From a virus: DNA of 29,246 nt. Position numbers and translations under genes: made by a program. The notes beneath the pieces were generated by a model, which worked only from the letters and a program-made list of their open reading frames with translations, was not told where the DNA came from and made no database searches. Shown in pieces: positions 1 through 29,246 of this stretch (its first letter is position 1; every line of letters starts with the position of its first letter). The stretch spans positions 1-29,246 of IMG/VR virus record IMGVR_UViG_3300034066_002164, one strand, 5' to 3'.

Positions 1-914
1 AGAGAGGCTAGTACACAAGACTCAAAACCGTAGTTTCTGTCTTTGACTATTTTTGCTACATTCTCAGCATACTTTTTGATTACTTGCATCGCCTCTTCTG
101 TACTGTAACCTTTTCCTCTATATGAGGTATTCGTGCTTGTTTTGGCTCCAAAATGGATATCTGAAAGCCCTACAAGAATAGACTTTTTAGAAGCGTTCTC
201 TTTGTCCGTCGGTCCAGTATATTTTACAGGCTCATGCTTAGGAGGATGCCATGAACCTAAGAAAGATACAAAAGGATCATATGCACCTTCTTGGAATTTG
301 AACCATTTCGACGCAGCTTCTTCCGTTTGTTTCCAACTATTCTTTTTGAACTCTTGATATAGCTGAAATTTCTTTTTCTGCAATATCTCTTGAGCTACAT
401 CTTTGACATCCCTCTCAACAAGCTGCTCATCTGTAATAGGCTCAGAGTCGTGAGTGATTCCTAGTATGCGCAAAATCTCCACAAGATAGCTTCTTGGGAT
501 TTTATGATTTCTAGAAATCTCGTTAATCGTGTGATCGTTACCGCACCAGTTAGAATAGTTTTCTTTGATGTTTCTGACTACATCTCCAGTAAGAACAACC
601 TGGCCATTAGCGGCACGCAAATACATAATATATTTGTCGTCCGTTTTATTGTAAGTGTATTTTGCAGTGAACTCGATGCCCGGCTTCCATGAAATCTCGT
701 TAGATTCGTCCGAGTGAGCCACCTCTGGGTTGCCACAAGAAGACAATTCTCTTTTGATTTTCTCGATTCCTTCTTTGTCGAAACCTAACCCTTTCAGATA
801 GGTGTTGATTCCCTTTTTTTGCTGCTTGAGTCTTTTACATTTGTCTAGAAGCTCTGCAGAGATAGGCTTTTTTTTATTTTTTAAAATTTGCGACTTTTTT
901 TTGTTTTTTTGCAT
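1..914 (-). CDS. HTH + calcineurin-like metallophosphoesterase (partial, C-terminus outside window)
   Basis: The gene runs off the left edge; about 304 N-terminal residues are visible. The N-terminus is Lys-rich. Residues about 128-152 look like a helix-turn-helix (NEISRNHKIPRSYLVEIL). At about 246-256 the motif ILVGLSDIHFG gives the D-x-H metal-binding signature that opens calcineurin-like phosphoesterase domains (D252, H254). The remaining motifs (GDxxD, GNHD) would lie beyond the edge. Known members hydrolyse phosphomonoesters or phosphodiesters with two metal ions; some act on nucleic acid ends. The HTH suggests DNA or RNA binding (inference). The ATG at 914 is the first in frame and has no Shine-Dalgarno. 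The gene follows the FN3 gene on the same strand after 94 bases. The substrate cannot be stated. Another member of the superfamily lies at 24460-25272. Confidence 0.75.
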   Translation of the reverse strand, partial: MQKNKKKSQILKNKKKPISAELLDKCKRLKQQKKGINTYLKGLGFDKEGIEKIKRELSSCGNPEVAHSDESNEISWKPGIEFTAKYTYNKTDDKYIMYLRAANGQVVLTGDVVRNIKENYSNWCGNDHTINEISRNHKIPRSYLVEILRILGITHDSEPITDEQLVERDVKDVAQEILQKKKFQLYQEFKKNSWKQTEEAASKWFKFQEGAYDPFVSFLGSWHPPKHEPVKYTGPTDKENASKKSILVGLSDIHFGAKTSTNTSYRGKGYSTEEAMQVIKKYAENVAKIVKDRNYGFESCVLAS

Positions 915-1008
915 AACTTTGTGTTACTGTGTGCTTTATGACTTACACACTCTCTGTACGTTTTTAATCAGAGTACAGGTTTTCACGTAAAACCCAGCTC
1001 TTTTAAAT

Positions 1009-1695
1009 TTATGAGGAAGTTTTTGCAGGGAAACTCACAGTCGCTCTTCCTTGAGCAAAGCTATTGTTTACAGCCCTAAGCTGTAGGTTATATGTGGTGT
1101 TACTGAGTAATCCAGAGATTACAAGAGGGCTAGCTGTACTCCTCGGTAGCCGGTCTTTCCATGTCGCTCCACCATCTAGACTATATTGATAGTTTTCTAC
1201 AGGAGGTCCCACAATCTCTGCAGGTGCAGCAAAGTTGACTGTCAACGATGTGTTCGTGTTAGTTATTGTCTGTATTGTCGGGGCAGGAAGAATCTGCACC
1301 ACAGGGTCGATAGCCGAGATGCTATAGACCTCCTCGTCGGTGAGAGTCTCAAGATCTGTGAGATCTACAACCAGCTTTTTAACTTCATACACTAACGAAT
1401 CGAACACCTCTTGGATTACCTCTGGAGTGCGCGCCACCAACTCAATAGTATCTGCCCTGAAAAAAGATGTTCCTTCCGCAGGTGCATCCTCATCAAAGTC
1501 TTCAAGCTGCGTAGGAGTACAAACACCCACAAAAATGTCATCGGTAACTTCTTTTGCGAAATTTCTAATTCTTTGTTTGATGAAAACTTTACCAGGCATC
1601 TCAACAGGCTCTATCGCCTGCACCACCAGTTTATAGGACGATATGTCAGGAAGCTCTACTGTGCTTTTTTTAACTATTTTAATGCTTTTAGCCAT
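1009..1695 (-). CDS. Fibronectin type III-containing protein, probable virion component
   Basis: A 228-residue protein. About 130 N-terminal residues are of unknown fold and rich in Val, Glu and Asp. The C-terminal ~95 residues (from about PAPTIQTI) have an FN3 pattern: SLTVNF, the YQYSLDGGATW strand and the LSNTTYNLQLRAVN strand are typical of FN3 domains on phage tail, fibre and capsid proteins. A longer reading frame starts at 1812. I chose the ATG at 1695 because the extra 39 residues are hydrophobic and would cover the whole divergent intergenic region, including its palindrome. No signal peptide is present. FN3 domains on virions are thought to bind carbohydrate at the host surface; that role is inferred here. 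It is transcribed opposite to the portal operon. Confidence 0.7.
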   Translation of the reverse strand: MAKSIKIVKKSTVELPDISSYKLVVQAIEPVEMPGKVFIKQRIRNFAKEVTDDIFVGVCTPTQLEDFDEDAPAEGTSFFRADTIELVARTPEVIQEVFDSLVYEVKKLVVDLTDLETLTDEEVYSISAIDPVVQILPAPTIQTITNTNTSLTVNFAAPAEIVGPPVENYQYSLDGGATWKDRLPRSTASPLVISGLLSNTTYNLQLRAVNNSFAQGRATVSFPAKTSS

Positions 1696-1778
1696 TACGG
1701 TATAAGATTTAGAAAACTTCTGGGTTACTATATAGAACAATAGTGTATAGTTATCGCAAACAGCAACCACAACAATAT

Positions 1779-1799
1779 CTGATACACTAAGTGTTTCAG
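1779..1799. promoter_or_regulatory. Near-perfect 21-nt palindrome in a divergent promoter region (candidate operator)
   Basis: The arms CTGATACACT and AGTGTTTCAG around a central A pair at 9 of 10 positions. The site lies between the divergent genes starting at 1695 (minus) and 1820 (plus), where both promoters must be. Its symmetry and place fit a dimeric regulator site. It could also form a short RNA hairpin in the transcript reading left. No regulator is identified. Confidence 0.45.
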
Positions 1800-1819
1800 T
1801 AAATAAAATCAATAAAATT

Positions 1820-2434
1820 ATGGAATCAACCAGCTCAGCCTATCGTTTAGGAGACATTATCGTCGGAAGCTCTGACCCAAACAAATCCATCTATTCAGCC
1901 ACAGGACAAAAAATAGCTCAGGACGGTGTTGAGATTTACGGTAATCCAAAAGATATTAAAAAAATCAGTGAAGAGCTCACTAGATCTATGATGCGTCACG
2001 GCGGAGAATTGTTGCCCCAAAGACAAGAAAAACCTAAAAAGACCGTGAGCAGAAAAGGTATAAAGAAAAAGAGCAACTCATCCTTTTCAGGCATGATGTC
2101 TCGCCCAAGTCTTAATGATGTATCTTACGAGCCGGAATATATAGAACCATTGAAAGAGACTCCAGTTGTTTTAGAGACAGTCCAGTTTGAAAATTCTTTT
2201 GGTAATATTAAAGCCAAGGTCGAGCATCTGGTTGAGTCAGAGCTGGCTTTCATGTTGATCTTTACTGATGAAGATGCTATGGTATTTGAGCCTAGGATAG
2301 GAGAAACTCTTGTATTGCGTAAGCCTAATCGCCAGAAACAAGAAGTATACTATCCTGGAGTCACTTTCGATATGCCAGAAACCAGTAAGAAACTAATGAT
2401 TTTGTTTAAAGTACCTGAAACTACAGAGGAATAA
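1820..2434 (+). CDS. Unknown protein, first gene of portal/RNR operon
   Basis: 204 residues, not recognised. An N-terminal ~75-residue segment is followed by a basic linker at about 66-88 (KKTVSRKGIKKKS). A C-terminal segment has alternating hydrophobic strands (AFMLIFTDEDAMVF, EVYYPGVTFDMPE, LMILFKV), suggesting a small beta domain. No cysteines, signal peptide or membrane helix. It starts the rightward operon; the next ORF begins 2 bases after its stop and the portal follows. That position is often taken by packaging, head or portal-accessory genes, so a structural or assembly role is a reasonable inference, nothing more. No Shine-Dalgarno precedes the ATG, only an A/T tract. Confidence 0.75.
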   Translation: MESTSSAYRLGDIIVGSSDPNKSIYSATGQKIAQDGVEIYGNPKDIKKISEELTRSMMRHGGELLPQRQEKPKKTVSRKGIKKKSNSSFSGMMSRPSLNDVSYEPEYIEPLKETPVVLETVQFENSFGNIKAKVEHLVESELAFMLIFTDEDAMVFEPRIGETLVLRKPNRQKQEVYYPGVTFDMPETSKKLMILFKVPETTEE

Positions 2435-2436
2435 CT

Positions 2437-2604
2437 ATGGAAAAAAATGGAATGCTAACAGAAAAATCGCTTAGCGATTTCGATAACACAAAAAAAGCCG
2501 AATACTACGACAAAGAAGGTTTCTGTGTAGCTGATGAGGCTAACAAACAAAAACTCAAAAGCCCTCAGAAAATAAACATTTCTGAAATAGAAAACGAAGA
2601 TTAA
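2437..2604 (+). CDS. Small hypothetical protein (55 aa) between operon leader gene and portal
   Basis: An uninterrupted 55-codon frame fills the gap between the genes at 1820 and 2607. It starts 2 bases after the upstream TAA and ends 2 bases before the portal ATG, the same tight spacing as its neighbours, which is the main support that it is real. The product is charged (MEKNGMLTEKSLSDFDNTKK at the start) and ends in an acidic tail (SEIENED). No motif is recognised. The sequence KAEYYDKEGFCVADE looks like a short structured element. It may be a small head- or portal-associated protein, by position only. Confidence 0.65.
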   Translation: MEKNGMLTEKSLSDFDNTKKAEYYDKEGFCVADEANKQKLKSPQKINISEIENED

Positions 2605-2606
2605 AC

Positions 2607-4361
2607 ATGACGACTCCAGACGATCCGCAAAGTTATTTTAAAGTTGGTGATAACGGAAGAGACCGATACTCTAATCCGTTTTACAACATTCCTCTGCAGT
2701 ACTTGCCGATGAATATCGAGGGCATGCTCTTATGGGCAGAGCATTTCCTCTATAGAAACGGTTTTTACAAACAGGCTCTTAATAGAATAGCTAATTACTT
2801 CATAACATCTTTAAGCATTGAGTGCGATGATGAAGAAGCTAAAAAGACATATCAAGAAGTATTAGACCAGCTAGGCTGGAAGAAAATATGCTCTAAAGCA
2901 GGTTTAAACTTACTGGCTTATGGTAACGAGTTCGTCACCGTCAATCAGGGGTTCCACAGATATCTTGTTTGTCCTAGCTGCGCAAAGTCTTCAAACATCG
3001 ATAAAATTAATAATTTCGAATTCAACAAAGGTAAATACACTATGCTTTGTTTGAAGTGTAATTATAAAGGAGAACATAAAGTTGCAGACAAGCCAGCCAA
3101 CGACATAGAAAAGATTCATGTGGTTCATTGGCCTGCAAAAGAAATCAAAATTCGCTACGAAGAAACAACTGGAGAAGCCGAGTTCTTTTGGGATATTCCG
3201 CAGCAGTACGCTAAGAAAGTAACAACTAAAAACAACAAGTTTTATAGTAAGAAAACACCTAAAGTGGTTTTCGACTGCATCTTTAACAAGACGATGCTCT
3301 CGTTTAATTCTAAAAACTTTCTGCATCTAAAACTGGATACTCCTAGCACAATCAGAACTGACGGGAAATCCATCCCTCCCAGTATGTTTATTTTTGAAGA
3401 TCTTTTCATGCTTCAAACTTTGAAAAGATATAATGAAGTTATTTGCTTCGAAGATATTGCTCCATTCCGTGTTATCTCTATGGGTGACGCTACCAATCCG
3501 GCAGCAAATCCTCTCTTGAACCAAAACGGAGGCATATGGTCTAGCGCCGTAGACTCTATGATTGAAGAGCATAGAAGGGATCCAGGATCATATCATAAGT
3601 TTCCATTTAATCTTAACTACCAACAGTTAGGCGGCGAAGGCACAAAGCTGGCTCCTGTAGAGATGATGGAGCATGCCAAGAATGCTATATTGAACGCTCT
3701 TGATGTTCCTGTAGAGATGTTCCAGATGAGCTTTCAACAACAGGCCGCAGGTCCTATGTTGCGTATGTTTGAGAATGCTTGGAGCGTTATCCCAAGTAAC
3801 TACAACACTATGCTGAACCATATCGGTATGGTAGTCAGTAATATTATGGGTTTACCTAAAGCGAAGATTAGTCTTATTCCGATTACTTTCTCTGACGATA
3901 TGGAGAGAAAAGGTGTGGTTGGTCAGCTCGTCAGCGCAAATGCTATTGCAAGAAGCGAGCTGCTTAAACTATACAACTTCGATTATTCTGACCAGATCAG
4001 AAAGAAAATGGAAGAAGACAGAGTTACTCAGGAGCTTCAGCAAGAAGAACAGGAGCGCCAGCAGATTGCACAAGCCACTCAGCAGAATGTTATGCAGATG
4101 CTTCAGGGACAACAACAGCAAGGACAGCCTGGAGCTGCTCCTGGCGGAGGTGGAGGAGGTATGACTCCTCAAGACGCACTTGCGCAAGCTCAGCAAATAG
4201 CTCAGCAATTGTTCCCAATGGATGGTGCGCAGAGAAGATCGCAATTACAGCAAATAAAGGCACAAGATCAGGAGTTATACGCTCAGGTGAAGTCGCAGTT
4301 AGAGCAGATGACCTCTCAGAGCAAGTCGCAGGGATTACAACAAGCCAAATCAGCACAATGA
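2607..4361 (+). CDS. Phage portal protein with internal zinc ribbon
   Basis: 584 residues. The portal is a dodecameric ring at the capsid vertex through which DNA is packaged and ejected. The call rests on overall character: an N-terminal LPMNIEGMLLWAEHFLYRNGFYKQALNRIANYF segment typical of the start of portals, central alpha/beta regions, the DVPVEMFQMSF...AAGPMLRMFENA segment that resembles the portal stem/wing region, and a long Gln-rich C-terminus (about 470-584). Unusual is a CPSC...CLKC pair at C122, C125, C148 and C151, a likely zinc ribbon inserted in the N-terminal half, which most portals lack. A Gly6 run sits near residue 515. Its TGA overlaps the nrdA ATG by 4 bases. Confidence 0.8.
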   Translation: MTTPDDPQSYFKVGDNGRDRYSNPFYNIPLQYLPMNIEGMLLWAEHFLYRNGFYKQALNRIANYFITSLSIECDDEEAKKTYQEVLDQLGWKKICSKAGLNLLAYGNEFVTVNQGFHRYLVCPSCAKSSNIDKINNFEFNKGKYTMLCLKCNYKGEHKVADKPANDIEKIHVVHWPAKEIKIRYEETTGEAEFFWDIPQQYAKKVTTKNNKFYSKKTPKVVFDCIFNKTMLSFNSKNFLHLKLDTPSTIRTDGKSIPPSMFIFEDLFMLQTLKRYNEVICFEDIAPFRVISMGDATNPAANPLLNQNGGIWSSAVDSMIEEHRRDPGSYHKFPFNLNYQQLGGEGTKLAPVEMMEHAKNAILNALDVPVEMFQMSFQQQAAGPMLRMFENAWSVIPSNYNTMLNHIGMVVSNIMGLPKAKISLIPITFSDDMERKGVVGQLVSANAIARSELLKLYNFDYSDQIRKKMEEDRVTQELQQEEQERQQIAQATQQNVMQMLQGQQQQGQPGAAPGGGGGGMTPQDALAQAQQIAQQLFPMDGAQRRSQLQQIKAQDQELYAQVKSQLEQMTSQSKSQGLQQAKSAQ

Positions 4362-6619
4362 GCGAAAAAATTCTAAACGTAACAAAAAGAAACGGTAGTC
4401 TGGTACCTTTTAATGTTGAGAACATTAATAAAGTAATTAAATGGGCTACACACGGTATATCTGGTGTGAGTGTCTCGGATATCGAGATAAACACAAAACT
4501 CAACCTAGTCGAGGGTATCTCGACCAGTGAGATCCATAAGGTGTTAATTGAGTCAGCTATTAATCTATTTAACGAAGAGTCTCCTAACTATCAGAAAGTG
4601 GCAGCCAATCTTCTAAACTACCAGCTTCGTAAAGATGTCTGGGGAGGAAAACACCCGCCTAGGCTTTTTGAGTTTATTACTAATTGTACAAACAAAGGAT
4701 TGTATCATCCTGAAATTTTAGAAAAATATTCTAAATGCGAGATCGATAAGCTTGATGACAAAATTAATCACGATCGAGACTATAACTTTACATATGCAGG
4801 ATTGAAGCAACTCTGTGATAAGTATTTTATACAAAACCGCAAAACAAAAGAACTCTTTGAGACTCCGCAGTTTGCTTACATGCTTGTGTCTATGGTTAGC
4901 TTTATAAACTATCCAGAAGACATTCGTTTGACCTATGTAAAGCGAGCCTATGATAGATACAGTAAACATAAGGTCAATCTGCCCACACCTCAGATGGCTG
5001 GGTTACGCGGCACTCTCAAACAATATGCTTCATGTTGCCTGATAGATGTCGACGACTCGAAAGAGTCTATATTCAGCAGCAATACCGCTACAGGTTTCGC
5101 TACATGTCAGCGATATGGTATAGGAATTAACTTCGGTAGAATCAGAGGCAAGAACACAGAGATAGGCAACGGTAGCGTTGTTCATACCGGAGTAATTCCT
5201 TTTCTTAAAGTGTTTGAAGCTACTGTAAAGAGCTGTCAGCAAAACGGAATTAGGGGCGGTGGAGCTACCGTTAATTTTCCTATCTGGCATTATGACATCG
5301 AAGATGTCCTCGTATTGAAGAATAATGGAGGTACAGAAGACAGCCGCGTCAGAAAGATTGACTATGTGATTCAGTTCTCAAAACTGTTTTACGATAGAAT
5401 TCAGCGCGGAGAAAACATCACGCTTTTTTCACCCCACGAAGTCAAAGATCTGTACAACACTTTTGGTCTTCCTGAGTTTGATGAACTATATTTGAAATAC
5501 GAAAAAGACCCTAAAATCAAATATAGAAAGACCGTCAAATCATCTAGCTTGATAAGTCTCTTCATTAAAGAACGTGCAGAGACATCTAGAATCTATGTTA
5601 TGAACATGGATCACTGTAACGAACACAGTCCTTTCTTGGACCGTGTAACTATGACAAATCTGTGTGTGGAAGTAACTCATCCAACAGTTCCCATTAAACA
5701 TATTGATGATCCTGAAGGCGAAATAGGTATTTGTGTCTTGTCAGCTATTAATCTTCTAGAGATAAAAGATGACGAAGACCTGAGAGACACTTGCGATATT
5801 ATTGTTAGACAGCTCGACGAGCTCATTGACTATCAGGGTTATTTCACTCCAGCAGCCGAAAGGTTTACTAAGAGATGGAGAAGTCTTGGAGTTGGTATTA
5901 CCAATCTTGCCGCTTATTTTGCAAAAAATAACTTTAAGTATACTGATAGAGGAGCTTCAGAGTTCGCTAGCAATATCATGGAAAAGATCCAGTACTATCT
6001 GATTAGCACTTCGATTGATTTGGCCGAAGAAAAAGGTCCGTGCGAATACTTCAGCAAAACCAAGTATGCGAAAGGAATTCTTCCTATTGATACATATAAG
6101 AAGAAATTAGACTCAGTGTTACCTCATAAGCCTCTGCTTGATTGGGAGTCGCTGAGAGCCAGGATACTTGTATCAGGTATGCGTCACAGTACACTGACTG
6201 CTCTTATGCCTGCAGAGTCTAGTTCTGTAATTCAGAACTCTACAAATGGAGTCGAGCCTGTTCGTTCGCTTCTTACATTCAAGGGTTCTAAGGCTAATTC
6301 TGTACCAGTACTTGTACCTAATTATACATCATGCAAAAATAAATACACTTTGGCGTTTGATATGCCGAATAATATTGAATGGATTAACATTATAGCGAGT
6401 CTGCAGAAGTGGGTAGATATGAGTATTTCCGCAAATCTTTATTATAATCCTGATCATTATGCTAACAAAATGCTGCCTGATTCGGTTATAATTAAAGAGT
6501 TACTGTATGCCTATAGTATGGGTGTGAAAACACTCTATTATAATAATATGCAGGACGGAGACAAACAATCAGCCTCAGGAGCGGAAGACTCTTGTGCAAG
6601 TGGAGCATGCGCTATATAA
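4358..6619 (+). CDS. nrdA: Class Ia ribonucleoside-diphosphate reductase, alpha subunit
   Basis: 753 residues, close to E. coli NrdA (761). It reduces NDPs to dNDPs using a radical delivered from NrdB. An N-terminal ATP-cone (about 7-95, VTKRNGSLVPFNVENINKVI) predicts allosteric activity control. Catalytic residues are present: C226 (SCCLID) and C459 (GICVLSA) as the redox pair, C436 as the thiyl radical site, and N434 and E438 in TNLCVEV. The YY radical-transfer pair lies near the C-terminus (LYYNN), and the tail CASGACAI carries the C746/C751 pair that is re-reduced by thioredoxin or glutaredoxin. The ATG lies inside the portal stop (ATGA), so translation is probably coupled to the portal. 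nrdB follows after 4 bases. No intein or split is visible. Confidence 0.97.
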   Translation: MSEKILNVTKRNGSLVPFNVENINKVIKWATHGISGVSVSDIEINTKLNLVEGISTSEIHKVLIESAINLFNEESPNYQKVAANLLNYQLRKDVWGGKHPPRLFEFITNCTNKGLYHPEILEKYSKCEIDKLDDKINHDRDYNFTYAGLKQLCDKYFIQNRKTKELFETPQFAYMLVSMVSFINYPEDIRLTYVKRAYDRYSKHKVNLPTPQMAGLRGTLKQYASCCLIDVDDSKESIFSSNTATGFATCQRYGIGINFGRIRGKNTEIGNGSVVHTGVIPFLKVFEATVKSCQQNGIRGGGATVNFPIWHYDIEDVLVLKNNGGTEDSRVRKIDYVIQFSKLFYDRIQRGENITLFSPHEVKDLYNTFGLPEFDELYLKYEKDPKIKYRKTVKSSSLISLFIKERAETSRIYVMNMDHCNEHSPFLDRVTMTNLCVEVTHPTVPIKHIDDPEGEIGICVLSAINLLEIKDDEDLRDTCDIIVRQLDELIDYQGYFTPAAERFTKRWRSLGVGITNLAAYFAKNNFKYTDRGASEFASNIMEKIQYYLISTSIDLAEEKGPCEYFSKTKYAKGILPIDTYKKKLDSVLPHKPLLDWESLRARILVSGMRHSTLTALMPAESSSVIQNSTNGVEPVRSLLTFKGSKANSVPVLVPNYTSCKNKYTLAFDMPNNIEWINIIASLQKWVDMSISANLYYNPDHYANKMLPDSVIIKELLYAYSMGVKTLYYNNMQDGDKQSASGAEDSCASGACAI

Positions 6620-6623
6620 ACAT

Positions 6624-7685
6624 ATGAGTACTGTACTTAACACAAATAATGTAGATACTAGGTTTCAGCCTCTTTTCTTTGGACAGCCTCTAGCATTACA
6701 GAGATACGATAAGCTTAAATATCCTAAACTATATGAGCTTGCCGAAAGAATGGAAGAGTATTTCTGGCGCGCCAATGAAGTCAGCCTAGTCAAAGATCGT
6801 AATGACTATGATGATTTGACCGAGACTGAAAAGTTTGTTTTTGACACAAACCTAAAATGGCAGACAGCGACTGACTCGATGCTCTCTAGAAGTTTGAATA
6901 CTCTTGGAAGATATGTATCCAATCCAGAACTTGAAGCATGCATTCAGGTATGGTCTTTCTTCGAATCCAATATTCATTCTAGGTCATATTCGCATATTCT
7001 CAAGAATGTCTATCCTGACGAGTCTGTTTTCTGGGATTCTATTCTTCAGGACGAAGAAGTAGTTAGAAGGGCCAATGAAATTAAAAACGATTATGATAGC
7101 TTCTTCAATGACGAAGGAGATGCTAAGCAGAAGATTTTTAACGCGCTTTTATCCACACAGATAACAGAAGGATTAGCTTTTTATACTTCGTTTGTGTGCA
7201 GCTTTTTCTTTGCTGCTAGAGGCAAGATGGAAGGTAATGGCAAAATCATTAAGTTCATCGCTAGAGATGAGAATCTACATGTAGCTGTAAGCCAGAACGT
7301 ACTGTCCTACCTCAGAGATAATGAAGACGAGGGTTTCGTAGATTTGGTGAAACAGAATCAGGAAAAAGTTTATGATGCCTATCATATGGCTGTAGAACAT
7401 GAAAAGAGATGGGCTGACTACCTTTTCAGCAGAGGTCCCCTTCTAGGGCTTAATGCAGATATCCTGAAGGGTTATATCGAGTGGCTTGCTAACAACCGGC
7501 TCGCCTCTTTAGGTTATAAGAAAATGTTTGGAGTTAAAAAGAACCCTCTGGGTGCATGGTATGATCAATTCATGAACTCTGAAAAGATTCAATTTGCTCC
7601 TCAGGAAACAGAGCTTACAGCGTATAAAATAGGAGCTAGAGATACACAAGTAAACTTGAGTGAATTCTCAGACATAGAATTATAA
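6624..7685 (+). CDS. nrdB: Class Ia ribonucleoside-diphosphate reductase, beta subunit
   Basis: 353 residues. It houses the di-metal site and tyrosyl radical for NrdA. By comparison with E. coli NrdB: D84, H118, the radical Tyr122 (IHSRSY), Glu182 (TEGLAFY), and the E-x2-H pair in ARDENLH (E216, H219) are visible. The first helix reads WSFFESNIH, so the Glu is four rather than three residues before His118; see findings. The C-terminus ends in SEFSDIEL, the usual acidic peptide that docks on NrdA. I chose the ATG at 6624, 4 bases after the nrdA stop, because MSTVLNTN then aligns with other NrdB N-termini; a frame from 6594 would add ten residues inside nrdA. Confidence 0.95.
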   Translation: MSTVLNTNNVDTRFQPLFFGQPLALQRYDKLKYPKLYELAERMEEYFWRANEVSLVKDRNDYDDLTETEKFVFDTNLKWQTATDSMLSRSLNTLGRYVSNPELEACIQVWSFFESNIHSRSYSHILKNVYPDESVFWDSILQDEEVVRRANEIKNDYDSFFNDEGDAKQKIFNALLSTQITEGLAFYTSFVCSFFFAARGKMEGNGKIIKFIARDENLHVAVSQNVLSYLRDNEDEGFVDLVKQNQEKVYDAYHMAVEHEKRWADYLFSRGPLLGLNADILKGYIEWLANNRLASLGYKKMFGVKKNPLGAWYDQFMNSEKIQFAPQETELTAYKIGARDTQVNLSEFSDIEL

Positions 7686-7686
7686 T

Positions 7687-8076
7687 ATGCCAAAAAAACC
7701 AGCTTATAAATGTGTAGTTAGTGGAAAGCCTATTCCTAAAGAGCGCGTAGAAGCACTCATATCTTTAGGCATACCAGAGACAAGGTGGACTTGCGTGGAG
7801 CACGCTCTAGATGTGCCTAGAAAAGGTATTTATCTAGGCGAGGTGGGTACCAGTGAGCTCTTGATAGTTGATAAAGTCTATAACGACTCTGTGCGCTCTG
7901 TTTTCAGGGGTTCCAGTAAGGCTGCTAGCAAAGCCTCCACCGAGGCAGAGGCTCCCGACGATGGCGAAGAGTCCTCAGTAGACTATAATGAACGAGAGTT
8001 GAACTATTATAATTCTAGCGACGAGCAAGTCGACCCAGAAGAAAAAATAGAAATTATCAAGCGACATAACCCGTAG
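7687..8076 (+). CDS. Small protein with degenerate TraR/DksA-like zinc-finger motif
   Basis: 129 residues. The N-terminal ~40 residues read like the zinc-finger end of TraR/DksA-type proteins (SGKPIPKERVEAL, then TCVEHA), with C-x2-S and C-x2-H in place of two C-x2-C pairs. Known family members bind the RNA polymerase secondary channel and change promoter choice, but they normally have a coiled-coil that is absent here, so function is uncertain. The C-terminal half is low-complexity and acidic (SSKAASKASTEAEAPDDGEE, then DEQVDPEEK). It follows nrdB after 1 base and is probably co-transcribed. It ends just before the hairpin at 8081-8120. Confidence 0.6.
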   Translation: MPKKPAYKCVVSGKPIPKERVEALISLGIPETRWTCVEHALDVPRKGIYLGEVGTSELLIVDKVYNDSVRSVFRGSSKAASKASTEAEAPDDGEESSVDYNERELNYYNSSDEQVDPEEKIEIIKRHNP

Positions 8077-8080
8077 TTTT

Positions 8081-8120
8081 GGCTATAATAGATATACAAA
8101 AACCCAATATCTATTATGCC
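8081..8120 (+). promoter_or_regulatory. Hairpin that buries the start codon of the next gene
   Basis: ATAATAGATAT (8085-8095) and ATATCTATTAT (8107-8117) are perfect 11-bp arms around an 11-nt loop. GGC (8081-8083) and GCC (8118-8120) add 3 bp with one bulged T. The ATG of the downstream gene (8116-8118) lies in the 3' arm. The same stretch contains TATAAT (8084-8089), so a promoter is an alternative or overlapping reading. Either way it is a probable control point at the entry to the lysis module. Confidence 0.55.
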
Positions 8121-8652
8121 TGACGCTCAATCTAACTTCATACCTAATGATAACTCAGAGGTCTCAAAATACAATATTGCAATCGCTATCACTGAATTGC
8201 AAGCCCAACAAGAGTCGTTGAAGCAGAAAGTTGAAGATTTAAACATCAAGAGCGAAGCTACAAATATAGCGCTAAAAGCTAAGATAGAGTCTATAGAGAA
8301 AAATATAGCCGAAGTCAGAGATCAAGCTAGAGACGCTATGCATATTAGCGTAGGTGTCGACGGTAAAAACGGTTTAAGAGGATCTATGCAGAGCCTTTTA
8401 GATGATGTTTCTAGTATGTCAGAATCTTTACAAGTTCTTAAGCAAACAGCCAATGACTACTCTGAAATGAAGACACTGCTGCTTAGATTGTTTGCGGCTT
8501 CGGCAATGACCATCATTTGCCAATTCGGAGGTGCGGTATGGTTTGTATCTTCACTACATAGTCGTCAGGAAAGTATGCGTGAAGATTTAAACAGAGTTCT
8601 GACAATTCTTGATAAGCGGTTTGATGATAGTCCGAAAGCCATAGTAAAGTAA
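8116..8652 (+). CDS. Coiled-coil single-span membrane protein, first gene of lysis module
   Basis: 178 residues. An N-terminal soluble part with long heptad-like coiled-coil (about 22-75 and 90-120) is followed by one predicted transmembrane segment at about 121-146 (RLFAASAMTIICQFGGAVWF) and a short charged tail (SRQESMREDLNRVL). The layout resembles XhlA-type hemolysin/holin accessory proteins, but identity is not certain. It sits first in a five-gene cluster ending in a lysozyme. The ATG is the only good start and lies in the 3' arm of the preceding hairpin. A terminator-like hairpin starts 27 bases after its stop. Confidence 0.7.
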   Translation: MPDAQSNFIPNDNSEVSKYNIAIAITELQAQQESLKQKVEDLNIKSEATNIALKAKIESIEKNIAEVRDQARDAMHISVGVDGKNGLRGSMQSLLDDVSSMSESLQVLKQTANDYSEMKTLLLRLFAASAMTIICQFGGAVWFVSSLHSRQESMREDLNRVLTILDKRFDDSPKAIVK

Positions 8653-8674
8653 CCTTAATTAGTTAGACACATAT

Positions 8675-8727
8675 CTTTAATGCTGGTATAGTTCTACCAT
8701 GTCTAGGACTATACCAGCATTTTTTTT
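8675..8727 (+). terminator. Rho-independent terminator-like hairpin containing the next gene's start
   Basis: AATGCTGGTATAGT (8679-8692) pairs perfectly with ACTATACCAGCATT (8708-8721). TCTA/TAGG extends the stem by 4 bp with one G-U, leaving a 7-nt loop (8697-8703). Seven T residues follow (8721-8727). This is the classical form of an intrinsic terminator for the upstream gene. The loop contains the ATG of the lipoprotein gene, and the left arm also reads TGGTATAGT, similar to an extended -10 promoter. Confidence 0.65.
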
Positions 8728-8911
8728 ATGCTTTTTACTTAGCGGTTGCGTGACTAGGTTTAAAGAATTAGTGCCTCCTATTAAGCAGGCTCCGCCAGAA
8801 GCTAGTTCAGGCTCGCTAGATTACGGTATCGCTGAACTGGAAGAGACTCTCACGCATACTTCATCTAGAGCCGAGCGTATAAGAATACTTATCGAATCTC
8901 TAACATTCTAA
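8699..8911 (+). CDS. Small lipoprotein, candidate outer-membrane spanin (o-spanin)
   Basis: 70 residues. The N-terminus MSRTIPAFFLCFLLSGC is a short lipoprotein signal with lipobox LSGC; Cys17 would be acylated. The mature part is only about 53 residues and begins with a Pro-rich stretch (PPIKQAPPEASSG), as in o-spanins, which disrupt the outer membrane at lysis with an inner-membrane partner. It lies among membrane and lysozyme genes, which supports the role. Its ATG is in the apical loop of the hairpin at 8675-8727, and the 3' arm and T tract encode part of the signal peptide. No in-frame alternative start would keep the signal. Confidence 0.6.
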   Translation: MSRTIPAFFLCFLLSGCVTRFKELVPPIKQAPPEASSGSLDYGIAELEETLTHTSSRAERIRILIESLTF

Positions 8912-8915
8912 ACTC

Positions 8916-9437
8916 ATGCGTAAAACTACAGTAACGATATTGTTCTGGTTGATCTTTGCTTCCGTCTCTGTTGCAACTCAATCAGTAGAGCAAAATAAAA
9001 AAATAAAAGATAAGTTGATAGAGGAAACTTCTTTGCTTCAGAAAGATCTTAGTAAATTGAATAAAACTGTAAGCAAGCTAAAAGCAGATAAAACACAGCT
9101 AGAGACTCAAATAAAAAAAGTGCAAGCTTGGGGTATATCACAGCAATCTGAAAAATTTGAGTACTACGAACAGCTTGAAAAGTATAGCGAAGCTTACAGT
9201 AAAGTTAAAACAGAACTAGCTGAAGAAAAAGAGCAACATAGGAAGACTATAGAAAAGTATCGTAGAGTTAAGAAAGTTTTTGCTGTGGTGATGGGTATAC
9301 TTGTGGCATTGTTATATGTTCAGATAGGAAGATTTTTCACATTACAGTTTGCAGGCCCATACGTTTTTCTGCTAAGCTTCTTAGGACCTACAGCAGCTTT
9401 TGCTTTAGGCTTCAGTACTGTTTATCTTTATTTATAA
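8916..9437 (+). CDS. Membrane protein with periplasmic-type coiled coil (possible i-spanin or holin-like)
   Basis: 173 residues. A hydrophobic N-terminus (about 5-22, TVTILFWLIFASVSVA) may be a signal peptide or anchor. Then comes a ~95-residue charged coiled coil (about 24-118), and two C-terminal membrane segments at about 121-139 and 147-171. An inner-membrane spanin would show the N-terminal anchor and coiled coil, but the two extra C-terminal helices are not typical. It starts 4 bases after the lipoprotein gene, the usual position of a spanin partner. Function is therefore assigned by context and shape only. Confidence 0.65.
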   Translation: MRKTTVTILFWLIFASVSVATQSVEQNKKIKDKLIEETSLLQKDLSKLNKTVSKLKADKTQLETQIKKVQAWGISQQSEKFEYYEQLEKYSEAYSKVKTELAEEKEQHRKTIEKYRRVKKVFAVVMGILVALLYVQIGRFFTLQFAGPYVFLLSFLGPTAAFALGFSTVYLYL

Positions 9438-9440
9438 TAT

Positions 9441-9875
9441 ATGCTAGCTGTCATCCAAAACATTGTCAAAACAGGAGCCTCTTTTCTACAGTCTGGTGTA
9501 GCTCCCCCTAACGCAAGCGAAGAAACAGCGCAACAGTTAGCAGACACAAATCATTTAACATCTAAAAAGTTCTTTGCCGCTTTTACAGGTTTTATTATTC
9601 TTGGAGTATTTTTCGCTGTAGGTATAGCTATTCTGTTTGCGCTTGCTGATAAGCCTGATGTAGTTTCGTACTATGTAACAATGTTTACAAAAACCATGGA
9701 AGTTTTTGCTGCGATCATGGCTGTATATATTGGAGGTCAAGCTGTAGTTGATCTTAAATACAATAGCTCCAGCAACACCACGCTTGAAAGTAAGCACCAA
9801 AAAATAGATATAACCACAAGAGTTATAGCCAACGAAAAAGAAGACGATTACGAATTACACGACCATGAAGATTGA
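9441..9875 (+). CDS. Two-span membrane protein, holin candidate
   Basis: 144 residues. Two strongly hydrophobic segments at about 47-69 (FTGFIILGVFFAVGIAILFAL) and 82-104 (TMEVFAAIMAVYIGGQAVVDL) with a short loop, an N-terminal amphipathic region and a charged His/Glu/Asp tail. Size, two-helix topology and the overlapping lysozyme gene next to it fit a class II holin, which opens the inner membrane so the endolysin can reach the cell wall. No sequence family is recognised. Its stop overlaps the endolysin start by 11 bases, suggesting coupled translation. It begins 3 bases after the previous gene. Confidence 0.6.
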   Translation: MLAVIQNIVKTGASFLQSGVAPPNASEETAQQLADTNHLTSKKFFAAFTGFIILGVFFAVGIAILFALADKPDVVSYYVTMFTKTMEVFAAIMAVYIGGQAVVDLKYNSSSNTTLESKHQKIDITTRVIANEKEDDYELHDHED

Positions 9876-10464
9876 TGCTAAAGGAATAAACTTTATAGTT
9901 GAAGAAGAGACTGGCGGCAGAGAGTATTATGAGCGCGTATATAAAAGCTCGTTTATCTGGCCTAAAGGGGCAAGCGGATGCACTGCGATGGTCGGCATAG
10001 ATATTGGTTACTATACAGAAGAAGAGGTTAATAAGATCTTTAAACCTCTGACCACAGAAGAAGAACTCAAAAGAATACAGAGAGGTAGAGGAATCAAAGG
10101 CATTCTGGCCAAGAATTATCTTAAAAATATTAAAGATATCACTTTTTCTTGGGAAGAGTCTCTGTATACTTTTTCAGAATTTATTCTTCCGAAGTTTTTA
10201 AGACTGACTGACAAAGCATTCCCAGGAGCTGCAGAGCTTCTTATGCCTGCAAAAACAGCTTTAGTTTCTTTAGTTTTCAATAGAGGAACCTCTATGAAAG
10301 GAGCTTCCCGTAGAGAAATGCTGAATATTAGAAAGCTTGTAGGAAATAAAGACTACAAGCAAATAGCCGAGGAAATCAGAAGCATGAAAAGACTGTGGGA
10401 CAGCTCTTCTGGTTTGGTGGGCAGAAGAGAAAGAGAGGCATGCCTCGTAGATAAATGCGTCTAG
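9865..10464 (+). CDS. Lysozyme-like endolysin (muramidase fold)
   Basis: 199 residues. The start matches phage and pesticin-type lysozymes: an early acidic cluster before GG (E13-E15, EEETGG) that would supply the catalytic Glu, then IWPKGASGCTAMVGIDIGYY (31-50), like the WPGGASGVTIGIGYDLGY block of that family. A later helix (AKTALVSLVFNRGTSM) matches the conserved ALVSLVFNRG block. It would cut the glycan strand of peptidoglycan. There is no signal peptide, so release depends on a holin, consistent with the gene before it. Two unusual residues are C39 and the DIGYY ending in place of the usual YDLGY. Its stop TAG shares CTAG with the stop of the convergent gene on the other strand. Confidence 0.8.
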   Translation: MKIDAKGINFIVEEETGGREYYERVYKSSFIWPKGASGCTAMVGIDIGYYTEEEVNKIFKPLTTEEELKRIQRGRGIKGILAKNYLKNIKDITFSWEESLYTFSEFILPKFLRLTDKAFPGAAELLMPAKTALVSLVFNRGTSMKGASRREMLNIRKLVGNKDYKQIAEEIRSMKRLWDSSSGLVGRREREACLVDKCV

Positions 10465-10847
10465 CTTAAAGGGCTTCCGCCCGACTCATCATCTTTATCC
10501 TCTCTGTAAGGTTTATTCCCCCACTTTTCCTTATCGTCATCTTCTGAATCTTTATCATCATCTTCCTCATTTTCGTCATCAGAAGCGTCATCATCATCAT
10601 CTTCGAGAGCCAGATATTCTTCTTCTTGTAGCGCTATATTTTGCATGTGACCTAGTGTGGCTGTAACATGCAGATCTGCGTACTTAACAAGACCTATCTT
10701 GATAACTGGGTTATCGTAGGCCTCGTGAGTAAACAATTCGCCTTTCTCATTACAAACCACAAGAAGATAGCCCTGCGTATATTCTTCTAATTGTAGCAGA
10801 AAACTCTTAGGTATTAAAAATCCGTGGTCTTTTGTATTGTCTTCCAT
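10461..10847 (-). CDS. Unknown protein with long acidic C-terminal tail
   Basis: 128 residues. The first ~85 residues form a compact domain (GFLIPKSFLLQLEEYTQGYLLVV..., then KIGLVKYADLHVTATLGHMQNIAL). The last ~45 residues are extremely acidic and low-complexity (runs of D and E). Acidic tails are seen on DNA-mimic or RNA polymerase-binding phage proteins, but no family is recognised. It is the last gene of the minus-strand block and converges on the endolysin; the two stops overlap in CTAG. A terminator-like hairpin separates it from the gene upstream, so it probably has its own promoter in 10848-10880. Confidence 0.65.
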   Translation of the reverse strand: MEDNTKDHGFLIPKSFLLQLEEYTQGYLLVVCNEKGELFTHEAYDNPVIKIGLVKYADLHVTATLGHMQNIALQEEEYLALEDDDDDASDDENEEDDDKDSEDDDKEKWGNKPYREDKDDESGGSPLS

Positions 10848-10874
10848 ACCTTCAAGTATACATCTTTCAATAGC

Positions 10875-10909
10875 TAAAAAAAAGGAAAACCCGAAGGTTT
10901 TCCCTTTTT
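10875..10909 (-). terminator. Intrinsic terminator on the minus strand
   Basis: GGAAAACC (10884-10891) and GGTTTTCC (10896-10903) are perfect 8-bp arms with a 4-nt loop (CGAA read on the plus strand). Read leftwards, the stem is followed by eight U residues from the A run at 10876-10883. It lies right after the stop at 10911 of the gene on its right and before the promoter region of the gene at 10847. On the plus strand it is also followed by a short T run, so it may work both ways. Confidence 0.75.
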
Positions 10910-10910
10910 G

Positions 10911-11408
10911 TTAAAACCACCGGACATAGACTGGAACCTCGTAGGGCTCCAGTTTTCTTAGTATTTCAGCATCAGTTACAGTTTTATTCGAATCTGGATC
11001 ATAGTCAAATGACTTGTATTTTTTTTGGTACTCGTAAGCAAATTTTGCCTCAAGCGGACAAGCGTTGTTCCTGATGGTTGGAACTGTTCCCAACGCTTTG
11101 AAAATTTCGGTTGTAGTATATGTGTCGAACTTAGAATATAGTCTTTCGACTTGAGCTCTAGGTTCTTCAGGTAAGTCACTAAAGTATATTTTGTCGTATA
11201 CTTTATTTGATTTTAGACTATTACCAAAATTAAAAACCAGCATGTCATAGTAATGCTGTCGATTGTACAAGACTTCGTCAGCCACAACTTTAGCCGCAAC
11301 TGCAGCAAAGCTAGCTTTTCGTATTTTCTTATTCAGCAATGAGGCCGCTACGACTTCCGGCCATATAGATTTACTAGATACTTTCTGGTCAGTGCTATTT
11401 TTTGCCAC
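10911..11408 (-). CDS. Unknown protein
   Basis: 165 residues, not recognised. It is basic at the start, has an Ala-rich helical stretch at about 18-47 (AASLLNKKIRKASFAAVAAK), and Tyr/Phe-rich later segments (ALGTVPTIRNN, YEYQKKYKSFDYDPDSN). The N-terminus is one long helical block. The start codon is GTG at 11408; no earlier ATG exists in frame and the next Met is near residue 55. It overlaps the end of the upstream small membrane-protein gene by 14 bases. A strong terminator follows its stop. Confidence 0.6.
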   Translation of the reverse strand: MAKNSTDQKVSSKSIWPEVVAASLLNKKIRKASFAAVAAKVVADEVLYNRQHYYDMLVFNFGNSLKSNKVYDKIYFSDLPEEPRAQVERLYSKFDTYTTTEIFKALGTVPTIRNNACPLEAKFAYEYQKKYKSFDYDPDSNKTVTDAEILRKLEPYEVPVYVRWF

Positions 11409-11652
11409 TGATCAGAAGATTTAATTGTTTGATTTTCTCAAGCTGTAGCCTGTTTTTTTCTCTGTATATATCACGCCAGTCTCGTAGCTCAGGACTGTTG
11501 TAGTGCAGTAACCCTCCTATGAAACTAATAAAAAATAATAGACAGCTGGCATAACAGTAGAGTTCTAAAAACTCATGAACACCCAACAGAACAACCACAC
11601 CGAGCATAAACAATACTCCCATCGTAATAGTTAAATATAGTTTTGTTCTCAT
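11395..11652 (-). CDS. Small two-span membrane protein
   Basis: 85 residues. Two hydrophobic segments at about 5-24 (LYLTITMGVLFMLGVVVLLG) and 30-50 (ELYCYASCLLFFISFIGGLL), then a charged helical tail (ELRDWRDIYREKNRLQLEKI). An extended frame from 11709 would run through a perfect inverted repeat (11659-11689), so I chose the ATG at 11652, just past that repeat. No family is recognised; the topology is that of many phage superinfection-exclusion or membrane-accessory proteins, but this is not evidence of function. Confidence 0.6.
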   Translation of the reverse strand: MRTKLYLTITMGVLFMLGVVVLLGVHEFLELYCYASCLLFFISFIGGLLHYNSPELRDWRDIYREKNRLQLEKIKQLNLLISGKK

Positions 11653-11658
11653 AAAATA

Positions 11659-11689
11659 AGCTACACGGAGGGGTAATCTCCGTGTAGCT
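11659..11689 (-). terminator. Perfect 12-bp hairpin between two minus-strand genes (terminator or attenuator)
   Basis: AGCTACACGGAG (11659-11670) and CTCCGTGTAGCT (11678-11689) are perfectly complementary around a 7-nt loop. Read leftwards the stem is followed by TTATTTTATG, a weak U tract that contains the start codon at 11652. It is 20 bases after the stop of the upstream gene. There is no room for a promoter between hairpin and start, so the downstream gene is either read through this hairpin or expressed from upstream. Confidence 0.6.
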
Positions 11690-11709
11690 GTGTCTAGCTT
11701 AGCTAGCAA

Positions 11710-12462
11710 TTACTGTTTTTGCGCCTCTTTCCACTTCAAGAACGCTTGCCAGTCTGCGTCTTGTTTTGTAGATTTGGTTGCAGTCCTGTCGAAATGCTCG
11801 CCCACCAGGACGAACATGTCTTCCAGGGATGGACATACGCTACAATTGATGTCCCGCCCTGGGAACCATGATTTTAGTGTATGGTCTGACTTTCTCACTT
11901 TCATCGTGAAAAAGTGGTAGGTTTTTCTGATCTCCTCTTCAGGAATCTCAAACAGTCTCCTATTTGTGTAAATCGGAGACAACTCACGACACAGTAATAC
12001 CCAATCAGAAGGTATGCTTGTCTTTGTCTTCTCTGAATACTTTGGAGGCATCTTTTTCAAGACGACTCCATCAGGGATGCTGAACTTGAGAGGAATGTGC
12101 TTCACTTGCACATATGGTACCCTGGCTTGATATCCTTGCGGAATACCAAGTCGTAATACCATGACTTCTTCACTATCGTATCCGCAATAAGTTGTTTCGT
12201 GTTGGATTTGTGTCACGTCGCTAACAAGCTCAAGCAATTGCTCAAGCTTAGTCACGAATGTATTGTTTTTGTCTGCGATGTACACTCGCGGACGATACAC
12301 TGCACTAGTGTATCCTGCATGCTTTTTTGGATCATTATCAGGCAATTCTGCCCGACGGTCCACTTCGTTGTAGATAGCACGGATCAGAAATCCTGCATCT
12401 ATTGGGGTCGCTTCTTCTTGTTGCTTATTGATTACTACGTTCATTGTTGTCGAGGTTTTCAT
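11710..12462 (-). CDS. Unknown protein, 250 aa
   Basis: Not recognised. A mixed alpha/beta protein with a DAGFLIRAIYNEVDRRAEL helix near the start, a VMVLRLGIPQGYQARVPYVQVKHIPLKFSIPDG strand-rich middle, and a C-terminal WQAFLKWKEAQKQ helix. Three cysteines (YCGY, LLCREL, NCSVC) are spaced apart with no clear metal motif. No membrane helix or signal. I chose the ATG at 12462; another in-frame ATG lies at 12444, and the longer frame from 12504 would run through the terminator hairpin at 12495-12525. A promoter-like TGGTATAAT lies at 12549-12557, so the hairpin is in the 5' leader of this gene. Confidence 0.65.
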   Translation of the reverse strand: MKTSTTMNVVINKQQEEATPIDAGFLIRAIYNEVDRRAELPDNDPKKHAGYTSAVYRPRVYIADKNNTFVTKLEQLLELVSDVTQIQHETTYCGYDSEEVMVLRLGIPQGYQARVPYVQVKHIPLKFSIPDGVVLKKMPPKYSEKTKTSIPSDWVLLCRELSPIYTNRRLFEIPEEEIRKTYHFFTMKVRKSDHTLKSWFPGRDINCSVCPSLEDMFVLVGEHFDRTATKSTKQDADWQAFLKWKEAQKQ

Positions 12463-12494
12463 TTGCTTGTTTGGATAAGATGGTGTGAAACAAA

Positions 12495-12525
12495 AAGAGA
12501 GCATGCTATAAAAACATGCTCTCTT
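12495..12525 (-). terminator. Intrinsic terminator or leader hairpin on the minus strand
   Basis: AAGAGAGCATG (12495-12505) and CATGCTCTCTT (12515-12525) are perfectly complementary (11 bp) with a 9-nt loop. Read leftwards, the stem is followed by TTTTGTTT, a U tract. It lies after the stop of the gene at 12550-12762 and 33 bases before the start at 12462. Because a promoter-like element (12549-12557) lies between the upstream gene and the hairpin, it may act as an attenuator for the downstream gene. Confidence 0.7.
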
Positions 12526-12548
12526 CAGAACAACAGACCCATCAATAT

Positions 12549-12557
12549 ATTATACCA
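12549..12557 (-). promoter_or_regulatory. Extended -10 promoter element TGGTATAAT
   Basis: The minus strand reads TGGTATAATATAT, a perfect TGnTATAAT extended -10. The same 13-mer occurs at 18705-18717, upstream of the YopX gene. It overlaps the stop codon of the gene at 12550-12762. Transcription would begin near 12540 and run through the hairpin into the gene starting at 12462. No clear -35 is seen. Confidence 0.45.
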
Positions 12558-12762
12558 TATTTTGGTGCGTTATCTGCATTAGCTGCTGCTGAAGCGTTGG
12601 AGAAAATTTATCGCAGCGCAGTTCTTCTAACATACTCTCTGTAGCGTTATGTATCTTAGATAGATCGTCTACATTATAACAAACACGGCGTATTGCGTTA
12701 ATTATGCTTTCGCTCGGATGATATATGTCTACGGTCCTCGTAAGATTAATCTTGTTGTTCAT
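12550..12762 (-). CDS. Small unknown protein (70 aa)
   Basis: A 70-residue helical protein (IINAIRRVCYNVDDLSKIHNAT, then SPTLQQQLMQITHQ). No motif recognised, no signal or membrane segment. It overlaps the end of the upstream gene by 17 bases. Its stop coincides with the TGGTATAAT element, and a terminator-like hairpin follows. Confidence 0.6.
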   Translation of the reverse strand: MNNKINLTRTVDIYHPSESIINAIRRVCYNVDDLSKIHNATESMLEELRCDKFSPTLQQQLMQITHQNMV

Positions 12763-13204
12763 TTGGATAGTTATACTGTAGATAGTTTTTAAGAGGCTCT
12801 ACAACATATCCTGATGCTTTGTTTGGGGCTTTAAGAAATACTCCACCATACCCAGAGTATTCTGACATCTCATACAATACACATAGGGTATCTTTTTTAC
12901 CCTTCCTGTTCTGTATGAACACTACAAAATCTACAGCATTGTTATAAAGCAAATCTAAAGCGTCAGCATACAGATCACTTTTTTCAAAGTCCTTAAATGA
13001 AAATAGGTCACCTAGAACTATGTCACTTTTGGATGCGGCGAAGGCTAGTTCACCAACTCCGAAAGAATCCAGATCCAGAGATACTACAGCGCCTTCTGAC
13101 CCCGAAGCTTCAAAATAATCGTCTACAATCTTGCGCATCGTTTTTCTTGGAATTTTGAAATATGTTCCAAGCATATCGCAGGCTCTGCTTTGCTCTATAG
13201 TCAT
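12746..13204 (-). CDS. Unknown protein (152 aa)
   Basis: Not recognised. The N-terminus looks helical (SRACDMLGTYFKIPRKTMRKIVDDYFE). It is followed by strands (GAVVSLDLDSFGVGELAFAAS, then VDFVVFIQNRKGKKDTLCVLYEM). The pattern of a short helical region, then an alpha/beta part with VVFIQNRKGKKDTLCVLYEM, suggests a small soluble enzyme or binding domain, but no catalytic residues can be assigned. The ATG has no SD. It is 1 base after the stop of the gene at 13206-13523. Confidence 0.6.
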   Translation of the reverse strand: MTIEQSRACDMLGTYFKIPRKTMRKIVDDYFEASGSEGAVVSLDLDSFGVGELAFAASKSDIVLGDLFSFKDFEKSDLYADALDLLYNNAVDFVVFIQNRKGKKDTLCVLYEMSEYSGYGGVFLKAPNKASGYVVEPLKNYLQYNYPNEQQD

Positions 13205-13205
13205 A

Positions 13206-13523
13206 TCAATTTATGTTATTTTCTTTTTCTCCGCAAAACGAGCAACGAGAAACTCCATCCTGGTTAGGAAGAAAGGCGCCTGTGGAACACTTGTCACAAT
13301 GCCTATAGGTGACAACATCATCTTTTTTAAAGATAAGGCTGTCGCCTGGTCTTGGGATTTGATATCCGTCGGCATAAGCAGGACACCAAACTCGACTGTC
13401 GAGAGTGCCTGCAACTGTTTGCTTGCTTGATTTATTTACAGCAGGTTCGACTTTCTCATGACTCAAAGAGAGCATGCTGAAACCTACAACTGTGATCAGG
13501 AATACTAGAACTGCTTTTTGCAT
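13206..13523 (-). CDS. Exported or membrane-anchored small zinc-ribbon protein
   Basis: 105 residues from the ATG at 13523. The first 20 residues (MQKAVLVFLITVVGFSMLSL) form a signal peptide or anchor. The C-terminus has a treble-cysteine zinc ribbon: C76, C79 (HCDKC) and C94, C97 (CSFC). The middle part (VWCPAYADGYQIPRPGDSL) has features seen in small cell-surface domains. A longer frame from 13673 overlaps the upstream gene and has no signal at its start; starting at 13523 puts the signal at the N-terminus and leaves a 4-base gap to the upstream stop. A zinc ribbon outside the cytoplasm is unusual. Confidence 0.65.
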   Translation of the reverse strand: MQKAVLVFLITVVGFSMLSLSHEKVEPAVNKSSKQTVAGTLDSRVWCPAYADGYQIPRPGDSLIFKKDDVVTYRHCDKCSTGAFLPNQDGVSRCSFCGEKENNIN

Positions 13524-13527
13524 ATGC

Positions 13528-14133
13528 TTATAATAGATGTTTGTAGATAAGTGATTGTGTTTTTTGGATTGCGTTAGCTGTGCTGCCACAGCATTTAGCC
13601 GTCTTGAGCCAAAACCAACGCCACCCGAACGGGTGAAGCATTTTTTTGAATTTGTTCCACGGCTGCAAATCACGCAGCCTCATTTCTTCGTTATATTCTT
13701 CAATTCTTTTTTCGGCGCTTACCATAGTATATTCTTCAGCAAGTTCGATATTGTCTAGCTTGCCGTGCGAGAAGTATGCTTTGAACTCGACCCAGATATC
13801 TTCTTCTTTTGTATATTTTACAGAGGTATAGAACAACACTGTGCCGTGATAGTTTACATCTCTGTTGAATCTATCTTTGATAATTATATCTTTAAAAATC
13901 GACGCCCATCGGGGCCTAGCAGTATCTTTCAATTCTTCTTCAGTATAGTGTACATACTCTCGCTCGACCACTTCTTCAACAAGAGAGCCCTCTTCAGTGA
14001 TCTTGTAGCTACTAAGCGAGTTATCCAAACACTTGGTTTGAAAAACTTCACCAGCCCAGTTCACGTCAAGTGTCTGCAGCCTTTCAGAAAGAGGCAATTT
14101 TGCTAGACATTCTAGATTATCATACATACCCAT
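13528..14133 (-). CDS. Conserved uncharacterised phage protein (MGMYD family)
   Basis: 201 residues. The start MGMYDNLECLAKLPL, followed by FQTKCLDNSLSSYKITEEG, matches a family I know from many phages and some bacteria (MGMYDTI..., FQTKxLxxxLxxYxIxxDG). Its function is unknown. It is rich in Trp, Tyr and charged residues; the last ~60 residues are basic (WNKFKKMLHPFGWRWFWLKTAK) and may bind nucleic acid or membrane. It begins the run of genes leading left into the exported zinc-ribbon gene and ends 4 bases before that gene's start. Confidence 0.65.
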   Translation of the reverse strand: MGMYDNLECLAKLPLSERLQTLDVNWAGEVFQTKCLDNSLSSYKITEEGSLVEEVVEREYVHYTEEELKDTARPRWASIFKDIIIKDRFNRDVNYHGTVLFYTSVKYTKEEDIWVEFKAYFSHGKLDNIELAEEYTMVSAEKRIEEYNEEMRLRDLQPWNKFKKMLHPFGWRWFWLKTAKCCGSTANAIQKTQSLIYKHLL

Positions 14134-14135
14134 AG

Positions 14136-14339
14136 TTATTTTAATATTTGTTGGAGTTTTTCTTTTTCAAAAGATTCACTATAATTGTTGAACGCTAGTT
14201 CAAACAACCAGTCAGCTTCTTCCGCGTTTATAGGAAGAGCTGCCAGTAGATCCATAAAAAGGTTATCCTGCTCCTCAGCCAACCTTTGAATTTTTTCTTT
14301 GGTGTCAGTGAACTTTTTTATTTTTTCTTCAGTAGTCAT
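14136..14339 (-). CDS. Small coiled-coil protein (67 aa)
   Basis: A short, highly charged helical protein (EEKIKKFTDTKEKIQRLAEEQ, then a second helix). No family recognised. Its ATG overlaps the stop of the upstream gene by 11 bases, which supports the start and suggests coupled translation. No Shine-Dalgarno. Confidence 0.55.
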   Translation of the reverse strand: MTTEEKIKKFTDTKEKIQRLAEEQDNLFMDLLAALPINAEEADWLFELAFNNYSESFEKEKLQQILK

Positions 14340-14625
14340 GGGCTATGTCCTTTTTCCAAAGCTCAATAAATTTCTGCTCACTAGTATCTCCAGCAAGTAG
14401 ATAATCGATAAGCCTCACCATGTTTGACGTTTTATTGAGAAGCTTGACTGCCTGCATAATCTTAGCTAGCGTCTCGCTTGACAGCTCATGATCCCAGTCA
14501 CCTGTAGGTAGGTGTGGATTAACCTGATTGTTCTTATACATCTGTTGCTTGATCACAAAATGCTCAAGCTCTTCTGCTATCAAAGCAATATTGCTATAAT
14601 TGCAGTCTAGATATCCACCACTCAT
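14329..14625 (-). CDS. Unknown protein (98 aa)
   Basis: Not recognised. All-helical prediction (NYSNIALIAEELEHFVIKQQ, then ETLAKIMQAVKLLNKTSNMV). No Cys motif, signal or membrane helix. Overlaps neighbours by 11 and 4 bases on either side. Confidence 0.6.
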   Translation of the reverse strand: MSGGYLDCNYSNIALIAEELEHFVIKQQMYKNNQVNPHLPTGDWDHELSSETLAKIMQAVKLLNKTSNMVRLIDYLLAGDTSEQKFIELWKKDIAHDY

Positions 14626-14831
14626 TCTTCGTCACCTCCAAATACGCTAGACCATTCCTCGTCTGTTATGCCGGTCTTTATGAATTCACGCTGACCTGCA
14701 GTCAACTCAGGAAAAACATTCTGAATTGACGGACGCTCTGGTCCGTAGTACTTGTCGAGCTGCTCTTGAGTCACAGGCAAATCCATGACGCGCTCGATTC
14801 CCGAAATGATAGATTTACGTTTGATTTCCAT
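14622..14831 (-). CDS. Small unknown protein (69 aa)
   Basis: Not recognised. Contains LPVTQEQLDKYYGPERPSIQ, followed by FPELTAGQREFIKTGITDEEW. The QREFIKTGITDEEW pattern is common in small phage proteins of unknown role. It starts 2 bases after the upstream stop and its own stop overlaps the next ATG by 4 bases. Confidence 0.6.
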   Translation of the reverse strand: MEIKRKSIISGIERVMDLPVTQEQLDKYYGPERPSIQNVFPELTAGQREFIKTGITDEEWSSVFGGDEE

Positions 14832-14833
14832 AT

Positions 14834-15163
14834 TTATATTTTTTTAGTTGTCCAATTATTGTTTTCGAATATATACAGATATTCGCACCAAGCTGATTCT
14901 GCTCTCTTTTCGAGAGACGCTCTGCTTTCTTTTTTGTAGTTTTTTAACGGCTCACCTCTGCTGATATAGAATGTGCAGTCGTTAACTTCGCTAGCTAGTG
15001 AACTCATGCTTCCTGAAGCCACCAGCGCTCTGATCTTATCCTCATCTGTGTAATGTTGAGCTAGCTTATAGCCCACACCATCAGGGTAACCATCGAAGTG
15101 ACAATACACAGCGTCATAGGTATCGTCGCTATTCTTAATTGATATAAGTGATCGTGTTGCCAT
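14834..15163 (-). CDS. Conserved phage protein, MATRS...CHxDGYP family
   Basis: 109 residues. The start MATRSLISIKNSDDTYDAVYCHFDGYPDGVG, with CHFDGYP at about 20-27 and LAQHYTDEDKIRALVASGSMSSL after it, matches a family known from many phages and plasmids (MATRSNIGIKN..., CHWDGYPExVG). Its function is not known; the conserved CHxDGYP block suggests a bound ligand or catalytic site. No signal or membrane helix. The gene starts 2 bases after the upstream stop and has no SD. Confidence 0.75.
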   Translation of the reverse strand: MATRSLISIKNSDDTYDAVYCHFDGYPDGVGYKLAQHYTDEDKIRALVASGSMSSLASEVNDCTFYISRGEPLKNYKKESRASLEKRAESAWCEYLYIFENNNWTTKKI

Positions 15164-15165
15164 AA

Positions 15166-15672
15166 TTATTCACGAAAGCCAAGCTGCTTCTTGAGGTCGA
15201 GCTCTTGCAGTACAGTGTATTCCACATACTCTCCCTGAAGGACACTGATTTTGTTTCCTACGATAGAGGCTTGATCAGAGTTAAATTTGAACTTTTCTCC
15301 TGTGCGCTGACACTCAATTGTGTAAGCGTCGTAAGGACAGTCAGCTTTTCTTACTTTCGATAAAACCTTATAGTAACCATCTTCGATTATTTCTCCGTTA
15401 GAGTGAACAAGGATCGTACCACCTGGCAGCAGCGAAGACAGCTCGTCACGTGTAAGCAAAAATCTGTTAAGTATATTTTCTACAACGGTCTCAGTAACTT
15501 GAATAATCCTCGCCTCAGGGACTTCGTGACCGCTTTTCGAATACAGTTCTTTTTTAGCTAAAGCAATAGCTTCAGCTTCGGTTTTAACCATGTCGCGAAC
15601 TTCCATCCAGAAATCTTGAGAAAGTTTGGGTGATTTCAATCTGACTTGAACAGAGTAGTATGTTTTATCCAT
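15166..15672 (-). CDS. Unknown two-part protein (168 aa)
   Basis: Not recognised as a whole. The first ~65 residues (YYSVQVRL, DMVKTEAEAIALAKKELY, ARIIQVTETVVE) resemble small modules at 17629-17865 and 18102-18329: a strand, an Ala-rich helix, then a RIIxV strand. The second half has a TILVHSNGEIIEDGYYKVLSKV barrel-like strand pattern. No catalytic motif. It is followed by a 32-base gap with only A/T-rich sequence. Confidence 0.55.
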   Translation of the reverse strand: MDKTYYSVQVRLKSPKLSQDFWMEVRDMVKTEAEAIALAKKELYSKSGHEVPEARIIQVTETVVENILNRFLLTRDELSSLLPGGTILVHSNGEIIEDGYYKVLSKVRKADCPYDAYTIECQRTGEKFKFNSDQASIVGNKISVLQGEYVEYTVLQELDLKKQLGFRE

Positions 15673-15704
15673 ATTATTTTTTTGTTGTGTTGTTGATGCT
15701 GCAA

Positions 15705-16250
15705 TTAAGCCAAATATTCAATTATGCTTTTAGTACTGAATTCTTCTAGTGAAACGAAATCGACAAACGCTAAGACAGATGTACCTATCCGATCCCATAC
15801 GGTTTCGAGATGATATACCATCACGCAAGGATAGCTGATTTCATAGTCTTCACTGAGTGCTGGAACATTGTCTATTGTGTATCTGTAATCGTGTATGCAA
15901 TCGTTATCTTCATCGTCTGGGAAAGGCTCAAAGCCTAGAATTTCAACCAGTTTTACCTGCTCGATCTCGCCACATAAATCTTTCCGCTCTCTTTTATTTC
16001 CTGCAGCTTCTTGGACTGTCATATAATAGTCGAAGCTTTCTTTTACTTCAGGAGGCATGTTCGTTACTAGATTTCTGTCTCTAGCTTTGTCCCAATCAAA
16101 GAATGGTTTTAGTTTTGGTAAATCTTCTTCTTCCCAAATACTAGATTCTTCCCAATTTCCATCTTCATTAATTTTTCCGTATAAGCTTATGTACTGCGTC
16201 CACGCCCACGCCCAATGCTCTTCTTTACTTTTAAAGAACACCTTATTCAT
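15705..16250 (-). CDS. Unknown protein (181 aa)
   Basis: Not recognised. Trp-rich start (KSKEEHWAWAWTQYISLYGK), then an acidic part and a hydrophobic C-terminus (DRIGTSVLAFVDFVSLEEF). The WxWAWTQY start is reminiscent of small phage proteins of unknown function. Starts inside the last codons of the upstream zinc-ribbon gene (8-base overlap). No signal. Confidence 0.55.
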   Translation of the reverse strand: MNKVFFKSKEEHWAWAWTQYISLYGKINEDGNWEESSIWEEEDLPKLKPFFDWDKARDRNLVTNMPPEVKESFDYYMTVQEAAGNKRERKDLCGEIEQVKLVEILGFEPFPDDEDNDCIHDYRYTIDNVPALSEDYEISYPCVMVYHLETVWDRIGTSVLAFVDFVSLEEFSTKSIIEYLA

Positions 16251-16443
16251 CTTCAGGTTCCTCTAGTTTTTTAGTGGTGTAAGTCACAGTGATGATTGCT
16301 TGCACACTGAACGGTTTCTCACACTGATCACAATCGTACTCGTAGACATCTTCGTCTTTTTGGCAAAGCTCCCAGCTATCTTCGAATTCTTTACCGCAGT
16401 GTGGGCATATTGCTAATTGTGTGTGAACTGTATCGAGAGACAT
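16243..16443 (-). CDS. Small zinc-ribbon protein (66 aa)
   Basis: Four cysteines in two C-x2-C pairs: C13, C16 (CPHC) and C38, C41 (CDQC), about 22 residues apart, with strands on both sides: a typical zinc ribbon. Acidic C-terminus. Small free-standing zinc ribbons in phages often bind DNA, RNA or transcription factors, but this one is not specific. It overlaps the downstream gene by 8 bases. Confidence 0.65.
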   Translation of the reverse strand: MSLDTVHTQLAICPHCGKEFEDSWELCQKDEDVYEYDCDQCEKPFSVQAIITVTYTTKKLEEPEDE

Positions 16444-16445
16444 AT

Positions 16446-16697
16446 TTATTTTTCAGGTTCATTATTTTCTATGCTTTCTGCATAGTTTGATAGCTCCCAC
16501 AACTCTTCATCGTTCTCATCGAGACCAGCCATCTTGGCCTGTATACCTAGAGCTTTTAACAGCTCAAGAAAAGCAGTGTCCTCGCATGAGCCGTCGTATA
16601 TCTCAATCTCATCAAGATACCATCTTGTAGCGTTCCAGCTACAGCAACCATCACCACACTCATAGTAATAGTCTTGCTTAGTTATTTTATGCTTCAT
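16446..16697 (-). CDS. Conserved small phage protein with YYYECGDGCC motif
   Basis: 83 residues. The N-terminus KQDYYYECGDGCCSWNATRWY contains C14, C18 and C19 and resembles a family I know from phage genomes (YxYxCGDGCC...). Function unknown; Cys and aromatic clustering suggest metal or redox binding. The C-terminal half is acidic. It starts 2 bases after the upstream stop. Confidence 0.6.
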   Translation of the reverse strand: MKHKITKQDYYYECGDGCCSWNATRWYLDEIEIYDGSCEDTAFLELLKALGIQAKMAGLDENDEELWELSNYAESIENNEPEK

Positions 16698-16699
16698 GT

Positions 16700-17047
16700 C
16701 TACGCTTTAATCCAATAACCGTCACTAGATAGTTTAGCTGAGCCTACCGAACTTCTTTTAAACTCTTCAGGACTCAATATAGATACGAATTTTGAGACAC
16801 CCTCATAAAGATAATATGTCTTACCTACGACAGGATCAAAGCCTAGCGAAAAAGAGTCAACATAATTGTTCCATTCCCACAAAGCCATGGTTTCATCGTA
16901 CTGTTTTTTTAAATCTTCCATCTTAGCTGTAGCATATGCATGCAGCTTATTTTGTCTGTTTTGATTTACTAAAGTGAGGTCAAGCTTCTCAATTACTTGA
17001 CCTCCCCGGCTCATGTCGTAAGAAAGCTCTGCTTTAGCTTTATCCAT
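16700..17047 (-). CDS. Unknown protein (115 aa)
   Basis: Not recognised. A helical, charged N-terminal half (ATAKMEDLKKQYDETMALWEW), then a beta-rich C-terminal half (VVGKTYYLYEGVSKFVSIL). The VGKTYYLYEGVSKFVSILSP segment is typical of small phage domains with a short barrel. Starts inside the last codons of the upstream gene (8-base overlap). Confidence 0.55.
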   Translation of the reverse strand: MDKAKAELSYDMSRGGQVIEKLDLTLVNQNRQNKLHAYATAKMEDLKKQYDETMALWEWNNYVDSFSLGFDPVVGKTYYLYEGVSKFVSILSPEEFKRSSVGSAKLSSDGYWIKA

Positions 17048-17417
17048 ATGTTTCGTTCACGACTGCATAACTTAGCTCATGTCGACCAGCAATATTTCTT
17101 AACTCGCGCTGCCAATCTTCCTTCGGATTAAAATAAGGACTGTCGTGTATAGCCTGCAGTTCTGATATCAAGCGTCTATGCTTGTCAGGAGCTATACCTC
17201 TATTAATTAGAGAAATCCACGGTAAAACATTCCAATATGTCTCGATCTCTTCATCACTTATAAGACATCCGGCAGCGCATTTTAATCCATCGTTTCCTCT
17301 GTACGCACAAACACCATCCTCTAATGCGCATTGAGCTTTCTGTGTCAGCATGTGTTTTGCAACCTGGTCAAATACTTCTTGAGCCGTTGCCTGCTCTAGT
17401 GTTGCTAGTGTAATCAT
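17040..17417 (-). CDS. Conserved phage protein, CAYRG...CAAGCLI family (paralog A)
   Basis: 125 residues. It starts TLEQATAQEVFDQVAKHMLTQ, followed by CAYRGNDGLKCAAGCLISDEE and later LQAIHDS. I know this pattern from many phage proteins of unknown role, in which the YRG...CAAGCLI block and the LQxxHD helix are conserved. The gene at 21472-21840 is a diverged paralog with the same order (CMYRDGDLRCAAGFVIADDE, LQYIHDS). Cysteines near 30-50 may bind metal. Its ATG overlaps by 4 bases (ATGA) the stop of the frameshifted gene upstream, which is why that gene is thought to be real. Confidence 0.75.
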   Translation of the reverse strand: MITLATLEQATAQEVFDQVAKHMLTQKAQCALEDGVCAYRGNDGLKCAAGCLISDEEIETYWNVLPWISLINRGIAPDKHRRLISELQAIHDSPYFNPKEDWQRELRNIAGRHELSYAVVNETYG

Positions 17418-17639
17418 ACGAGTTTCTCTAAAAACTGAACGTATTGTTCTATTATGGCTTTGTCAGGATCGTCAGCTGGGGCATCAGAGTGATCTCGCTG
17501 CAAGTCGCGCTTTAATGTATTAATAATTAGTTGCACGATGTCTTTTACTGAACAACCCAGGTAAAGCTACAGCCGTTATAAACGCATCGTAGATTCTAGC
17601 TGCGTCCTTTTGCGTGTCGCAAATCAGGTTATTCTTCAT
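17414..17639 (-). pseudogene. Frameshifted small gene (two overlapping frames), degenerate or recoded
   Basis: The ATG at 17639 opens a 39-codon frame that ends at 17520-17522 (product starting MKNNLICDTQKDAARIYDAF). In the next frame an open stretch from 17566 to the TGA at 17414-17416 encodes ...VKDIVQLIINTLKRDLQRD... and its TGA overlaps the next gene's ATG by ATGA, the normal junction in this block. Together they would give about 75 residues with a continuous helical character, with a +1 shift near 17540-17560 (around GTTGTTCAGTAAAAG). The upstream frame also overlaps the previous gene by 11 bases, as several junctions here do. Either one base has been lost or gained, or the ribosome shifts frame. 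Confidence 0.5.
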
Positions 17640-17865
17640 TTTGTTTCACGTCAAATACTGCTATGGTTTGAACCGTCTTGATTACATCTGTACGAATAAT
17701 GGCAATCTTTTTGTAGTTGTTGGTCAGCATGTCTTTTAACTTATTAGCTCTATGTAGAGCTTCACCCTCGTTATCATAATATGTATCGCACCATATCTCT
17801 GTTCTTCCATCTTCTTCAACTACGTTGATGGTCCACTCTGTTTTTGTGGTTGTTTCTATATTCAT
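17629..17865 (-). CDS. Small unknown protein (78 aa)
   Basis: I chose the ATG at 17865, 2 bases after the upstream stop; a longer frame from 17988 lies wholly inside the Lar-like gene. The product (TEWTINVVEEDGRTEIW, then EGEALHRANKLKDML, then IAIIRTDVIKTVQTIAVF) has a strand-helix-strand form also seen in the genes at 18102 and in the N-terminal part of 15166. No known family. Confidence 0.6.
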   Translation of the reverse strand: MNIETTTKTEWTINVVEEDGRTEIWCDTYYDNEGEALHRANKLKDMLTNNYKKIAIIRTDVIKTVQTIAVFDVKQNEE

Positions 17866-17867
17866 GT

Positions 17868-18086
17868 TTATTTCCTCTCGTTCCAGAGTTTGATTAGTCT
17901 GACAGGGATTATATCTTTGTTTAAAGCGCTTTCTAAGACTTCTGGTCTCAGGTAATCCCAAGGGCCAGCACATCCACAATCTTGGCAAATAATATTAGCA
18001 GGTATACCTTCTCTGTCTTCAGTACTGTGTTGAACAGTTAGATCATTACCGCCACAAAAAGGGCACGGTTTGGGCTCATCGGACAT
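17868..18086 (-). CDS. Lar-like zinc-finger protein (restriction-alleviation family)
   Basis: 72 residues. KPCPFCGGNDL at the start (C8, C11) and CQDCGCAGP (C34, C37) form a zinc ribbon, and the end LIKLWNERK matches the closing WNxR helix of the Lar family (PF14354). Lar of the Rac prophage modulates host restriction of unmodified DNA; most phage relatives have no tested role. It is a typical small phage gene. The ATG has no Shine-Dalgarno. It is followed by 2 bases and the next small gene. Confidence 0.75.
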   Translation of the reverse strand: MSDEPKPCPFCGGNDLTVQHSTEDREGIPANIICQDCGCAGPWDYLRPEVLESALNKDIIPVRLIKLWNERK

Positions 18087-18101
18087 AGTTATTTATATGA
18101 T

Positions 18102-18329
18102 TTAAGTTGGGTCAACTCTAATAACGCGAAGTTCTGATCTATAAATATTTGCCTCGAATTTTTTAGCTTTATATTTTTCGGCTATTTTTTTAGCTTCCCC
18201 CAAAGTCGCCAAACGCCCCTCATCTATACAAGACCAATTGTGTCTAACCCAATCGCTTTTAGGTTCACAACGATATTCAACATAATAATGTTCCTTGTAT
18301 AACAAGTCATCACTGTTTTTAGTGTTCAT
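18102..18329 (-). CDS. Small unknown protein (75 aa)
   Basis: EHYYVEYRCEPKSDWVRHNW at the start, a helix (TLGEAKKIAEKYKAKKF) and a closing strand (SELRVIRVDPT). It shares this strand-helix-strand form with the genes at 17629-17865 and 15166 (N-terminal part). Function unknown. Its ATG overlaps the upstream stop by 4 bases; a 15-base gap follows its stop. Confidence 0.6.
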   Translation of the reverse strand: MNTKNSDDLLYKEHYYVEYRCEPKSDWVRHNWSCIDEGRLATLGEAKKIAEKYKAKKFEANIYRSELRVIRVDPT

Positions 18330-18664
18330 CTTTTAAGTAGGTTTTTGTTTTGATGTATGTTGCCTATAACTTCTAGTTTGTCTCGATGATACCAGAGCTC
18401 GATAGAGTCACCGTCAGGGTCTACAAGCCTGTATCCCAAGGGCGTTAGTGAATACTCTACAGCGTACACATAAGGTGTACCTTTTCTTTTTACAATATCT
18501 CCTTCATATATGTCTTCTCCATTAATATCGATAGTGTCAGCAAATTGCTGTACTGGATAATCTCTTTGGTGTAAGTATCTGTCACTATAAGCAAAATCAT
18601 TTAGTCCGAAGTAAGTGAACTTTTCTAGCTCTGGGATATATACTCGAAATTTAAATGTTCTCAT
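18326..18664 (-). CDS. YopX-like phage protein
   Basis: 112 residues. The start RTFKFRVYIPELEKF, the DTIDINGEDIYEGDIVKRKG block at about 44-62 and the closing VIGNIHQNKNLL match the YopX family (PF09643), found in many phages including SPbeta; function unknown, a beta-barrel. It lies downstream of a promoter-like TGGTATAAT (18709-18717) and a small leader hairpin, so it probably begins a new transcript. Confidence 0.8.
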   Translation of the reverse strand: MRTFKFRVYIPELEKFTYFGLNDFAYSDRYLHQRDYPVQQFADTIDINGEDIYEGDIVKRKGTPYVYAVEYSLTPLGYRLVDPDGDSIELWYHRDKLEVIGNIHQNKNLLKR

Positions 18665-18682
18665 ATCAATTAATAACTTAAC

Positions 18683-18717
18683 AGGAGCTGTTGAATGGTC
18701 TCCTATATATTATACCA
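18683..18717 (-). promoter_or_regulatory. Extended -10 promoter TGGTATAAT with short leader hairpin
   Basis: The minus strand reads TGGTATAATATAT (18705-18717), a perfect TGnTATAAT extended -10 and identical over 13 bases to the element at 12545-12557. It lies in the only sizeable gap of this region (18665-18726). The leader of about 38 bases holds a weak inverted repeat, AGGAG (18683-18687) with CTCCT (18700-18704). No clear -35 is seen. Confidence 0.45.
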
Positions 18718-18726
18718 ACTACTAGC

Positions 18727-19305
18727 CTATTCTGATTGAGCTCTAAGCTCGTCGTATTTTGCGATAGCCTTGCGTATCGTCTCCATCTCTCTTTCAGTTT
18801 TAGCATAACCTTTACCCCATGCAGCTAGGTTAGCTAAGGCTTCTCGAGCATAGTCTATAAGGTCGTCAGCGCAGCTCTTCCAAACATCGCTAGTTTCGAA
18901 ATTTATCCAACAAGTGCGATCAATTTCTTTTTCTTCACACATACAATGCCAACCATCATAGTATGTCAGGTTGCTAATACATTTTGTGCAAATTGGCTGT
19001 TCATGATCTAGCTTTTTGTCTTCGATGTCCTCTACTCTTTGAGTGTACTCTGCTAACTCTTTTAAGTAATAAGATATCCGCTCAGGAAGAGATTCAACGG
19101 TGTGTTCTTTAATATTTCCAACTGGGAATTCCTTGAGTATTTTATCAAGAATATCTTTATTTTGCTTAGCTTGTCTGTGCTGCCTGTCAAAAGCAAGAGC
19201 TAGACAGATGATGTCTGCATGACTATCTTTTGAATAATCGTTGAGGATATGAGTTGCTCTTTGGATAGCCTCTTTAGACGGTATGTTGATTTCTTGGTCA
19301 TACAT
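18727..19305 (-). CDS. Unknown protein with central Cys cluster (192 aa)
   Basis: Not recognised. N-terminal helices (SKEAIQRATHILNDYSKDSH, HADIICLALAFDRQHRQAKQ), then a charged coiled coil (SYYLKELAEYTQRVEDIEDK). A central PICTKC...CMC with later C spacing may bind zinc. The C-terminus is helical and basic. Starts 2 bases after the upstream stop. The next gap (18665-18726) holds a promoter element. Confidence 0.6.
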   Translation of the reverse strand: MYDQEINIPSKEAIQRATHILNDYSKDSHADIICLALAFDRQHRQAKQNKDILDKILKEFPVGNIKEHTVESLPERISYYLKELAEYTQRVEDIEDKKLDHEQPICTKCISNLTYYDGWHCMCEEKEIDRTCWINFETSDVWKSCADDLIDYAREALANLAAWGKGYAKTEREMETIRKAIAKYDELRAQSE

Positions 19306-19307
19306 AT

Positions 19308-19628
19308 TTAAATATCTTTACTAAGTTCATCGACTTCTTTTTGAAGAGTAGCGATCTGACACTTTAGTACATGCACTTTATCGAGCGTTTTTTGTCTTTC
19401 TATTTGTCTAGCGTCAATAATGTCTCCTATCGTTGCCTCTTCCCAGATGCTTCTAATTGGATAATCGTCGATACACCAATTCGCAGGCAGGTCTTCTTTG
19501 CGAATTATCTCGTACACAGAAAACACTGTACATTTGTTTCCACAAGACGCACTCACAATTAATCCAGCAGTACCTGAGTCGTCTGCTGCCACAACCCCAT
19601 CTAAATGCACTTTGTATAATTTTTTCAT
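19308..19628 (-). CDS. MKKLY family protein A (beta domain + coiled coil)
   Basis: 106 residues. MKKLYKVHLDG at the start, a short beta-rich part (ASCGNKCTVFSVYEIIRKEDLPANW) and a C-terminal coiled coil (LDKVHVLKCQIATLQKEVDEL). The gene at 19938-20348 shares the start MKKLY, the ExLPxNW block and a C-terminal coiled coil, so the two are diverged paralogs; function unknown. The coiled coil suggests oligomers. Ends 2 bases before the next gene. Confidence 0.6.
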   Translation of the reverse strand: MKKLYKVHLDGVVAADDSGTAGLIVSASCGNKCTVFSVYEIIRKEDLPANWCIDDYPIRSIWEEATIGDIIDARQIERQKTLDKVHVLKCQIATLQKEVDELSKDI

Positions 19629-19670
19629 ATTTATTTTCTTATTTCCCAGATGTCGTATGTGTTTGTCATA

Positions 19671-19925
19671 CTATTCAGGTTTTACCAAACCTTCTAATGC
19701 CTGCGTGCAGATAAGCTTCTCGTTTTTCATAATTTCAACAAGCTTTTCTTTGACATGAGTATTGATAGTTACTTCGTTGCTTAGGGTGTGATCTATCGCT
19801 TCTTGTATATACTTGATACCTATTTTAAGCGCAAAACGCGCGCTATAGATATCGTCCTTTCGCATCAGCCACATCTCTGGCCTGTAACTCATAAGCTCGA
19901 GTTCTTCTTCGTGAGTCATACCCAT
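19671..19925 (-). CDS. Small unknown helical protein (84 aa)
   Basis: Not recognised. Starts MGMTHEEELELMSYRPEMWLM (an alternative ATG two codons on, at 19919, is equally possible), then helices (IKYIQEAIDHTLSNEVTI, VKEKLVEIMKNEKLICTQAL). Located between the two MKKLY paralogs. A 42-base gap follows, with A/T-rich sequence only. Confidence 0.55.
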   Translation of the reverse strand: MGMTHEEELELMSYRPEMWLMRKDDIYSARFALKIGIKYIQEAIDHTLSNEVTINTHVKEKLVEIMKNEKLICTQALEGLVKPE

Positions 19926-19937
19926 ATAGTGATTTTC

Positions 19938-20348
19938 TTAATCTTTTCTATACTGCGCTGAATGATACGCGGCGTCTAATCCTGCCTGATAGCCGTTCTC
20001 GTATTCTTTTTCTTGCGTGTCTTCCAGACTCTTTTTAAGTTTGGTCACCTCAGCTTTCAGCGTTTCAACTGTATCCGTCAGCTTTGCGTTTTCTTCGGTA
20101 AGCCTATCACAGATAGAGTCATTAAGAAGCTTGCGAATTGCGATGGTGCCGAGAGCACCGTTAGCAGAAACTACAGGGTAAAAATGACCCTGCCAATTCT
20201 TCGGAAGATACTCTTCATCAGTAATTTCACCGAGATAATCTAGGTCGCATTCCATCGTGTCGCTATGCAGACGCTTCGCAGTATCTTTTATTTTTGAGGG
20301 CTCTTCGTATATAACAGTTCGATATATTGCGCTATATAATTTTTTCAT
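19938..20348 (-). CDS. MKKLY family protein B with coiled coil (136 aa)
   Basis: A diverged paralog of 19308-19628: same start MKKLY, matching central block EEYLPKNWQGHFYPVVS, and a longer C-terminal coiled coil (LTEENAKLTDTVETLKAEVT, then KLKKSLEDTQEKEYENGYQA) ending in HSAQYRKD. The DNA around the two starts is also alike (TATAATTTTTTCAT read on the plus strand). Function unknown. Confidence 0.6.
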   Translation of the reverse strand: MKKLYSAIYRTVIYEEPSKIKDTAKRLHSDTMECDLDYLGEITDEEYLPKNWQGHFYPVVSANGALGTIAIRKLLNDSICDRLTEENAKLTDTVETLKAEVTKLKKSLEDTQEKEYENGYQAGLDAAYHSAQYRKD

Positions 20349-20350
20349 AA

Positions 20351-20758
20351 TTACAGCGACCCGCTTTCAATAGTTTTATCTCCATCCATGAATTCGAACC
20401 CGTGGCTGTAATAGCCGTTGTGTTTGTTATGTAAATGCAGATACCTGGTTTGGTTTTTGTTGAACATACGAAACACCGCATAATGCTCCTGCTCGTATTT
20501 CTTATCTTCAGTCAAATCAAGATAGAATTTGGGATCAAACACCCAGCCCTCCAGCTCTTTGTTGATGTGATCTGTAGGAGATGTGTCCTCAAGACCCGCA
20601 ACGCTCTCGGCTGGAGGCGCGAGACTTTCGCTGATTAGCCAGCCAAACTCTTCACAGCAATTTGATGCGAAGTCAAAGCCAACCACTAGGTTATTCTCGT
20701 CTACGAAGTTAATTCTTAAGCTATGAAAGCCTGATTTTGATGGTGGAAAATATTTCAT
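20351..20758 (-). CDS. Conserved phage protein with CCEEFGW motif
   Basis: 135 residues. ASNCCEEFGWLIS near residues 31-43 matches a conserved block (xxxCCExFGWxI) of small phage proteins of unknown function, possibly the family now called DUF7448. The rest is beta-rich (EHYAVFRMFNKNQTRYLHLH, YYSHGFEFMDG). The CC pair may bind metal. Located directly after the gene at 20760-20972 (1-base gap). Confidence 0.65.
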   Translation of the reverse strand: MKYFPPSKSGFHSLRINFVDENNLVVGFDFASNCCEEFGWLISESLAPPAESVAGLEDTSPTDHINKELEGWVFDPKFYLDLTEDKKYEQEHYAVFRMFNKNQTRYLHLHNKHNGYYSHGFEFMDGDKTIESGSL

Positions 20759-20759
20759 G

Positions 20760-20972
20760 TTATGGAATATGTAAATGGGTTAAACAGTGTTGCAATAGTA
20801 ATTCTGCGTTATAGCTACCGCTGAGATATTGTCTCCAGATATCTGGTACACAGTAAGGTTTTTTAATGTGTGCCAATTCTTCTTTTATTTTCTTCTGATT
20901 TTTCAGATAGCTATCAAGATCAGCAAGAATGTCCAACCCCTCTTTAGGAATTCGCTCTTCTTGAGAATTCAT
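20760..20972 (-). CDS. Small unknown protein (70 aa)
   Basis: Not recognised. A charged helix (GLDILADLDSYLKNQKKIKE), then CVPDIWRQYLSGSYNAELLL. No motif. ATG overlaps the upstream stop by 4 bases. Confidence 0.55.
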   Translation of the reverse strand: MNSQEERIPKEGLDILADLDSYLKNQKKIKEELAHIKKPYCVPDIWRQYLSGSYNAELLLQHCLTHLHIP

Positions 20973-21232
20973 GTTTTTATAACTTCGTCTGTGTAAGTAC
21001 AGATTCTTCTGACAATACGAAACCTAGTGTTTGGGCGCATATCAACAAGCTCTTCTAATCGTGCCTTAGCTCTATCAGCATATCCATGCTTAGCTGATTC
21101 AAAATCTAGCCAATAATCCTGTACACGGTGCTGAATAACATATTCTGCAACTGAAGAATACTGCTCTGGTTTGTTACAATCAGAGCAGGTTAATTCAACC
21201 GGAACAAAATGTTCACAGGTATCTCTATTCAT
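20969..21232 (-). CDS. Small protein with N-terminal Cys/His cluster (87 aa)
   Basis: I chose the ATG at 21232; a longer frame begins at 21268 but overlaps the upstream gene by 44 bases. The start MNRDTCEHFVPVELTCSDCN offers C, H and C-x2-C for a zinc site; a coiled helix and an arginine-rich strand (NTRFRIVRRICTYTDEVI) follow. Function unknown. Confidence 0.55.
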   Translation of the reverse strand: MNRDTCEHFVPVELTCSDCNKPEQYSSVAEYVIQHRVQDYWLDFESAKHGYADRAKARLEELVDMRPNTRFRIVRRICTYTDEVIKT

Positions 21233-21470
21233 GTTTTCTACAAAAACAAGATCCGCAAGAGCATTCACTATAGCATGCTTTTCTTCTATCTAACCATTTA
21301 AATACAGAATCACCGTTACTATCACTAGCGTATTCTGCTACTCCAGCACGAACAGCTTCTTTTTGATTTACACTCTTGCCTAACGAATAGCCTAGTACAG
21401 TACTGGCGGCTATAGCTATATACGCAATCATTATTACATATATGATGTCGAGATTGTCAGATAAACGCAT
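21225..21470 (-). CDS. Small single-span membrane protein with Cys-rich C-terminus (81 aa)
   Basis: One hydrophobic segment at about 8-29 (IIYVIMIAYIAIAASTVLGY), then a soluble part ending ACYSECSCGSCFCRKHE, with six cysteines in 16 residues. I chose the ATG at 21470, 1 base after the upstream stop; a frame from 21482 adds four residues. A G-rich stretch upstream (GAGGAG) looks like an SD but also encodes the last residues of the neighbour, so it is not good evidence. Function unknown; the Cys tail may bind metal or form disulfides. Confidence 0.6.
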   Translation of the reverse strand: MRLSDNLDIIYVIMIAYIAIAASTVLGYSLGKSVNQKEAVRAGVAEYASDSNGDSVFKWLDRRKACYSECSCGSCFCRKHE

Positions 21471-21471
21471 A

Positions 21472-21840
21472 TTACTCCTCATTTAAGAAACTTGTATTTA
21501 ATCCGTTGTATATTCCGTATTTAGCTAACTCTCCTCCCCATGTACCTGGACTATATGAGTCATGGATATATTGTAGACTAGCTATCAGATCTGAGTGAGC
21601 TGCCGGAACAATATTCTCAGCAACCAAGTTCAGCCATTCGCTTGTTTCCATCGTTTTTGCATCATATTCGTCGTCGGCTATAACAAAGCCTGCAGCGCAA
21701 CGTAGATCGCCATCTCTGTACATACAGAAATCTGCTTTGTCTGCACAACGCTTGTTCTGTTTTATTAGTCTTGTCGAGATATACTCGAATACTTCTTGAG
21801 GTGAAAAAGACTCTAAGGTTTTAAGTGTAATATTACTCAT
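21472..21840 (-). CDS. Conserved phage protein, CMYRD...CAAGFVI family (paralog B)
   Basis: 122 residues. A paralog of the gene at 17040-17417 with the same order: FSPQEVFEYISTRLIKQ, CMYRDGDLRCAAGFVIADDE, SLQYIHDS. Alignable over the full length. Function unknown. Starts on ATG after an A/T tract with no SD. The two copies lie 4 kb apart in the same orientation. Confidence 0.7.
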   Translation of the reverse strand: MSNITLKTLESFSPQEVFEYISTRLIKQNKRCADKADFCMYRDGDLRCAAGFVIADDEYDAKTMETSEWLNLVAENIVPAAHSDLIASLQYIHDSYSPGTWGGELAKYGIYNGLNTSFLNEE

Positions 21841-21851
21841 TTTTTTGTGTG

Positions 21852-22346
21852 TTAAAGTTCAAATGCGTTTGAATCTACATTTTCAATAATATCTCGGATA
21901 GTATCCAACCTCTCATTGTCAGGACTATCTTCTATGCTTTCCCAGTCTTGCTCTGTAAAACTGTCACCATTCACAACCAGTAAACCTTCCGCAGAGCCGA
22001 AGCTGCCATCTTTGGCGAAGTATAGATTGTTGTTATCTGCAGTTTCAGTGTGTTCGTAAATAACCGTAGATGCATCCTCTCTCACAAACACATCTACGAA
22101 CTGTGGTGTGTTTTCTCCCATATAAGCGGAAGATACGTTGAAGTCGAAGAACTCGATAGCCTCATCTTCACTCATATCCTTCTTCAATATGTCGATACAC
22201 TTTTGTCTAGAGTAGGCTGCAACAGGGCTCCCTGCTGCAGTATAGCTAACTCCAATAAAAGCATCTTCAAAACCATCTGCTAGAAGTATTTCAGTGTCAG
22301 GATAATTTTCTGTAATATAAGTTTCAATTGTGCTGATTGGTGTCAT
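21852..22346 (-). CDS. Unknown acidic protein (164 aa)
   Basis: Not recognised. Acidic, beta-rich (DTEILLADGFEDAFIGVSYT, TPQFVDVFVREDASTVIYEH) with LYFAKDGSFGSAEGLLVVNG later. No cysteine pair or membrane helix. It follows a 86-base intergenic gap (22347-22432) that probably holds its promoter. Confidence 0.6.
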   Translation of the reverse strand: MTPISTIETYITENYPDTEILLADGFEDAFIGVSYTAAGSPVAAYSRQKCIDILKKDMSEDEAIEFFDFNVSSAYMGENTPQFVDVFVREDASTVIYEHTETADNNNLYFAKDGSFGSAEGLLVVNGDSFTEQDWESIEDSPDNERLDTIRDIIENVDSNAFEL

Positions 22347-22432
22347 ACAACGCTATAGTTTATTGTTGTGATTTACTTGTGCGTGAAAGATGCGCACCCC
22401 CTAGATGACTAGCGTATCTTACTAGACAGGTT
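22347..22432 (-). other. Intergenic region with short inverted repeat, likely promoter of the gene at 21852-22346
   Basis: 86 bases, one of the largest gaps in this block. It holds GTGCG (22379-22383) and CGCAC (22393-22397) as a 5-bp hairpin with a 9-nt loop and no U tract. ACTATA lies about 13 bases before the ATG on the minus strand. No strong promoter consensus is seen. Confidence 0.3.
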
Positions 22433-22681
22433 TCACTCACTTTCCTCAAATTCCATTAAAGCTGCGCCTTGTTGGTCTTTGAGAAGATAAGCGAAGTTAG
22501 CCAGTGTTTCCTTGTAGAATTCGATCTGCATCGACTCTGGCATATGATGCATGTATCTGTTTATAATCATGTACAGCAAACTTGCCGTCCAATCAGGATC
22601 AATAGAGTGTGGCTTAATATTTATAAACGCTTCACCCGTTTCATCGTCTCTAAGTATTTCTAATAATAGTTTTTTTGCCAT
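22433..22681 (-). CDS. Small unknown protein (82 aa)
   Basis: Not recognised. KKLLLEILRDDETGEAFINI at the start, then helices (ASLLYMIINRYMHHMPESMQ, TLANFAYLLKDQQGAALMEF). No motif. Starts on ATG after TTAATT. Confidence 0.55.
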   Translation of the reverse strand: MAKKLLLEILRDDETGEAFINIKPHSIDPDWTASLLYMIINRYMHHMPESMQIEFYKETLANFAYLLKDQQGAALMEFEESE

Positions 22682-22684
22682 AAT

Positions 22685-22891
22685 TCAATCAACTCCATAA
22701 ATGTTTTCTTTAGATTGTACAAATTTTGAAAAGATTGATACGTTGTCGAGATTATACTCTCTGATAAACTCGACTGCTTCTTTTTCTGTTTTAAACGTTC
22801 TCCATGGCTTTACAGGAGAACCATCATTATAACACGGAGTTTTAAGTTTCCCTTTTTCCGTGAGACATCTAATAAAGTATAACTTTTCCAT
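22685..22891 (-). CDS. Small unknown protein (68 aa)
   Basis: MEKLYFIRCLTEKGKLK at the start and a WRTFKTEKEAVEFIREYNL helix with a following strand. The strand-helix-strand layout is like that of the genes at 17629-17865 and 18102-18329, but the sequences differ. Its ATG lies 5 bases after the DNA ligase stop and 3 bases separate it from the next gene. Confidence 0.55.
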   Translation of the reverse strand: MEKLYFIRCLTEKGKLKTPCYNDGSPVKPWRTFKTEKEAVEFIREYNLDNVSIFSKFVQSKENIYGVD

Positions 22892-22896
22892 AACGT

Positions 22897-24039
22897 TTAA
22901 ATAACCACTTCTTCTAAGTTTCTTGTTCTGATTTTGATTGTGTTGTTAAACCGCGGGATTCCGTCACTACTGAGATTCTGATATTTTACAGTTGCCTGCA
23001 TACCTAGAATGTCTTCTCGACGAGCCCACAATCTTTTTTGATACTCGATACCGCCCACAGGAACAGAGTCGAACTCTTTACCGTCAGGCATACCTAGTCG
23101 TAAGATAATGCAGCCTTCACGGCTGCCTTTACCTTCTTTAAATCCCATGATTTCATATTCACCTTCGTGAAAGTCCTTCCGTTTAAGAAGGTCTTTCGTG
23201 CGTTTGTGTTGATACAAGCTGTTCCAGGCACGAATCATCTGACCCTCATAGCCTTCGGACATATACGAACGGTACAACTTATCTAGCTCGTTATTATCGA
23301 AAGCAGGCAGAGTTTCCACCCATAAAACAGAGCACTTTTCATTGGTTTTTTGACACAACCACCTGAGCATAACATGACAGTCTATCTGTCGTTGTTTAAA
23401 CTCGTGAGGTGTTTCAGTTATTATGTCGTACACATGATATTGAACAGAGTTTTTACATCTCTCAATATCTGCTGCTGAAGCTTTCGGCTGCTTAACAATA
23501 CTCACAATCTCCTCAAACTTATCTTTAAGCTCATGTGAATACATCTCACCATCAAAGGCAAGCAAGTCTGGATATTTATCGAACAGTGGCTGTAGCTCAT
23601 CTCTAATGTGCTGTAGCGTAGCGAAGGGTTTCCATTGCCTACTAAACACGCCGTGCCTTGTGACAACGCAGCGTAATCCGTCAAGTTTAGGCTGGCTATA
23701 TACAGGGAACGCTATCTTGTCTTTATAATCCGCATAATCTTTAGCAAGCATAGGATCCAACCTAAGAGGATTGGCACCATCAAGAGCATCCACATCTTCG
23801 ACATAACCTTCATCCTTTTTCTTTTGCCACTTAGCTCTGGATTCGAGCTCTGCTTGTTGATCAGCAGTAGTCTCATTCTTTTTACCGATGTTTTTGCCCT
23901 TACACTTCGTAGGTACATTAGTAATTTTCTTACCATCTGTTTGTCCACTTACAGTGTAGTACTCTCCGTTCTCGAAGAATATTTGCCACTCTTGTGTGGC
24001 TCCTGTCGCCGTCTTTTTATACAACTTCGCGAGCTCCAT
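22897..24039 (-). CDS. ATP-dependent DNA ligase with N-terminal WGR-like domain
   Basis: 380 residues. The N-terminal ~80 residues (LYKKTATGATQEWQIFFENG, KGKNIGKKNETTADQQAELE) form a WGR-like DNA-binding domain common in ligases of large phages. The nucleotidyltransferase domain has motif I KLDG (K118 adenylated, D120, G121), motif III FDGEMYS (162-168), motif IV EGYEGQMIR (E265) and motif V LLKRK (284-288). An OB-fold follows (from about 293, GEYEIMGFKEGKGSREG). It seals nicks in DNA during replication and repair. The ATG overlaps the upstream gene by 23 bases. Use of ATP, not NAD, is inferred from the fold. Confidence 0.92.
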   Translation of the reverse strand: MELAKLYKKTATGATQEWQIFFENGEYYTVSGQTDGKKITNVPTKCKGKNIGKKNETTADQQAELESRAKWQKKKDEGYVEDVDALDGANPLRLDPMLAKDYADYKDKIAFPVYSQPKLDGLRCVVTRHGVFSRQWKPFATLQHIRDELQPLFDKYPDLLAFDGEMYSHELKDKFEEIVSIVKQPKASAADIERCKNSVQYHVYDIITETPHEFKQRQIDCHVMLRWLCQKTNEKCSVLWVETLPAFDNNELDKLYRSYMSEGYEGQMIRAWNSLYQHKRTKDLLKRKDFHEGEYEIMGFKEGKGSREGCIILRLGMPDGKEFDSVPVGGIEYQKRLWARREDILGMQATVKYQNLSSDGIPRFNNTIKIRTRNLEEVVI

Positions 24040-24457
24040 AATCTGGAAAATACGTTGTGAATTTTTCGACTGATTGTTTAAGTAGTCTGAGTGCTTCTTC
24101 TCTAATGTTCCAACTTCTCGGCTCTAGATCTAGTCTGTGCTCAGGCAGGGCTTCTATAGACGAGTTGTATGTTATATGTCCTCTTCTTAATTCGGCAGTC
24201 ATGAAACAGCCTCCATTAAAAAACTCATACTCACCATTCCAGCTAGGACGAAAAGTAATTTTAGACGGATCGTAGAAATTAATTCGCGCTATGAAATGTA
24301 AGTCATTTATCAGCTTTGGGTCAATATACACTATAATGCCTGGCTCGTTAAAAAAATCTCTAGGTGTTCGATAGAAATATTTATCCTTAACAGGCCATAA
24401 ATCAGGGCACCCATGTTTCCGTGTGTGCCCTTTGTCTGCAAAATATATTCTGTCCAT
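24017..24457 (-). CDS. Unknown protein, ADKGHTRK family (paralog A)
   Basis: 146 residues. It starts MDRIYFADKGHTRKHGCPDLWP and shares this block with the gene at 25269-25691, along with the RGHIT and TxYFP blocks near the end. The two copies flank the phosphoesterase gene. The start (RIYFADKGHTRK) looks like a strand-loop with conserved DKGHTRK, possibly a phosphate-binding or catalytic loop; unknown. Ends inside the DNA ligase start (23-base overlap). Confidence 0.6.
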   Translation of the reverse strand: MDRIYFADKGHTRKHGCPDLWPVKDKYFYRTPRDFFNEPGIIVYIDPKLINDLHFIARINFYDPSKITFRPSWNGEYEFFNGGCFMTAELRRGHITYNSSIEALPEHRLDLEPRSWNIREEALRLLKQSVEKFTTYFPDYGAREVV

Positions 24458-24459
24458 GT

Positions 24460-25272
24460 TTAACTAAATAGTGCTGATGATTGATGTATTAAGAGTTCGT
24501 TGTTTTCTAGAGTCAGATAATGCTCTAGATGTGTATCTATATTAATATTGTATGACTTGTCTGGTTGCAGTATGTATCTATCTAGGGATGGTAGTACCTC
24601 GTCGGGAGTTACATTTGTTCTGAGTTCATCTATCACCTGCGGCCTACTTCTTGGTGTGTGTCCAACGATTTGACTCAAGCCTTCTACAGGAGCGTACTCG
24701 TAGCTCCAGTCTAACCAATCAATACCTCCAACCTCCTCTTGTCCTCCTCTAGCTCTACCGGCACTTAGAATAGGGTTGTCTACGCCTAACCCTAGGAAAC
24801 TTTCAGCGATATAGCATCTACTCAACACACTGTCAGCTGAAATATGCTTTTCAAGAGGTTGTCCGAAATGATATTCACTCACACCAGCATGACTCAATAT
24901 AATAGGTAAACAGTTTTCAACGTTTATAACATGAGCTAGTTTAGGTTTAAAGCCTAGCGGACGGCTTCCTAAAAATACTTTATTAATTGCTTTGAGTTTA
25001 TCTCTAGTTGTTCCGCTGCAGGCGTACCTATCATATAATGCAGGATAAAGATATGGAACATCATGGTTACCCATCAGCCATATGAATCTTTCTCCATACT
25101 TACTATATAGCTTTAGTATATAGTTTGCTGTTCTTTCTGCGTGATCTGGTGTGTCGTAGAAATCGTCAAACCAATCGCCAAGAGATATGAGTGTATCGAA
25201 CGTATTATTCTCTAGGATTTTTTCTACTTTAGCTAGCTTTTGGTGAACGTCTGGAATTACTAGTGTTCTCAT
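24460..25272 (-). CDS. Calcineurin-like metallophosphoesterase
   Basis: 270 residues with the motif set of the superfamily: IPDVHQ (D8, H10), LGDWFDD (D33, D36), MGNHD (N69, H70), ILSHAG (H128) and VGHTP (H205). These bind two metal ions and cleave phosphate esters. Members of this size include protein phosphatases of the lambda type and diadenosine tetraphosphatases; the substrate cannot be told. Two genes of the ADKGHTRK family flank it. Its ATG overlaps the upstream stop by 4 bases. Confidence 0.87.
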   Translation of the reverse strand: MRTLVIPDVHQKLAKVEKILENNTFDTLISLGDWFDDFYDTPDHAERTANYILKLYSKYGERFIWLMGNHDVPYLYPALYDRYACSGTTRDKLKAINKVFLGSRPLGFKPKLAHVINVENCLPIILSHAGVSEYHFGQPLEKHISADSVLSRCYIAESFLGLGVDNPILSAGRARGGQEEVGGIDWLDWSYEYAPVEGLSQIVGHTPRSRPQVIDELRTNVTPDEVLPSLDRYILQPDKSYNINIDTHLEHYLTLENNELLIHQSSALFS

Positions 25273-25691
25273 TCTTGTGCAGGGAAATAATGCGTAAACA
25301 GATCGACAGCTTCTCTAAGTAGACCAATCGACATCTCACGGCATCCCCACTCACCATCTAGTATTTCTGGTGATTTCTGTGTAATACCTTGTATTGATGT
25401 GTGAATGGTTATATGTCCTTTAATTATATGTGCTGTAAGAGTTGGAGTATTGCAGTAGCCATAATACTGCTCATTGTAAAACATCTTTTTCATATTCTCT
25501 CTAACATATATACTAAACTCACTTATATAGTATGAACCATATATCAGCTTTGGTCGTATATAACATACAAGGCCGGACCCTTCAAAAAAATCTTCAGGTA
25601 CGGTCATCTTATCTGCGTCTTTAGCAGGCCATAAAGGAACACAGTTTGCTTTTCTTGTATGTCCTTTGTCTGCAAAGTATATTCTGTTCAT
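25269..25691 (-). CDS. Unknown protein, ADKGHTRK family (paralog B)
   Basis: 140 residues, a paralog of 24017-24457: MNRIYFADKGHTRKANCVPL at the start, KGHITIHTSIQGIT and LFTHYFPAQE later. No known family. Its stop overlaps the phosphoesterase ATG by 4 bases and its ATG overlaps the upstream stop by 4 bases, so this run of genes is probably expressed together. Confidence 0.6.
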   Translation of the reverse strand: MNRIYFADKGHTRKANCVPLWPAKDADKMTVPEDFFEGSGLVCYIRPKLIYGSYYISEFSIYVRENMKKMFYNEQYYGYCNTPTLTAHIIKGHITIHTSIQGITQKSPEILDGEWGCREMSIGLLREAVDLFTHYFPAQE

Positions 25692-26281
25692 ATTTTAGTT
25701 TTTCTCTTTTCCTCGCAGCTATCGCACAGAGTACGCCACCAACCATCTGTTCTAAGATTTGCCGGCGATCCGTCATGCTCGCATATTGTTTCACTCTCTA
25801 GCTCTGCATACGACACCGCACCGTACACAAAGCCATCGTAGCGCTCTCTTTCTTTCGCTACGGCAGAATCATCAAACCTAGCTGCATCAGCTGGTTCAAA
25901 TTTAGCGACAATGTCGTAATATACTCTAAGAGTTCCAAACTTTTCTTTTATCTGTCTAAACTCTACCCCATATCCTTTGAACTTCTCATAAGTAGGATAA
26001 TTCATTCTGTATAATGTGTAGCACTTCATCCCGAGCAGCTTTTCAACTTTTCGGCATATGTTATGTGCTATTCTTTTGAGTACTTGCTGCTTTGGAAATT
26101 TATCTTTTTCTTTAAGATAAATAAATCCTCTCTGGTCTAATACAGTACATAGCTTACGAATGATAGGTTCCCACCCGTCACCTACCTCAAGACCATACAT
26201 GATGCTTGAGGTTCTTTCTTCTTTCTGCACGAACATTTCAGGAAAGTCTGCGCATAACGCTTTCTCAAGTTCTTCTCTCAT
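25688..26281 (-). CDS. Conserved phage protein with GDGW, QIKEKFGTLRVYY and C-terminal Cys motifs
   Basis: 197 residues. GDGWEPIIRKL near residues 34-44, RQIKEKFGTLRVYYDI near 109-124, and TICEHDGSPANLRTDGWWRT with TLCDSC at the end match a phage family I know (GDGWxxI, QxKEKFGTLRxY, GWxxTLCxxC); function unknown. The last ~35 residues with CEH...CDSC may bind zinc. It overlaps the downstream gene by 4 bases. Starts on ATG without SD. Confidence 0.7.
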   Translation of the reverse strand: MREELEKALCADFPEMFVQKEERTSSIMYGLEVGDGWEPIIRKLCTVLDQRGFIYLKEKDKFPKQQVLKRIAHNICRKVEKLLGMKCYTLYRMNYPTYEKFKGYGVEFRQIKEKFGTLRVYYDIVAKFEPADAARFDDSAVAKERERYDGFVYGAVSYAELESETICEHDGSPANLRTDGWWRTLCDSCEEKRKTKI

Positions 26282-26463
26282 ATACTATATATGTTTTTGT
26301 GTATTACGTTATGTGTGGCTTCCTTCAGTAAACTCAGCTGCAATAGAAGGTCGTCAAACTCGTGTATTTTAAGTTTAGTCCTTATACTCAGCTCCAGCTC
26401 GATATTGTCTAGCATCGCTTTTCCATGATTTAAGATATTACTCATTTTGATGTTAGAGTCCAA
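26278..26463 (-). CDS. Small helical protein (61 aa)
   Basis: Not recognised. Helical (NHGKAMLDNIELELSIRTKL, then DDLLLQLSLLKEATHNVIH). An alternative ATG at 26445 would avoid the 11-base overlap with thyX; both start types occur in this region. The downstream gene's ATG overlaps its stop by 4 bases. Confidence 0.5.
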   Translation of the reverse strand: MDSNIKMSNILNHGKAMLDNIELELSIRTKLKIHEFDDLLLQLSLLKEATHNVIHKNIYSI

Positions 26464-27121
26464 AGGCGTCTATTGTGTATTTGAATGGGTTTCTAGGAAG
26501 CTCTTTAACCATCTCGAGCATCCTGTCTGCTACTTCACATATTTCTTTTTGTGCTTGTTTGGATCTGCGTAAATTTAAAAAATGTGCAAAACTTCTCCAA
26601 TTAAACATAACGTCAGAAGTTATCTGGCTGTTATACATTTTGAAGAACCGTGCACTTTCTTTAGCTCTTTTACGTCCAAGAACTTTCTCGGCGTCTTTTA
26701 TGCAGGCGTGATATAGTAGATTATTAGCAGCCGACTGGGCAATTAATACTTCTGCCCAGTTATTGTAGCCTTCAAGTTCTAGTTCTGGCGATACAGGAAC
26801 ACTGTAAAAGTCAGTTGGAACATAGAACTTATCTTCTTTAAGTTCCTTATACCTTGCTGACTCTGCATTGATACTCACACCAATCCTATGCTTCAGTAGC
26901 TGGATGTGTGTGGCAATCTCTGTATCTACCAGAAAGTGAAGAACACTTTTCTCAAACGGTGTATCGTGGTGATGTTGAGCTAGGTAATCTAGCATCTCAG
27001 GAAGCCTGCGCATCTTGTCTTCATCTAGATCTCTCTCTGTACTTGTCCATGCAGACAAGCCATGTGTAAGATCGCCTCCATAATGGCCGATCCATTCTAC
27101 TTTGTTTGTATAGTCTTGCAT
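26453..27121 (-). CDS. thyX: Flavin-dependent thymidylate synthase
   Basis: 222 residues. ThyX makes dTMP from dUMP using FAD, NADPH and methylene-tetrahydrofolate, without a ThyA-type cysteine. TPFEKS (54-59), the signature block KHRIGVSINAESARY (77-91, Ser88 near the active site) and the C-terminal RSFAHFLNLRRSKQAQKEI (176-194) are conserved. The first residue of the usual RHR triad is Lys here (KHR), and the loop to Ser88 is eight residues as in many phage ThyX. Starts 1 base after the stop of the RNA ligase gene. With NrdAB it supports thymidylate supply for phage DNA. Confidence 0.93.
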   Translation of the reverse strand: MQDYTNKVEWIGHYGGDLTHGLSAWTSTERDLDEDKMRRLPEMLDYLAQHHHDTPFEKSVLHFLVDTEIATHIQLLKHRIGVSINAESARYKELKEDKFYVPTDFYSVPVSPELELEGYNNWAEVLIAQSAANNLLYHACIKDAEKVLGRKRAKESARFFKMYNSQITSDVMFNWRSFAHFLNLRRSKQAQKEICEVADRMLEMVKELPRNPFKYTIDAFGL

Positions 27122-27122
27122 A

Positions 27123-28175
27123 CTAACCTTTCTTCATGTCGTAGGGTTGATTCATTACTTTGAGGCTCCACCAGTCTTGTTGTAATGCTTCTGATCTGAT
27201 CGGTGACACAGGACGAATTACAATACCTTCTGCATTAGCTCTGCCGTTATCATATTTTGTGTCGTTAGCCATTTCTTGCAGATCCTCATCACTAGGTACA
27301 TTTTTAGTGAGTACGAACCTTCCTATTTCAGGTACGTGAGGAATTTTGTACTTATCACAAAAATCCCTGGTTTGATCCCAGCTAAACCATGTGTGATTTG
27401 TTACATCTCTGATCTGATACACAAAGTATTCTAGTTTATCAAGCTTGAGAGGATTCTTCTGAATTCCAGGACCACACACTTCTCCTTGTAGTGCTAGTTC
27501 GACAGGATACTCTCTTAAGATTTTTTCTAAATTATACTTTTTAGCGACCTGCCAGAAAGAGTTACCCTCAGATTCAACGAACTCGCTGTTTCTTCCACAA
27601 ACATAGAAGGTACCGTCTTTAAAAATGAATGTACCACTGCTGCCGTCACATTTTAAGGTAGCTACGAATAGTGCGTTCTTAAAACTATCTGAAGTTCTCG
27701 CTTCTTCAAGTGCTGCCGGTTCATTTCTAAAATTCAGCTCGTCAGTTTTTCTAACAATACGAGTAGGAAACGGAGCCTTGACTTCGCCTCCTAGTGAAGA
27801 GCTTGTGGGAGCTACCCACTTTTCAATATCAAGGATAACACTGACCTCTTCACCTTCTTCGTACACTTTAGATGGTAACCCCTTGCGCTCAGCTGCAGCA
27901 TATACTTCACTAATCGGTAACACTAAGCCAGCACTATATTGTCCTCTCATCTTTACCGTTTTTATGCGTGTCTTTTCTTCTCCAGCGTATGTCTCGTCAA
28001 GATAAGCTTTAGGAGCATACGAGTCAGGGAAAATCATTACAACGAGATTTCCCACCTGATGTAAACCTTTCCTGACAACTGTATGCCAACCAAGCACGGT
28101 GGCACGCTCTATTTTGTCTGCTCCTTCAATAGGAGTTAATGCTAACACTCTTGCTACTACTGCTAATTTTTCCAT
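27123..28175 (-). CDS. RNA ligase, DraRnl (DRB0094) type
   Basis: 350 residues. N-terminal OB-like domain (about 1-125: VARVLALTPIEGADKIERAT, GLVLPISEVY), then an adenylyltransferase domain: motif I TLKCDGSSGTF (K175 adenylated, D177, G178), GRNSEF (194-199), motif III LQGEVCGPGIQ (229-239), motif IV AEGIVIR (315-321) and motif V WSLKVMN (336-342). The N-terminal OB placement and the KxDGSS form match the Deinococcus radiodurans RNA ligase class, which seals 3'-OH/5'-phosphate RNA ends in duplexes. In phages this type may repair tRNA or mRNA cuts (inference). Starts after a 5-base gap from the gene at 28181. Confidence 0.9.
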   Translation of the reverse strand: MEKLAVVARVLALTPIEGADKIERATVLGWHTVVRKGLHQVGNLVVMIFPDSYAPKAYLDETYAGEEKTRIKTVKMRGQYSAGLVLPISEVYAAAERKGLPSKVYEEGEEVSVILDIEKWVAPTSSSLGGEVKAPFPTRIVRKTDELNFRNEPAALEEARTSDSFKNALFVATLKCDGSSGTFIFKDGTFYVCGRNSEFVESEGNSFWQVAKKYNLEKILREYPVELALQGEVCGPGIQKNPLKLDKLEYFVYQIRDVTNHTWFSWDQTRDFCDKYKIPHVPEIGRFVLTKNVPSDEDLQEMANDTKYDNGRANAEGIVIRPVSPIRSEALQQDWWSLKVMNQPYDMKKG

Positions 28176-28180
28176 AGTAT

Positions 28181-28582
28181 TTATTCCTTCTCGTCCCAGC
28201 AGAATACGACGTTGTCACATTCTCCAAGCTCTGCTATTAGGTTATGTTTAATTACGAGTTCCCAGATCATATACCTGTTCGCCAGACCTGCCCCTAGTTT
28301 GGAAATATAGAATTTTCTACTGGGGTTTTTAGTGATATGCTCTTTGAGCTGATTGAGTACCTTGAAAAAGACTTTCTTATACTCGTCAGGGGTATAGCAG
28401 GACGACTGCTCATGGTCTGGAGCTTTCTTTGTAAGAAAGCCTATGGCTCTAGGATGATGCCTGAGCTTTGCTGCTCCGCCTGTTCCTCTATTTTGTAGAT
28501 TGTCACCGAATACAAAGAAAGCGTTAGGATCTTTGTTGAGAAACTCTTCAGTTACAATAGTATTTTCAAATTTCGCTGGCAT
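28181..28582 (-). CDS. Macrodomain-like phage protein (DUF7831-type)
   Basis: 133 residues. AFFVFGDNLQNRGTGGAAKLR near the start, followed by AIGFLTKKAPDHEQ and LGAGLANRY, fits a phage family with FGDNLxxRGxGGAAxLR and GFxTKK blocks (DUF7831), related in pattern to ADP-ribose-binding macrodomains. A role in ADP-ribose or NAD-related chemistry is inferred, not shown. I chose the ATG at 28582, 2 bases after the upstream stop; 28594 would add four residues. Neighbours are the RNA ligase and DUF3310. Confidence 0.7.
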   Translation of the reverse strand: MPAKFENTIVTEEFLNKDPNAFFVFGDNLQNRGTGGAAKLRHHPRAIGFLTKKAPDHEQSSCYTPDEYKKVFFKVLNQLKEHITKNPSRKFYISKLGAGLANRYMIWELVIKHNLIAELGECDNVVFCWDEKE

Positions 28583-28584
28583 TG

Positions 28585-28884
28585 TTATGAACATTCGTTT
28601 CCACAGTGATCACACTCAAGAGGTGTTGACGCAGTGTCTGGGTAGTTTTCTATTGGAGGTTTTTCCAACCTTTGTGTTCTAGCTATTTCGCGATTGATAT
28701 ACCAGATCGCTTTTTGTAGGTCTTCTATCTTGTTTCCTTTGTGACCACATCGCCAAATATATTTACAAGCATTACCGAGATTGAATGTCATCTGCTCCAC
28801 CACATCGATACATTCAACACCTTCTATATGGTTATAGTGATCTGGATGGTCTACGTTTGATTTCTGTTTTATTTTAACGGTCAT
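28585..28884 (-). CDS. DUF3310 (SaV-like) protein with C-terminal CDHC
   Basis: 99 residues. VDHPDHYN (11-18), GVECIDVVE (22-30) and the long NACKYIWRCGHKGNKIEDLQ (38-57) are the DUF3310 core, followed by the WYINREI helix. The fold is related to nucleotide-handling helical proteins; its role is unknown, although it is common in early phage regions. C-terminus CDHCGNEC adds a zinc-like element. I chose the ATG at 28884, which overlaps the upstream stop by 11 bases, as several other starts here do; a longer frame from 28971 runs inside the upstream gene. Confidence 0.8.
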   Translation of the reverse strand: MTVKIKQKSNVDHPDHYNHIEGVECIDVVEQMTFNLGNACKYIWRCGHKGNKIEDLQKAIWYINREIARTQRLEKPPIENYPDTASTPLECDHCGNECS

Positions 28885-29062
28885 ATGGGCAATATGCTTC
28901 ACGATCTCTTTCTGGTGGTTCATCTCCAGAATTATCAATTTCTCGTCCGCAACTTTCACACTTTGCTCCATCGTCTGTGAGAACTAATTGCTCTCCACAC
29001 GAAGGGCACAGTTCAATACTATCGTTGGGATCTTCGTCCCAAGGAAAACCAGTACTCAACAT
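28874..29062 (-). CDS. Small zinc-ribbon protein (62 aa)
   Basis: Cysteines in CPSC (C19, C22) and CESC (C35, C38) with short strands between form a zinc ribbon; the rest is acidic, ending CPYDR. Function unknown. It overlaps the downstream DUF3310 start by 11 bases and follows the next gene by 12 bases. Confidence 0.6.
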   Translation of the reverse strand: MLSTGFPWDEDPNDSIELCPSCGEQLVLTDDGAKCESCGREIDNSGDEPPERDREAYCPYDR

Positions 29063-29074
29063 AAGTTATATTCT

Positions 29075-29246
29075 CTAGATTGCTGAGGCTTTGACCGTTT
29101 CTTCTTCCTCTTTGATTCGAGGTTCGAGAAAACAGCTTGCGCAAATATATCTTGTCTCTTTGAGAGGGTCTTTGCTCGGTTCAGAGCATTCGATAATCTC
29201 TTTGGCTATCACTTTGATGACACTTAGTTTTTTCTTGAGGTCCTCC
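29075..29246 (-). CDS. Partial gene at right edge (C-terminal ~56 residues)
   Basis: Only the C-terminus is present: a helix (KKKLSVIKVIAKEIIECSE), then RYICASCFLEPRIKEEEETV with a C-x2-C pair, suggesting a zinc-binding end, then stop TAG at 29075-29077. The frame is open to the window edge. No identity can be given; the start lies outside. Confidence 0.55.
   Translation of the reverse strand, partial: EDLKKKLSVIKVIAKEIIECSEPSKDPLKETRYICASCFLEPRIKEEEETVKASAI

Follow-up and report, generated by a model that had tools for sequence, protein, structure and literature searches.

We propose that a single hairpin at the start of a lipoprotein gene acts as the combined insulator, promoter and start site of a phage lysis cassette, a reading to which we give a probability of about two in three. 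The hairpin lies in a 29,246-nt stretch of DNA, referred to here as the window, which is a fragment of an uncultivated large phage. According to the proposal, a sigma70-type promoter in the left arm would start the lysis mRNA at the A of the lipoprotein ATG, and this leaderless mRNA, having no left arm, could not fold the hairpin and would escape termination. Polymerase arriving from the gene at 8116 or from further upstream would copy both arms, and the hairpin with its U tract would end most of these transcripts. Any RNA reading through the hairpin would have its start codon trapped in the 7-nt loop that caps the 18-bp stem. Lysis would be begun from its own promoter alone, and stray transcription would be kept from causing early lysis. 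The elements concerned are as follows.

8116 to 8652, + strand: upstream gene for a coiled-coil membrane protein, whose transcripts would end at the hairpin
8664 to 8669, + strand: -35 element TAGACA, from a pattern scan and conservation in relatives
8679 to 8721, + strand: hairpin, with left arm 8679-8696, loop 8697-8703 and right arm 8704-8721
8684 to 8692, + strand: extended -10, with TG at 8684-8685 and TATAGT at 8687-8692, all inside the left arm, from the scan and conservation in relatives
8699, + strand: predicted +1, the A of the ATG, six bases past the -10, a gap conserved in relatives
8699 to 8911, + strand: putative o-spanin-like lipoprotein of 70 aa with lipobox LLSGC, from the sequence, the alignment of relatives and PHROG matches
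8720 to 8727, + strand: T8 tract of the terminator-like element, which in the reading frame also supplies two Phe codons and the first two letters of a Leu codon
8916 to 9437, + strand: coiled-coil membrane protein, a possible spanin partner from its position and sequence, with weak family matches only
9441 to 9875, + strand: small membrane protein, holin-like from its position and two hydrophobic stretches seen by eye, with a very weak PHROG holin match (E 0.41)
9865 to 10464, + strand: endolysin of the phage lysozyme family (PHROG endolysin, E 3e-4; Pfam Phage_lysozyme, E 3e-4, just below the cut-off)

The arms of the hairpin form 18 pairs, 17 of them Watson-Crick and one U8693.G8707, with six G-C pairs among the 18, and the whole structure spans 43 bases. 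The loop reads CCATGTC and holds the ATG at 8699-8701. RNA of positions 8660-8740 folds at -30.2 kcal/mol (z = -7.55), a stability reached by none of 200 dinucleotide shuffles, and the hairpin by itself folds at -25.6 kcal/mol. No other uninterrupted hairpin in the 29 kb window is as long, the runner-up having 13 pairs. Pairing and folding bear out the 18-bp stem with the ATG in its loop that a first-pass annotation of this DNA had described. The T7 tract of that annotation is present, but as T8, and its first two T double as the last two pairs of the stem. The stable stem directly adjoins the U tract, which is the arrangement of an intrinsic terminator. As had also been claimed, the right arm and the T tract code for the start of the signal peptide, MSRTIPAFFL. 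An Rfam search gave no match, a tRNA search found none, and the exact hairpin was not found in a search of other viral contigs. A second strong hairpin with a T tract is located at 12494-12526 on the - strand and overlaps an ATG (12504). We did not count it as a second start-codon case, because 12462, further downstream, is the more likely start of that gene.

The ATG at 8699 opens a 70-aa ORF that carries a signal peptide and a lipobox MSRTIPAFFLCFLLSGC, and among the ATG, GTG and TTG starts it is the only one to yield a signal peptide with a lipobox. Aligning homologous lipoprotein starts, a check suggested with the first-pass annotation, places the relatives at the same methionine, so that the start codon is well supported; none of the 24 aligned relatives departs from M1 or from the cysteine of the lipobox. 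The Rz-like spanin family phrog_3198 was matched by 12 of these 24 at E <= 0.1 (best 1.6e-4), and the window lipoprotein matches the PHROG Rz-like spanins weakly (E 0.16). It is a small lipoprotein with a lipobox, encoded upstream of the holin-like and endolysin genes, as is characteristic of an o-spanin, and we call it o-spanin-like. Taken together, the results support the earlier view that one terminator-like hairpin, placed ahead of an o-spanin-like lipoprotein of a lysis cassette, doubles as start site and signal-peptide code.

That annotation overlooked the promoter in the left arm of the hairpin. The extended -10 reads TGG-TATAGT and is separated from the -35 TAGACA by a spacer of 17 nt, and based on the usual sigma70 geometry from the -10 at 8687-8692, the +1 is predicted at 8699. 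The promoter scan gave 25 promoter-like sites in 9 kb versus 21 in shuffles, and therefore a lone promoter match is no evidence by itself. A sigma70-like match does not by itself establish a working promoter in the host, and its activity is a prediction. Since the promoter lies within the 5' arm, RNA from the predicted +1 would lack the left arm and hence the hairpin. Folded from 8699 on, the RNA has structure at chance level (z 0.16) and its first 7 nt are unpaired.

A direct search of viral contigs with the lipoprotein found none, and the relatives were reached via the endolysin, portal and ribonucleotide reductase genes, which led to numerous IMG/VR loci whose contigs reach 227 kb. In the window, the genes for the large and small subunits of ribonucleotide reductase occupy 4358-7685, between the portal gene and the gene at 7687, and they are absent from the corresponding place in L002-L004. 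The portal protein (2607-4361) has a Cys-rich insertion (CPSC...CLKC) that is zinc-ribbon-like in look. The lipoprotein is syntenic in most of the related loci that cover the region. The pattern T[A/G/T]GACA-N14/15-TGnTAnnnT-N6-ATG occurs in 18 of the 27 distinct start regions, window included, and is absent in its exact form from nine, counts that are not independent events, as many of the relatives are close kin. Lipoprotein identity in the promoter-bearing relatives is only about 27-37%. A comparison of 15 lineages shows little or no change in the -35, the TG, the ATG and the T-A...T of the -10, in contrast to the spacer and positions -4 to -1, which vary. A fixed distance from the -10 to the ATG with free sequence is as a leaderless start demands, and we infer that transcription starts at 8699 and that translation is leaderless. 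L060 keeps the 6-nt gap with a spacer of 18 nt rather than 17 nt, as is permissible for a promoter. In L046, the window's neighbour in a two-gene tree, we found a near-match promoter (TGGACG, 9-nt gap).

A scan of 14 records totalling 1.9 Mb gave 10 sites with the promoter pattern, five of them at the lipoprotein, and two with a reversed control pattern; the full pattern is nearly specific to the lipoprotein gene. We dropped the hypothesis that many genes of the phage share a leaderless promoter, as an extended -10 at a 6-nt gap was found for 1 of 334 genes (>=100 aa). The gene upstream of the lipoprotein served as a control, and its promoter is mostly GCGACA-N17-TATAAT at a variable gap, with predicted leaders of 3-42 nt. 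Shine-Dalgarno sites are found at 40 of the 334 starts versus 28 in shuffles. The clade makes little use of such sites, which makes a leaderless start plausible in the host. Starts in the window and its relatives mostly lack a Shine-Dalgarno motif, and the preferred bases are A at -3 and T at -1.

The surroundings of the promoter differ among the relatives. On the one hand, a separate GC-rich hairpin with a T run lies directly before the -35 in L019, L021, L023, L040, L044, L045, L056 and L060; it would stop transcription arriving from upstream, and a new transcript would then begin at the promoter. On the other hand, in L002, L003, L004, L032, L036 and L037 there is no separate terminator before the -35, and the -10 region forms the left arm of a hairpin that carries the start codon in its loop; these start hairpins have no T tract and fold with z of -1.5 to -3.4. 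The start hairpin is recurrent, not universal: roughly half of the relatives with the promoter have a weak one or none, and its T-tract form was seen only in the window. When right arms were swapped between loci, the cognate arms outfolded every swapped arm in the window, L002-L004, L032, L036, L037 and L060; in the L019-like group, they were not better than all swapped right arms. We do not claim a pair-by-pair conserved RNA structure, since the register of the hairpin differs between lineages, for example between the window and L002. Judged from the sequence, the window appears to merge two insulation forms, a terminator and a start-codon hairpin. Directly before TTCAGG (ATTCAGG in L050) and the lysis -35, a run of about 6-10 G is found in L024, L026, L038 and L050.

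The gene at 8116 has a promoter GCGACA-N17-TATAAT of its own (8061-8118 region), and a 12-bp hairpin (8084-8095 / 8107-8118; z -5.8) takes in its -10 with the left arm and closes with the ATG at the end of the right arm. This hairpin would be missing from RNA begun at the predicted +1 of the gene. Pairings related to this hairpin of the -10 and start were seen in L027, L029, L021, L032 and L046.

We regard as evenly poised the wider proposal that one element would be terminator, -10, leaderless start and signal-peptide code, passable only by RNA begun inside it, that the clade would insulate the same promoter variously by a separate terminator, a start-codon hairpin or both merged, and that the upstream gene would pair its -10 with the start region in several lineages.

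The hairpin could be a plain terminator of gene 8116 that overlaps the next promoter and start through genome compactness, in which case the pairing around the start codon would have no regulatory role. The ordinary terminator at the same boundary in relatives agrees with this, as does the lack of the hairpin in the near neighbour L046. However, start-codon hairpins without a T tract recur in relatives, in other registers and with cognate arms that outfold swapped ones, and gene 8116 shows a similar pairing of -10 and start region in several lineages. Accordingly, we consider a plain terminator unlikely, though with an appreciable chance of being right. Attenuation that sets the ratio of the lysis proteins, as proposed in the first-pass annotation, would have the lysis genes read mainly from upstream transcripts, with partial termination setting the amounts of the lipoprotein and the later lysis proteins. 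The strong stem and T8 between gene 8116 and the lipoprotein would suit such a role, but a conserved promoter sits inside the element, and RNA reading through, of which there may be some, would carry its start codon locked in the hairpin. Also, what is conserved is the promoter with its predicted +1 at the ATG and not the T-tract hairpin, and we find attenuation improbable. Because the promoter is conserved, the T-tract hairpin is not, and a separate terminator is present in eight loci, we favour an insulated self-standing lysis promoter over attenuation. The inverted repeat does overlap the promoter, but a DNA operator bound by a phage repressor or activator controlling lysis is very improbable, as a search of the window at <=3 mismatches gave no further copy of the arm sequence, the arms are not conserved between relatives, and a stem with a T tract suits an RNA function better.

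The insulated lysis promoter has counterparts in known systems. The IS10 transposase gene is protected from outside transcription by fold-back. Terminator insulators of mobile elements, for example Tn916, keep outside transcription from genes that are harmful if expressed early (PMC11658703). Unlike in the Tn916 insulators and IS10, the predicted terminator, promoter and start codon of the window share the same bases. As in intrinsic terminators and attenuators, the stem of the window is followed by a T tract, but its start codon is in the loop and the downstream gene's own promoter is inside the stem. Leaderless translation is established, with lambda cI as the model (PMC9031893); the lipoprotein gene would resemble cI in having its start codon at the predicted RNA 5' end and differs from it in being a lysis gene with a promoter in a hairpin arm. 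In phage T4, the start region of gene e (lysozyme), and also of soc, 49 and I-TevI, is shut in a hairpin on upstream transcripts (PMC3014915). For gene e, RNA free of the structure is made from a promoter located within the 5' arm, which is an experimental precedent (PMC3014915). The window likewise has a lysis gene whose start region folds into a helix when transcribed from upstream, with a promoter in the 5' arm. In contrast to gene e, this promoter has a sigma70-like -35 and an extended -10 (TAGACA-N17-TATAGT) in place of the T4-type late promoter TATAAATA, there is no Shine-Dalgarno site and the start is predicted to be leaderless, the hairpin ends in a T tract, and the gene is that of an o-spanin-like lipoprotein. 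The regulatory principle is already known from T4 gene e, and the arrangement proposed for the window would be a variant of that kind. In the open-access literature, we found no report of a merged terminator, promoter and start.

Phages must avoid early lysis, and in a compact genome the transcription of one gene can continue into the next. If our reading is true, a single 43-bp stretch would block outside transcription and yet fire its own, with no protein regulator needed, by a route parallel to that of T4 gene e in phages with little use of Shine-Dalgarno sites. It would offer a compact design for an insulated promoter, and it predicts that a leaderless lysis mRNA is conserved among the large, uncultivated phages of this clade.
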